NCBI RefSeq assembly: GCF_964222135.1
Contig: NZ_CAXQBR010000064.1
Span: 1-48,101, forward strand
Direction of reading: 5' to 3'
DNA length: 48,101 nt
Source: Euzebya sp.
GTDB lineage: Bacteria > Actinomycetota > Nitriliruptoria > Euzebyales > Euzebyaceae
Shown piece by piece: positions 1-48,101 of the stretch; positions within the stretch are counted from its first letter, which is position 1; every line of letters starts with the position of its first letter. The translations under genes and the position numbers were made by a program. The notes below the pieces were generated by a model. That model ran no database searches. It was given only the letters and a program-made list of their open reading frames with translations, and was not told where the DNA came from.

Positions 1-321
1 ACGACGACGGAGCGAACACTTCAGGCGACCCCACCCCCGGGAGGTGGTCCCACGACTGGCAACACGGTGGTCCCATCCATCTGGCAGAACCTGCCTCAGG
101 GTGGTCCCATGCTCATGGCAGCTGACAACGGCTTCGGCGGCGTACCGCAGCGCCGCTTGGATGTCCTCGGCCTCCACGTACGGGAAGTCGGTGAGGATCT
201 CATCGTCGGTCATGCCGTCGGCCGCCATCCCGACGACCGTGGCCACAGGCATGCGCAGACCCCGGATGCAGGGGACACCCGCCATGACCCCGGGGTCGCT
301 GGTGATCCGCTCCCAGACCAA
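1..321 (-). CDS. DUF433-family antitoxin-like protein, 3' end disrupted or beyond the window
   Basis: Reading leftwards from a TTG codon at 321, the frame gives a nearly complete DUF433 domain: ERITSDPGVMAGVPCIRGLR, then PVATVVGMAADGMTDDEIL, then YVEAEDIQAALRYAAEAV. A strong GGAGGAG ribosome site lies a few bases before the TTG and there is no ATG upstream, which decides the start. DUF433 proteins are small winged-helix-like antitoxins usually paired with a PIN-like toxin; no partner is visible here. After AAEAV, where the family normally stops, the frame continues through a repeat-rich tract (43-120) to the window edge without a stop. That suggests an element inserted at the 3' end. The fold assignment is fairly safe; whether the gene still works is unknown. 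Confidence 0.62.
   Translation of the reverse strand, partial: MVWERITSDPGVMAGVPCIRGLRMPVATVVGMAADGMTDDEILTDFPYVEAEDIQAALRYAAEAVVSCHEHGTTLRQVLPDGWDHRVASRGTTSRGWGRLKCSLRRR
43..120. repeat. Three copies of a GGTGGTCCCA...TGGCA motif, probable IS end
   Basis: GGTGGTCCCA occurs at 43-52, 66-75 and 100-109. Each copy is followed after 4 to 6 bases by TGGCA. Serial transposase-binding repeats of this kind are typical of the ends of IS21-like elements, so the body of an insertion sequence probably lies to the left of the window. The IS21 assignment is inference. Confidence 0.45.
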
Positions 322-408
322 GAAGCTCCTCCAGATCGTCGTGGGTCTGCAGGCGTGGTGACCTCCCGCCCTGTGGACCGAGTAACTGCCTGAAGGGTTG
401 AGTGGCAT

Positions 409-423
409 CCCTGCCTGCCAGGG
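409..423 (+). other. Small stem-loop at the left edge of the IS110 remnant
   Basis: CCCTG (409-413) and CAGGG (419-423) form a short hairpin about 40 bases before the transposase start codon. Structured or sub-terminal repeats are common beside IS110/IS1111 genes. It could equally be chance in GC-rich DNA. Confidence 0.25.
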
Positions 424-463
424 TGTGGTGCTTCCAACCATCACAGTGACCTTTAGGGATGCC

Positions 464-935
464 ATGAGCGAGGGTAGGCACCAGCAGCGGCTGGGTCGAG
501 GCGATCGGCGCCGCAACGAGCGGCTCGCACGGCTGCGAGGGGTGGTCAGCCGCGAGGTGGCGGTCTGCGCGATCGATCTGGCGAAGTCCAAGCAGGCTGT
601 GGCGGTGATGGACCACGACTCGGTGGTGATCGCCCGTCGGATGTTCGCCTGCTCGCCGTGGGGTCTGGACCAGGACATCGCCTGGGCTGAGGAGGTCGCC
701 GCCGACGCCCGGGTTCGACGGGATCGTGGTGGCGTGCGAGCCGACTGGTCACCGCTGGAAGCCGGTGGTCGAGTTGTGCCGCGCCGCCGGCAACCCGCTG
801 TCTGACGGACAAGCCCGCACCGCGATCGCCGCCGCCCTGCTCCGCCAACTCCACACCGTCTGCACCCGTCGCGTCATGTGGGACCCAGCCATCGCCGGCA
901 TCCCCGCTGAGGAGGTGGTGGCCGCCGCCGCATGA
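464..935 (+). pseudogene. IS110-family transposase remnant, frameshifted and internally deleted
   Basis: From ATG 464 the first frame encodes an IS110 DEDD-type N-terminus, with REVAVCAIDLAKSKQAVAVM carrying the first catalytic Asp. Near 715-725 the reading must shift by one frame, after which GFDGIVVACEPTGHRWKPVV follows, with the second acidic motif. Soon after, the text jumps to a C-terminal-type stretch (TAIAAALLRQLHTVCTRR) and stops at 933-935. Full IS110 transposases are roughly 350-420 residues; the central region and the C-terminal serine domain are missing here. So the gene carries both a frameshift and a large deletion and is inactive. It sits beside another probable IS end, marking this edge as a mobile-DNA scar. 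Confidence 0.7.
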
Positions 936-1073
936 CCCTGCGATGCTCACCTCGGTGGGCGGGGCAGCCCGACTTGCCCTTGGGACACCAAGTCCGTAGC
1001 TGAGCCTGGGCGCCCCGCCCGCTGCTGGACCAAAGCTCGGATGAAGGCTGTCGGGACGAACCCGGTCGAAAGC
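936..1073. other. Non-coding spacer between IS remnant and thiolase
   Basis: No gene is visible. It contains an exact inverted repeat, GGGCGGGGC at 957-965 and GCCCCGCCC at 1012-1020, separated by 46 bases. This could mark an old element end or act as a weak terminator for the minus-strand thiolase. Confidence 0.3.
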
Positions 1074-2276
1074 TCAGGTGACCTCGACCACCAGAGCGGC
1101 GCCGGTGTCGCCGGCGGCGCAGCCGGTGAAGAGCCCGATGCCGCCGCCGCGTTCTGCCAGGCGGTGGAGCAGTTCGATGACCAGGCGCGTGCCCGTGGGG
1201 CCCTGGGGGTGGCCGAAGACCAGACTCGAGCCGCGCTCGTTGACCTTCTCCGCAGGGATGGCTGTCTGCTCGGAGAACCAGATGTCGTTCACGGCGAACG
1301 GGTCGTGCATCGTCACCGCGTCCACGTCGTCGAAGCCCAGGCCAGCGGCGGCCAGCGCACGGGCGGCGGCCGGCACGGGAGCCTTGGGCATCTCCGCAGC
1401 CGGGACGCGGGACTGGCCGGTCCCGAGGATCCGCCCGATCGGGCCGCCGCCGGCCAACTCGCGTGCCCGCTCGGCCGATGTGACCACCATGCCGGCGGTC
1501 CCGTCCGCGGGGTGGGTCTGGGAGCCGAACGTGACGATGCCGTCGGGGTCGACCGGGGCGAGCTTCGCCAGTCCCTCCGCGGTGGTCGGGAACACGCCCT
1601 CGTCGGCCTCGATGACCGTGGTGCCCTTCCGACCGGGGATCTCGATGGGGACCATGTAGCGCCGCTGGAACGCGCGGTCGTCGGCCAGTGCGGTCTGGTA
1701 CTGCTCGTAGCGGAGCAACGTCATCTCGTCGACCTGCTCGCGGCTCATGCCCGCCTCAGCGGCGACCGCCTCGGCGGTGGCGACCATCGACTTGCCCGCC
1801 CACGGGTCCCGCTTGAAGCTGTCGAGCACCCAGTGCTCGACCGTCGGCGCCCCACCGGGGGCCGAAGGGGAGGGGTAGGTCAGCACCGGCCCGTTGCTGG
1901 TCCGGTCGGTGGTGACGACCAGCACGACCTCGTCCGGGTCGTGGTCGACGAGCACCGCGGCCGTTTCGATGCTGACCGCCCCGGTGGCACAGGCCTGGGA
2001 CACCATCGGGCCGGAGATTCCGGGGGCACCGATGCGCGCCGCCACGGTCGGGGCGCCGTAGAAGATGCCCTCCTGGGGGACCGTCCAGCCCAGCACCAAC
2101 CGGGTGAGGTCGGACGGGTCGATCCCGCGATCAGCCGCCGCAGCGGTTGTCACCCAGGCGGCGACATCCAGGCTCGACACCCCGCCGAGCGCGCCCTGCC
2201 AGCGCACGAACGGCGAGGACCAGGCGGCGTCGACGGGGATGGCGGCGGTGCGGAAGGCAGGATCGGCAGGGCACAT
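1074..2276 (-). CDS. SCP-x-type thiolase (acetyl-CoA acetyltransferase family)
   Basis: A 400-residue thiolase starting at ATG 2276. The nucleophilic cysteine lies in VSQACATGAVSIE, the SCP-x-type His motif is TMHDPFAVND, the GHP loop is SSLVFGHPQGPTGTR, and the second catalytic cysteine is in FTGCAAGDTGAALVVE. All the elements of a degradative thiolase are present at the usual length. Thiolases cleave beta-ketoacyl-CoA with free CoA. The gene lies 58 bases downstream of the PucR-type regulator, divergent from the carboxylase-ligase operon, so it plausibly performs the last step by splitting the beta-ketoacyl-CoA made by the ligase. A generic beta-oxidation role is the alternative. Substrate is inferred from context only. 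Confidence 0.85.
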   Translation of the reverse strand: MCPADPAFRTAAIPVDAAWSSPFVRWQGALGGVSSLDVAAWVTTAAAADRGIDPSDLTRLVLGWTVPQEGIFYGAPTVAARIGAPGISGPMVSQACATGAVSIETAAVLVDHDPDEVVLVVTTDRTSNGPVLTYPSPSAPGGAPTVEHWVLDSFKRDPWAGKSMVATAEAVAAEAGMSREQVDEMTLLRYEQYQTALADDRAFQRRYMVPIEIPGRKGTTVIEADEGVFPTTAEGLAKLAPVDPDGIVTFGSQTHPADGTAGMVVTSAERARELAGGGPIGRILGTGQSRVPAAEMPKAPVPAAARALAAAGLGFDDVDAVTMHDPFAVNDIWFSEQTAIPAEKVNERGSSLVFGHPQGPTGTRLVIELLHRLAERGGGIGLFTGCAAGDTGAALVVEVT

Positions 2277-2323
2277 GACGGCGTCCTCGGCAGGGGCAGG
2301 TGCCGAACACCGTAGGACCTGCC

Positions 2324-2337
2324 TGACCGGACGGTCA
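2324..2337. promoter_or_regulatory. Palindrome TGACCG-GA-CGGTCA upstream of thiolase
   Basis: Perfect 6-bp arms around a 2-bp centre, overlapping the regulator stop codon and about 48 bases before the thiolase start. The shape fits a TetR-type operator. No TetR gene is nearby, so the binder is unknown. Confidence 0.35.
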
Positions 2338-4137
2338 ACCAGTGGATGCGTCGCCGACGTCTCGTGGGGCGAGGAGGCGGTGCCCACCAGCCGGAGCCAG
2401 GTCCGCCAACCGGAACGCGAGCTCGACCTGCAGCCGGAGGTCGCCCTTGGACGGGTCGCCGGCGAGGAGCCGACGGATGGTCCTGAGCCGGTACGCCAGG
2501 GTGTTGGGGTGCACGAACAACGCCCGAGATGCGGCCGCAGCGTTGTAGTCCGCGGCCACGTACCCGCGGAGGGTGGCGACCAGCTCCGTGCCGTGCCGCT
2601 CGTCGTGCGCGACAAGCGGGCCGAGCGCGGCGTCGACGAAGCGGGCGTGCTCGCGCTGGCCGCCGCCGCCCAGGAGCACCTGGTAGACGCCGAGGTGCTC
2701 GAACATCAGCGGCCGGTCCTCCGCGCCGATGCGGCGGGCGATCGCGAGGCCCTGCTCGGCCTCGCCGAGGCGTGCGCCCAGCTCGGACGGGCTGACCGCC
2801 GGCGAGCTGACGGCCATCGCCACGCCGGAGCCGTGGCGGATCTCCTCAGCCGTCCGCTGCAGCTCTGCCAGCAGCCGGGCCGCGATCTCGGCGTCGGCGT
2901 CCGGTTCGTCGACGGTGGCTGGCAGCAGGATCAGGAAGCCCGCACGCCACGGGGCGGCCGCGGCGGCCTCCAGCACCTCGAGACAGCGCTGCCGGACGAG
3001 GGGGTGCATGCGGACCTGCGGCGGTTGCACCTCATCGCCCAGCCCGCCCCGCCGGCCGCCTGGCCAGCGGACCCGGACCCTGGCGACCCGCCAGGGTCCC
3101 GGCATCGTGTAGCCGAGGTCCTCGAGCAGCTGCATCGCCTCGCGCTCGTCGCGGTGGGCGGCGTCGAACAGCTCGCCCATCATGTCGGAGTGGACACGTG
3201 ACTCCGCCTCGACCGCGGTGCGCTCCCGCAGCATCTCCAGCGCGAAGATCGTCGCGGCGTGCTCGATCGCGCCGGCATCGATGTCGTCCAGGGCCCCTGC
3301 GGGGTCCAACACCGCGAGGTAGCCGCCCTCACGGGCGCCCACGGCGATCGGCACGACCCGCGGCCGTGTGCTGTCCTGGGCGTCGATGACGTCGGGAGAT
3401 GCCCCCTCGATCCAGTCGTCGCGCGGACTGTGGCTGTCGGGCCAGCGGGCAGCCGCAAGCGGGCGGAGGCCGGGATCGAGGACCATCACCGGGCGGTCCA
3501 CGAGATCGGCGAGGCGCGCGGTCATGCTGTGCAGCCCGGGTGCCTCGAACGCGGTGCGGGACAGCTGGGCCTGCAGGAAGACCGCGCGCTCCAACCGTTC
3601 CCGCTGCGCCCGGACGTCGCGGAACAGGGCCGCGGACTGGACGCTGACCGCGAGGAGCGGTGCCATCGCGGTGAACAGGGCGAGGTCGGCATCGCTGAAG
3701 TCGCCACGCTTGTTGATGGCGTGGCAGACCCCGATCGCGCGGTCCTCGACGACCAGGGGGACGGTGCAGATGTTGCGGGCGGCGTAGAGGGAGACGTACT
3801 CCGCCAGGACCGAGGAGTCGGTCGGCGCGTCGTTGGTGACGTAGGGCCGCTGGGTGGTGAACACCCGCACGGCGTTCCCGTGACCGCTGACCGGCACCCG
3901 GTACGCCCGGATCGCCGAGGGATCGGAGATGCCGAAGGCGGGCTGTTGCAGGACCAGATGGGCCGTGGCGGGGTCGAAGAGCATGAAGCCGGCGCTCTCG
4001 ACGTCGAGCAGCTCGCTGATCGTCGCGATCAGCTTCTCGAGGGCCGCCTCGTAGTCCGCGGTCGAGGTCAGGACCTGCCCGAGCCGGGTCAGGGCCTCCA
4101 CACGGCGGTCGACCTCAACTGCATCGCGCGCTGCCAT
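2335..4137 (-). CDS. GAF-domain PucR-family transcriptional regulator
   Basis: A 600-residue protein. The chosen ATG at 4137 has GGAGG five bases upstream; an in-frame GTG lies six bases earlier. Residues about 25-175 form a GAF sensor domain (ISELLDVESAGFMLFDP to CTVPLVVEDRAIGVCHAINK). A middle region of the CdaR/PucR type follows. The last about 60 residues are the PucR C-terminal helix-turn-helix, with YNAAAASRALFVHPNTLAYR and LRTIRRLL. Such regulators sense small molecules and control catabolic operons. It is divergent from the carboxylase operon across about 150 bp and co-directional with the thiolase, so it is the obvious candidate to switch both units. The ligand, possibly the ketone or its product, is not deducible. 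Confidence 0.83.
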   Translation of the reverse strand: MAARDAVEVDRRVEALTRLGQVLTSTADYEAALEKLIATISELLDVESAGFMLFDPATAHLVLQQPAFGISDPSAIRAYRVPVSGHGNAVRVFTTQRPYVTNDAPTDSSVLAEYVSLYAARNICTVPLVVEDRAIGVCHAINKRGDFSDADLALFTAMAPLLAVSVQSAALFRDVRAQRERLERAVFLQAQLSRTAFEAPGLHSMTARLADLVDRPVMVLDPGLRPLAAARWPDSHSPRDDWIEGASPDVIDAQDSTRPRVVPIAVGAREGGYLAVLDPAGALDDIDAGAIEHAATIFALEMLRERTAVEAESRVHSDMMGELFDAAHRDEREAMQLLEDLGYTMPGPWRVARVRVRWPGGRRGGLGDEVQPPQVRMHPLVRQRCLEVLEAAAAAPWRAGFLILLPATVDEPDADAEIAARLLAELQRTAEEIRHGSGVAMAVSSPAVSPSELGARLGEAEQGLAIARRIGAEDRPLMFEHLGVYQVLLGGGGQREHARFVDAALGPLVAHDERHGTELVATLRGYVAADYNAAAASRALFVHPNTLAYRLRTIRRLLAGDPSKGDLRLQVELAFRLADLAPAGGHRLLAPRDVGDASTG

Positions 4138-4285
4138 CCACACCTCCGGTGTTGTGGCACATCCACGATGGCTCTCGGATCTGTTTGTGGTCTCTCACCA
4201 TATGGCCAGTCGTGACGTGGTGTCTACGGTCCCGACACCACATCGACAGGCGCCGGCTCCGGGCCGGCGGCGACGGGAGGCCCAC
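4138..4285. promoter_or_regulatory. Divergent promoter region of the carboxylase operon and its regulator
   Basis: This 148-bp spacer separates the two divergent units. It holds an inverted repeat with exact 8-bp arms, GTGGTGTC (4217-4224) and GACACCAC (4234-4241), with a 9-base centre. Two similar T-rich elements, GTGTTGTGG and TGTTTGTGG, lie nearer the regulator. GGGAGG at about 4275-4280 is the ribosome site for GTG 4286. The repeat is a candidate PucR-regulator site. Confidence 0.45.
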
Positions 4286-6184
4286 GTGCTCACGATCGAC
4301 ATCGACACCGGCGGCACCATGACCGACGGGCTGGTCAGTGGGGACGGCCAGGTCAGGTCGTTCAAGGTGGAGACGACGCCCCACGACGTGACGATCGCGT
4401 TCATGGAGCTGCTCGACGGCGTCCGGGAGTCTCTCGGGTACGCCGACCTGCGCAGCCTGCTCGCCGACGTCGACGTCATCCGGTGGTCCTCGACGATCAC
4501 CTCCAACGTCCTGGCCCAGCGGACCGGCCCGAAGATCGGGCTGCTCGTCAGTGCCGGCCACACCGACGACCTCTACGACGCCGACGCGGCCGCAGCCGTG
4601 GTGGGCACCCTCGTGGAGGCCGAGGACATCTCGAGCATCGCACCTGACGCCGACGAGCAGACGGTGCGACGGGCGATCAAGTCGCTGCTCGACCGCGGCA
4701 TCCGGCGGATCAACGTGTCGCTCGAGGACGCCTTCCACGACCCCAGCGCCGAGCAGCGGATCATCGACCTGATCACCGAGGACTACCCCGACCACTTCCT
4801 CGGCTCGATCCCCGCGCTCGCAGGGAGCGAGATCGTCCTGCGCCCCGACGACGCCACGCGCACCGTCGCCTCCCTCATCAACGCCTACGTGCACCCGGCG
4901 CTGGCCACCACCCTCTACCGTGCCGAGGAGACCGTCCGTGACACCCACGGGTGGCGTGGGAACGTGCTCATCGGCCACATCAACGGCGGGGTGGCGCGGA
5001 TCGGCAAGACCAAGGCGTTCGACACGATCGAGTCCGGCCCGATCTTCGGAACCTATGCCTGCGCCGCCGCGGCGCGCGAGGCTGGCGACGGGCGGGTCCT
5101 GGCCATCGACGTCGGCGGCACCACGGCGAAGGTATCCGCCGTCGAGGACGGTCAGCCGGTGCTGCTACCCCGCGGGGACCTGTTCGACATCCCCGTCGAG
5201 CTCGACATGCCGCTGCTGCGCTCGGTCGCCCTCGGCGGCGGCTCGATCGCCGCCGTGCGCGACGGCCAGGTCGTCCTCGGACCCGAGAGCATGGGCGCCG
5301 CGCCCGGGCCGGCCTGCTACGGGCTGGGAGGCCGCAAGGCGACCGTCACCGATGCCCTCCTCGTCGTCGGGTTCCTGTCACCGACGGCCTTCCTCGACGG
5401 TCGGCGCACCCTGGACGTCGAGAAGGCTCGTGAGGCCCTCGCCCGCGACGTCGGCGAGCCGCTCGGCGTCGATGCCGACACCGCTGCCACCCGGGTGGTG
5501 GAGGCCGCGTGGGACGTCGCCGCCACCCTGGCTCGCGAGGCCGCGGAGGAGGCCGGCTGGGACCCTTCGACCTGCACCGTCTACGGTTACGGCGGCAACG
5601 GGCCGCTGTTCGCGACCGCGGTCGCCGAGCGCCTCGGTGCTTCGGCCGCACGGGTGTTCCGCCACGGCAGCGTCTACTCCGCCTTCGGGTCGGCGATCTC
5701 CGACGTCGTCCACGTCTACGAGTGCGCACTGGTCCACGGCGGTGAGCAGCTGGGACGTGTCGCCGACGACCTGGCCGCCCAGGCTCGACGTGACCTCCGG
5801 GGCGAGGGGTTCGACCCGACCCACGCGACGTTCACCTGGGAGCTGCGCAGCGACCGCGATTCGCAGACGTCGACCGGGGAGGGGCCTTCCGGCATCCAGG
5901 ACCGGCTCGACGGCACCCCGGAGCTGGTGCGGCTGACCGCTCGCCACCCCCTCCCGACCCTCGAGCGGTCCCGGCTCGAGCCCGGGTCCGCGACGCCGCG
6001 GGACGCCCGTCCCTCCCCCTACGGGGTCGACGAGCGGATTCCGACCTTCGACGCCGACGGGCTGGTCGGTGCTGCCGTGGAGGGGCCGGCACTGGTCGAC
6101 GGCGGCTCGTTCACCTGGTTGGCGACCCGCGGCTGGCGGGTCGCCACGGACGACCACGGCGACGCGGTCCTCTCCCGCGCCTGA
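4286..6184 (+). CDS. HyuA-type ATPase subunit of a ketone (acetophenone-like) carboxylase, first copy
   Basis: A 632-residue member of the hydantoinase A/5-oxoprolinase/acetone carboxylase family. GTG 4286 is preferred over the longer frame because GGGAGG precedes it and the protein then opens directly with the family phosphate loop, TIDIDTGGTMTDG (residues 3-15). A second ASKHA nucleotide motif, AIDVGGTTAKVS, is near residue 273, and VYGYGGNGPLF near residue 432. In acetone and acetophenone carboxylases these subunits use ATP to phosphorylate the enolised ketone and/or bicarbonate. It is the first gene of a six-gene operon and is shorter than the second HyuA-type protein (729 residues), mainly at the C-terminus. 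Two unequal HyuA chains plus one HyuB chain point to the acetophenone carboxylase type rather than hydantoinase. Substrate is not known. Confidence 0.8.
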   Translation: MLTIDIDTGGTMTDGLVSGDGQVRSFKVETTPHDVTIAFMELLDGVRESLGYADLRSLLADVDVIRWSSTITSNVLAQRTGPKIGLLVSAGHTDDLYDADAAAAVVGTLVEAEDISSIAPDADEQTVRRAIKSLLDRGIRRINVSLEDAFHDPSAEQRIIDLITEDYPDHFLGSIPALAGSEIVLRPDDATRTVASLINAYVHPALATTLYRAEETVRDTHGWRGNVLIGHINGGVARIGKTKAFDTIESGPIFGTYACAAAAREAGDGRVLAIDVGGTTAKVSAVEDGQPVLLPRGDLFDIPVELDMPLLRSVALGGGSIAAVRDGQVVLGPESMGAAPGPACYGLGGRKATVTDALLVVGFLSPTAFLDGRRTLDVEKAREALARDVGEPLGVDADTAATRVVEAAWDVAATLAREAAEEAGWDPSTCTVYGYGGNGPLFATAVAERLGASAARVFRHGSVYSAFGSAISDVVHVYECALVHGGEQLGRVADDLAAQARRDLRGEGFDPTHATFTWELRSDRDSQTSTGEGPSGIQDRLDGTPELVRLTARHPLPTLERSRLEPGSATPRDARPSPYGVDERIPTFDADGLVGAAVEGPALVDGGSFTWLATRGWRVATDDHGDAVLSRA

Positions 6185-6226
6185 CCCCGTGCCCCCACCC
6201 CGACCCCTGTGACGGACGAGGACGAC

Positions 6227-6610
6227 ATGAGCACACGCATCCACATCGCGGAGTACCTCGACGCGGATCTGGACACCGAGCGCTGGCACTGCCACGACTG
6301 CGGCCACGACATCGGCCCGCTCCGCGAGGACTACAAGCGGGGCCTGCTGGTCGGCGAGCGCGACCCCTCCGAGATCCACCCGCCGGGCATCGAGGGCGAC
6401 TACACCTTCGCCCCGCGCGGGGAGTGGATCCGGATCCTCGAGTTCTACTGCCCCGGCTGCGCCCGCCAGATCGAGACCGAGTACCTGCCGCCCGGCCATC
6501 CCCTCACCCACGACACCGCCCTGGACGTCGACGCCATCAAGGCCCGGCTGGCAAGCGACGAGGTCCGCATCGACGACGACATGAAGCTGGAAGAGGTGCG
6601 TCAACCATGA
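6227..6610 (+). CDS. Small zinc-ribbon subunit of the carboxylase (acetone carboxylase gamma/Apc small-subunit type)
   Basis: A 127-residue protein. ATG 6227 has GAGG five bases upstream; an in-frame GTG lies 18 bases earlier. Two CxxC pairs, WHCHDCGHDIG (residues 21-31) and FYCPGCARQIE, about 50 residues apart, form a likely zinc site. The segment with DYKRGLLVGERDP and the tyrosine-rich linker matches my recollection of small subunits in acetone and acetophenone carboxylases. Its role there is metal binding within the carboxylating complex. Its stop overlaps the start of the next gene (ATGA), indicating translational coupling. It sits between the two HyuA-type genes, as in the acetophenone carboxylase operon. 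Confidence 0.78.
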   Translation: MSTRIHIAEYLDADLDTERWHCHDCGHDIGPLREDYKRGLLVGERDPSEIHPPGIEGDYTFAPRGEWIRILEFYCPGCARQIETEYLPPGHPLTHDTALDVDAIKARLASDEVRIDDDMKLEEVRQP

Positions 6611-8796
6611 AGGCCATCGACATCGACGTCGGGGGGACGTTCACCGATCTCGTCCTCAGCTGGGACGACCAGCGCCTGGTCGCGAAGGCGCCGACCACGC
6701 CCTACGACCTGTCGGTTGGGTTCGTCAACGTCCTCACGGCCGGCGCGGAGCAGCTCGGCCTGGCGCTCGACGACCTGCTGCCGCAGGTGGAGATCGTCCG
6801 CTACTCGACGACGGTCGCGATGAACCGGCTGATCGAGCGGAAGGGCCCGAAGCTCGGGCTGATCACCACAGAGGGACACGAGGATGCCATCCTCATCGGT
6901 CGGGGCGCGCAGTGGGTCGACGGCACCAGGATCAACGAGCGGCGCAACCTGGCGGTGCAGCGCAAGCCCGAGCCCCTGGTCGACCGCGACATGATCGTCG
7001 GCGTCGCCGAGCGGGTCGACTCGGCCGGCACGGTCGTCCGCCCTCTGGACGAGCGCGACGTCCGCGACAAGCTGCGACGCCTCGTCGACGCCGGCGCCCG
7101 GGGGATCGCAGTCAGCCTGCTCTGGTCGTTCGCGAACCCCGAGCACGAGCGGATGGTCCGCCGGATCATCCGCGAGGAGTACAAGAGCTACCACGTCGGG
7201 TACCTGCCGGTCGTGCTGTCCCACGAGGTGGTCGGCAAGGCCGGGGAGTACGAGCGGACGATGACCGCGATCCTCGACGCGTACCTGCAGACGTCCATCA
7301 AGTTCGAGCTCGAGACCACCTGGGACCAGCTGCGCAACCACGGCTACACCGGGAGCTTCCTCCTCACCCACAACACCGGCGGGTCCGCGGAGATCTTCAA
7401 GACGACCGCCAGCCGCACCTTCAACGGCGGTCCGGTGGCGGGGCTCATGGGCAGCTACCACATCGGCCAGGCCCTGGGCTACCGCAACGTGATCGCCTCC
7501 GACGTCGGCGGAACCTCCTTCGACGTCGGGATGGTCGTGGACAGCTCGGTACGCAGCTACGAGTTCCGGCCGATCATCGACCGCTGGATGGTCGGCATCT
7601 CGATGCTCCAGACCACGACGATGGGCGCCGGCGGTGGGTCGATCGCCTGGATCAACTCGCTGCTCGGCAACCGCCTCGAGGTCGGCCCGCGGTCAGCCGG
7701 CAGCTACCCCGGTCCGGCGTGCTACGACCTGGGCGGGACCGAGCCGACGGTGACCGACGCCGACGTGGTCCTGGGCTACATCGCGCCGGACAGCTACTTC
7801 GGCGGCAACATGCCCCTCAACCCTGACCTGGCGGCGGAGGCGATCCGGACGAGGATCGCCGAACCCCTCGGCCTCGAGCTCGACGAGGCTGCCGCGTTGA
7901 TCCGCCGGATCGTCGAGGAGAACATGGCCTCGGCGATCAAGCGGGAGGTGCACCTCCGCGGGTACCACCCCGAGGACTTCGCCATCTTCGCCTTCGGCGG
8001 TGGCGGCCCGACGCACGTCGCCGGCTACCGGGCCGAGGTGCCGACCGCGGTGATCTTCCCCCAGGCACCGGTGTTCAGCGCCCTCGGCTCCTCGGTCATG
8101 GACATCATGCACGTGTACGAGCAGAGCGGGCGCCTCCAGTACATGGCGCCGATGACCGGCGAGATCGTGATCGACGCCGACGAGTTCAACACCGTCGTCG
8201 ACGGGCTGATCGAGCGGGCCACCACCGACCTCCAAGCAGAGGGGCTGGATGCCGAGCAGGCCGTCTTCAGCGTCGAGCTAGACATGTTGTACGGCGGGCA
8301 GGTCCAGGTGAAGCGGGTCGCCTCCCCGCTGACGCGGATCACCTCTGCCGATGACGCCCAGCGGATCTACGACTCCTTCGAGAAGGAGTTCTCCGACGCC
8401 TTCAGCCCCCACGTCGTCAACAAGCCCGGCGGCGTGTACCTGGACGCGATCGTGCTGAAGGCGACCATCCCGACCCAGAAGCTCGAGCTCGAGGAGCACG
8501 AGTTGGGCGCCGCCGACCCCTCGGCCGCCCGGACGACCAGCCGGTCGGCGTACTGGCCGGTCCTCGACCAGCGCGTCGACACCGACGTCTACTCCTTCGA
8601 GGCGCTGCGGCCCGGCAACGTGGTGACCGGGCCCGGGATCGTCGAGATGGAGTTCTCCACCATCGTGGTGCCGCCCGGCCAGCAGCTCCGCATCGACCGG
8701 CACGGACTCGGGATCCTCAGCGGCGCCGACGCCGACGCCGACACCGACCCCGCCCAGACCGCAGCCGACCGCGCAGCAAAGGGAGCAGAGCGATGA
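6607..8796 (+). CDS. HyuA-type ATPase subunit of the carboxylase, second copy
   Basis: A 729-residue protein starting within the ATGA overlap with the small subunit. It opens with the phosphate loop AIDIDVGGTFTDLVLSW, has a second motif SDVGGTSFDVGM near residue 298, and FAFGGGGPTHVAGY near residue 460. These are the nucleotide-binding signatures of the hydantoinase A/acetone carboxylase alpha family. It is clearly related to the upstream HyuA-type protein but about 100 residues longer and much better conserved in the TTTMGAGGGS region. Two HyuA subunits allow separate ATP-dependent activation of ketone and bicarbonate, as proposed for acetophenone carboxylase. Its stop overlaps the next start (ATGA). 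Assignment to the complex is strong; substrate is inferred. Confidence 0.83.
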   Translation: MKAIDIDVGGTFTDLVLSWDDQRLVAKAPTTPYDLSVGFVNVLTAGAEQLGLALDDLLPQVEIVRYSTTVAMNRLIERKGPKLGLITTEGHEDAILIGRGAQWVDGTRINERRNLAVQRKPEPLVDRDMIVGVAERVDSAGTVVRPLDERDVRDKLRRLVDAGARGIAVSLLWSFANPEHERMVRRIIREEYKSYHVGYLPVVLSHEVVGKAGEYERTMTAILDAYLQTSIKFELETTWDQLRNHGYTGSFLLTHNTGGSAEIFKTTASRTFNGGPVAGLMGSYHIGQALGYRNVIASDVGGTSFDVGMVVDSSVRSYEFRPIIDRWMVGISMLQTTTMGAGGGSIAWINSLLGNRLEVGPRSAGSYPGPACYDLGGTEPTVTDADVVLGYIAPDSYFGGNMPLNPDLAAEAIRTRIAEPLGLELDEAAALIRRIVEENMASAIKREVHLRGYHPEDFAIFAFGGGGPTHVAGYRAEVPTAVIFPQAPVFSALGSSVMDIMHVYEQSGRLQYMAPMTGEIVIDADEFNTVVDGLIERATTDLQAEGLDAEQAVFSVELDMLYGGQVQVKRVASPLTRITSADDAQRIYDSFEKEFSDAFSPHVVNKPGGVYLDAIVLKATIPTQKLELEEHELGAADPSAARTTSRSAYWPVLDQRVDTDVYSFEALRPGNVVTGPGIVEMEFSTIVVPPGQQLRIDRHGLGILSGADADADTDPAQTAADRAAKGAER

Positions 8797-10847
8797 GCCA
8801 CCCCAGCCTCGAGGAGAAGCTCGCCAGCCTCAAGGTCACCGAGGCCGACGAGGACGAACGCCGCTGCGCCGACGCGCTCGTGCGCGGCAGCTACGAGATC
8901 GGCGTCCAGCGGACCGCCGACATCCTGGATGAGGGCTACGAGATATTCATGCGCTCGTCCCGCTCGTCGATGGGGGTGGCCGGCGACTCGATCGTCGCGA
9001 TCTTCAACGCCAAGGGCGACCTGGTGAACGCCTCGGCCGGGACCTACCTGCACGCGGTCATCCCGCCGATCGTCATCAAGTACATCCTGGACCGGCACGC
9101 CGACAACCCCGGCATCCACGACGGTGATATCTGGTACACCAACGACGCGCTCTACGGCGGGATCCACAACCCCGACCAGGTCGCGATCATGCCGGTGTTC
9201 TTCGAGGGGGAGCTCGTCGCCTGGACCGCCGCGCTGTCCCACACCACCGAGACCGGTGCGGTCGAGCCGGGCGGGATGCCGCTCGCCGCGACCGCCCGCT
9301 TCGAGGAAGGCATGAACCTGCCCCCCATGCGGGTCGGCACCAACTTCGTGCTCAACCACGACGTGATCGAGATGTTCGCCGCCTTCGGACTCAGGGCGGA
9401 GGCCAACGTCACCGTCGACATGCGCGCCCGGGCGACGACGGCCGACCGCGTCCGCGTCCGCCTGCTGGAGATGTTCCAGCGGGAGGGGCGCGACCAGGTC
9501 GTCGGCCTGCTCCGCCGGATGCTCGACGAGGCCGAGGCCGGCGCCCGCGCCCGCATCGCCCACTGGGTCGACGGGACCTACCGGTGCAACACCTTCTCGG
9601 ACGCGGCGGGGCTCAGCGAAGGGCTGATCCGCAACTGCGCGATGACGATGACCAAGCACGGTGACCACCTGCAGTTCGACTTCACAGGCACCAGCCCGGA
9701 GACCCCGTCGAGCTACAACGCCCACCCCCAGGCGGTCATCGGGCACATGGCGAACTACATCTACGAGTACGTCTTCCACGACCTGCCGATCTCCTCGGCG
9801 ACGTTCGCCCCGATCGACTTCACCTTCCCCCCGAACTCGATCCTCTCCCCGGACGCGCGTGCGGCCACGTCCTGCTCGGTGATGGCGGCGACGGGCGCGA
9901 TGAGCGCGGTGGCGAACTGCATCTCGCGGGCCCGCTACGGCACCGACGAGTGGCGACAGGTGGCCGCCAGCCAGGGCAACGGCGGCAACGCGATCGTCCT
10001 GGCCGGCATCTCCCAGTGGGGCGCGAACTTCGCCGACATGATCGCCTACCCGATCAACACCGAGGGGCAGGGCGCCCGGGCCACCCAGGACGGCATGGAC
10101 TCCTACGGCTTCCCGTGGTGCGCCTTCGGCCGTGCGCCGGACGTGGAGAGCATGGAGAACGAGTTCCCGATGCTGATCCCGTTCTCGAGCCACTGGAAGG
10201 ACTCCGGCGGGCACGGCAAGTACCGCGGAGGGGTTGGGACCGCGCAGCTGTGGGTCACCCACCACGTCCCGATGCTGTTCGAGATGGCGATCGCGGACAA
10301 CTCGATCATCCAGACCCCCCAGCCCCTGTTCGGCGGGTACGCCCAGCCGACGGTCCCGGGCATCGTCCTCGAGGGGATCGACATCACCGAGGCGCTGGCC
10401 TCTGCCGAGGCCGGCACGCTGACCCTCGAGGCGCTGCTGGCCGGGAAGTTCGGCGGCGAGGTGATCGCCAAGCCCTACGGCAGCGCGATCCACCCCGTCG
10501 CGCAGGGCCAGTCCATCATCATCGGGCTGTCGACCGGCGGCACCGGCTACGGCGACCCGCTCGACCGCGAACCCGAGGACGTCGCCGCGGACGTCACCAA
10601 GAAGATGGTGTCGGCCTCGGTCGCCCAGGACGTCTACGGCGTCACCATCGATCCGGTCACGGGCCTGCTCGACGCCGAGGCGACCGAGGAGTCCCGCCAG
10701 CGCATCCGCGACCAGCGGCTCGAGCGGGGCGTCCCCTACGACGAGTTCGTCGAGTCGTGGTCGCAGCGCAAGCCGGACGACTCGATCCTGACCCACTTCG
10801 GGTCCTGGCCCGACGGGGCGGTGCTCGAACCGCTGATGCGGCCGTGA
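8793..10847 (+). CDS. HyuB-type subunit of the carboxylase
   Basis: A 684-residue hydantoinase B/oxoprolinase-family protein translated from the ATGA overlap. The family core is visible at about residues 110-155: GDIWYTNDALYGGIHNPDQV, followed by ALSHTTETGAVEPGGMP. The His and acidic residues here usually form the metal site in HyuB proteins. Further conserved stretches are FDFTGTSPETPSSYNAHP and the glycine-rich C-terminal segment KYRGGVGTAQLWV. In acetone and acetophenone carboxylases this chain joins the activated ketone and carboxyl phosphate. A four-base GTGA overlap couples it to the next gene. Length and motifs look intact. Confidence 0.85.
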   Translation: MSHPSLEEKLASLKVTEADEDERRCADALVRGSYEIGVQRTADILDEGYEIFMRSSRSSMGVAGDSIVAIFNAKGDLVNASAGTYLHAVIPPIVIKYILDRHADNPGIHDGDIWYTNDALYGGIHNPDQVAIMPVFFEGELVAWTAALSHTTETGAVEPGGMPLAATARFEEGMNLPPMRVGTNFVLNHDVIEMFAAFGLRAEANVTVDMRARATTADRVRVRLLEMFQREGRDQVVGLLRRMLDEAEAGARARIAHWVDGTYRCNTFSDAAGLSEGLIRNCAMTMTKHGDHLQFDFTGTSPETPSSYNAHPQAVIGHMANYIYEYVFHDLPISSATFAPIDFTFPPNSILSPDARAATSCSVMAATGAMSAVANCISRARYGTDEWRQVAASQGNGGNAIVLAGISQWGANFADMIAYPINTEGQGARATQDGMDSYGFPWCAFGRAPDVESMENEFPMLIPFSSHWKDSGGHGKYRGGVGTAQLWVTHHVPMLFEMAIADNSIIQTPQPLFGGYAQPTVPGIVLEGIDITEALASAEAGTLTLEALLAGKFGGEVIAKPYGSAIHPVAQGQSIIIGLSTGGTGYGDPLDREPEDVAADVTKKMVSASVAQDVYGVTIDPVTGLLDAEATEESRQRIRDQRLERGVPYDEFVESWSQRKPDDSILTHFGSWPDGAVLEPLMRP

Positions 10848-11509
10848 GCGCCGTGGCACTGGCACCGCGACAGCGCATCCGTGCGATGGTGCGGGGCGCG
10901 CACGACGGAGCCTGCGTCGCCGTGCCCCTGGCGCTGGGCGTGGCCGCGCGGATCCAGGAGCGCGCCCCCGAGGACGTGGTCCACGACCCGACGCACCTGG
11001 CCAACGCCCTGCGCGACCTCGTCGACGCCTGCGAGCCCGACGGCGTGCCGGTCGCCACGCCGGCCACGCTGACCGCTCACGGGCAGGCCAGCGTCACGGC
11101 GGTGGCCACCGACACCGCGGTGGAGGCGACGCGACGGCTGCGCGCCTCGATGGGCGACCGCCTCGTGCTGGTCGCCTGCCTCCCCGGGGCGGCCGCGACC
11201 GAGGGTGGCTGCACGGGGCTGCTCGACCTCGGCAAGGCCTTCCTGGCCGCGGGCGCCGACGTCATCGTCGTCCTGGATGACGCGGGGGCGGCCGGCGCGC
11301 CGCTCGACACGCTCGGCAACATCGCGCGGTTCCACCAGGCGCTCGCCCTCGGCACGATGGAGGAGTACGGACTGCCGCTGGTCCGACGTCAACCGCTCAC
11401 CGCACCGGTGGCCGGTGCCGGGGTGGTGCTGACCGACGTGGACCTGCCGCGGGACACCGACGTGACCGCGGTGACCGACTGGGTGCATGCCGTCAGGGGC
11501 ACGTCCTAG
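10844..11509 (+). CDS. Fifth, accessory subunit of the putative ketone carboxylase
   Basis: A 221-residue protein starting at GTG in the GTGA overlap with the HyuB gene. It has no motif I can name with certainty. The segment LLDLGKAFLAAGADVIVVLD resembles strands of uroporphyrinogen-decarboxylase-like or other TIM-barrel proteins, and the N-terminus PLALGVAARIQERAPEDVV is helical. In the acetophenone carboxylase operon the HyuB-type gene is followed by a fifth subunit needed for activity, and this gene holds exactly that position. It is, however, noticeably smaller than I would expect for that subunit. The call rests mostly on position and overlap. Confidence 0.55.
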   Translation: MSAVALAPRQRIRAMVRGAHDGACVAVPLALGVAARIQERAPEDVVHDPTHLANALRDLVDACEPDGVPVATPATLTAHGQASVTAVATDTAVEATRRLRASMGDRLVLVACLPGAAATEGGCTGLLDLGKAFLAAGADVIVVLDDAGAAGAPLDTLGNIARFHQALALGTMEEYGLPLVRRQPLTAPVAGAGVVLTDVDLPRDTDVTAVTDWVHAVRGTS

Positions 11510-11576
11510 CTGACGTCACGGACGCCGTCCCGCCGGACCGCTGCTCCTGGCTGACCGCACCGAGGGGAGAGGAGCG

Positions 11577-12935
11577 ATGGTGCGCTACTTCGACGCAGAG
11601 CTCGAGACCATGCCGTGGACCGACGTGCTCGCATGGCAGGCCGAGCGGACCGCGACGTTCGTGCGCGGCCTGGTCGACCGGTCCCCGTTCCACACCGAGA
11701 AGCTCGCCGGCGTCGGGGTGCCGACTGGCGTGGTACGCGATCTGGCCTTCCTCGAGGACTTGCCGTTCACCACCAAGGCGGAGGTGCGCGAGTCCCAGTC
11801 GACGCGTGACCCGGCGCTGCCGCTCGGTCGTCACCAGGCGGTTCCGCGGGGGGCGATCCACCAGGTGTTGTCGTCCTCCGGGACGACCGGCCAGCCGGTC
11901 CTCTACGGGCTCACCGCCACCGACGTCGAGATGTGGGCGGACGTGATCGCCACGGCGTTCTGGACCGCAGGTGTCCGACCAGATGACATCGCCGGGCACC
12001 TCGTCGGCCTGCCGGGCGTCGCCGGGGGGCTGCCGTACGCCGACGGCTTCCGCCGGATCGGTGCCGGGCTGGCCTGGATCGGGGGGTGGCCGACCGAGCG
12101 CGTCGTCGAGCTGATGATCTCACTGGGCGTGGACGCGGTGCTGGCGACCTCGTCGTTCGGCACCTACCTGACCGACCGCTGCGAGGACCTGGTGGGCATC
12201 CCGGCCAAGGACATCGGGGTCCGCAAGATGCTCGGCGGCGGTGAGCCGGGCCTGGGACAGCCGGAGATACGCCAGAAGATCGTCGAGGGGTGGGGACTCG
12301 ACGTGCTGAGCGAGATCATGGGTCTCGGCGACGTGCTCGCGTGCCTGTGGGCGGAGTGCGAGGACGGTGGCGGCATGCACTTCTGCGGCCAACGGGCCGT
12401 CGCCGTCGAGCTGGTCGATCCGGCCACCGGCGAGCCGCGGGCGTGGGAGGAAGGGGTGCGCGGCGAGGCGGTGTACACCACCTTCGCACGCGAGGCCACA
12501 CCGGCGCTGCGCTACCGGTCCCGCGACCACGTGCTGGTGACGGCCACGTCATGTGCGTGCGGGCGGACCTCTCCGCGCATCCGCTGCGTCGGCCGGACCG
12601 ACGACATGCTGATCTACAAGGGCATGAACGTCTTCCCCTCCTCGCTGCGGGACGTCGTGCTGCAGGGCTTCGCCGACGACGTGCAGCCGAGCATCCGGGT
12701 CTGGAAGGACGGCTCCGATCAGGTCCGCTTCGACGGCCCCATCCCGATGGATGTCGAGGCGTCCGACGACCTCGCACCGGACCGATACCGCGAGGTGGCC
12801 GCCGCGATCGCCGCCGACGTCCGTGCGCGGCTGCAGGTGAGGGTCGCGGTCACCGTCGTCGCACCCGGGTCGATGCCGCGGACCGCGTACAAGACCCCGC
12901 TCGTCCACGTCCGTGAGACGGACGACGACCAGTAG
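11577..12935 (+). CDS. PaaK-family acyl-CoA ligase (benzoylacetate/phenylacetate-CoA ligase type)
   Basis: A 452-residue AMP-forming ligase starting at ATG 11577 behind GGGGAGAGGAG. The phosphate-binding motif is LSSSGTTGQPVLYG (about residues 100-113). The adenine-region GGGEPGLGQPEIRQ and EIMGLGDV follow, then the hinge region YRSRDHVLVTATSCACGRTS and RIRCVGRTDDMLIYKGMNVF with the family R/K residues. It is close to phenylacetate-CoA ligases in length and layout. As the last gene of the carboxylase operon it should convert the beta-keto acid made by the carboxylase to its CoA ester, the role of Bal in acetophenone degradation. Phenylacetate itself is a possible alternative substrate. Confidence 0.82.
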   Translation: MVRYFDAELETMPWTDVLAWQAERTATFVRGLVDRSPFHTEKLAGVGVPTGVVRDLAFLEDLPFTTKAEVRESQSTRDPALPLGRHQAVPRGAIHQVLSSSGTTGQPVLYGLTATDVEMWADVIATAFWTAGVRPDDIAGHLVGLPGVAGGLPYADGFRRIGAGLAWIGGWPTERVVELMISLGVDAVLATSSFGTYLTDRCEDLVGIPAKDIGVRKMLGGGEPGLGQPEIRQKIVEGWGLDVLSEIMGLGDVLACLWAECEDGGGMHFCGQRAVAVELVDPATGEPRAWEEGVRGEAVYTTFAREATPALRYRSRDHVLVTATSCACGRTSPRIRCVGRTDDMLIYKGMNVFPSSLRDVVLQGFADDVQPSIRVWKDGSDQVRFDGPIPMDVEASDDLAPDRYREVAAAIAADVRARLQVRVAVTVVAPGSMPRTAYKTPLVHVRETDDDQ

Positions 12936-13525
12936 CCAGCCGCGCTCCGCCCACCGGCGGGCACGGTGCATCAGAGCTGGCCCTTCGGAGCGCACGCCAG
13001 GACGGACCTCGGCATGCACCATCGCAGTACGTCGACGGGGGCGACGGGTCCGCCCGATCGATCCAGCGGAGGAGCAGCGTGTCGCCGCCGCCGGGCACGT
13101 CAGGAGCACACATCACCGGCGGCGCGGGTGTTGAGTCCCGTCGGGAGCAGCAGGAGACCGTGCTGCACGCGCGACCGCCCCCCGGTCCGCGCACATCGGC
13201 ACCAGGTTCTGGGGGCAGGCCGCACTGACCCCCGTCATCGACCCACGGGCGCATCGCGGGGCGTGTGGTCTGGTGTGGCGTCCCCGCCATCGACCCACGG
13301 GCGCATCGCGGGGCGGGTGGCCGGTGGGGCGTCCCCGCCATCGACCCGTGGGTGCATGGCGGGCCGGTGGCCGGTCTGGCGTCCCCGTCATCGACCCACG
13401 GGTGCCTGACGGCCCGGCCCTCGGCGATCTGGCTTCCTGGTCCGCGAGCCACTCGGGCGAGGTGCAGGTGCGGGCCGGGGGGTGGCCACATCCGACGCCC
13501 CCACGCCTGCGACGAGATCTCGACC
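12936..13525. other. 590-bp intergenic region with no gene
   Basis: No credible coding frame lies between the ligase and the CobT-like gene. The left part (12936-13230) is plain GC-rich sequence with a weak hairpin just after the ligase stop. The right part holds the tandem repeat described separately. A B12-box-like string, AGCAGGAGACC (13149-13159), is present, but the rest of a cobalamin riboswitch is not recognisable. Confidence 0.6.
13231..13412. repeat. Imperfect tandem repeat, unit about 51 bp, three full copies plus a partial one
   Basis: The anchor CATCGACCC begins at 13236, 13288, 13339 and 13389, giving periods of 52, 51 and 50 bases. Each unit runs from CGTCCCCG(C/T)CATCGACCC through a GGGCGCATCGCGGGG-like segment. 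CCCCGC and GCGGGG within a unit can pair, so each copy may form a hairpin. Copies 1 and 2 are the closest; the fourth decays. The tract could be a minisatellite or a terminator-like array behind the ketone operon. Confidence 0.7.
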
Positions 13526-14290
13526 ATGCCCGACGGACCCGCCCGCACCGCGATCGACGACCTCGTGGACCCGGTGCGACCGGCCGATCCTGATGCGACG
13601 GCCTCCGCCACCGAGCGGCTCGCGTCGCTGGCGGTCCCGCCGGGAAGCCTCGGGCGGCTCGGCGACCTGGGCGTCCGACTGGCCGGGATCGCGGGCACGT
13701 CCCCCGTCCGCGCCGGCGCGGACCTGACGGCGGCCCGCATCGACGACGGCGCCGACCTCATCGCCACCGGGGACCTCGGCATCGCGAACACGACGGCCTC
13801 CGCCTGCCTGATCGCGGCCTTCACCGGCCGCCCATCCGCCGACGTCACCGGGCCGGGGGCGGCGAACCCGCCCGACGTGATCGCGCACAAGGCCGAGGTC
13901 GTCCGTCGCGCGCTGGCCCGCCACGGCGCGGACCGCGATCCCCTCGCGACCCTCGCCTCCCGCGGGGGCGCCGAGCACGCCGCCCTGGTCGGTGTGGTCC
14001 TCGCCGCCGCCGCGCGGCGGGTGCCGGTGGTCCTCGACGGGGTGATCGCCGTCGCGGCGGCCCTGGCGACGGTGCGGCTGTGCCCCGCGGCCGCGGACGT
14101 CCTCATCGCCGGCCACCGCTCCGCCGAGCCGGGAGCCACCGCGGCGCTCGAGGACCTGGGGCTCGATCCGCTGATCGACCTCGCCCTGGCGCTGGGGGAG
14201 GGGACGGGGGCGGTCCTCGCCGTGCCCGTGGTGCGGTCTGCGGCGGCGGTCATCGGCGAGATCGCCCTGCTGGTCGACGTCGCCACGTGA
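13526..14290 (+). CDS. Shortened CobT-like nicotinate-nucleotide:dimethylbenzimidazole phosphoribosyltransferase
   Basis: A 254-residue protein from ATG 13526. CobT signatures are clear: VPPGSLGRLGDLGVRLAGI (about residues 34-52), DLIATGDLGIANTTASA, LASRGGAEHAALVGVVLAAA, PVVLDGVI and the catalytic-glutamate segment LALGEGTGAVLA. CobT makes alpha-ribazole phosphate for the lower ligand of cobalamin. Full CobT proteins are about 350 residues. Here the text jumps directly from the PPGSLG helix to the GDLGIGNTT-type motif. The roughly 100 residues that normally carry AADHGV, the VSAYPQEVT base-binding loop and VDVGV are absent without a frameshift. The frame is open further upstream through the repeat region, but homology begins near this ATG. 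It may be a degenerate or altered-substrate paralogue. Confidence 0.72.
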   Translation: MPDGPARTAIDDLVDPVRPADPDATASATERLASLAVPPGSLGRLGDLGVRLAGIAGTSPVRAGADLTAARIDDGADLIATGDLGIANTTASACLIAAFTGRPSADVTGPGAANPPDVIAHKAEVVRRALARHGADRDPLATLASRGGAEHAALVGVVLAAAARRVPVVLDGVIAVAAALATVRLCPAAADVLIAGHRSAEPGATAALEDLGLDPLIDLALALGEGTGAVLAVPVVRSAAAVIGEIALLVDVAT

Positions 14291-14345
14291 CCCGTCGCGC
14301 CCGACGACGGGTGCACGGCACCCCGAGGCGGGTAGGACCGCCGGG

Positions 14346-16070
14346 ATGTCCACATCCGAGGGTGTCCGCGTCGCTGGCCGTTACGAGCTGCACGAGCTGC
14401 TCGGCCGCGGTGGCGTCGGGCAGGTGTGGCGGGGGACCGACACGGTCCTCGACCGCCCGGTCGCCGTCAAGGTCGTCACCGCACCCCTCGACCTCGGTGG
14501 CGGCGACGGCCTCCAGCGCGAGCGCCTGCTCCGAGAGGCGCGGGCCGCAGCACGGCTCCAGCACCCCGGTGCGGTGTCCATCTACGACGTCGTCACCCAC
14601 GAGGACCGTCCCCACCTGATCATGGAGCTCGTCGAGGCGCCGGACCTCGCCCGGGTCATCGCCGCCGACGGGCCCCTCGACCCTCGGGACGTCGCCCGGA
14701 TCGGCCTCGACCTCCTCGACGTGCTGGACGCCGCGCACGCGATCGGCGTGGTCCACCGGGACGTCAAGCCGAGCAACGTCCTGGTCGCCCCGTCCGGCAC
14801 GGTGCGGCTGACCGACTTCGGCACGGCGGTGGTGGTCGGCGAGGACCGCCTGACCGCGACGGACGCGGTCATCGGCTCGCCCGCCTACATGGCGCCGGAG
14901 CAGGCGACCGAACGCGACGTGGGACCCGCCGCCGACCTGTGGTCGCTGGGTGCCACGCTGTACCACGCGGTCGAGGGGCAGCCCCCCTACGAGGGCCCAA
15001 GCGCCGTCGCGACCATGCACGCCGTGGTCCACGAACCCCCGCGGTCGACCGAGCGGGCAGGCGCGCTGGCACCGGCCCTCGACGGGTTGCTCGTCCACGA
15101 TCCCGCGGCCAGGGCCGACAGCCGGACGGCCAGGGCCCTCCTCGAGGCAGCCGCGGGTCCGCGGCAGGCGACCGGGACGGCGGCCCCCGTCCCCGCACCC
15201 TCCACCGAGCCGACGTCGGCCGGGGCTCACCCCGCCAGGCCGGACGGCTTCGCGCCGGCCCTTCGCCGAGGATCCCGTCGTCGACGGCTGGTCCCCGCGC
15301 TCGCCGCCCTGACCCTGGTGGTGGTCGCTGCGGTGATCGCGGGCGTGGCCCTGACCGACCGGGACGACCCGGTCCCGGACGCCGTCGCCGACGGGGCCAC
15401 CGCCACGGCCGTCGCGCCGGACCCCGACGTCCCGGGCTCCGACCAGCCGGACGTCGAGAGGCCGGTCACCGACGACCCCGCCCCCGCCCCGGCCGCAGTC
15501 CCGGCCCCACCCGCTGGGGGCCCTGGCACGCCGCCGGACACCGCGGCGGACGGCACAGGTCCGACCGACCCGCCGGCGACCGCGCCCGAGGCGTCCGGTG
15601 GGGGAGGGGCCGGTGGGGGAGGCGAAGGCGTCCCCGCCGACTGGGTGACCTACGCCCCCGACCACGCCCCGTACGCCGTCGCGCACCCCCCGGGCTGGCG
15701 AGCGGAGCGGTTGGACGAGACCCGGACCGACCTCGAGGACCCGGGATCTCCCGCGTACCTGCGCCTGGACTGGACCGAGGACCCCGCCCCCGATCCGCTG
15801 GCCGACTGGGAGGCCTACGAGGCCGACTTCGCCGCCAGCCACCCCGGCTACGAGCGGATCCGCCTGGAGCCCACGACCTTCGACGGCCAGCCCGCGGCCC
15901 TGTGGGAGTACCGCTACGCCACCGACGGGGGTGGGGTGCGAGCCTACAACCTCAACGTCAGCGGGGAGCGGTACGGCTACGCCCTCAACTTCCAGACCAG
16001 CGAGACGGCCTGGTCCGACCAGGAACCGCTGTTCGACGCCTTCCGCGCCTCCTACGAGATCGTGCGCTGA
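14346..16070 (+). CDS. Membrane-anchored Ser/Thr protein kinase (PknB/Hanks type)
   Basis: A 574-residue protein from ATG 14346. The kinase domain spans about residues 10-270: glycine loop LLGRGGVGQVWRG, Lys in RPVAVKVV, HRDVKPSNVL with the catalytic Asp (about 138-147), LTDFGTA and YMAPEQAT. Every core residue is present, so it should be active. A Pro/Ala-rich linker leads to a single transmembrane segment (about 313-337, VPALAALTLVVVAAVIAGVAL), then an Asp/Pro-rich extracellular stalk and a folded C-terminal module (VTYAPDHAPYAVAHPPGWRA onward). This resembles the small ligand- or wall-exposed domains of actinobacterial kinases but is not a PASTA domain. A TAGGAC box lies seven bases before the start, suggesting a leaderless message. 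Confidence 0.88.
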   Translation: MSTSEGVRVAGRYELHELLGRGGVGQVWRGTDTVLDRPVAVKVVTAPLDLGGGDGLQRERLLREARAAARLQHPGAVSIYDVVTHEDRPHLIMELVEAPDLARVIAADGPLDPRDVARIGLDLLDVLDAAHAIGVVHRDVKPSNVLVAPSGTVRLTDFGTAVVVGEDRLTATDAVIGSPAYMAPEQATERDVGPAADLWSLGATLYHAVEGQPPYEGPSAVATMHAVVHEPPRSTERAGALAPALDGLLVHDPAARADSRTARALLEAAAGPRQATGTAAPVPAPSTEPTSAGAHPARPDGFAPALRRGSRRRRLVPALAALTLVVVAAVIAGVALTDRDDPVPDAVADGATATAVAPDPDVPGSDQPDVERPVTDDPAPAPAAVPAPPAGGPGTPPDTAADGTGPTDPPATAPEASGGGGAGGGGEGVPADWVTYAPDHAPYAVAHPPGWRAERLDETRTDLEDPGSPAYLRLDWTEDPAPDPLADWEAYEADFAASHPGYERIRLEPTTFDGQPAALWEYRYATDGGGVRAYNLNVSGERYGYALNFQTSETAWSDQEPLFDAFRASYEIVR

Positions 16071-16143
16071 CCCAGGCCCGCGCGCGCATCCCGGGATGGG
16101 CGTAGGTTCCGCCAGTCCGCACCCCATGCACCCGGGAGGTCCC

Positions 16144-17100
16144 GTGCCCCGTCCCCACCCCTCCGCCCGCGGGATCGCCGCCCTCGCGCTGGTCATCCTG
16201 CTCTTGGCCGTGACCGGCACCGCGGTCGCCCGGACCCGCCAGGGCGGGACCGATCGCATCGCCTTCCTCGCCCGCGCCGACAACCCGGTCGACGCCCTGG
16301 CCGCGTCGGCCGTCGCGGGCCAGCTCGGGGGGATCGTCCTGCTGACCGACCAGGCCACCCTGTCGGCAGAGGCCGCTGAGGGCCTGGCCGCCTTCAACCC
16401 GGACGTGGTCGTGCTGGCGGGCGGCACCGCTGCGCTCAGCCCGTCAGTGGCGACCGCGGTGGGGGAGCTGGGCTACGCGACCGAGCGGGCGGCCGGCGAC
16501 TCCCGGCTGGCCACCGCCCGCGAGCTGGCCGCCATCCTCGCCGATCGCCCCGCCGCCTTCCTGCCCCGCGCCGGCACGGCGGTCGCCGCGGAGGAGGCGG
16601 CCCACGCCGCCACCGCCGACACCGCGACCACCGCCGACACCGCGGCGCGCGCCCAGGACGCGGACGCCCTGGACGGGTACGCCGCCGGTGACCTCGTGCG
16701 CCTCGCGCACTCGAGCGCCACCGCGCAGGTGCCCATCGGGGCCGGCATCCTCGACTTCGAACCGATCCTGTCCACCACCATCGTCGTCCCGACCGCGGGG
16801 TGGCTGGCCGTCGACGGGACCGCGGTCGTGAGCGGGACCGTCACCGGGGTGCGGGTGGTCGGCTGCCAGCTCGTCCTGGACGGGGTCGTCGTGACCGGAT
16901 CTGGTGTCGCCTCGACGACGGGGGAGCTGCTCGGCGGGCAGACCGGCGGGTGCAGCCCCGGCGGCGCGGTGCAGGTGGCGGCGGGCTCGCACACCGTCGA
17001 GCTGCAGGCCACCTCCACACCCGGTGGCCTGCAGGCCGGCTCGCGCAACGTCCGAGCCCTGTTCACGCCCTTCGGCCCGGACGGGTCGCCCGACGGCTGA
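16144..17100 (+). CDS. Secreted protein with a cell-wall-binding repeat 2-like segment
   Basis: A 318-residue protein from GTG 16144, behind GGGAGG. Residues 1-32 form a signal peptide (ARGIAALALVILLLAVTGTAVA). Residues about 36-130 read as one CWB2-type unit: IAFLARADNPVDALAASAVA, GIVLLTD, VVVLAGGTAALS, then DSRLATARELA. CWB2 repeats tether proteins to the actinobacterial or clostridial wall. An Ala/Thr/Asp-rich linker follows, then a beta-rich C-terminal domain with two cysteines (VVGCQLVLDG, TGGCSPGG). The function beyond surface location is unknown. A TAGGTT -10 box lies near 16105, about 40 bases upstream. Confidence 0.68.
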   Translation: MPRPHPSARGIAALALVILLLAVTGTAVARTRQGGTDRIAFLARADNPVDALAASAVAGQLGGIVLLTDQATLSAEAAEGLAAFNPDVVVLAGGTAALSPSVATAVGELGYATERAAGDSRLATARELAAILADRPAAFLPRAGTAVAAEEAAHAATADTATTADTAARAQDADALDGYAAGDLVRLAHSSATAQVPIGAGILDFEPILSTTIVVPTAGWLAVDGTAVVSGTVTGVRVVGCQLVLDGVVVTGSGVASTTGELLGGQTGGCSPGGAVQVAAGSHTVELQATSTPGGLQAGSRNVRALFTPFGPDGSPDG

Positions 17101-17166
17101 CGTCCCACCCGGCAGCCGAGCCCCCGACCGGCGGCCGCCCGGCGACGACCGGCATACTGCGCCCCC

Positions 17167-18267
17167 GTGCTCTACCGCCCCCTCTTCGACCACGTCCTCA
17201 CGCGCCTCGACGCCGAGGTGGTGCACACCTGGACGGTTCGCGCCCTCGCGCTCCTGGAGCGCTTCCCCGCCGCGCTGGCCCTCGTCAGAGCCGTCGTCGG
17301 ACGTCCCGACCCCTCCCTCGCGGTGCGCGCCATGGGCATCGACTTCCCGGGCCCGCTCGGCCTGGCCGCCGGGTTCGACAAGGACGCCGAGGTCCCCGAC
17401 GCGATGGCCGCGTTCGGCTTCGACTTCGTGGAGGTCGGCACCGTCACCGCCGAACCCCAACCTGGCAACCCCCGCCCGCGCCTGCACCGCCTGCCCCGCG
17501 ACCGGGCGCTCATCAACCGCATGGGGTTCAACAACCACGGCGCCCACGCCGCAGCCGTCCGCCTCTCCCGGCGCCGTCGCCGCCCCGGGCACGACGCGGT
17601 GGTGGGCGCGAACATCGGCAAGAGCAAGGTGACGCCCGCGGACGCGGCCGCGGAGGACTACGCCACCAGCGCCCGCCTGCTCGCCCCCCACGCCGACTAC
17701 CTGGTCGTGAACGTCAGCTCCCCGAACACCCCCGGGCTCCGCGACCTGCAGGCCGTCGACGCGCTGCGGCCGGTCCTCACCGCCGTGCTGGACGCCCGTG
17801 CCGCGTCCGGCGCGTCCCCGCCGGTCCTGGTGAAGATCGCGCCGGATCTGGCGGACGACGACGTCGACGCGGTCGCCGACCTCGCCGTCGAGCTCGGCCT
17901 GGACGGCCTGATCGCCACCAACACCACGATCGCCCGGGAGGGGCTGGCCACCGCCCCCGCGGAGGTCGCCGCCGCGGGGGCGGGGGGGTTGTCGGGGGAG
18001 CCGCTGCGCGAGCGGTCCCTCCAGCTCCTCGAGCGCCTCCACGCGCGGGTTGGCGACCGCCTGGTCCTCATCTCCGCCGGCGGGGTGGCATCGGCGGACG
18101 ACGTCTGGGACCGCCTGGCCGCCGGCGCGACGCTCGTGCAGGCCTACACCGGCATGGTCTACGGCGGCCCCGCCTTCGCCGCCCGTGTCCACGCTGGCCT
18201 CCGACGTCGCCTCGAGGCCGAGGGCTACGTGTCGATCGGCCAGGTCCGGACGCGATCTCGCGACTGA
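17167..18267 (+). CDS. pyrD: Quinone-dependent dihydroorotate dehydrogenase (class 2)
   Basis: A 366-residue enzyme starting at GTG 17167. The N-terminal extension [20 protein letters not shown] is the class 2 membrane-association helix pair. FMN-barrel motifs include [51 protein letters not shown] with the catalytic Ser, [15 protein letters not shown] and [12 protein letters not shown]. It oxidises dihydroorotate to orotate at the membrane using quinone, in pyrimidine synthesis. A CATACT box lies eight bases before the start, which fits a leaderless message. It is isolated from other pyrimidine genes. Confidence 0.95.
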
Positions 18268-18358
18268 CCTGCCCGGCTCACCAACGGCTCGTCGGACGGG
18301 AGCCGGTCGGGGGCCCCGCGATTAGGACGGGTGGACCGCAACAGAAAGGACCCCCCTG

Positions 18359-18988
18359 ATGTCCCGTCCTGCCCGCTCCGCGCTGTCCGGCATCGCGGTC
18401 GCCCTGACCGTCGTCGTCGGCTTCGCGCTGTTCGCCAACCCGGCCGTGTCCCAGATCCTCCCGACCGAGTCCCCCGATCCGAGCGAGACGGTCACCGAGA
18501 CCGAGACCGAGTCCGAGGAGCCGGGCCTGCCCGGGCTGCCGGGCGAGGGTGAGGTCGAGGGCGACCGCCTCGGCGGCGAGACCCGGTTCGAGACCTCCGT
18601 CTCCATCAGCCAGGAGGCCTACCCCGACGGCGCCGACGACGTCTTCATCGCCCGCGCCGACGAGTTCCCCGACAGCCTGTCGGCCGGCGCGCTGACCACC
18701 GGCCCGATCCTGCTCGTCCCCTCCTGCGACACCATCCCCGACGTCGTGACCGAGGAGATCGCCCGCCTGGCCCCCGACCGCGTCGTCGCCCTGGGTGGCG
18801 ACACCGCCGTCTGCGCCGACGTGCTCGACGAGGCCGTCGCGGCCGCCGGCGGCGACACCGGCTCGGAGGAGCCGACGGAGTCCGAGACCCCGACCGAGTC
18901 CGAGACCCCCACCGAGCCCACCGAGACCGAGACGACCGAGGGGTTCCCCACCGAGGACCCCGTCGACGCTGACGGCGCCAGCAGCTGA
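18359..18988 (+). CDS. Small secreted protein with one CWB2 repeat and acidic Thr/Glu-rich flanks
   Basis: A 209-residue protein from ATG 18359, with AAAGGA upstream. A signal peptide (SGIAVALTVVVGFALFANPAVS) is followed by a Thr/Glu linker (SETVTETETESEE), then one typical CWB2 unit: RLGGETRFETSVSISQEAYP, VFIARADEFPDSLSAGAL, ILLVPS, RVVALGGDTAVCADVL. The tail is a low-complexity PTESETPTE-type repeat. Most CWB2 proteins carry three repeats; this one has a single unit and no other domain. It is therefore probably a small wall-associated protein of unknown role. The perfect hairpin at 19003-19031 ends the unit. Confidence 0.72.
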   Translation: MSRPARSALSGIAVALTVVVGFALFANPAVSQILPTESPDPSETVTETETESEEPGLPGLPGEGEVEGDRLGGETRFETSVSISQEAYPDGADDVFIARADEFPDSLSAGALTTGPILLVPSCDTIPDVVTEEIARLAPDRVVALGGDTAVCADVLDEAVAAAGGDTGSEEPTESETPTESETPTEPTETETTEGFPTEDPVDADGASS

Positions 18989-19002
18989 TCGACTCCACAC
19001 CG

Positions 19003-19031
19003 CGGGCCGCCCGGCACCCCCGGGCGGCCCG
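19003..19031 (+). terminator. Strong GC hairpin after the CWB2 gene
   Basis: Arms CGGGCCGCCCGG (19003-19014) and CCGGGCGGCCCG (19020-19031) pair perfectly over 12 bp with a five-base loop. It lies 15 bases after the stop codon. No U-tract follows, as is usual in high-GC actinobacteria. Confidence 0.75.
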
Positions 19032-19131
19032 TCGGCGTGACCGGGGGTTACCGGTCGCCGACCACCGGGCACGACCTGACCGACGACGCCGTGCCTGCCC
19101 ACCACGCCTGCCCACCACGACAGGAGAACCC

Positions 19132-20118
19132 GTGAGACCCATGAGGACGACCGCACTGCTGCTCGCCCTGCTGGTGGTGCTCGCCGCCTGCACCGGCGAC
19201 GACGCCGAGACCGCCGAGGACGTGACCGAGACCCCGGCCACGGAGGCCAGCGAGGCGGTGGCCGACGACGTCACCGAGACCCCGGCCACCGAGACCCCGG
19301 CCACCGGATCGACGACGGAGTCCGCCACACCGCCGGCCGAGGAGGGCTCGGAGTCCGTCGCGGAGGGGACGCCGGCTGACCGCCAGGTCCTGCTCGACGC
19401 CGCGCAGGCGTCCCTCGAGGCGGACACCGTGACGTCGACCTCGGTCCAGGAGGTGCAGGGCCAGACGTTCACGACCACCGGGACGTTCACGACGACCCCG
19501 CCCCTCCGCGGCAACGCGACCGCGACGCTGCCGGGCGCCGACGGGACCGAGCAGTCCTTCGACATGGTGCTCGACGACACCGTCATCTACTACCGGTTCC
19601 CGTCGGAGGTCCTGCCCGCGCCGACCGAGTGGGTGTCGGTCGACACCGAGGCCACCCCGATCCCCGGGTTCGAGGCGCTGCAGCAGGGCGCGGACGACCC
19701 GGCGGTCCAGTTCGCGTTCCTCAGCGCCGCCGAGGACGTCCGGGAGGTCGGCACCGAGCAGGTCGCCGGCGTCGACACCACCCACTACCGCTACACCGTC
19801 GACTTCTCCTCCGGCCTCGAGTCCCTGGAGGGGGAGGCCCGCGAGGCGCTCGAGCAGCTCCAGGCCCAGCTCGGCGACGACACGATCACCGCTGAGGTGT
19901 GGATCGACGGCGACGACCGCGTCCGCCAGCAGCGCCAGACCGTCGAGGTGCAGGGCGCCGGCGAGGTGGTGACCACGATCACCTTCGACGACTACGACGC
20001 CCCGCTCGACGTCCAGGTCCCCGCAGCGGACCAGGTCACCCCGCTCGAGGAGGTCGTCCAGGGCCTCGGCGGCGGCCCCGCCCCCGCCGGGTCGCCGGAG
20101 CCCGCCGCCACCGAGTGA
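19132..20118 (+). CDS. Secreted lipoprotein of LppX/LprAFG-like fold
   Basis: A 328-residue protein from GTG 19132, with AGGAG five bases upstream. The lipobox LVVLAAC places the lipidated cysteine at about residue 20, so it is anchored on the outer face of the membrane. A Thr/Glu/Pro-rich linker (about residues 25-80) leads to a beta-rich domain beginning DRQVLLDAAQASLEADTVTS. Features such as MVLDDTVIYYRFPSE, GVDTTHYRYTVDF and TAEVWIDGDDRVRQQRQTVE match the half-barrel LppX_LprAFG/LolA-like pattern. Members carry lipids or lipoglycans to the envelope. The cargo here is unknown. Confidence 0.7.
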   Translation: MRPMRTTALLLALLVVLAACTGDDAETAEDVTETPATEASEAVADDVTETPATETPATGSTTESATPPAEEGSESVAEGTPADRQVLLDAAQASLEADTVTSTSVQEVQGQTFTTTGTFTTTPPLRGNATATLPGADGTEQSFDMVLDDTVIYYRFPSEVLPAPTEWVSVDTEATPIPGFEALQQGADDPAVQFAFLSAAEDVREVGTEQVAGVDTTHYRYTVDFSSGLESLEGEAREALEQLQAQLGDDTITAEVWIDGDDRVRQQRQTVEVQGAGEVVTTITFDDYDAPLDVQVPAADQVTPLEEVVQGLGGGPAPAGSPEPAATE

Positions 20119-20175
20119 CGCCGGTCCGGCCGGTGGACGCCTGATTGGCCCCACCGGCCACCGCAGACTCCGCGG

Positions 20176-20877
20176 GTGGTGGAGACGGCCGAGCGCACCG
20201 AGGTCCAGCGCCTGCAGCGCCAGGCCGCGTCGATCGCGCTCGCGGTCGCCCCGGTCGGGGTGGCCTTCGGGGCGCTCGCCGCGAGCGCCGGCCTGGCCCT
20301 GTGGCAGACCGTCGGCTTCTCCGCCGCGGTCTTCACGGGCAGCGCCCAGTTCGCGGCCGTGAGCGTCCTGGCCGACGGCGGGTCGGCGGCTGCGGCGATC
20401 GCCGCCGGGCTGCTGCTGAACGCGCGGTCCCTCGCGTTCGGCGTGACGCTCGCCCCGGACCTGGGCGGTCCGCTGTGGCGCCGCGCCCTCGAGTCCCAGC
20501 TCATGATCGACGAGGCGATGGCCGTCGGCACCGCCGGGTCGACGCCGCGGACGCGCCGCATCGGGTACCTGCTCGGCGGGGGAGGGGTGTACCTCACCTG
20601 GAACGCCTCGACGGTCCTCGGAGCCGTCGCCCTGCCGGACACCGGCACGCTGGTGACCGACCTCGGGATCGACGCCACGATCCCCGCGGCGTTCCTCGCG
20701 CTGCTGTGGCCGCGCCTGCAGGACCCCCACCAGCGGCGGGTGGCGGTCGTCGGCGCCACGATCACCCTCGTCGCCATCCCCCTCACCCCGCCGGGCGTCC
20801 CGATCCTGCTGGCCGCCTTCGCCGCCCTGCTGCCCCGTGCCCCGGCTCCCGCCGACCCTGCCGGAGGTCGACCGTGA
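20176..20877 (+). CDS. azlC: AzlC-family branched-chain amino acid exporter, large subunit
   Basis: A 233-residue membrane protein from GTG 20176. The AzlC core is visible: PVGVAFGALAASAGLALWQT, FTGSAQFAAVSVL, LLLNARSLAFGVTLAP and ESQLMIDEAMAVG. Several hydrophobic segments follow to the C-terminus. AzlC forms an export pump with AzlD. Its stop overlaps the start of the azlD-like gene (GTGA), so the pair is cotranslated. Export of branched-chain amino acids or analogues is the family role. Confidence 0.88.
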   Translation: MVETAERTEVQRLQRQAASIALAVAPVGVAFGALAASAGLALWQTVGFSAAVFTGSAQFAAVSVLADGGSAAAAIAAGLLLNARSLAFGVTLAPDLGGPLWRRALESQLMIDEAMAVGTAGSTPRTRRIGYLLGGGGVYLTWNASTVLGAVALPDTGTLVTDLGIDATIPAAFLALLWPRLQDPHQRRVAVVGATITLVAIPLTPPGVPILLAAFAALLPRAPAPADPAGGRP

Positions 20878-21179
20878 CGGCGACCGTCGTCCTGGTCGGC
20901 CTGTTCGCCGGCACGTACGCGCTGAAGGCGGCCGGCCCGGTCCTGCTCGGCGGGCGGGAACTGCCCGCCATGGTCACCCGCCTGGCCGTGCTGCTGCCCG
21001 CCGCGCTGCTGGCCGGCCTGACCCTGAGCTCGACGGTGGCCGACGGCCGCGCGCTCACGGTCGACGCGCGACTCGTCGGCCTGCTGGCCGCCGCGGCCGC
21101 GCTCCGCCTGCGCGTGCCGTTCATCGGCGTCGTCCTGATCGCCGCCGCGGCGACAGCCGCCGTCCGGGCCCTCACCTGA
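20874..21179 (+). CDS. azlD: AzlD-family membrane protein, small partner of AzlC
   Basis: A 101-residue protein beginning at GTG in the GTGA overlap with azlC, with GGAGG upstream. It has three or four hydrophobic helices: VVLVGLFAGTYALKAAGPVL, AVLLPAALLAGLTLSSTV, VGLLAAAAALRLRVPFIGVV. The short GTYALKAAGPVLLG start and LRVPFIGVVL end are typical of AzlD. It completes the exporter with the upstream gene. Confidence 0.83.
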   Translation: MTATVVLVGLFAGTYALKAAGPVLLGGRELPAMVTRLAVLLPAALLAGLTLSSTVADGRALTVDARLVGLLAAAAALRLRVPFIGVVLIAAAATAAVRALT

Positions 21180-21237
21180 CCGGGGACCCACCCGACCGTA
21201 CGGTTGCCCGGCCGTCACAGCTGCCGATGGGAGAGGT

Positions 21238-21735
21238 GTGGACCGACAGACGATCAGCGACCCCGGTGCGGACGCCCAGCCGAGGCGGCTCCGACGCCTG
21301 CCCCCGTGGCAACCGGTGGCGCTGCTCGCCATCGGCGCGGTGTTCGGCGCCCTGACGACGCTGACGTGGGACCAACCGGGCTCCACCGACGAGCCGGTCC
21401 CCGCCGAGAGCTCGGCGGAGGCCGCGGTGACCACGAGGGTGGTCGAGGGGGTCGTCGGCGCCATCGACGACACCGGCAGCGCGATCCAGCTCTCCGAGCC
21501 GGCGGCTGAGTCCGAGATCGGCTACGGCATCGTCGGGGTCCTGTGGCGCGACACCGCCGACGGCGACGGGGACGGGGAGGACGCGCCGTGGCAGCGAGCG
21601 GTCGCCGACGACGGCTACCCGACGTGCCTCGACCCCGGGGACGTCGGCCGGGACGTGGCCCTCGGCCTGGTCCGCGAGCCCGGCAGCGAGGACCGGCCCG
21701 CATCGGAGGTCGTCGCCTGGCTCGAGTGCCGCTGA
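21238..21735 (+). CDS. Hypothetical single-pass membrane or secreted protein
   Basis: A 165-residue protein from GTG 21238, with GAGAGG before it. After a basic N-terminus (PRRLRRLPPW) comes one hydrophobic segment, QPVALLAIGAVFGALTTLTW (about residues 25-44). An acidic extracellular part follows with two cysteines (PTCLDP and the terminal LECR) that could form a disulfide. I recognise no family. A TACGGT -10-like box lies about 36 bases upstream. Confidence 0.55.
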   Translation: MDRQTISDPGADAQPRRLRRLPPWQPVALLAIGAVFGALTTLTWDQPGSTDEPVPAESSAEAAVTTRVVEGVVGAIDDTGSAIQLSEPAAESEIGYGIVGVLWRDTADGDGDGEDAPWQRAVADDGYPTCLDPGDVGRDVALGLVREPGSEDRPASEVVAWLECR

Positions 21736-21816
21736 GCACCGGCGGGGCATCCGGCTACAGTTCCCCCGGCCCGCCCCGGCGGGTCGGACGTCGACGACAG
21801 CAGGGAGCAGCAGACG

Positions 21817-22296
21817 GTGGCGACCAAGCAGGTCTACGAGGTCGAGATCGACCGCCAGAAGGCTGCCCAGGCGGCCGGCAACTACGACCTCAGCGATCTC
21901 CCCGGTGGCCTGGCGGAGCCGGTCGTCGGGGCGCGGATCGGCAAGCAGCCGAAGCAGGACACGATCATCGCCGGCGGCGTCCGCTCGCTCGGCGCGGTCA
22001 CGAAGCTGTACCCGGGTGCGGCGCTCGCCATCTTCGGCCGTCCGGAATCCCGGTGGGCGATGGCGTACTCCCGGCGCATGGGCGGGGAGGTCACGATGAC
22101 CGAGCTGCTCAGCTACGCCCGCCAGCTGATCGGCATGACCCCTGACGGCCAGCTCGTCGTGTGCCTCTGCGGCCACGCCGGCCAGGGCGACTGCATCCCC
22201 CTGTGGGCACCCCGCGACGAGGTCAGCCTGACCGTGCAGCCGAACGACCTGGTGCTGCGGTTCGAGGACGTCGTCCCCGCAGGGGACGCGGTGTGA
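21817..22296 (+). CDS. Hypothetical cytoplasmic protein with a CLCGH motif
   Basis: A 159-residue protein from GTG 21817, with GGGAG upstream and a TACAGT -10-like box at 21756-21761. There is no signal peptide or membrane segment. A conserved-looking patch LVVCLCGHAGQGDCIPLW contains three cysteines and a histidine close together, which may be a metal or redox site. GGVRSLGAVTKLYPGAALA and AMAYSRRMGGEVTMTELL look like ordered secondary structure. No family recognised. Codon use matches its neighbours, so it is probably a real gene. Confidence 0.55.
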   Translation: MATKQVYEVEIDRQKAAQAAGNYDLSDLPGGLAEPVVGARIGKQPKQDTIIAGGVRSLGAVTKLYPGAALAIFGRPESRWAMAYSRRMGGEVTMTELLSYARQLIGMTPDGQLVVCLCGHAGQGDCIPLWAPRDEVSLTVQPNDLVLRFEDVVPAGDAV

Positions 22297-22301
22297 TCGT
22301 C

Positions 22302-22321
22302 CCGGCCGAGGAGTAGGCCGG
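22302..22321. terminator. Hairpin between converging genes
   Basis: CCGGCC (22302-22307) and GGCCGG (22316-22321) pair across an 8-base loop, in the 29-bp gap between two converging genes. It may serve both directions. Confidence 0.45.
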
Positions 22322-22325
22322 CGGG

Positions 22326-22649
22326 TCAGCGGAGGGCCGCCAGCTCCTCCTCGCACTCGGTGACGAACGCCTCCTGGGCGCTGATCCGCTCGGGGATCCG
22401 GTCCCGCTCGCCGAGGACGATCGCGCGGCGCCGGCCGACCGCCTCCACCAGGGGCTTGGCGGTCGAGTCGACCAACTTGCGGAACTTCTCGGGCACGACC
22501 TCAGGGGCGTCGTCGACGGTGCGGGCGAAGGTGGCGAGCCGGGCGAGCTCCTCGTCGAGGAACTCCGCGTAGCGGCGCAGGTGGTCGAGCTCCTCGCGCG
22601 CGCGGAGGAGCGTGAAGTACGCGGCCTCGTACTCGGACTTCCGGGTCAT
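22326..22649 (-). CDS. Small coiled-coil protein coupled to the M20 peptidase
   Basis: A 107-residue, highly charged protein. Helical heptad-like stretches (SEYEAAYFTLLRAREELDHL, AEFLDEELARLATFARTV, SAQEAFVTECEEELAAL) suggest an antiparallel coiled coil. There is no signal or membrane segment. The start ATG 22649 overlaps the stop of the upstream peptidase gene (ATGA), so it is cotranslated with it. No family recognised. Confidence 0.6.
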   Translation of the reverse strand: MTRKSEYEAAYFTLLRAREELDHLRRYAEFLDEELARLATFARTVDDAPEVVPEKFRKLVDSTAKPLVEAVGRRRAIVLGERDRIPERISAQEAFVTECEEELAALR

Positions 22650-24040
22650 CTGCCGGCGATCTTCCCCAACAGGTGCGCGACGGAACGGCGGGCGGCGTGC
22701 CAGTCGGCCAGGTGCAGCGACTCATCGATCCCGTGTGCCCGCGAATCCGGGTCCTCGACCCCGACCAGCAGCATGGTCGCGTCGGGGTGGCGTGACTGGA
22801 GGGGCTCGAGCAGCGGGATCGACCCGCCGCACCCCATGAGGACCGGGTCGGTGCCGTACCCCTCGGCCAGCGCGTCGAGCATCGCCCGGGCGGCCGGGTG
22901 GTCGACGTCGGCCTCGTAGGGCTCGCCGGCCGCGCCGGGGGTCGCGCTGACCCGCAGCCCGAGCGGCGACTGGGCCTCGAGGTGGCGCACCAGCGCGTCG
23001 CGGACCGCGCGGGCGTCCTGACCCGGTCCGACCCGCAGGCCCAGCTTGGCGCGCGCCCGGGGTTGGATGCTGTTGCTCGCCGTGGCGGTCGTCGGGGCGT
23101 CGATGCCGAGGACGGTCAGGCTTGGCTCCATCCAGATCCGCTGGAGGGGCGGCAGGTGCGGGTCACCGCCGAGCGGCACGCCGTCGAGCAGGCCCGACTC
23201 GTCCCTGAAACGGCGCTCGTCGAAGTCGAGCGCCGCCAGCCGCTCGGCCTCGAGGGGCCGCGGTGGCCGCAACCCCTCCCGCAGGGCCGGGATCGTCACC
23301 GCGCCGTGGGAGTCGGTGAGGTCGGCGAGCAGCTTGGCCAGCGCGGTGAGGGGGTCGGGGACCGGCCCGCCGTACATCCCGCTGTGGACGGCGTGGCCGG
23401 CGGACTCGACGGTCACGGTGACGTCGACCATGCCGCGCAGCAGGTAGGTGAGGGACGGGGTGCCGACGCGCCAGTTGACCAGGTCGGCCACGACCACGGC
23501 ATCCGCGGCGAGCAGGTCGCCGTGGTCGGCGAGGAACGCGTCCAGGTGCGGGGAGCCGAGCTCCTCCTCGCCCTCGATGATGACCTTCACGTTGACCGGC
23601 GGGGCGCCGGCGGCCTCGACCCACGCCGCCACCGCGGAGGCGTGGGCCACCACCCCGGCCTTGTCGTCGGCGCACCCGCGGCCGTAGAGCCGCCCGTCCC
23701 GCTCGGTGGGCTCGAAGGGGGGAGAGGTCCACTCCTCCTCGGGACCTGCGGGCTGCACGTCGTGGTGGGCGTACAGCAGGACCGTCGGCGCACCGGCACC
23801 AGCGTCGGTCCGCTCGCCGTACACCGCCGGCGGCGAGCCGTCCGCGGCGAGCTGTCGGACGCCGTGGAGGCCGGCGCGCTCGAGCAGGGCGGCGACCGCG
23901 TCGGCGGACGCCGCGACCGGCGCGGGGTCGTAGCCCGGGAACGCGACCGACGGGATGCGGCACAGGGCCTCGAGGTCGCGGCGGGCCGCGTCCTGGCCGG
24001 CGTCGACGGCGGCGATGACGGAGTCGGTGGGGACAGGCAT
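22646..24040 (-). CDS. M20-family metallopeptidase (dipeptidase type)
   Basis: A 464-residue enzyme from ATG 24040. The di-zinc site is complete: LLYAHHDVQPAG (first His and Asp), YGRGCADDKAGVVAH (bridging Asp), IEGEEELGSPH (catalytic Glu pair), VVVADLVNW (Asp) and DPDSRAHGIDESLHL (last His). The lid domain contains AVHSGMYGGPVPDPL. Such enzymes cleave dipeptides or N-acyl amino acids in the cytoplasm. A TAGGAT box lies eight bases before the ATG with no Shine-Dalgarno sequence, pointing to a leaderless transcript. It is followed by the coupled coiled-coil gene. Confidence 0.9.
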   Translation of the reverse strand: MPVPTDSVIAAVDAGQDAARRDLEALCRIPSVAFPGYDPAPVAASADAVAALLERAGLHGVRQLAADGSPPAVYGERTDAGAGAPTVLLYAHHDVQPAGPEEEWTSPPFEPTERDGRLYGRGCADDKAGVVAHASAVAAWVEAAGAPPVNVKVIIEGEEELGSPHLDAFLADHGDLLAADAVVVADLVNWRVGTPSLTYLLRGMVDVTVTVESAGHAVHSGMYGGPVPDPLTALAKLLADLTDSHGAVTIPALREGLRPPRPLEAERLAALDFDERRFRDESGLLDGVPLGGDPHLPPLQRIWMEPSLTVLGIDAPTTATASNSIQPRARAKLGLRVGPGQDARAVRDALVRHLEAQSPLGLRVSATPGAAGEPYEADVDHPAARAMLDALAEGYGTDPVLMGCGGSIPLLEPLQSRHPDATMLLVGVEDPDSRAHGIDESLHLADWHAARRSVAHLLGKIAGR

Positions 24041-24116
24041 GGCGGCCGATCCTAGTGGCCGATCCTGGTGCCGGGGTGGCGGTCGCTCGACCGTGCCCGT
24101 GCTCTAATCCCGCCCC
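24041..24116. promoter_or_regulatory. Two back-to-back leaderless promoters
   Basis: TAGGAT on the minus strand (24049-24054) lies eight bases from the peptidase ATG. TCTAAT on the plus strand (24103-24108) lies eight bases from the thioesterase ATG. Neither start has a Shine-Dalgarno sequence. The GGCCGATCCT direct repeat (about 24044 and 24057) lies over the minus-strand box. Confidence 0.6.
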
Positions 24117-24560
24117 ATGGACACCACCCGAACCCCCGCCGGCGAGGCCCCGTTCACCTACCCCGTCGAGGTCCGCTACATGGAGGTGGACCAGCAGGGC
24201 GTCGTGTTCAACGGCTGGTACCTCACATGGTTCGACCAGGCGATGATGCACTTCCTCGCCCACCGCGGGCTCGCGTACGAGTCGATGATGGCCCGCGGCT
24301 ACGACGTCCAGCTCATCCACAACCAGACGACCTGGCGCCAGGCCGTCCGCTGGCTCGAACCCGTCGAGGTCGCCGTCGCCGCGTCGCGGTTCGGCACGAC
24401 GTCCTTCGACCTCGACTTCAGCGTCCGGGTGGGGTCCGAGGAGCGCGTGACCGGCCGGACCACGTACGTCGTCGTCGCCACCGACGGGTCCGGCAAGCGG
24501 CCGATCCCCGCCTTCCTGCGCGAGGCGCTCGCGCCCCTCACCCCGTTGATCGGCGGCTGA
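24117..24560 (+). CDS. Hotdog-fold acyl-CoA thioesterase (4HBT/YbgC type)
   Basis: A 147-residue protein from ATG 24117. The family signature is YPVEVRYMEVDQQGVVFNGW followed by YLTWFDQAMMHFL, with Asp in the catalytic position of VDQQGVVFN. The later WLEPVEVAVAASRFGTTSFDLDFSVRV forms the long hotdog strands. These enzymes hydrolyse small or aromatic acyl-CoA esters. The gene stands alone, driven by its own leaderless promoter. The natural substrate cannot be told from sequence. Confidence 0.87.
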   Translation: MDTTRTPAGEAPFTYPVEVRYMEVDQQGVVFNGWYLTWFDQAMMHFLAHRGLAYESMMARGYDVQLIHNQTTWRQAVRWLEPVEVAVAASRFGTTSFDLDFSVRVGSEERVTGRTTYVVVATDGSGKRPIPAFLREALAPLTPLIGG

Positions 24561-24665
24561 GCACCCGCACGATCGACCGTGTCGCCTCCACGGCGACGGC
24601 GGGTCGACGTGCGAGCATCGGATCGGCCGCGGACCGCGGCCGCAGCCGAGCAGGGAAGGGTCGTC

Positions 24666-25283
24666 GTGGCCTCGTTGACGTTCTCGTACTCACCGATGGG
24701 TGGGGGCAAGAGCCTCGCCGCGCTCGTGCGCCACCACCACGTCGGCGCGCGGGGGCTCAACGGCATGCTGATCGTGATGCAGCCGCGGGAGTCCGGCGTG
24801 GTCGCCTCCCGCCTCGGCGTCTCCGCGCCGGCCGACGTCATCGACGACCAGACGGACCTGTGGGACATGATCTCCCGTGCGGTCGCCGAGGACGGGGTCC
24901 GCCACGTCGTGGCGGACGAGGCCCACTTCTTCACCCCGACCCAGATCGAGCAGCTGGCCCGCGTGGCCGACGACCTCGACGTGGTCGTGGAGGCCTTCGG
25001 CCTGCTGACCGACTTCCGGACCCGGCTGTTCCCCGCGTCGGCCCGCCTGGTGGAGCTGGCGGACCGGCTGGTCGCGCTGCCCACCGGGCCCCTGTGCGCC
25101 TGCGGGGAGTTCGCCACGCTGAACGCCCGGCTGATCGACGGGGTGATGGTGACCGACGGCGACCAGGTCATGGTGGGGGACGTGACCGGCGACCGGGTGC
25201 GCTACGAGCCGGTCTGCCGCGCCTGCCACGTGGCCGTCCACTCGAGCGGCGTCCGCGACCGCGGCATCGAGCTCCCCGGGTAG
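24666..25283 (+). CDS. TK1-like thymidine kinase
   Basis: A 205-residue protein from GTG 24666, with GGGAAGGG upstream. The frame is open further left but homology starts here. The Walker A region is TFSYSPMGGGKSLAALVRHH. The second nucleotide motif is VVADEAHFF, where most TK1 enzymes have DEAQFF or DEGQFF. EAFGLLTDFRTRLFPASARL, followed by LVELADRLVAL, is strongly TK1-like. Zinc cysteines are in CACGEFATLNAR and CRACH. It phosphorylates thymidine in salvage. The Q-to-H change and the altered P-loop (GGGKS rather than FSGKT) are mild oddities, so a related nucleoside kinase is possible. Confidence 0.82.
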   Translation: MASLTFSYSPMGGGKSLAALVRHHHVGARGLNGMLIVMQPRESGVVASRLGVSAPADVIDDQTDLWDMISRAVAEDGVRHVVADEAHFFTPTQIEQLARVADDLDVVVEAFGLLTDFRTRLFPASARLVELADRLVALPTGPLCACGEFATLNARLIDGVMVTDGDQVMVGDVTGDRVRYEPVCRACHVAVHSSGVRDRGIELPG

Positions 25284-25439
25284 CTCGTCGGAGGGGGAGG
25301 GGGGACCGGTCGCCCGGCCGGCCACGTTGCCGCGGGTAACAGGGCTGAGGACACGTGGTCTTTACCGTCCGGTTGCACACCGGAGGCGGTTCGTGCCCCA
25401 TGGTCTGAGGTGCCTGGCCGATCGGTCGGGAACCGCAAG

Positions 25440-25461
25440 TTGACATTGACGTCAATGTCAA
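25440..25461. promoter_or_regulatory. Perfect 22-bp palindrome before the fatty-acid operon
   Basis: The half-site TTGACATTGAC (25440-25450) is followed at once by its exact reverse complement (25451-25461). It is AT-rich against a GC-rich background and lies 42 bases before the first ATG of the operon. The left half contains a perfect TTGACA -35 hexamer. A bound repressor or MerR-type activator would therefore control promoter access directly. The binder is not encoded nearby. Confidence 0.75.
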
Positions 25462-25503
25462 TGAATGTGGGAGACCAGCACCACACATGGAGGGCACCCA
25501 CGC

Positions 25504-25860
25504 ATGTTCGACGTCGTCACCGACATCCCGCAGGACGACCAGATCGACCTCTTCGTCGGCACGGTCGCCGACCGCATGTCGATCGCCGTCGCCCCGTCGA
25601 CCGGGCGCTTCGCGCCGGCCGTCGAGGTCCCCGCGACCGTCAACCCCGGCGACCTGATCGGGCACATCACGGGCGGCAACGGCCGTGCGGACGCGGTCGT
25701 CGCACCGGTCGGCGCCACGCTGAAGGAGCTGCTGGCCCGCCCGGGTCAGCTGGTCGGGCTCGGCCAGGGACTCGCCTACCTCGAACGCGTCGCGCCGACG
25801 GGGCTCGAGGGCGCCACGGTCGACCTGACCGACCAGGACACCGCGGACGCCGTCCGCTGA
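25504..25860 (+). CDS. Biotinyl/lipoyl-domain-like protein lacking the acceptor lysine
   Basis: A 118-residue protein from ATG 25504, with GGAGGG nine bases upstream. Residues about 35-100 follow the barrel-sandwich pattern of biotin carboxyl carrier domains: VEVPATVNPGDLIGHITG, then VVAPVGATLKELLARPGQLV, then GLGQGLAYLE. In true carriers the hairpin between the halves reads AMKM, with the biotinylated Lys; here the same turn is GGNGRADA, with no lysine. The protein therefore cannot be biotinylated in the usual way. It opens the fab/accD operon, so it might be a structural partner of the carboxylase or a diverged relic. The fold call is by eye. Confidence 0.5.
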   Translation: MFDVVTDIPQDDQIDLFVGTVADRMSIAVAPSTGRFAPAVEVPATVNPGDLIGHITGGNGRADAVVAPVGATLKELLARPGQLVGLGQGLAYLERVAPTGLEGATVDLTDQDTADAVR

Positions 25861-25894
25861 GCCCCGCCTCGACGCCCCGCAGAGGCGAGCGCAC

Positions 25895-26908
25895 ATGACC
25901 GGCGTGCCGGCCATGGTCCTGACCGGTGTGGGGGCCCACCTCCCGGCCCAGGTGGTCACCAACGACGACCTGTCCGAGGTGATGGACACCTCTGACGAGT
26001 GGATCCGGACCCGCACGGGGATCCGCGAGCGCCGGCGCGCCGCGCCCGGTGAGACCTCCCTCCACCTGGCGGTCGAGGCCAGCCGCGAGGCCCTCAAGGC
26101 GACCGCGGACGGCGCCACCGACGTCGACGCGGTCGTGCTGGCCACGATGACCCCGGATCGCCGCTGCCCGGCGACCGCGCCCGACGTCGCCGCGGCCCTC
26201 GGCCTCGGCCGGGTCGCCGCCTTCGACGTGGCCGCCATCTGCAGCGGCTTCGTGTACGCGGCCGCGACCGCACAGGGCCTGATCGCGGCCGGGACGGCCC
26301 GCCGGGTGCTGGTCATCGGCACCGAGGTGATGAGCGAGGTCCTGTACCCGACCGACCGCAACACCGCGGTGATCTTCGGCGACGGCGCCGGCGCCGTCGG
26401 GGTCCGCGCCGGGCCGCCCGACGAGCCCGGGGCCTTCGGTCCCTTCGACCTCGGCGCCGACGGCGAGGACAGCGACCTGATCCGGGTCGACGGCGGTGCG
26501 GGCCGCGCACCCCTCACCCCCGGCCGACCGGTGACCCGCGACGACTACCTCGTGATGGACGGCCGCGCGGTGTACCGCCGCGCCATCCCCACGATGGCCG
26601 CCTCCAGCCGTGCCGCCCTCGCGCGCCGCGGCTGGGCCGTGGACGACGTCGACGCGGTCATCGGCCACCAGGCGAACGTCCGGATCCTCGACGGCCTCTG
26701 CCACGAGCTCGGCGTCGACACGGCCCGCAGCGTCGTGAACATCGACGCCGTCGGCAACACCTCTGCGGCCTCCATCCCCATCGCGATGGCCCACGCCCAC
26801 GAGCGCGGCGCCGTCGCCGCAGGGGACAAGGTCCTGCTGACCGCCTTCGGCGGCGGCCTGACGTGGGGGTCGACGACGCTCACCTGGCCCGACCTGCCGA
26901 TCGCCTGA
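25895..26908 (+). CDS. fabH: Beta-ketoacyl-ACP synthase III
   Basis: A 337-residue condensing enzyme from ATG 25895. The KAS III triad is complete: Cys in FDVAAICSGFVYA (about residue 117), His in AVIGHQANVRI and Asn in VGNTSAASIPIA. TSDEWIRTRTGI is the family N-terminal signature. It starts fatty-acid synthesis by condensing an acyl-CoA primer with malonyl-ACP. It is the first enzyme gene of the operon, followed by acpP. Length and motifs are normal. Confidence 0.96.
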   Translation: MTGVPAMVLTGVGAHLPAQVVTNDDLSEVMDTSDEWIRTRTGIRERRRAAPGETSLHLAVEASREALKATADGATDVDAVVLATMTPDRRCPATAPDVAAALGLGRVAAFDVAAICSGFVYAAATAQGLIAAGTARRVLVIGTEVMSEVLYPTDRNTAVIFGDGAGAVGVRAGPPDEPGAFGPFDLGADGEDSDLIRVDGGAGRAPLTPGRPVTRDDYLVMDGRAVYRRAIPTMAASSRAALARRGWAVDDVDAVIGHQANVRILDGLCHELGVDTARSVVNIDAVGNTSAASIPIAMAHAHERGAVAAGDKVLLTAFGGGLTWGSTTLTWPDLPIA

Positions 26909-27011
26909 GCACACCGCCCACCACCCAACCCGCCACACCACCGGCACCGGACGGTGCCACCCCGCGCGGCCGACCGGCCGCGCCGCACCGCGACACCCAC
27001 AGGAGAGACCC

Positions 27012-27248
27012 ATGACCGTGTACGACAAGATCGTGTCGATGCTCGACGACAAGTTCGGCATCGCCCCCGACGAGATCAGCCGCGAGGCGACCTTCGAGGC
27101 GCTCGACCTCGACTCCCTCGACCTGGTGGAGTTCTCGATGGCCGCCGAGGACGAGCTCGGCGTGAAGATCAGCGACGACGAGGCCGCCGAGCTGAAGACC
27201 GTCGGCGACGCCGTCACGCTGCTCGAGTCCAAGGGCGCCAGTGTCTGA
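27012..27248 (+). CDS. acpP: Acyl carrier protein
   Basis: A 78-residue acidic protein from ATG 27012, with AGGAGAG upstream. The phosphopantetheine serine is in ALDLDSLDLVEFSM (DSL motif, about residue 39). Helix I reads VYDKIVSMLDDKFGI. It carries growing acyl chains for FabH, FabF and FabI. The fabF start codon lies inside its end (27241), so the two are coupled. Confidence 0.96.
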   Translation: MTVYDKIVSMLDDKFGIAPDEISREATFEALDLDSLDLVEFSMAAEDELGVKISDDEAAELKTVGDAVTLLESKGASV

Positions 27249-28470
27249 GCGCACCACACCTGACGTCGCGGTCACCGGCATCGGCCTGGTGACCCCGGGT
27301 GGCGTGGGCCGGGAGGCGTCCTGGGACGCCGTCCTGCGCGGGGAGGGGACGGCCGCAACCGACCCCGCCCTCGAGGGCCTCGACGTCACCATGTCCTGCC
27401 GGATCCCCGACTTCGACGGCACCGAGCACCTCGGCCGCCGCGCGCGGAAGCTCGACCGCTTCGTGCAGCTCACGCTCGTCGCCGCCGCCGAGGCCATCGC
27501 CGACGCCGAACTCGACGCCGACACCTGGGACGGCGCCCGCGTCGGCGTGGTCATCGGCTGCGGCATGGGCGGCGCCCCGACCTGGGAGGAGCAGCACTCC
27601 GTCCTGCTCGAGCGCGGCCACAGCCGCGTGTCGCCGCACCTCATCCCCCGGATGATCCCGAACATGGCGGCGGGCCACGTCGCGATGGCGTTCAGCGCCC
27701 ACGGGCCCAACCTGGCCACGGCCACCGCGTGCGCGTCGGGTGCGACGGCCATCGGGACCGCCCTCGACATGCTGCGGCTCGGCCGCTGCGACATCGTCAT
27801 CGCCGGCGGGACCGAGGCCGGCATCACGCCGCTGTCGGTCGCCGGCTTCGCCAACATGACCGCCCTGTCGAACCGGGTGGACGACCCCGCCCGGGCGTCG
27901 CGTCCCTTCGACGTCGACCGCGACGGCTTCGTCATCGCCGAGGCCGCCGGCGTCCTGATCCTCGAGCGGGCCGCCGACGCGAGCGCCCGCGGCGTCCGCC
28001 GCTACGCCCGCCTCGCCGGCTACGGCGCCAGCGCCGACGGCCACCACGTGACCGCCCCCGACCCCCAGGGCCAGGGCGGCGAGGCCGCGGTCCGCGCCGC
28101 GCTCGCCGACGCGGACCTGTCACCAGCCGACGTCGACCACGTCAACGCCCACGGGACCTCGACACCGCTGAACGACGTCAGCGAGGCCCGGATGATCCGA
28201 CGCGTGATGCCCCACGGCCCGGCCGTCACCTCCACCAAGGGCGTCACCGGCCACGCGCTCGGCGGCGCCGGCGCGATCGAGGCGGCCTTCAGCGCCCTCG
28301 CGATCCACCGGGGCGTCATCCCGCCCACCGCCAACCTGGACAGCCAGGACCCCGAGGTCGAGGTCGACGTCGTCGCCAAGGCCCCCCGCGACGCCGCGGT
28401 CGAGGTCGCGATCAGCGACTCCTTCGGCTTCGGCGGCCAGAACGCCGTGCTCGCCCTCACGCAGGCCTGA
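27241..28470 (+). CDS. fabF: Beta-ketoacyl-ACP synthase II
   Basis: A 409-residue enzyme whose GTG 27241 overlaps the end of acpP. The KAS I/II triad is present: Cys in TATACASGATAIGTAL, His in VNAHGTSTPLND and His in STKGVTGHALGGAGAIEA. The C-terminal FGFGGQNAVL is typical. It elongates acyl-ACP with malonyl-ACP. There is no sign of truncation. Confidence 0.96.
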   Translation: MSERTTPDVAVTGIGLVTPGGVGREASWDAVLRGEGTAATDPALEGLDVTMSCRIPDFDGTEHLGRRARKLDRFVQLTLVAAAEAIADAELDADTWDGARVGVVIGCGMGGAPTWEEQHSVLLERGHSRVSPHLIPRMIPNMAAGHVAMAFSAHGPNLATATACASGATAIGTALDMLRLGRCDIVIAGGTEAGITPLSVAGFANMTALSNRVDDPARASRPFDVDRDGFVIAEAAGVLILERAADASARGVRRYARLAGYGASADGHHVTAPDPQGQGGEAAVRAALADADLSPADVDHVNAHGTSTPLNDVSEARMIRRVMPHGPAVTSTKGVTGHALGGAGAIEAAFSALAIHRGVIPPTANLDSQDPEVEVDVVAKAPRDAAVEVAISDSFGFGGQNAVLALTQA

Positions 28471-28507
28471 CGGCCCCGCACCCACCACCGACGAGGTCCC
28501 CCGACCC

Positions 28508-29953
28508 ATGAGCGCCACCAGCACCACCGCCACCCGGCCCGACGCTCGCGCACGCATCGACGCGGTCGCCGATCCCGGCTCGTTCATCGAGTTCGGCTCG
28601 ACCGCGCGGCACCAGACGACCGCCTTCGGGCTCGACGCGAAGCGGCCCGACGGCGACGGGGTCGTCACCGGCACCGTGGGCATCGACGGGCGGACCGTCG
28701 GGCTGTTCGCCCAGGACCCGACTGCCCTGGGCGGATCGCTCGGCCCCGTCCACGCCCAGAAGATCGCGATGGTGATGGATCGCGCCGCACGCGCCCGGAC
28801 CCCCGTCATCGGCCTGCTCGACAGCGGCGGGGCACGGATCCAGGAGGGCATCGCCTCCCTCGACGGCTACGGGAAGATCTTCTTCCGCAACGTGCGGGCG
28901 TCCGGCCGCATCCCGCAGATCTCGGTCGTGCTGGGGCCGTGCGCCGGCGGTGCGGTGTACTCCCCGGCTCTGACCGACATCGTGATCATGGCCCGCGACC
29001 GCGCGCACATGTTCGTCACCGGGCCGCGGGTCGTGAAGGCGGTCACGTTCGAAGACGTCAGCCTGGGCGACCTGGGCGGCGCCGACGTGCACAGCACCAC
29101 CTCGGGCGTCGCCCACCTGGTCGCCGACGACACCGACGACGCGCTGGCGCTGGCCCGCCAGGTGCTCGGCTACCTGCCGTCCTCGGCGTGGGACGACCTG
29201 CCCCTCGCCCCTCCGCGACCGCCGTCCGGCACCGCAGCGGTCCCGGACGACCACCGCCAGCCCTACGACGTGCGCGACGTGATCCGCGGGGTGGTCGACG
29301 CCGACTCGGTGCTCGAGCTGTCCGCCGGGCACGCCCGCAACCTGGTGACCGCCTTCGCCCGGATCGACGGCAGCCCCGTCGGCGTCGTCGCCAACCAGCC
29401 GTCGGTGCTCGCCGGCTGCCTCGACATCGCCGCCAGCGAGAAGGGCGCCAGGTTCGTGCGGATGTGCGACGCCTTCGGCCTCCCCCTGGTGGTGCTCGTC
29501 GACGTCCCGGGGTTCCTGCCCGGCACCGGCCAGGAGTCCTCCGGGATCATCCGCAAGGGCGCCAAGCTGCTCTACGCCTTCGCCGAGGCGACCGTCCCCC
29601 GGGTGTCGGTGATCCTGCGGAAGGCCTTCGGCGGCGCGTACATCGTCATGAACTCACGGGAGATCGGCGCCGACGCCGTCTTCAGCTGGCCAGGCGCGGA
29701 GATCGCGGTCATGGGGGCCGAGGGCGCCGTCGACGTGCTGCACCGCAAGGCCATCGCCGCCGACCCGAGCAGCCGCGCCCAGCTGGTCGAGGACTACCGC
29801 GCCCAGGCGATGCGCCCCGACCGGCCCGCGGAGATCCTCAGCGTCGACGAGATCATCGACCCGGCCGACACCCGGTCGGTGGTCGCCGGCACCCTGGCGG
29901 CGCTCCGCGGCGCGATCGAGCCGGGCTTCCGCCACGACAACCTGCCGCAGTGA
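28508..29953 (+). CDS. accD: Acyl-CoA carboxylase carboxyltransferase (beta) subunit, AccD type
   Basis: A 481-residue protein from ATG 28508 combining both carboxyltransferase halves in one chain, as in actinobacterial acetyl/propionyl-CoA carboxylases. The N-terminal half has GLLDSGGARIQEGIASLDGY and the oxyanion region LGPCAGGAVYSPALTD. The C-terminal half has VDVPGFLPGTGQE, the FGGAYIVMNS glycines and DAVFSWPGAEIAVMGAEGAV. It transfers carboxyl from biotin to acyl-CoA, giving malonyl-CoA for the operon. The biotin carboxylase/carrier chain is not in the window. Its stop overlaps the fabI start (GTGA). Confidence 0.92.
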   Translation: MSATSTTATRPDARARIDAVADPGSFIEFGSTARHQTTAFGLDAKRPDGDGVVTGTVGIDGRTVGLFAQDPTALGGSLGPVHAQKIAMVMDRAARARTPVIGLLDSGGARIQEGIASLDGYGKIFFRNVRASGRIPQISVVLGPCAGGAVYSPALTDIVIMARDRAHMFVTGPRVVKAVTFEDVSLGDLGGADVHSTTSGVAHLVADDTDDALALARQVLGYLPSSAWDDLPLAPPRPPSGTAAVPDDHRQPYDVRDVIRGVVDADSVLELSAGHARNLVTAFARIDGSPVGVVANQPSVLAGCLDIAASEKGARFVRMCDAFGLPLVVLVDVPGFLPGTGQESSGIIRKGAKLLYAFAEATVPRVSVILRKAFGGAYIVMNSREIGADAVFSWPGAEIAVMGAEGAVDVLHRKAIAADPSSRAQLVEDYRAQAMRPDRPAEILSVDEIIDPADTRSVVAGTLAALRGAIEPGFRHDNLPQ

Positions 29954-30753
29954 GCGCCGCGCAGATGCCCGACACCCCCACCGGCCTGCTGGCCGGCAAG
30001 CGTCTGCTCGTCACCGGCGTCCTGACCGAGGCCTCGATCGCGTTCGCGACCGCCCGGCTGGCCCAGTCCCAGGGCGCCGAGGTGGTGCTCACCGGCTTCG
30101 GCAAGGGCATGCGCCTGACCCAGCGCGTGGCCGGCCGCCTGCCCACCGAGCCGCCGGTGCTCGAGATGGACGCCACCGACGACGACCAGATCGCCGCCGT
30201 CGTGGACGACCTCGACGCCCGCTGGGGCGCGCTCGACGGGCTGGTCCACGCCATCGGCTTCGCGCCGGCCAGCGCGATCGGCGGGGACTTCCTCGCCACC
30301 CCGTGGGAGGACGTCGCGACCGCCGTGCGCGTCAGCACCTACTCCTTCGCCACCCTCGGCAGGGCGTTCGCCCCGCTGCTCGCGGCGGCGGGCGGCGGCT
30401 CCTACGTCGGGTTGGACTTCGACGCGACCGTCGCGTGGCCGTCCTACGACTGGATGGGCGTGGCGAAGGCCGGCCTCGAGAGCGCCTGCCGGTACACCGC
30501 CCGGGAGCTCGGCGGCCAGGGCACCCGCGTGAACCTGGTCGCCGCCGGCCCGCTCAAGACGATGGCGGCACGCCAGATCGAGGGGTTCACGTCCTTCGAG
30601 GACACCTGGGGCGACCGCGCCCCGCTCGGCTGGGACGTCACCGACGCCGAACCGGTCGGCCGGGTCGTCTGCGGCCTGCTGAGCGACTGGATGCCGGCCG
30701 TCACCGGCGAGATCGTCCACTGCGACGGCGGCGTCCACGCGATGGGGGTCTGA
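29950..30753 (+). CDS. fabI: Enoyl-ACP reductase, FabI/InhA type
   Basis: A 267-residue short-chain reductase from GTG 29950, overlapping accD. The open NAD-binding loop is GKRLLVTGVLTEASIAFATA, followed by ALDGLVHAIGFAP. The catalytic pair sits in SYDWMGVAKAGLESACRY (Tyr and Lys), nearly the InhA form (YNWMTVAKSALES). LVAAGPLKTMAA and the C-terminal HCDGGVHAMGV agree. It catalyses the last, NADH-dependent reduction of each elongation cycle. Close similarity to InhA rather than to proteobacterial FabI is an actinobacterial marker. Confidence 0.94.
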   Translation: MSAAQMPDTPTGLLAGKRLLVTGVLTEASIAFATARLAQSQGAEVVLTGFGKGMRLTQRVAGRLPTEPPVLEMDATDDDQIAAVVDDLDARWGALDGLVHAIGFAPASAIGGDFLATPWEDVATAVRVSTYSFATLGRAFAPLLAAAGGGSYVGLDFDATVAWPSYDWMGVAKAGLESACRYTARELGGQGTRVNLVAAGPLKTMAARQIEGFTSFEDTWGDRAPLGWDVTDAEPVGRVVCGLLSDWMPAVTGEIVHCDGGVHAMGV

Positions 30754-31054
30754 CAGGACCCTCCACCCCTCCAGACCCTCCACCCCTCCCCCTCTCCCCA
30801 TGGATGGAATCGACATCCTCGGACGAGCCCGTGGGGGGCACGCCGGGATGGAATGGACACCATCACCGCGATGCGCCGTGGTGTGAGTGGTCGGAGAACA
30901 CTGCTGAGGGATGGATCAACTCGTGAGGGAGGGTGACGCCACCGGCGTTGTCGAATCCATCCACGGCCCCGGACCGACCACACGGTGGAGATGTCGATTC
31001 CATCCGCGAGGACGTGCCGCGACGACCACCCCGCACCCGACCCGCCCCGGCAGG
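30754..31054. other. Non-coding spacer with clustered repeats
   Basis: About 300 bp between fabI and aat with no gene. It starts with two C-rich copies of ACCCTCCACCCCTCC-like sequence (from about 30759), then holds the repeat family described at 30802-31005. Confidence 0.55.
30802..31005. repeat. Five copies of a GGATGGAATCGACATC-like element in both orientations
   Basis: Exact GGATGGAATCGACATC lies at 30802-30817 and its exact reverse complement at 30990-31005. Degenerate copies are GGATGGAATGGACAC (30846-30860), GGATGGATCAAC (30909-30920) and, inverted, GGATGGATTCGAC (30950-30962). Spacing is about 40-60 bases. The outer pair could be read as terminal repeats of a small element, but no target duplication is seen. 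Confidence 0.65.
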
Positions 31055-31699
31055 ATGGGGTCCGTGCACGCCATCTTCCCGGACCCCCGCACCGCGCCGC
31101 CGGACGGTCCCCTCGCGGTCGGGGACGACCTCCGGCCCGCGACGCTGGTCGAGGCCTACCGCCAGGGCATCTTCCCGTGGCCCGACGGGCGCGGATCGAT
31201 CTGGTGGTGGTCGCCGGACCCCCGCGCGGTGTTCCCCGTCGGCGGGGTGCACCGGTCCAGGTCGTTGCGGCGGCGCATGCGGACCAGCGGGTTCTCGACC
31301 ACGACCGACACCTCGTTCGAGCAGGTGGTGCGGGGCTGCGCGGTCCGGCCGGGGGAGGGGACGTGGATCACCCAGGCGATGCGGGAGGCCTACGCCGCCC
31401 TCCACCGGCTCGGGCACGCCCACAGCGTCGAGGTGTGGGACGGCGACCGCTTGGTGGGCGGCATCTACGGGGTCGCGATCGGCGGGGTGTTCACCGGCGA
31501 GTCGATGTTCCACCGGGAGCGCGACGCGTCGAAGATCGCTCTGGCGACCCTCGACGACCACCTGGCCGACCGCGGGTTCGGGTTGCTCGACGCCCAGCTC
31601 CACACCGACCACCTGGAGCGGATGGGTGCGGAGCTGTGGCCGCGGTCGGCCTTCCTTGACGTCCTCGCTGGCCTGCGGGACGCGCCGGTGTCCTTCTGA
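31055..31699 (+). CDS. aat: Leucyl/phenylalanyl-tRNA--protein transferase
   Basis: About 214 residues from ATG 31055; GTG 31064 is an equally possible start with AGGA before it. Family motifs are clear: LAVGDDLRPATLVEAYRQGI, FPWPDGRGSIWWWSPDPRAV, TWITQAMREAYAALHRLGHA, SVEVWDGDRLVGGIYGVAIG and VFTGESMFHRERDASK, then LLDAQLHTDHLERMGAE. Aat adds Leu or Phe to proteins with N-terminal Arg or Lys, marking them for ClpS/ClpAP degradation. Length is normal. Confidence 0.93.
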   Translation: MGSVHAIFPDPRTAPPDGPLAVGDDLRPATLVEAYRQGIFPWPDGRGSIWWWSPDPRAVFPVGGVHRSRSLRRRMRTSGFSTTTDTSFEQVVRGCAVRPGEGTWITQAMREAYAALHRLGHAHSVEVWDGDRLVGGIYGVAIGGVFTGESMFHRERDASKIALATLDDHLADRGFGLLDAQLHTDHLERMGAELWPRSAFLDVLAGLRDAPVSF

Positions 31700-31715
31700 A
31701 CCCTGGTGCGGCGGG

Positions 31716-32363
31716 CTACTTCATCGCCCACTGCTCGGCGATCGGCCCGATCACCGGCAGCGTGACCTTGTTGCCGTTGTAGCCCTGGACCGCCAGGTAG
31801 ATCGACAGCACCAGGAAGCCGAGGCCCACCAGCGGGTACAGGATGGTGAAGAAGAGCAGGGCGAAGATGTCGAGGAAGATCCCGAGGACCCCGCCGAGGA
31901 TCCCCGCGGCGATGTAGAAGGCCAGGATCACCAGGCCGAGCAGGACCGACTGGGCGCCGTGGAACCGCGACAGCGGGTCCTTGTTGACCAGGTAGATCAC
32001 CAGGCCGCCGAGCCAGCCGAAGGGGACGTAGGCCAGGATGCCGGCGATCTTCGGGTCGAGGCCGCTGGACGCCTGCGGCTGCTGGCCCCACTGCCCGCCC
32101 TGCGCGGGCTGCTGACCCCACTGGCCCGGCTGGCCGGGCTGGCCGGGTTGCCCGGGGGCCTGCGGGGGAGGGGGCTGCTGGCTCCAGCCACCGCCGGGTG
32201 GCTGCGGGGGAGGGGGCTGCTGACCCCACTGGCCGGGCGTCTGCGGCGGCGGGGGCTGCTGCCCCCACTGGTCGCCGCCGGACTGGGGCGGGGGCGGCGC
32301 GCCCCAGCCCTGCTGGCCGCCGGAGCCGCTGTCGGGCGGGTTGTTCCAACCCTGGTCGCTCAT
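31716..32363 (-). CDS. DUF4870-like membrane protein with Pro/Gln-rich N-terminus
   Basis: A 215-residue protein from ATG 32363. Residues 1-105 are low complexity, built from GQQPPPPQ-like repeats with regularly spaced Trp. From GLDPKIAGILAYVPFGWLGG the DUF4870-type core begins, with three or four transmembrane helices (VLLGLVILAFYIAAGILGGV, ILYPLVGLGFLVLSIYLAV). It is an inner-membrane protein of unknown role; the disordered head may bind partners. It converges with aat across 16 bases. Confidence 0.72.
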   Translation of the reverse strand: MSDQGWNNPPDSGSGGQQGWGAPPPPQSGGDQWGQQPPPPQTPGQWGQQPPPPQPPGGGWSQQPPPPQAPGQPGQPGQPGQWGQQPAQGGQWGQQPQASSGLDPKIAGILAYVPFGWLGGLVIYLVNKDPLSRFHGAQSVLLGLVILAFYIAAGILGGVLGIFLDIFALLFFTILYPLVGLGFLVLSIYLAVQGYNGNKVTLPVIGPIAEQWAMK

Positions 32364-32463
32364 GTGATGGATCCCTCGTGGTCGTCGTGACGGGGCGGAC
32401 TGTAACGCACGTCTCCGACCTGTGAGCGCTTGGTCGCACCGCGCGTCAGCAGTTCGTCACAGC

Positions 32464-33816
32464 TCAGCGCTTCACCGGCCGTCCGGGGTCGACGTCGACG
32501 CCGACGAGGTACTCCACGTCGTCGAACAGGTAGCGGGGACGGTCGGTGCCCGGCGGCTTGGGCTCCGCCAGCGCGGGGTCCGCGTTCACGACCACGAGCG
32601 TGACCGACTCGACGCCGGCCGTCGCCGGCAGGGTCACGCTGGCCTCGCCGTCGAAGAGGGTGTCGTCGACGCTGGTCAGGACCTCGCCGCCGGCGGACGC
32701 CACCAGTGCGATGCCACCCGCCACGAACTTGGGTCCGCGCACCGTCACCACCACCTCCTCCCCGTCGGCCTGGACGTCCGCGACGTGCGCCGCGGTGTGG
32801 TCCACGACCAGCGTCGTCGTGGTGCCCGAGGCCAACGGCCCGGCGCGGGAGACCGCCGGGTAGGCGGTGGGCTCGCCGGGGAACCCGCCGTCCTCCCACG
32901 CGGCCGTGGCCGCGGTGAAGGCGACCAGCTCCCGCTCGAGGAGGCTGCCCCGCGCGGCGAGGGCGGTGGCGTAGCCGCCCATCACGTGGTGGTCCGTCGC
33001 GGCGGCGGCCTCCCACGCCTCCCGGACGATCGACGCGCCGAACCGGTCGGCGAGCCACACGTTCCACACGTACGCGCCGTAGGACCGGTCGAACCCGCCG
33101 CTGTCGGTGCCGAAGTCGGTCAGCGGCAGGTCGGGGTGGGCCGCGAAGTCGACCAGGTACTGGGTCCGGGCGTCGACGTCCCCGAACGTCGCCCGCTCGA
33201 GCCAGACCGCCGTCGCCTCGTACGCCCACGCCTCGCCGTAGTAGGCCATCCCGAACTGGACGAGGTGGCTGAACTCGTGCGCCGCCGTGGAGCGCAGCGC
33301 ACCCTCGGGATCCGGGGCGAAGCCGACGTAGTCGTTGTCGAGCACCAGGTAGCCGTGCGCGCCGTCGCACTGCCGGCACACCGATTCGAGGTCCGCCGCG
33401 GCGTAGCCGTACGCCCCGTCGCCGTGGTCGACGAAGTACACGTCGACGAGGTCGTTGCCGCCGAGCCCGTCGTCCGGCAGGGGTGCGGGCCAGCCCAGCT
33501 CGTCGACCTGGACGTCCCACACCTCCTCGAAGACCTCCGCGGCGAGCTTGACGAACTGCGGGGTCGTCGCGTCGTCGGTCTCGGAGGTCCAGTGGAGGCG
33601 GAAGTGCGGGGTGTCGATGGCGTGCTGGGCGGATTCGGGCGCGGTGAACGCGTCCTCGCCGGCGGCGTCGGCGTCCGGCCGCGCCTGCACCCGGTCGACC
33701 GCGCCCCGGTCGCCGACGGACACCGGCTGCCGTGCCTGAGCACCGGGCGCGGGCACCACGGGGGACCCGCCGCCGGCGAGCGCGACCACCAGTGCGATGA
33801 CCACCGCGGCGAGCAT
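32464..33816 (-). CDS. Secreted MXAN_6640-type putative metallopeptidase
   Basis: A 450-residue protein from ATG 33816. The start is supported by a signal peptide (AAVVIALVVALAGG) and a TAGCCT box seven bases upstream, giving a leaderless message; the longer open frame is antisense noise. After a linker, HFRLHWTSETDDATTPQFV opens the catalytic domain. TAAHEFSHLVQFGMAYY has the zinc HExxH-like HEFSH, followed by WAYEATAVWLE with the third ligand Glu. A calcium-rich or acidic segment, DGLGGNDLVDVYFVDHGDG, precedes it. The C-terminal part is beta-rich. Members are poorly characterised secreted proteases. Confidence 0.75.
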   Translation of the reverse strand: MLAAVVIALVVALAGGGSPVVPAPGAQARQPVSVGDRGAVDRVQARPDADAAGEDAFTAPESAQHAIDTPHFRLHWTSETDDATTPQFVKLAAEVFEEVWDVQVDELGWPAPLPDDGLGGNDLVDVYFVDHGDGAYGYAAADLESVCRQCDGAHGYLVLDNDYVGFAPDPEGALRSTAAHEFSHLVQFGMAYYGEAWAYEATAVWLERATFGDVDARTQYLVDFAAHPDLPLTDFGTDSGGFDRSYGAYVWNVWLADRFGASIVREAWEAAAATDHHVMGGYATALAARGSLLERELVAFTAATAAWEDGGFPGEPTAYPAVSRAGPLASGTTTTLVVDHTAAHVADVQADGEEVVVTVRGPKFVAGGIALVASAGGEVLTSVDDTLFDGEASVTLPATAGVESVTLVVVNADPALAEPKPPGTDRPRYLFDDVEYLVGVDVDPGRPVKR

Positions 33817-33860
33817 GTCACCGAGGCTAGCTCGGGGGGCGACCGTCGCGGCCGGCCCCC

Positions 33861-35351
33861 TCAGCGCACCCCGGTGTCGTAGGCCTCGACGTCGAAGCGG
33901 GCCAGGCGGCGCTGGAAGTCGCGGACCGGCCCGGGGTAGATGGTGTCGTTGACGCCGGACTCGTTCAGGTACCACGACCCGCACCCCGACGCCCAGACCA
34001 GGTCCTCGTGGCGCCGGGCCATCTCCTCGGCGTACGCCTCGGTCGCGGCGTCGGTGGGCGCCAGCCACGCCGCGGCCCCCGACCGGAGGTACTCGAGGGC
34101 GCCCATGACGTAGTCGGCCTGCGCCTCGGCCATGAGCACGACGGAGTTGTGGCCGGTGCCGGTGTTGGGCCCGAGCAGGAAGAAGAGGTTGGGGAACCGG
34201 GGGGTGGTGGTGCCCATGTAGGCGGTTCCCGCCTCGGCCCAGTGGTCCTGCAGCTTCACCCCGCCTTGGCCCACGATGTCCATCGGGTACCAGAAGTGGT
34301 GCGGGTCGAAGCCGGTCGAGTAGACGAGGACGTCGAGGTCGATGGCGGTGCCGTCACCCAGCACCACGCCGGTCGGGGTGATCTCGGCGATCCCGGTGGT
34401 GTCCAGGTCCACGTGGGGCTGGTCGAGGGCGGCGTAGTAGCTGTTCGAGAACATGATCCGCTTGCAGCCCGGGGTCAGCGAGGGGGTGACCGCGCGGCGC
34501 AGCTCGGGGTCGCGGATCGACCGCTCGATGTTCTTGGTGCCGAGCGCGATGGCGCGGCGCTGGGCGCGCTCGTCGAGGGCGAGGATCCGGTAGACGACGT
34601 GCTCGACGATGAGGTTGACCGTCGTGCGCACCGCCCGCTGGGCGCCCGGCACGGTGCGCAGCAGCCAGCGCTCGGCGGGGGAGAAGGTCCGCTCGACGCG
34701 CGGGAGGACCCAGGACGGGGTGCGCTGGAAGACCGTGAGGTGCGCGACCTGGTCGGCGACCGCCGGGACGATCTGGATCGCCGACGCGCCGGTGCCGATG
34801 ATGCCGACCCGCTTGCCGGTGACATCGACGTCGGGGTCCCACTCCGAGGAGTGGAACGCCGGTCCCTCGAACCGCTCCCGCCCGGGGATCGACGGCAGGA
34901 CCTGGCGTCGCAGCGGGCCCAGGCCGTTGACGACGACCTCCGCCTCGATCTCCTCGCCGTCCTCGAGGGTGAGGGTCCACGTGGCCGTCGCGTCGTCCCA
35001 CTCCTGGCGGGACACGCCGGTGCCGAGTCGGGCGTGCCGGCGGAGGTCGTGGCGGGCGACGACGTCGAGGATGTAGTCCTGGATGGCGCCCTGCCCGGAG
35101 TAGAACTGCGGCCAGTCGTACTCCTCGTCCCGCAGCGAGTACAGGTGGGAGGGCACGTCACAGGCCGCTCCCGGGTAGGTGTTGTCGCGCCACGTCCCCC
35201 CGAACTCGTCCGCCGCGTCGATGATGACGGCGTCGTCGAGGTGGCCCGCGCGCTCGAGGGCGAGCGCCATGGCGATCCCGCTGAACCCGGCACCGACGAT
35301 GGCGACGCGGACGCGACGGGTCGGGACGGTCGTGGTGGTTGCTGCGCGCAT
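33861..35351 (-). CDS. Flavin-containing Baeyer-Villiger-type monooxygenase
   Basis: A 496-residue enzyme. The second of two adjacent ATGs (35351) has GAGG at proper spacing and is preferred. The FAD site is VAIVGAGFSGIAMALALERA, and GGTWRDNTYPGAACDVPSHL follows. The Baeyer-Villiger fingerprint is FEGPAFHSSEWDPD (the usual form is FxGxxxHxxxWP/D). The NADPH site is RVGIIGTGASAIQIVPAVAD, and LVYSTGFDPHHFWYP is typical. It inserts oxygen next to carbonyls or hydroxylates substrates. It forms a likely operon with the amidohydrolase (22-base gap) and release factor 3 (19-base gap). It could act on ketones, but no link to the carboxylase cluster is shown. Confidence 0.87.
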   Translation of the reverse strand: MRAATTTTVPTRRVRVAIVGAGFSGIAMALALERAGHLDDAVIIDAADEFGGTWRDNTYPGAACDVPSHLYSLRDEEYDWPQFYSGQGAIQDYILDVVARHDLRRHARLGTGVSRQEWDDATATWTLTLEDGEEIEAEVVVNGLGPLRRQVLPSIPGRERFEGPAFHSSEWDPDVDVTGKRVGIIGTGASAIQIVPAVADQVAHLTVFQRTPSWVLPRVERTFSPAERWLLRTVPGAQRAVRTTVNLIVEHVVYRILALDERAQRRAIALGTKNIERSIRDPELRRAVTPSLTPGCKRIMFSNSYYAALDQPHVDLDTTGIAEITPTGVVLGDGTAIDLDVLVYSTGFDPHHFWYPMDIVGQGGVKLQDHWAEAGTAYMGTTTPRFPNLFFLLGPNTGTGHNSVVLMAEAQADYVMGALEYLRSGAAAWLAPTDAATEAYAEEMARRHEDLVWASGCGSWYLNESGVNDTIYPGPVRDFQRRLARFDVEAYDTGVR

Positions 35352-35373
35352 CATGACCTCGAATTGTGCACCA

Positions 35374-36909
35374 TCATTCGATGGCGCGAAGGATGCCCCG
35401 GCTGATGACGGCCACGGGTGTCCAGCCGGACGGGTCCTCGACCAGCGGGTCGCCGGGCCAGGCGACGATGTCGGCGCGCTGCCCCGGCGCCAGCGCGCCG
35501 ACCCGGTCGTCGGCCCGCACCGCGTGGTGGCCGCCGACCGTCGCAGCCCGCAGGGCCGCAAGGCGGTCGATCGACAGCCCACCCGCGTGGCGCTCGGCGG
35601 CGAGGACGCCGCCCCAGGGGTCGAGCGGGGTGACGGGGGAGTCCGAGGACAGGCACAGCGCCACGCCGGCGTCGGCGAACCAGGCGAAGGGGTTGGTCCG
35701 GTCCGCCGCGCGACGGCCGAAGCGGTGCTCGTACAGGCCGTCGGGGCCGTTCCAGGTCGCGTCGAACGCCGGCTGCACGCTGGCCACCACGCCGAGGTGG
35801 GCCATCGCGGCGACCTGGCGGCGGCTGATGACCTCCACGTGCTCGATGCGGTGCCGGGCGGCCCTGACCGCGTCGACCCCGAGGTCATCGGCGACGCGGC
35901 CGAGCACGCGGAGCGCCTGGGCGACGGCGCGGTCGCCGATCGCGTGGACGCCGACGCCGATCCCGCGGGCGGTGGCCGCGGTGAACAGGCCGCGCAGGTC
36001 GTCGTCGTCGACGAGCAGCTCGCCGTCGCCCGTGCCCCCGTCGTCGGTGCGGTACGGCTGGCTGGTCGCGGCGGTGCACGACCCGATCGACCCGTCGAGG
36101 AACAGGTCCCCGCCGGGCAGGAGGACGCCGTCGGGATCCAGGTCGACGTCGCACGGCGGCGCAGCCCAGTACGCGTGGACGGTGAGCGGCCAGGGGCCCG
36201 TCGCCCAGGCCACCGCGTCCGCCCGCTCCGACAGCCCCGGGACCCCCATCTCGTGGATCGTGGTGATGCCGACGGCGAGCGCCCGCCCGCACGCCCGTCG
36301 GCGGGCCGCGTCCAGCTGCCCCGGCGACAGGCGCGCCGGCACGATCGCCTGCGCCGCGGCGGCCGCGCCCTCCGACAGCAGGCCCGACGGCAGCCCGTCA
36401 GGACCGCGGTGCACGTGGCCCTCGTGGCCGCGGAGGTCCAGCCCGGCCAGCGTCCCCGCATCGACCAGGACCGAGTGCCCGTCGACGCGGGTCAGGACGA
36501 CGGTGCACCCGGGTGCGGCGTCGGCCAGCGCCGCCGCGGTCGGGGGGCCGTCTGCCCAGCCGTGGTCGTCCCACCCCGACCCGTGCACCACCCGGTGGTC
36601 GTCGTGGGCGACGTGGGCCCGGACGGCCGCCACCACGTCCGCCGCCGAGCGGGCGCCGCGGAGGTCGACCCCCGTCGCCTGCAGCCCGGTGGCCGTCGCG
36701 TGGACGTGCGCGTCCACGAAGCCGGGCAGCAGCCACGCGCCGCCCAGGTCGACCACGTCGGCGTCCGGCGGGGCGTCCTCCGGCGAGCCGGTCCAGGTGA
36801 TCGTCGACCCCTCGACCGCCACCGCGCGGTGGGTCCGGTCGGCCCCGGCGATCGACACCGCTCCCGCCGCCACGTAGACGGTCCGCCGCGGGGATGGGAC
36901 GTCCGTCAT
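35374..36909 (-). CDS. YtcJ-like amidohydrolase
   Basis: A 511-residue protein from ATG 36909. Metal ligands are in LLPGFVDAHVHATATG (HxH). IGVGVHAIGDRAVAQAL, RIEHVEVISRR and LCLSSDSPVTPLDPW carry the further His and Asp residues. LRAATVGGHHAVRADDRVGA and APGQRADIVAWPGDPL are typical of the C-terminal part of the family. YtcJ-like enzymes hydrolyse amides or related bonds; substrates are mostly unknown. The gene sits between release factor 3 and the monooxygenase with short gaps. Confidence 0.87.
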   Translation of the reverse strand: MTDVPSPRRTVYVAAGAVSIAGADRTHRAVAVEGSTITWTGSPEDAPPDADVVDLGGAWLLPGFVDAHVHATATGLQATGVDLRGARSAADVVAAVRAHVAHDDHRVVHGSGWDDHGWADGPPTAAALADAAPGCTVVLTRVDGHSVLVDAGTLAGLDLRGHEGHVHRGPDGLPSGLLSEGAAAAAQAIVPARLSPGQLDAARRRACGRALAVGITTIHEMGVPGLSERADAVAWATGPWPLTVHAYWAAPPCDVDLDPDGVLLPGGDLFLDGSIGSCTAATSQPYRTDDGGTGDGELLVDDDDLRGLFTAATARGIGVGVHAIGDRAVAQALRVLGRVADDLGVDAVRAARHRIEHVEVISRRQVAAMAHLGVVASVQPAFDATWNGPDGLYEHRFGRRAADRTNPFAWFADAGVALCLSSDSPVTPLDPWGGVLAAERHAGGLSIDRLAALRAATVGGHHAVRADDRVGALAPGQRADIVAWPGDPLVEDPSGWTPVAVISRGILRAIE

Positions 36910-36928
36910 CGCGCGGCCGCTCGGCGGG

Positions 36929-38548
36929 TCAGACGACCCGCCGCGCCAACCCGGTGCCGAGCGGCTCGAAGTCGATGTCGGGGTGGTCCCGCTCGGCCTT
37001 CTCGAGGGCGACCGGCGAGGCGAAGAGCGCCATGTGCCGTCCGTGGGAGTCGGTCACGACCAACGTCTTGAACTGGCCCCGCAGCGGATCCACGGCGGCG
37101 GCGTCGATGCGGCGCGCGATCTCCCAGGCCAGCGGCTCCATCCGGACGGGGCAGCCGAACTCGTGGACGAACCGGTGCTCGGCCACCTCGAACTGGAGCT
37201 GCCCGACGCCGGCGAGGATCGGCTCGGTGTCACCGAACTCCGGGCGGCGCAGGACGTGGATCACGCCCTCCTCGTCGAGCTGCACCAGGCCGCGCCGGAA
37301 CTGCTTGTAGCGCTTGGTGTCGGTGGAGCGCACCGCGGCGAACCGCTCCGGGCTGAACGTGGGGATCGGCGGGAAGCGCACCGCGTCGTCGGCGTAGAGG
37401 GTGTCCCCGGGGACGAGGTCCGTGGCGTTCACCAGGCCGACGATGTCGCCGGCGACCGCGACGTCGACGGTGTTGCGGTCCGCGGCGAACAGCTGGTGGG
37501 CGTACTTGAGCTGGTAGCTGCGGCCGGTGCGGGCGAGCGTGGCGCTCATCCCGCGCTCGAAGACCCCCGAGTTGACCCGGACGAACGCGACGCGGTCGCG
37601 GTGGCGGGGGTTCATGTTCGCCTGCACCTTGAAGACCTGGCCGCTGAAGGGCGCCTCCACGGGTTGGGTGTCGCGGTCCGCAGGCTCGTCGACCACGGCC
37701 GGGCCGGGGCTCGGGGCCAGGTCCGCGAACCCCTCGAGCAGGAGCTGGACCCCGAAGTTCTGCAGCGCCGACCCGAAGAACACCGGCGTCTGCTCGCCGG
37801 CGAGGAACCGCTTCTCGTCGAGGGACCGCTCCTCGAGGTCGAGGAGCTCGAGCTCCTCCGCGGCCGCCTGCCAGCGATCGGGCGGGCAGCTGCCCGGATC
37901 GGCGGTGGCGAAGGGTTCGGTGACGGCGGTGCCGCGGCGCGCCCCCCGCTCGGTGCCGTCGTAGCGGTGCAGCTCACCCGTGCGGCGGTCGACGATGCCG
38001 GCGAAGTCGCCGCCGTCGGCGACGGGCCAGGTCAGTGGGACCGGTTCCATGCCGATCTGCGTGGTGATCTCGTCGAGCAGGCCGAGGGGCGGGAGCCCCG
38101 GGCGGTCGCACTTGTTGACGAACGTCACGATCGGCAGGCCCCGCTCCGCGCAGACCTTGAACAGCTTGAGCGTCTGCGGCTCGAGGCCCTTCGCGATGTC
38201 GAGCACCATGACCGCGGCGTCGGCGGCGCAGAGGGTCCGGTAGGTGTCCTCGGAGAAGTCGGCGTGACCGGGGGTGTCGAGCAGGTTGAAGCGGTGGTCG
38301 CCGTAGGCGAAGTGCAGGACGGTCGAGGAGATCGAGATCCCCCGCTCCTGCTCGAGCGCCATCCAGTCGCTGCGCGCGGCCCGAGCGGTCCGGCGGGACT
38401 TGACCGCGCCCGCTTCGCCGACCGCCCCGGCGAAGAGGAGGACCTTCTCGGTCAGCGTCGTCTTGCCCGCATCGGGGTGGGAGATGATCGCGAAGGTCCG
38501 ACGGCGGCGGACCGCGTCGGCGAACGCGGTGGGGGAGAGGGTCTGCAC
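36929..38548 (-). CDS. prfC: Peptide chain release factor 3
   Basis: A 539-residue GTPase from GTG 38548; the longer frame lacks homology. G1 is ISHPDAGKTTLTEKVLLFAG, G2 lies in RGISISSTVLHF, G3 is LLDTPGHADFSEDT and G4 is FVNKCDRPG. The RF3-specific RTARAARSDWMALEQERGIS and the domain III motif VGQLQFEVAEHRFVHEFG are intact. It recycles RF1/RF2 from the ribosome. No clear Shine-Dalgarno sequence precedes the GTG. RF3 is patchily present in actinobacteria. Confidence 0.95.
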   Translation of the reverse strand: MQTLSPTAFADAVRRRRTFAIISHPDAGKTTLTEKVLLFAGAVGEAGAVKSRRTARAARSDWMALEQERGISISSTVLHFAYGDHRFNLLDTPGHADFSEDTYRTLCAADAAVMVLDIAKGLEPQTLKLFKVCAERGLPIVTFVNKCDRPGLPPLGLLDEITTQIGMEPVPLTWPVADGGDFAGIVDRRTGELHRYDGTERGARRGTAVTEPFATADPGSCPPDRWQAAAEELELLDLEERSLDEKRFLAGEQTPVFFGSALQNFGVQLLLEGFADLAPSPGPAVVDEPADRDTQPVEAPFSGQVFKVQANMNPRHRDRVAFVRVNSGVFERGMSATLARTGRSYQLKYAHQLFAADRNTVDVAVAGDIVGLVNATDLVPGDTLYADDAVRFPPIPTFSPERFAAVRSTDTKRYKQFRRGLVQLDEEGVIHVLRRPEFGDTEPILAGVGQLQFEVAEHRFVHEFGCPVRMEPLAWEIARRIDAAAVDPLRGQFKTLVVTDSHGRHMALFASPVALEKAERDHPDIDFEPLGTGLARRVV

Positions 38549-38664
38549 GGCACCACAAGCCTGCCAGCGGCGGCCGTGCACCGCGACGCCGGGTCTGGGG
38601 TGTCGGCGATCCGGGTATGGAGCCCCCTCGACACCACCACCCGCCATGCCGGAGGATGCAGGAC

Positions 38665-39255
38665 ATGACGCGCACGATCAGCACCGACACGTTGCGGAAG
38701 AAGGTCAGCGGCATCACCGACGAGGCCAGCCGGGATGCCGCGGCGGCCGAGGCCAGGCGGCGCTGGGAGGAGATGCGCAGCACCCTCGTCGATCGGGCCG
38801 AGGTGCTGAGCGATGCGGCGGAGGACCAGTGGGACCAGGCCCGCCACGCCGCCAGGCCGAAGGTGAAGCGCCTGCGGAAGAAGGCGTCCAAGGCGATCGA
38901 CGCGGTGGAGGAGACCCTGGATGGCGACCGCCTGCGGGCGGAGGCGGCTGAGGTGTCCGCCCAGCTCCGGCGGAACCTCGCCGGGCTCGGGTTGGACCTG
39001 CGCGACGCGGCCAAGACCGAGGCGGACCGCATCATCCGCGCCGTGCAGGACGCCGCGGAGGAGCAGCGGGAGGCCGAGCGCAAGCGCCGCGTCCGCGCGC
39101 TGGTCGGCTGGACGCTGTTCGGCATGGCGGCGGGCGCCATCCTCGCCGTGCAGTTCGGGCCCACGCGCGGCGAGGAGGCCGTCGACGCGCCCGAGCTCGG
39201 GGACGTCGAGCAGCCGGAGGGGACCGCGGTCGACCAGGATCAGGCCGCGGGCTAG
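38665..39255 (+). CDS. Charged coiled-coil protein with C-terminal membrane segment
   Basis: A 196-residue protein. ATG 38665 is chosen because GGAGG lies nine bases upstream; ATG 38656 is too close to it. Long helical charged stretches (EARRRWEEMRSTLVDRAEVL, KVKRLRKKASKAIDAVEETL) lead to a transmembrane segment ALVGWTLFGMAAGAILAVQF near residue 160, then a short acidic tail. It resembles YtxH-type or general tail-anchored coiled-coil proteins, but no family is certain. Its stop shares the CTAG at 39252-39255 with the converging gene. Confidence 0.6.
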   Translation: MTRTISTDTLRKKVSGITDEASRDAAAAEARRRWEEMRSTLVDRAEVLSDAAEDQWDQARHAARPKVKRLRKKASKAIDAVEETLDGDRLRAEAAEVSAQLRRNLAGLGLDLRDAAKTEADRIIRAVQDAAEEQREAERKRRVRALVGWTLFGMAAGAILAVQFGPTRGEEAVDAPELGDVEQPEGTAVDQDQAAG

Positions 39256-39716
39256 TCCCCTGCGGCAGCCCGGAACGCCGCCGTCACCGCGGTCCAGCCC
39301 GCGCGGTTGCGGTCGCGGCGCTGGGCGGCCACGTCGGTCCCGCGCTCGCGGGCCAGGCGGTCCCACCCGGTGTGGACCACCCTGACCCGTGTGCCGTCGG
39401 CGATCGGGGTGAAGGTCACCTCGACGTCGGTGGCGTCCGCGGCGTCGAACATGAGGTGCCACGTGAACGCGATGCGGTGGGGCGGGTCCGTGGCCACCAC
39501 GCGCCCCCAGTCGTGCTCGACGCCGTCGGGGGTCCGCTCGTAGATCCGCCCGCCGGGTCGAGCCTCGACGACGACCTCGGCGTCACCGCCGGCGACCGAC
39601 TTCCCGGGGGGCCACCAGACGTCCATCCGCTCGGTCCACAGCCGCCAGGCGTGGTCCGGGGAGCACCCGACCTCCACCTCCACCTCGACCGGCGCCTCAT
39701 GCGGGTCCACGGGCAC
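39252..39716 (-). CDS. SRPBCC/AHSA1-family protein
   Basis: A 154-residue protein from GTG 39716. CSPDHAWRLWTERMDVWWPP and GRIYERTPDGVEHDWGRVVA, followed by FTPIADGTRVRVVHTGWDRL, match the AHA1-like START/SRPBCC fold, which binds hydrophobic ligands. It overlaps the end of the ArsR-type regulator by 20 bases, so the two are cotranscribed. This ArsR-AHSA1 pairing is very common in actinobacteria, but its substrate is unknown. Confidence 0.85.
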   Translation of the reverse strand: MPVDPHEAPVEVEVEVGCSPDHAWRLWTERMDVWWPPGKSVAGGDAEVVVEARPGGRIYERTPDGVEHDWGRVVATDPPHRIAFTWHLMFDAADATDVEVTFTPIADGTRVRVVHTGWDRLARERGTDVAAQRRDRNRAGWTAVTAAFRAAAGD

Positions 39717-40056
39717 GCCCCCCTCCGCCAGCCTCGGTGGTGTTGTCCGCGAGCAGCGCGAAGCGGCGCACGGCGTCGCCCCAGGTCTGGCGGAGGTACG
39801 CCTCGACCGCCTCGACGCCGGCGTCGTGCAGCCGGTACAGGCGACGGGTCCCCTCGGCGCGGGCCGTGACGAGCCCCGCGTCCCTCAGCACCCGGAGGTG
39901 CCGCGAGACCGCGGGACGGCTGATCGGCAGCGCGTCGGCGATCTCCTGGACCGACCCCTCACCGTCCGACAGCAGCCGGAGGATGGTCCGCCGGTGCGCA
40001 TCCCCGAGCGCCTCGAACGGGTCGCCGGCGAGCGGTTCGGGAGCCATCGACATCAT
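39697..40056 (-). CDS. ArsR-family transcriptional regulator
   Basis: A 119-residue protein from ATG 40056 (ATG 40047 is an alternative). The winged helix is complete: FEALGDAHRRTILRLLSDGE, VQEIADALPISRPAVSRHLR, LRDAGLVTARAEGTRRLYRL. No cysteine pair for metal sensing is present, so it is not a metal sensor of the classical type. It is cotranscribed with the AHSA1 gene and probably binds the nearby TGTTAC palindrome, repressing itself and the divergent SRPBCC gene. Confidence 0.9.
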   Translation of the reverse strand: MMSMAPEPLAGDPFEALGDAHRRTILRLLSDGEGSVQEIADALPISRPAVSRHLRVLRDAGLVTARAEGTRRLYRLHDAGVEAVEAYLRQTWGDAVRRFALLADNTTEAGGGGRARGPA

Positions 40057-40067
40057 CGTAGCCCATG

Positions 40068-40080
40068 TGTTACCGTAACA
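40068..40080. promoter_or_regulatory. Candidate ArsR operator TGTTAC-C-GTAACA
   Basis: A perfect 13-base odd palindrome in the divergent spacer, with an extra GTTAC half-site at 40086-40090. It lies 11 bases from the regulator start. Its AT-richness stands out locally. Confidence 0.6.
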
Positions 40081-40133
40081 GGTCAGTTACGGATATCCGG
40101 GTCGCTCATGTCGTGTGGTTCGAGGAGGCGGTG

Positions 40134-40562
40134 GTGCGCGAGTACATGGCGGAGACCTGGATCGACGCGCCGCCCGAGGTGGTCTGGGAGGTCCTGTCCG
40201 ACGGGCCGGGGTACGCCGGGTGGGACAACGGGGTCGTGGAGGTGGAGGGGACGATCGCCGAGTCCGAGCGCATCTCGGTGCGGTCCGAGGTGCAGCCCGG
40301 CCGTGCGTTCCGCCTCCGGGTGTCAGACGTCGAGCCCGCGCGCGGCATGACGTGGCAGGACGGCATGCCGCTGGGGTTGTTCAGCGGTCGCCGCCGCTTC
40401 GCCCTCGAACCCGAGCGCGGCGGGACGGCGTTCAGCGTCCGGGAGGTCTTCAGCGGCCCGTTGGCCGGCCTGGTCACCCGCTCGATGCCGGACCTGCAGC
40501 CGTCCTTCGACACCTTCGCGTCAGGCCTGAAGGCCGAGGCGGAGGGACGGGTGCGCGGCTGA
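40134..40562 (+). CDS. SRPBCC-family protein divergent from the ArsR gene
   Basis: A 142-residue protein. GTG 40134 has GGAGG five bases upstream and is preferred to the longer frame. AETWIDAPPEVVWEVLSDGP is the standard SRPBCC opening (polyketide cyclase/dehydrase-like). GMTWQDGMPLGLFSGRRRFA and FSVREVFSGPLAGLVTRSMP follow. It likely binds a small lipophilic ligand; no function known. Control by the ArsR protein is inferred from the shared operator region. Confidence 0.8.
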   Translation: MREYMAETWIDAPPEVVWEVLSDGPGYAGWDNGVVEVEGTIAESERISVRSEVQPGRAFRLRVSDVEPARGMTWQDGMPLGLFSGRRRFALEPERGGTAFSVREVFSGPLAGLVTRSMPDLQPSFDTFASGLKAEAEGRVRG

Positions 40563-40572
40563 CGTCCCGCGT

Positions 40573-41070
40573 TCAGGCGATCCGGTCGCCGAGCAGGCCA
40601 GAGCGCCGGAGCGGCCCGACGCCGGACAGCCGGACGCGGTGCACGTCCACGACCAGCACCGTGCTCGGCCCGGCGCCGTCCAGGGCGAAGGGCGCACGGG
40701 CCTCGTCGTCCGCCGCGACGCGTGCCGTCCCCTCCACCCGCAGGGTCCGCTCGTGGGCCGGCGCCATGAACAGGAGCCCGATGCGCGGGTCGTTCATCAG
40801 GTTCCCGACGGTCTGGTGGATGCGGCCGCCCTGGTCCGGCAGCCACAGCGTCCGATCGTCGCGGACCAGCGCGACGGTGCCGGGGGCGCCACCCCTCGGC
40901 GAGCACGTCAGGCCCCCGGGGTCGGCGGTGGCCACGACCACCAGCGTCGCGGCCCCGATGAAGGCCACGTGGTCCTCGGCGAGGCGGGTCGCGGGCAGCT
41001 CGTCGGAGGTCATCGGCCCCGGGCTCTCGTAGAGCGACCGGAGCGCCCCCGGGTCGGCGACGAACTCCAC
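40573..41070 (-). CDS. Pyridoxamine 5'-phosphate oxidase-family flavoprotein
   Basis: A 165-residue protein from GTG 41070. HVAFIGAATLVVVATADPGG, CSPRGGAPGTVALVRDDRTL and VGNLMNDPRIGLLFMAPAHE, followed by TLRVEGTARV, follow the FMN-binding split-barrel pattern of PPOX-class proteins of the short MSMEG_1061-like kind. The substrate is unknown and it is unlikely to be PdxH itself. A TAGAGT box six bases upstream suggests leaderless translation. Confidence 0.82.
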   Translation of the reverse strand: MEFVADPGALRSLYESPGPMTSDELPATRLAEDHVAFIGAATLVVVATADPGGLTCSPRGGAPGTVALVRDDRTLWLPDQGGRIHQTVGNLMNDPRIGLLFMAPAHERTLRVEGTARVAADDEARAPFALDGAGPSTVLVVDVHRVRLSGVGPLRRSGLLGDRIA

Positions 41071-41119
41071 GGGCGGACTCTACGCCACGGCGCGGTGACG
41101 TCGTGCAGCCGTCTCCGCC

Positions 41120-44100
41120 TCACAGGTGACCGACGCGGATGGCCGCCAGCGCCGCGCGGATCCGCGCCTCGGACACCTTCTGGGCGGTGCCGAGCTGCTG
41201 GGCGAACAGGCTGATCCGCAGCTCCTCGAGCTGCCAGCGCAGGTCCGCGAGGGCATCGGCGGCTCCCGGTCGCAGGTCGACGAGGAGCCGCTGCTCCTCC
41301 TCGAGGTCCGCGACCACCGCCATCGCGTCGGCATCGCGCTGGGGGTTGCGGCCCATCGCGTCGAGGCGGACCTCCATGCCCTGGAGGTAGCGGGGGAGGT
41401 GGCGGAGCCGCGCACCGCCCGTCGCGGCGACGAACCCCGGGTACACCAGCCGCCCGAGCTGCCGGGCGACGTCGTGGCGGCCGGCCTCGAGGGCGGGGGG
41501 TGCGGGCTGGCGCAACCGGTCCTTCACCGCGGCCGCCCGGGTGACCACGTCGGCGACCACCCGCGCGGTCAGCGGGATCAGTCGGTCCGCGCGGTCCCGC
41601 AGGTCCTCGCGGATGGCCTCGAACCCCTCCGCGGTCCACGCCGGTCCGCCGTGGTCGTCGACGACCGCGTCGATCACGCACGCGGTGCAGTCCTCCACCA
41701 CGACCGCGACGTCGGCGTGGGGGGCCTGGGTCAGCGCCAGCTTGACCGGCCGGTCGAGCGCCCGGTCGACCGTGCGGACCGGGTTGGGGAGGGACAGGCG
41801 GAGCAGCCGGCGGGTCCCGAGGCGCATCGCGCGCCGCTGCTCGGCAGCCGTGGGGAAGGACCGCACGCCTGCGGTGGACCCCTCGTCGACCAGGGCCGGG
41901 TAGCTGGTCATCTCCACCCCTCCACCCGAGGCGGTGACCGTCCGCGGCAGGTCGCCGATCGTCCACGCCGTCAGGCCGGTGGCCTGCGGCGTGGGAGCGG
42001 AGCGGGCGACTGCCTGCCGGACGTGCGCGGCCACGCCCTCCTTGAGCGCGCCGAGGTCGCTGCCCGTCGCCAGCACCCGCGGCCCGTCGACGATGCGGTA
42101 GCGCACCCGCAGGTGGTCGGGGATCCGCGCGCCCCGCCAGGCCTCCGGTGTCACCGGCTGCCCGCCGACGCGGGTCAGCTCTCGGGCGAGGACGGTGAGG
42201 AGGGGCCCCTGGGACGGGTCGATGCGGTCGAGGACCGCGGCGACGGTGTCCGGCACCGGCACGAGCCCGCGTCGCAGCGCCTTCGGCAGGGCGCGGACCA
42301 GCGCGGTGACCAGCTCGGCGCGCATCCCGGGCACCAACCAGTCGAAGGTGCCGGGGTGCAGCTGCGGCAGCCGCTCGATCGGCACGTCGACGGTGAGCCC
42401 GTCCGCCTCGGGGACGGCGGGGTCGAAGGTGTAGCTGACGTCGAGTGCGGCGCCCCCGACGGTCCAGGTGTCGGGGAAGGCCGCGGGATCCGGTGCGTCG
42501 AGCTCGGCCAGCACCTCGTCGCGGTCCAGGACCAGCAGGTCCGGGTCGTCGGCCGCTGCCCGTCGCCACCAGCTGCGGAGGTGCGCGACCGAGGTCACGT
42601 CGTCGGGGATGCGGGCGTCGTAGAGGTCGCGGAGGACGTCCTCGTCGGCCAGCAAGACCCGGCGGACCCGGTCCTCGAACGCCCGCACGTCATCGAGGAT
42701 GGCCGCGTTGCGCGTGGCGAAGTCGAAGCGCTCGTCGACGTCGCCCTCCACCAGCCCCTGGTCGATCAGCATCCGCCGGGCGGCGGCCGGATCGACCCGC
42801 GAGAGGGCGACGGTCCGGCCCGCGACGATCGGCAACCCGCGGAACGTCACCCGCTCGGTGGTGACGGCCGCACCCCGTGCGCGGTCCCACCGCGGTTCAC
42901 CGTGGGTGCGCTGCACCAGGTCGCCCGCCAGCGCCTCGACCCACTGCGGCCGGATCGCCGCGGCCATCCCCGCCCACATGCCCGTGGTCTCCACCAGCTC
43001 GGCTGCGACCACCCAGGGGGGAGGCCGGTCCGCGAGGGACGAGCGGCGCCCGATACGGAACCGGGTGCCCCGCGTGCCGAGGTACTCGCGGGAGTCGCCG
43101 TCGCGCATCCCGATCATGCCGAGCAGGCCGGCCAGCATCGCCCGGTGGACCGCGTCCGCCGCGTCGCCGGCGGGGATCTCGCCCGGCGCGAGCGCGCGGC
43201 TGGTCGGGATGTCGAGGTCGGCCAGGACCCGGCGGAGCTGGCCGTGCACGTCCTGCCACTCGCGGATGCGGAGGAAGTGGAGGAACTCGGCCCGACAGCG
43301 CTTCCGGAACTGGTTGCCCGAGAGCTGGCGGCGCATGCGGCGCAGGTGGTCCCACAGCGCGATGACGCCGAGGGGGTCCGAGCCGGGGACGTGGAACCGG
43401 GCGTGGTGCTGCTCGGCGGTGTGCGCGACGTCGCGTGGTCGTTCCCGGGGGTCCTGGATCGACAGGAAGGAGGCGATCACCATGACCTCGTGGACGCACC
43501 CCTCGTCGGCGGCCGCCAGCAGCATCCGCGCCAACCGCGGGTCGAGGGGGATGCGCGCCAGCTTGCGGCCGATGTCGCTCAGCGCCAGCGCCCCGCTCCC
43601 ACCGGCCGCGAGCGCGCCCAGCTCCTCGAGCAGCGCCACGCCGTCGGCGACCAACCGGCTGTCGGGTGCCTCCACGAACGGGAACGCCGCGACGTCACCG
43701 AGCCCCAGGGCCGTCATCTGCAGCACGACCGAGGCGAGGTTGGTCCGCAGGATCTCAGGGTCGGTGAACGGCGGCCGGGCGTCGTAGTCGTCGGCGTCGA
43801 ACAGGCGGATCGCGATGCCGGGCCCGACGCGTCCGCAGCGGCCCATCCGCTGGTCCGCCGAGGCCTGGGAGATCGGCTCGATCGGCAGCCGCTGCACCTT
43901 CGTGCGGCGGTTGTACCGGCTGATCCTCGCGAGGCCGGGGTCCACCACGTAGCGGATGCCCGGCACGGTCAGGGAGGTCTCGGCGATGTTGGTGGCGATC
44001 ACCACCCTCCGACCCCGGTGGGGGGCGAACACCTGCTGCTGCTCGGCCGCGGACAGCCGTGAGTACAGCGGCAGGACCTCGATGCCCGACAGCGCCCGCG

Positions 44101-45142
44101 ACCGCTTCGCCGCGTCCCGCAGCGCGTCGGCGGCGTCGCGGATGTCCCGCTCACCGCTCGCGAACACGAGCACGTCGCCAGGCCCTTCGGCGGCGAGCTC
44201 GGTGACCGCGTCGACGATCGCGTCGGTCAGGTCCCGCTCGACGACGTCCCCCTCCTCGGTCGTCTCGACGAGCGGGCGGTAGCGGACCTCGACGGGGTAG
44301 GTGCGGCCGGACACCTCGTAGATCGGCGCCGGGGTGCCGTCGGGGGTGGCGAAGTGCGCGGCGAACCGCTCGGTGTCGATCGTCGCGGAGGTCACGATCA
44401 CCGTGAGGTCGGGTCGACGCGGCAGGAGCTGCGCGAGGTAGCCCAGGATGAAGTCGATGTTCAGGCCGCGCTCGTGGGCCTCGTCGACGATGATCGTGTC
44501 GTAGGCGCTGAGATCGCGGTCCCGCTGCAGCTCGTTGAGCAGGATGCCGTCGGGCATGACCTTGATCGCGGTCCGCTCGCTGACCGCGTCGGTGAAGCGG
44601 ACCTGGTAGCCGACCAGGTCGCCGACGTCGCCGCCGAGCTCCTCAGCGACCCGGGCCGCGATCGAGCTGGCTGCCAGCCGCCGCGGCTGGGTGTGCCCGA
44701 TCATGCCGCGGACGCCCCGCCCGGCCCGGAGGCAGAGCTTCGGCAGCTGGGTCGACTTGCCGGACCCGGTCTCACCGGCGACCACCACCACCTGGTTCTC
44801 GCTGATCGCCTTCACCAGCTCGTCGGCCCGCTCGGCGATCGGCAGCTCGTCGGGGACCACGACGGTGGCGGGGATCCGTGCGGTGCGCTCGGCGAGGCGG
44901 CGCTCGGCCGCGGCGACCTCGTCGTCCAGGCGGCGCAGGCGGGCGTGCCGCTTCGGCGCGGGCCGGACCTTCCGCGCCGCGCTGATCGCCCGGTCGAGCC
45001 GGCGCGCGTCGCGCAGCGTCACCCCCTCCAGGCGCGCGCGCAGCGCACCCGCCGTGGGGACGTCACGCGCGGGTGCCTCGGGTGCGGGGGCCGGGGGGCC
45101 GGAGCCCGACCCGGTCCCGGCGGTCTCAGCCGACTCGGACAC
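41120..45142 (-). CDS. hrpA: ATP-dependent RNA helicase HrpA
   Basis: A 1340-residue DEAH helicase from GTG 45142. Walker A is VVVAGETGSGKSTQLPKL (about residues 120-128), motif II is IIVDEAHERG (about 219), motif III is VTSATID and motif VI is DQRMGRCGRVGPG. HA2 and OB-fold domains follow, and the C-terminal HrpA-specific DUF3418 region extends to the end. HrpA rescues stalled or collided ribosomes and processes mRNA in proteobacteria. A TACGCT box lies eight bases before the start (leaderless). Length is normal for full HrpA. Confidence 0.95.
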   Translation of the reverse strand: MSESAETAGTGSGSGPPAPAPEAPARDVPTAGALRARLEGVTLRDARRLDRAISAARKVRPAPKRHARLRRLDDEVAAAERRLAERTARIPATVVVPDELPIAERADELVKAISENQVVVVAGETGSGKSTQLPKLCLRAGRGVRGMIGHTQPRRLAASSIAARVAEELGGDVGDLVGYQVRFTDAVSERTAIKVMPDGILLNELQRDRDLSAYDTIIVDEAHERGLNIDFILGYLAQLLPRRPDLTVIVTSATIDTERFAAHFATPDGTPAPIYEVSGRTYPVEVRYRPLVETTEEGDVVERDLTDAIVDAVTELAAEGPGDVLVFASGERDIRDAADALRDAAKRSRALSGIEVLPLYSRLSAAEQQQVFAPHRGRRVVIATNIAETSLTVPGIRYVVDPGLARISRYNRRTKVQRLPIEPISQASADQRMGRCGRVGPGIAIRLFDADDYDARPPFTDPEILRTNLASVVLQMTALGLGDVAAFPFVEAPDSRLVADGVALLEELGALAAGGSGALALSDIGRKLARIPLDPRLARMLLAAADEGCVHEVMVIASFLSIQDPRERPRDVAHTAEQHHARFHVPGSDPLGVIALWDHLRRMRRQLSGNQFRKRCRAEFLHFLRIREWQDVHGQLRRVLADLDIPTSRALAPGEIPAGDAADAVHRAMLAGLLGMIGMRDGDSREYLGTRGTRFRIGRRSSLADRPPPWVVAAELVETTGMWAGMAAAIRPQWVEALAGDLVQRTHGEPRWDRARGAAVTTERVTFRGLPIVAGRTVALSRVDPAAARRMLIDQGLVEGDVDERFDFATRNAAILDDVRAFEDRVRRVLLADEDVLRDLYDARIPDDVTSVAHLRSWWRRAAADDPDLLVLDRDEVLAELDAPDPAAFPDTWTVGGAALDVSYTFDPAVPEADGLTVDVPIERLPQLHPGTFDWLVPGMRAELVTALVRALPKALRRGLVPVPDTVAAVLDRIDPSQGPLLTVLARELTRVGGQPVTPEAWRGARIPDHLRVRYRIVDGPRVLATGSDLGALKEGVAAHVRQAVARSAPTPQATGLTAWTIGDLPRTVTASGGGVEMTSYPALVDEGSTAGVRSFPTAAEQRRAMRLGTRRLLRLSLPNPVRTVDRALDRPVKLALTQAPHADVAVVVEDCTACVIDAVVDDHGGPAWTAEGFEAIREDLRDRADRLIPLTARVVADVVTRAAAVKDRLRQPAPPALEAGRHDVARQLGRLVYPGFVAATGGARLRHLPRYLQGMEVRLDAMGRNPQRDADAMAVVADLEEEQRLLVDLRPGAADALADLRWQLEELRISLFAQQLGTAQKVSEARIRAALAAIRVGHL

Positions 45143-45190
45143 AGCCGGCCAGCGTAGAGGGGGCCGGGACGGTTCGCCTCGCCCGCGGCC

Positions 45191-46267
45191 TCAGGCCCCG
45201 GCGGTCCGCGCCCTGAGACCGAGGGGGTCGTCCGGGTCGACGTGGGGCATGAACGGCCGGCCGCGCTCGAAGCCGGTCAACCGGTACACCAGACCGAGCC
45301 AGTTGTTGTAGACCGCCTTCGCCGTGTCGGTCCACGTGTTGTCGAGGTACCGGACCAGCTCGGCCTCGGGGAACGGCACGGCGGACGGGTCGTCGGCGAC
45401 CAGGGCGCGCTCCAGGTGGTCCGCGGCGATCCGCGCGGCCGCGGGCGGGAGGTACCCCTCGGGCAGGGGAGGGGCGGGGATCTCGCCGCGGAGGTGGCGG
45501 TCGACCTCGCGCTTGTACTCCTTCAGCAGGCTGACCGTGTCGTACTCGGGGTGGCCCTGCATGAACACGGTCCGGATCCCGTCCGGGCTGGTGCCGACGT
45601 GAAGGTCGCCGTCCTCCGTCTCGGCCAGCACCCGCAGGCCGACGGCCTTGATCTGGGCGGAGCTGATCGCGTTCCACCGCGACACCGGCACGTCGTAGCG
45701 GGTGTTGATCCCGCGGAGCAGCGGGTGGTCGACCTCGCAGTTGCGGTGCGGGTAGACCCCCCACCGCTTGGCCAGCAGCGGCCGGCGGTGGACCCCGTAG
45801 GTGTGCTGGAGGATCGCGTGGGTGGACAGGCACGAGCAGAGGGTCGAGGTCACGTGCTCGCCGGCCCACTCCATCACCTCGGCCAGCGGCTCGTAGAACT
45901 CCTCGTCCTCGAGCCTGGCGGTCTGGGGGTTCGCGCCGGTGACGACCAGGGCGTCGAGGCCCTTCGCCCGCAGCTCGTCGAAGCTCGTGTAGTACCGGTC
46001 GATGTACGCGCGCGTCTCGGCGTCCCGCGGGCCACCGGGGACCGTGAAGACGTGCACGTACACCTGGACGATCGGGTTCGCCATGCCGATCAGGCGCATG
46101 AACTGCTGCTCGGTCACCCGGAGCGCGGCGTCCGGCATCATGTTCAGCAGGCCGATGTGGAGCTCGCGGATGTCCTGGTGCTCCGCCTCGGGCCGGGTCA
46201 GGACCGGCTCGCCGGCGGCGCGGAGCGCGTCGAAGGTGGGCAGGGGGGAGTGGGCGACGATCGGCAT
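45191..46267 (-). CDS. metA: Homoserine O-acyltransferase, MetA family
   Basis: A 358-residue protein from ATG 46267. LHIGLLNMMPDAALRVTEQQ is the MetA N-terminal signature. The nucleophilic Cys is in TSTLCSCLSTHAILQHTYG (about residue 142) and the catalytic His in MQGHPEYDTVSLLKEY. It acylates homoserine (acetyl or succinyl) in methionine synthesis. The family usually has a CWGAQA-like motif around the cysteine; CLSTHA here is divergent, so specificity is uncertain. A TAGCGT -10 box lies in the 37-bp gap upstream, giving it its own promoter. No SAM riboswitch was seen. Confidence 0.87.
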   Translation of the reverse strand: MPIVAHSPLPTFDALRAAGEPVLTRPEAEHQDIRELHIGLLNMMPDAALRVTEQQFMRLIGMANPIVQVYVHVFTVPGGPRDAETRAYIDRYYTSFDELRAKGLDALVVTGANPQTARLEDEEFYEPLAEVMEWAGEHVTSTLCSCLSTHAILQHTYGVHRRPLLAKRWGVYPHRNCEVDHPLLRGINTRYDVPVSRWNAISSAQIKAVGLRVLAETEDGDLHVGTSPDGIRTVFMQGHPEYDTVSLLKEYKREVDRHLRGEIPAPPLPEGYLPPAAARIAADHLERALVADDPSAVPFPEAELVRYLDNTWTDTAKAVYNNWLGLVYRLTGFERGRPFMPHVDPDDPLGLRARTAGA

Positions 46268-46304
46268 CGGTGTCTCGGGGCTCGAGGGGGGCGGCCACGC
46301 TAGC

Positions 46305-47210
46305 TCAGACCGGCGTGCCCCCACCGATCAGCAGACCCACCAGGTAGGTCGCGCCCGCCGCCCCCCACCCGAGGAGCAGCTGGCGCAGCCCCGAGCGGAC
46401 GCCCGAGCGCATGGTCAGGAGGCTGAGCGCCGCGCCGACCCCGTACAGCAGGCTGCCGGTCGCGACGAGCGCGACGACGGCGGCCGCGGTGCCCCCGCCG
46501 ACCAGGAAGGGGAGGAGGGGGACCAGCGCGCCGAACGCGAACGTCAGGAACGACGCGACCGCCGCCCGCACGGGGTTCGCGTCCCCGTGGTCGTGGTCAC
46601 CGGCCTGCAGCACCTCCCGCTGGCTCGCCACCGAGACGTACTCACCCACCCCCATCGACAGCGCGCCGGCGACCAGCCCCGCGATGCCTGCGGTGGTCAC
46701 CGCCTGCCGGCTCGCGCCCGCGCCGAACACGCCGATCACCAGCGCGAGGTTCGACACGATCCCGTCCGAGATGCCGAAGATGCCGGCCCGCAGGGTCCCC
46801 GCGACCTCCGTCCGCCACGTCGGCGCCAGCGAGCGGACCATGGCGGTGTGGTCCCGCTCGTCGGCGACCATCTCGTCGGTGGCGTGCGGCTCGTCGAGGT
46901 AGGTCGTGATCTCGCGGCCCTCGTGGCGCTCGAGGGCCGGCATCGCGCCCACCAGCCCGACGCGCCGACCGAGGGACACAGCGATCCGGGCGCTGGCGCG
47001 CAACCGGATGCCCCCCGTCGGGGCCGTGGCGCCGAGGCGGTCGAGGACCCGCTCCCAGTGCTCGGCGTGGGCCTCCTCGTCGTCGGCGAGCCTGGTCAGG
47101 ATCGCGCGCTCCTCGCCCTCCACCTGGTCGGCGAGGCGCCGGTACAGCAGCGCCGCCCGCCGCTCCTCGGTCAGGTACCCCCGGATCCGCGCCACCTCGT
47201 CCGTCGCCAT
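46305..47210 (-). CDS. Ferritin-like/VIT1 membrane iron or manganese transporter (MbfA-like)
   Basis: A 301-residue protein from ATG 47210. The N-terminal about 60 residues form a rubrerythrin-like helix pair with ERRAALLYRRLADQVEGEER and LADDEEAHAEHWERVL (metal ligands Glu and His). From GTLRAGIFGISDGIVSNLAL a VIT1/CCC1 transporter follows, with GALSMGVGEYVSVASQREVL and several helices. The fusion binds iron or manganese and exports it, as in MbfA. Its stop lies 37 bases before metA on the same strand. Confidence 0.86.
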   Translation of the reverse strand: MATDEVARIRGYLTEERRAALLYRRLADQVEGEERAILTRLADDEEAHAEHWERVLDRLGATAPTGGIRLRASARIAVSLGRRVGLVGAMPALERHEGREITTYLDEPHATDEMVADERDHTAMVRSLAPTWRTEVAGTLRAGIFGISDGIVSNLALVIGVFGAGASRQAVTTAGIAGLVAGALSMGVGEYVSVASQREVLQAGDHDHGDANPVRAAVASFLTFAFGALVPLLPFLVGGGTAAAVVALVATGSLLYGVGAALSLLTMRSGVRSGLRQLLLGWGAAGATYLVGLLIGGGTPV

Positions 47211-47294
47211 CGCAGACGGTGTAGCACGCGATCCCGGGACCTGCCCGGGCCGCCTCCGCGTCGACGGCGCGGTCCGGTCGTACGCTCAGGTCCG

Positions 47295-48101
47295 ATGGCG
47301 GCGGTGGGCAGGCGGGCGCGACGGCGGGGCACCGCCGCGGTGATGGCCGACCGGGCGCTGGTGGCGGCGGCGATGGCCTTCCTCCTCGCCGGGTACGTCC
47401 TCAGCCCCGCGGGGCAGACCGAGGTGGCCACCGCGTCGCCGACCGGGGGAACGGCGACCACCGCTCCCGCCACCGTCCCGGCCCCCTCGACGACATCGGC
47501 CCCGCCGGTCGCACCGGTCCCCACCCCGACCCCTCCCACCGCTCCGCCGGCCACACCCGCGCCGACGGCTGCGCCCGTGGATCAGCCGGCCGGCCTGCTG
47601 ACCTTCCGCGGCACGGCCACGCGGACCTTCCACGGCACCGGCCTGATCGGCGACGACCCCTCCCTCCGCTGGCGCTACCCGGGACGCGCCATGTGCGCGG
47701 AGTCGACGGTGGGGGAGGAGACGCGCACCTGGTGCGGCACCGGGTGGACGGGGCAGCCGGCCGTCTTCGGCCACGAGGGCCGCACCTGGGTGGTCGTCGG
47801 CGGGTACGACCGCGCCGTGCACTTCATCGACGGCGACACCGGTGAGGCGATCATCCCGCCGTTCCCCACCGGCGACATCATCAAGGGATCGGTCACGGTG
47901 GACCCCGACGGCTTCCCGATCGTCTACAGCGGGTCGCGCGACGGGCGGTACCGCGCGATCGCCTTCGACGGGGCGGCGCCGCGGGAGCTGTGGGCCCTCA
48001 CCGCCGCCGACGCCACCGGGCCCACGCAGTGGAACGACGACTGGGACGGCGCCGGCCTGGTCGTCGACGACCACCTGGTCGTGGGCGGCGGGGAGAGCCG
48101 C
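47295..48101 (+). CDS. Secreted beta-propeller (PQQ-like repeat) protein, N-terminal part
   Basis: The frame opens at ATG 47295 and runs off the window with no stop (269 codons visible). Basic residues and a hydrophobic segment (ALVAAAMAFLLAGYVL) form a signal anchor. A Thr/Pro/Ala linker to about residue 100 follows, then LTFRGTATRTFHGTGLIGDD, WRYPG, FGHEGRTWVVVGGYDRAVHF, IDGDTGEAI, FPIVYSGSRDGRYRAIAFDG, which read as PQQ-type propeller blades. TACGCT lies eight bases upstream of the ATG (leaderless). The function is unknown, probably an envelope protein. Confidence 0.72.
   Translation, partial: MAAVGRRARRRGTAAVMADRALVAAAMAFLLAGYVLSPAGQTEVATASPTGGTATTAPATVPAPSTTSAPPVAPVPTPTPPTAPPATPAPTAAPVDQPAGLLTFRGTATRTFHGTGLIGDDPSLRWRYPGRAMCAESTVGEETRTWCGTGWTGQPAVFGHEGRTWVVVGGYDRAVHFIDGDTGEAIIPPFPTGDIIKGSVTVDPDGFPIVYSGSRDGRYRAIAFDGAAPRELWALTAADATGPTQWNDDWDGAGLVVDDHLVVGGGESR

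Follow-up and report, generated by a model that had tools for sequence, protein, structure and literature searches.

Whether a cobT gene that lacks the middle of its coding sequence and yet keeps its reading frame can still supply a working enzyme is the question raised by one locus of a Euzebya genome. CobT is the nicotinate-nucleotide:5,6-dimethylbenzimidazole phosphoribosyltransferase. Within the window, by which we mean the whole 48,101-nucleotide stretch of DNA that was analysed, a single open frame encodes a protein of 254 residues (Table 1), which is homologous to CobT over its full length bar the first few residues and scores 244.4 bits (E 2.5e-72) against Pfam DBI_PRT (PF02277), well past the gathering score of 22.6. 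The NCBIfam curated cut-offs, which serve for naming functional CobT, are reached neither for the equivalog model TIGR03160 (231.1 of 319.3 bits) nor for the subfamily model NF000996 (235.9 of 306 bits). The protein keeps the catalytic glutamate segment of CobT and differs from CobT in being 99 residues shorter mid-protein, in falling under both NCBIfam cut-offs and in lying outside a cob cluster. In a profile search of the genome, two PF02277 matches adjoin directly, with no stop between them, and the profile positions between 45 and 138 have no counterpart in the protein. The C-terminal part shares 60-62% identity with its closest full-length relatives, which are members of the same class.

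Table 1. Position of the internally deleted cobT, its parts and its junction (window numbering), and of the cobU-cobD-like fusion regions compared in the text
Feature	Position	Strand	Basis
Deleted cobT, whole open frame (254 residues; ATG at 13526, stop ends 14290)	13526..14290	+	
Deleted cobT, N-terminal part (residues 1-60, through AGTSP; has PPGSLGRL)	13526..13705	+	PF02277 profile 2-45 at 13577-13708; alignment with full-length relatives
Deletion junction, 297 nt (99 codons) short compared with 18 of 22 full-length relatives	13705..13706	+	Alignment; junction DNA
Deleted cobT, C-terminal part (residues 61-254 and stop; GDLGIANTT, SAEPG, LGEGTGA)	13706..14290	+	PF02277 profile 138-322 at 13706-14266
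cobU-cobD-like fusion region, L072 (G001)	6235-8471		
cobU-cobD-like fusion region, L070 (G000)	5604-7190		

We compared the window protein with full-length CobT proteins taken from relatives, 23 in all, of which the distant one from G004 was set aside. Against 18 of the remaining 22, the block absent from the window protein measures 99 residues; against the other four it measures 100, 103, 107 and 110, because those relatives carry extra residues inside it. The 99 residues amount to 297 nt, an exact multiple of three, so that the frame is kept. Within the block, 30 columns reach at least 90% conservation among the 22 relatives (PP.P, DHGVH, V..WPQ..T, G.A, GA...V.D.G and GT.DL), and with the block the DHG(V) strand-loop and the base-side segment of the N-terminal third of CobT are absent. 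S. enterica CobT aligns by its residues 11-54 to residues 17-60 of the window protein and by 164-337 to 73-245, leaving its residues ~55-151 unmatched. The junction can be placed only to within a few nucleotides, since the residues PV can come from either side. As judged from the alignment, the gap is not due to chance, since strong homology flanks a clean break on either side. The initial annotation, which had described a CobT-like protein short of an internal piece without a frameshift, about 100 residues including the AADHGV region being absent and the flanking CobT motifs well kept, is borne out in each of these respects. Structure prediction from a two-sequence alignment gave a low mean pLDDT both for the deleted protein (38.4) and for a full-length control (42.0), and therefore has no bearing on the fold.

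What is left of the gene shows no sign of decay. The LGEG segment with the general-base glutamate is present as LGEGTGA, the motif named in the initial annotation, and SAEPG and PPGSLG are kept as well. The ribose/NaMN-side motif G[DE].G..NTT reads GDLGIANTT, with Asp for Glu, a replacement shared by most of the 22 relatives. Of the columns invariant among these relatives the window protein differs at one of 34, and of those conserved to at least 90% at two of 76; when each of the 22 intact relatives was left out in turn, the corresponding counts were 0-6 of 34-40 and 2-13 of 76-82. A tree built from the retained columns gives the window protein a branch of 0.45, inside the range of the others, 0.27-0.75 (G004, the root, aside). 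Its GC3 of 0.941 lies within the range of four measured flanking genes (0.911-0.969: pyrD 0.946, the kinase gene 0.911, the hydantoinase B gene 0.969 and the ligase-like gene 0.918) and therefore reveals no drift. No stop, frameshift, loss of conserved residues or GC3 drift was found in the deleted cobT as a pseudogene sign beside the gap, which counts against reading it as an inactivated gene. Since conserved columns, branch length and GC3 are all normal, the gap alone marks the gene as damaged. Such a remainder would point either to a recent event or to continued selection, and one sequence fits both alike.

We consider it probable, from these comparisons, that the locus is a cobT from which 297 nt have been deleted internally and in frame, one that most likely makes no working enzyme now. 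Inactivation is favoured because the deletion was seen only here among the matches listed and because 30 near-invariant columns are gone. The deletion would have arisen as a single in-frame event inside cobT, possibly guided by short direct repeats: with the codons of relatives as stand-ins, a CCGTCC-like string lies at both ends (like CCC GTC CC on the left and GCC/GTC CGC on the right). A random deletion keeps the frame with a chance of one in three, so its being in frame is compatible with inactivation and not predicted by it. One account of CobT (PMC9561151) describes the base pocket of the S. enterica enzyme as built from loops of an eight-stranded sheet, both chains contributing; E317 acts there as the base and E174 sits on the ribose. 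The archaeal counterpart holds its base with loops Val40-Thr48, Pro68-Pro77 and Gly311-Val313, likewise within an eight-stranded sheet, and the first two of these loops lie in the N-terminal third. The lost block covers the strand and loop around DHGV, and losing part of the core sheet along with two loops on the base side should abolish folding or base binding. Since the segment appears to be needed for both the fold and the base pocket, base activation would be lost. The initial annotation had suggested a recent in-frame deletion that killed the gene. Its inactivation is what we favour as well, and, as the remainder still appears to be under constraint, the event may be called recent in evolutionary terms; the word "recent" fits an undecayed remainder and carries no date.

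How such a loss could be borne is suggested by the B12 pathway of the genus, compared here in four members: the genome of the window (G000), G001, G002 and G003. CobT is intact in G003, absent from G001 and G002, and internally deleted in G000. CbiZ, CobU and CobS are present in three of the four (G000, G001 and G003) and absent from G002, and in these same three cobU is fused to a cobD-like aminotransferase gene. CbiB was found in G000. CbiC occurs in none of the four, and BluB is over the cut-off in none, with sub-cut-off matches only. A B12-binding methionine synthase domain is present in all four; in G000 one TGA is reported inside the match to this domain (C65:56253-56876), and none in the three relatives. 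No cobalamin riboswitch was matched by Rfam in the window or in six cob loci. By their gene content, the members are corrinoid salvagers and, apparently, remodellers, and the fact that G001 keeps the other steps suggests that CobT is a dispensable one in this genus. Loss of CobT thus seems tolerable, because the genus lives by corrinoid salvage and because G001 keeps CobU, CobS and the rest of the nucleotide-loop set although it has no CobT. The lack of CobT activity is perhaps made good by uptake, either of complete cobamides or of alpha-ribazole that is already made. On this genomic evidence, the deletion is most likely fairly recent, CobT expendable and the salvage pathway partly eroded.

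The alternative that fares best, and still an unlikely one, is a functional compact CobT, which would bind NaMN, keep the catalytic glutamate and either use another base or take the missing lobe from a partner or from the other dimer subunit. The initial annotation had held out such a variant. In its favour, the conserved residues and GC3 are undecayed, the catalytic LGEG segment is kept, PMC9561151 has the S. enterica pocket built from both chains, and the gene encodes the sole PF02277 protein of a genome in which CobU, CobS, CbiB and CbiZ are all retained. Since G001 keeps CobU, CobS and CbiZ without CobT, however, their retention is no proof that the deleted CobT works. Also against it, 30 near-invariant columns would have been lost at once, no cob gene adjoins the deleted one, and the missing segment is encoded neither elsewhere in the assembly (E 0.001) nor in the window (E 0.01), where a search with full-length CobT matched nothing beyond this gene. 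We give somewhat less credence still to the more specific idea of a 254-residue base activator that dispenses with the DHGV lobe, its pocket being rebuilt from the dimer partner or another protein. Such an enzyme would act in a species that keeps up corrinoid remodelling (CbiZ, CbiB, CobU-CobD and CobS) and contains no further CobT, and a working short protein would bear on how little of CobT catalysis needs.

The distribution of the deletion also argues against a compact enzyme. The initial annotation had proposed to look for other CobT proteins of about 250 residues, for a second full-length cobT in the same genome and for the deletion in relatives; nothing of the kind came to light. The genome (5.06 Mb, a 111-contig draft, 97.1% complete) gave a single chain of PF02277 matches, the window gene, and no second cobT at E 0.001 in the assembly; a further copy in the unassembled part is possible. 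Of 66 genomes of the class that were searched, 29 have CobT matches and, among the matches listed, the window alone aligns query residues 1-254 in one piece. A sample of 396 genomes from the phylum gave CobT matches in 201 and, among the matches listed, only the window shows the deletion. Four of these listed matches fall in frames shorter than 300 residues. Those of G042 and G330 are situated close to or at the start of a contig, the G036 gene is broken across two contigs, and G019 has two cobT pieces in different frames. Plasmid pMESIL01 of Allomeiothermus silvanus was considered as a second short CobT, tblastn having aligned query residues 28-251 in one piece. Its annotated gene is 1065 nt long and encodes a full-length protein of 354 residues; the single-piece match was misleading because the aligner had bridged the gap. 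Likewise, the long single matches in G198 (17-251) and G396 (25-251) belong to open frames of 418 and 356 residues. Among viral contigs, the window query found one partial match (39%), at a locus end, and a full-length CobT query found none. A wider contig scan, among the matches listed, yielded one full-length relative, from Actinocatenispora comari.

An assembly or sequencing artefact, in which a gene that is really full length lost 297 nt during the assembly of a GC-rich contig, strikes us as improbable. The region is ~77-79% GC in a draft of 111 contigs, and two drafts of the same order, G019 and G024, show a frame-split cobT, cobU being likewise divided in one of the two. A clean in-frame loss free of ambiguous bases would nevertheless be unusual for an assembly error, and the junction has no long flanking repeat and only a possible short one. 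The damaged genes of G019 and G024 are in two pieces in different frames, unlike the single open frame of the window, and these drafts are less complete (78% and 85%) than the genome of the window. The two-frame cobT of G019 (C31:16480-17216, in the 78% complete draft) lacks profile positions 103-134 and has nothing past 281; it is possibly decaying or misassembled.

The genomic setting offers the deleted cobT no partner in the pathway. Its left-hand neighbours are two hydantoinase A genes, one hydantoinase B gene and a gene whose product has an AMP-binding domain at its C-terminus; to its right, a Ser/Thr kinase gene follows, and then pyrD. From the pyrD region rightwards, gene order is common to the same-genus G001 and G002 and partly to G003. 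The relatives of the kinase gene in G002 and G003 sit elsewhere, with no credible cobT beside them, and the stretch therefore appears to be locally rearranged and not the usual cobT site of the genus. Two single tblastn hits near these kinase relatives (E 0.004 and 0.006) were dismissed as weak chance matches. The initial annotation had looked to relatives with a full-length gene at the same locus as the sign of a strain-specific deletion, a comparison that does not apply here, the same-genus genomes examined having no cobT at the locus. In G003 the intact cobT is enclosed by the cobU-cobD fusion gene on one side and a large protease-like gene on the other; the same pair occurs in G000 and G001, where the space between holds neither cobT nor a remnant of it (E 0.01). 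Vertical descent from the G003 gene was considered and not upheld. In the tree the window protein is joined, at a weak support of 0.13, to members of another family, and transfer and differential loss are therefore both possible. Directly upstream of the deleted cobT, a 39-nt unit recurs within 13230-13421 in four imperfect copies spaced 50-52 nt apart, some of which form inverted repeats. That the remnant has taken on a new non-catalytic role, for instance as a nucleotide-binding regulatory protein, is very improbable: its NaMN-side motifs are undecayed and the kinase gene lies 55 nt downstream on the same strand, but this neighbourhood is not conserved, the kinase relatives of G002 and G003 having no adjoining cobT.

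Close known systems include, besides CobT itself, ArsA/ArsB (PDB 4hdk), homologues of CobT that act as a pair on phenolic bases and belong to the same fold family as the window protein, whose matches have E values of 1.4e-30 for ArsA and 1.3e-21 for ArsB. ArsA and ArsB are proteins of 348-350 residues encoded in tandem, whereas the window gene is short, alone and the single PF02277 gene of its assembly. A phrase search of the open-licence literature found no report of a truncated cobT or a cobT pseudogene. In one comparative study of cobamide genes, tandem cobT genes of less than 300 residues are treated as annotation errors (PMC6461909), and short cobT entries may therefore be screened out of surveys. 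An annotation pipeline may name this gene cobT, and the organism would then be credited with lower-base activation. As a broken gene, the locus would be a small example of the stepwise erosion of B12 salvage, since a single genus shows CobT intact, missing while the rest stays, missing together with the rest, or internally deleted. G001, with CobU, CobS and CbiZ and no CobT, poses an ordinary and testable question of where the activated lower base comes from: the cobU-cobD fusion, a histidine phosphatase gene, cobS and cbiZ are all present there, and a PF02277 gene is absent. Next to cobS in G001 and G003 stands a second, divergent protein that matches CobS weakly, at ~25 bits (L074 6308-7039 and L075 5174-5959).

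Follow-up and report, generated by a model that had tools for sequence, protein, structure and literature searches.

A conserved palindrome in the fatty-acid synthesis promoter of Euzebya and its predicted TetR-family regulator

The window analysed here is a 48,101-nucleotide stretch from Euzebya sp. (Actinomycetota, class Nitriliruptoria; NCBI RefSeq assembly GCF_964222135.1, contig NZ_CAXQBR010000064.1, here C64). On its plus strand lies an operon that encodes a 118-aa biotinyl/lipoyl-like protein without the biotin lysine (BLP; 25504–25860), the β-ketoacyl-ACP synthase III FabH (25895–26908), an acyl carrier protein (27012–27248), a FabF-type β-ketoacyl synthase (27241–28470), a single-chain, AccD-type acyl-CoA carboxylase carboxyltransferase (28508–29953) and a FabI-type enoyl-ACP reductase (29965–30753). 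BLP, which matched no Pfam or NCBI family, resembles biotin carrier proteins weakly; its central hairpin, GHxTGGxGRADxV, has no lysine to carry biotin. It is kept as the first gene of the operon in most of the Euzebyales examined and might serve the carboxylase as a structural or regulatory subunit. When GTDB contigs were scanned at the protein level with BLP, nothing was found, while the scan with the DNA word described below did succeed.

Between the thymidine kinase stop codon and the start of the conserved small gene preceding fabH is an exact palindrome of 22 bp, TTGACATTGACGTCAATGTCAA (25440–25461, no strand assigned), read directly from the window. Its left arm, TTGACATTGAC (25440–25450), is followed with no gap by the exact reverse complement, GTCAATGTCAA (25451–25461), so the repeat is perfect, as the original prediction had it. 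It had also been called the most striking palindrome of the window, and it is indeed the longest exact one. The runner-up is a 20-bp GC-only palindrome, CGACGGCGCCGGCGCCGTCG (26380–26399), within fabH; in a genome of 74% GC, coding sequence probably gave rise to it incidentally. Length by itself is weak evidence, because 34 of 300 simulated windows (11%; dinucleotide model, GC 73.6%) held a palindrome of at least 22 bp; by this measure the element is only moderately unusual. The exact word is expected zero times in shuffles of the window, and the proposed search for further copies in the same genome found it to be single-copy in 5.06 Mb, even when three mismatches were allowed.

Conservation is far more telling. 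The word, with up to three mismatches, was present in 26 of 61 related genomes, once or twice in each and usually once, while a reversed control pattern was found in none of the 61; these genome-wide counts come from pattern searches, and weight-matrix scans covered the loci that were fetched. All Euzebyales sites lie directly upstream of BLP-fabH, of fabH alone or of BLP-carboxyltransferase (accD), and genome G006 has a site with four mismatches at the same position before the operon. Ahead of fabD-fabH, genomes of the sister family (f4) carry the site once or twice. The consensus of the site for the order is TTGACRYYGACGTCRRYGTCAA. Absence of the palindrome before orthologous operons had been named as the observation that would count against a regulatory site; the opposite was found, with the site kept across Euzebyales and before fabD-fabH of f4. 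We take conservation, not length, to settle that the palindrome is meaningful.

Comparison of the Euzebyales promoters places the palindrome precisely. An xAnnnT motif starts 0–1 base after the palindrome in all 23 promoters (other offsets gave a mean of 1.05 of 23), at a distance of 16 or 17 bp from TTGAC in every one. Since this motif follows directly and TTGAC(A) forms the 5' end, the palindrome corresponds to the −35 box together with the entire 16–17-bp spacer. The claim that it contains the −35 box is thus well founded. In the window, fixed spacing to the −10-like motif, seen in 23 of 23 relatives, assigns the −35 element TTGACA to 25440–25445 (plus strand), and comparison assigns the −10-like element GAATGT to 25463–25468 (plus strand; 17-bp spacer), a weak hexamer in which A2 and T6 are conserved. 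A bare scan with the E. coli promoter consensus detected no promoter here because this −10 is weak, so the comparative −10 is decisive. Transcription would start near 25475, ahead of a ribosome-binding site, GGAGGGC, evident in the sequence at 25489–25495 (plus strand). In genomes G014, G018 and G023 the start codon falls 6–7 nt past the −10, as in leaderless mRNA, which agrees with this start site.

The 22-mer is made up of TTGAC-N6-GTCAA in two copies that overlap, the second shifted by 6 bp. The sequence and the existence of single-unit forms elsewhere make the first 16-bp unit (25440–25455) the predicted site of one TetR dimer, and the second (25446–25461) is, from the sequence, the predicted site of another; neither has an assigned strand. 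A single unit, TTGACACGATTGTCAA, stands ahead of fabH in G004, and in G001 and G003 a perfect one, TTGACGTGGGCGTCAA, precedes the TetR gene. Two units at a 6-bp offset suggest two TetR dimers, as in CprB, which places a dimer on each of two opposite faces of its 22-bp site, and in QacR, which binds as a pair of dimers (PMC4150764). The 22-bp site here likewise comprises two overlapping inverted repeats, but the candidate regulator introduced below falls under the cut-off of the ScbR family (56 versus 150 bits) and its dimer count is a prediction. FadR of Sulfolobus acidocaldarius recognizes a 16-bp dyad as one dimer, or as two at overlapping repeats, has few genomic sites and is released by acyl-CoA (PMC6449355). 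That protein, in contrast, controls β-oxidation in an archaeon, and we claim no orthology. In f4, loci L258, L263, L273 and L276 carry an extended operator (TTGACATCGAyACTGACGTCGGTGTCAA, with 6-bp periodicity) or a doubled one before fabD, which suggests that more than two dimers may bind there.

A scan with the consensus across genomes of 85,000 species found at least 119 places, against approximately one chance match estimated. Outside the class, many of these sites adjoin TetR genes, in Nocardia, Rhodococcus, Streptomyces and Geodermatophilaceae, and have acyl-CoA carboxylase fusions or acyl-CoA synthetase-like genes as further neighbours. Sites in Betaproteobacteria and Nonomuraea adjoin MerR genes instead. 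In the Euzebya genome itself there were 40 TetR_N and 16 MerR_1 matches, none of which marks a TetR or MerR gene on C64. Control would therefore be exerted in trans, as had been proposed, and there is now a candidate for the binder: a TetR encoded on another contig, C86 (G000:C86:45971-46663, minus strand).

The C86 protein scored strongly against the profile of site-linked TetRs. Its TetR_N helix-turn-helix scores 42.9 bits (cut-off 24) and its C-terminal EthR_C domain 35.2 bits (Pfam cut-off 27), and it reached the cut-off of none of the named NCBI families, FasR and FadR included. The recognition helix, GVSHGTFYTYY, is closely similar to the GVAHGSFYTYF of site-linked TetRs and nearly invariant among the C86 orthologues, which are present in 24 of 30 genomes of the order and in many f4 genomes. 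These TetRs also have an HNH endonuclease gene as a common neighbour, which supports their orthology.

Regulator and site also travel together. The regulator together with a site at the fab promoter was found in 36 genomes, the regulator only in one, the site only in two and neither in seven; Fisher's exact test gave p = 5e-6, a value that overstates independence as the genomes are related and that counts only those where both could be judged. G015, G019 and G024, in which the regulator is present and the assembly has no fabH match, were left out. The two genomes with a site and no detected TetR are G023 (nominally 95% complete, in 510 contigs) and G060 (71% complete), while in G050 the TetR is present with its own operator, but the 1.5 kb around fabH contains no site. 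Five f4 genomes have the site ahead of the TetR gene itself; in G050 the distance to the matched TetR frame is approximately 180 bp. A unit with at most one mismatch occurs in 9 of 30 TetR promoters, compared with 0.025 expected from shuffles. Such operators were seen in f4 and in genomes of the same genus, and are absent from most genomes of the Euzebyales family f3. In the Euzebya genome an imperfect unit, CTGACACGCATGTCAG, is found at C86:46656-46673; at the same place CCTGACACGCATGTCAGG (L187:1721-1738; G000:C86:46656-46673) reads as a near-operator just upstream of the regulator's likely GTG start. A tree of 100 TetRs placed those of Geodermatophilaceae (Geodermatophilus and Blastococcus) that stand beside the same word as the clade nearest to C86, a sister placement with moderate support (94/86). 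The TetR at locus L134 showed 31% identity. The word-linked TetR genes of Nocardia, Rhodococcus, Streptomyces and Geodermatophilaceae share an adjoining 22-bp word with the Euzebya system, but instead of fabH they have acyl-CoA carboxylase fusions or acyl-CoA synthetase-like genes as targets.

A different regulator could in principle use the site. A MerR-family protein might activate from a position inside the spacer, a mode that LiuR-like proteins may use at a similar word in Betaproteobacteria. A variant of the site, TTGACGTTGACGTCAACGTCAA, adjoins MerR genes there, with a LiuR-like MerR gene on one side and a thioesterase-like gene on the other (L047, L059, L110, L150 and others); in Nonomuraea and one Streptomyces the word adjoins another MerR gene, and the Euzebya genome itself has the 16 MerR_1 matches. 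MerR promoters, however, have a 19–20-bp spacer with the dyad centre 7–8 bp from the −35 box (PMC5045206), whereas the spacer here is a normal 16–17 bp in all 23 promoters, with 5.5 bp between the −35 box and the dyad centre. The best MerR match of the genome is a 272-aa protein, unlike the 135–150-aa LiuR type, and in relatives it is TetR, not MerR, that has the site in its own promoter. The promoter spacing and the self-linked site of the TetR were the grounds for rejecting MerR control, which we regard as improbable.

We consider it just as improbable that another TetR of the same genome is the binder, even though several of the 40 TetR_N matches fit the profile of site-linked TetRs. The distribution across genomes was compared for two TetRs, those of C86 and C55. 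The latter, the next single-domain candidate, occurs in 8 of 61 genomes and is missing from nearly all that bear the site; its distribution does not track the site, and it was rejected. Only the C86 family was seen with both an operator at its own gene and the helix common to site-linked TetRs. Among the other TetRs, a 481-aa open frame at L175 (G000:C67:61531-62298) has two TetR domains in tandem, a layout that resembles Mce3R.

An element acting at the level of the transcript, either one that terminates thymidine kinase transcription or a hairpin in the leader RNA, has very little going for it. The perfect repeat could pair as RNA, but its fold energy z is only −1.67, there is no terminator-like site and no U tract, and the palindrome lies upstream of the predicted transcription start and so outside the fab mRNA. 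The same word elsewhere precedes quite different genes, a TetR gene among them. The lack of a terminator-like site and the position upstream of the start led us to reject it. That the palindrome arose by chance, as the 11% of simulated windows might have allowed, is refuted by the conservation of both sequence and position across orders and by the empty reversed control, and its likelihood is negligible.

From these comparisons, the palindrome very probably serves as operator for a dedicated EthR_C-type TetR (C86:45971-46663) that controls the BLP-fabH-acp-fabF-accD-fabI operon. What the sequences show directly is a conserved site within the promoter, its co-occurrence with the TetR and the operators at TetR genes of relatives; that the C86 TetR physically binds the palindrome is what we infer. 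Beyond the original prediction, the palindrome makes up the whole promoter spacer and comprises two overlapping 16-bp units, and its candidate regulator is identifiable by comparative analysis.

In the proposed mechanism, the C86 TetR would sit on the palindrome and control the operon. Two dimers would probably occupy the overlapping units jointly and exclude RNA polymerase. Since the palindrome takes up both −35 box and spacer, a bound protein would compete directly with the polymerase, which makes repression, rather than activation, the natural reading. Binding would be released or altered by a lipid-derived ligand, for which a long-chain acyl-CoA or acyl-ACP is the most likely candidate, and fatty-acid synthesis would in this way be tied to demand. 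The C86 TetR probably also controls its own gene, by way of the single-unit operator.

The C86 regulator would operate in the manner of the known TetR regulators of lipid genes, as a new member of that group. FasR of Mycobacterium tuberculosis, a TetR of fatty-acid synthesis, binds inverted repeats in the promoter and responds to acyl-CoA (PMC7382501). The two systems share an actinobacterial TetR for fatty-acid synthesis genes and an inverted repeat in the operon promoter, although for the C86 protein binding is predicted. The C86 protein, however, fails the FasR family model (28 versus 330 bits). FasR activates the FAS I gene (fas-acpS), whereas the Euzebya operon is of FAS II type and its site coincides with −35 box and spacer, an arrangement that suggests repression. 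The best solved-structure match of the regulator family is EthR of M. tuberculosis, in keeping with the EthR_C domain found above cut-off. EthR controls a monooxygenase gene, not fatty-acid synthesis.

A literature search, which had most subscription journals outside its reach, found no paper on this regulator or operator or on the control of fatty-acid synthesis in Euzebyales, and such control in deep-branching Actinomycetota of this kind appears unstudied. For most of a class, regulator, operator, exact promoter layout and target operon can now be named from sequence alone. Should binding hold, the conserved pair would lend itself directly to use as a lipid-responsive sensor, since the operator takes the place of the promoter's −35 box and spacer. 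A broader reading is that TTGACRYYGACGTCRRYGTCAA is an operator for lipid or acyl-CoA genes in several phyla, used by TetR proteins in Actinomycetota but, in Betaproteobacteria and Nonomuraea, by MerR proteins. Two unrelated families would then have come to use it convergently, with the fab regulator found throughout Nitriliruptoria as one branch. We offer this tentatively and think it rather unlikely.

One genome of the same genus, G002 (locus L252), keeps the thymidine kinase–fabH neighbourhood without BLP, the palindrome and the TetR, an apparent joint loss of all three.
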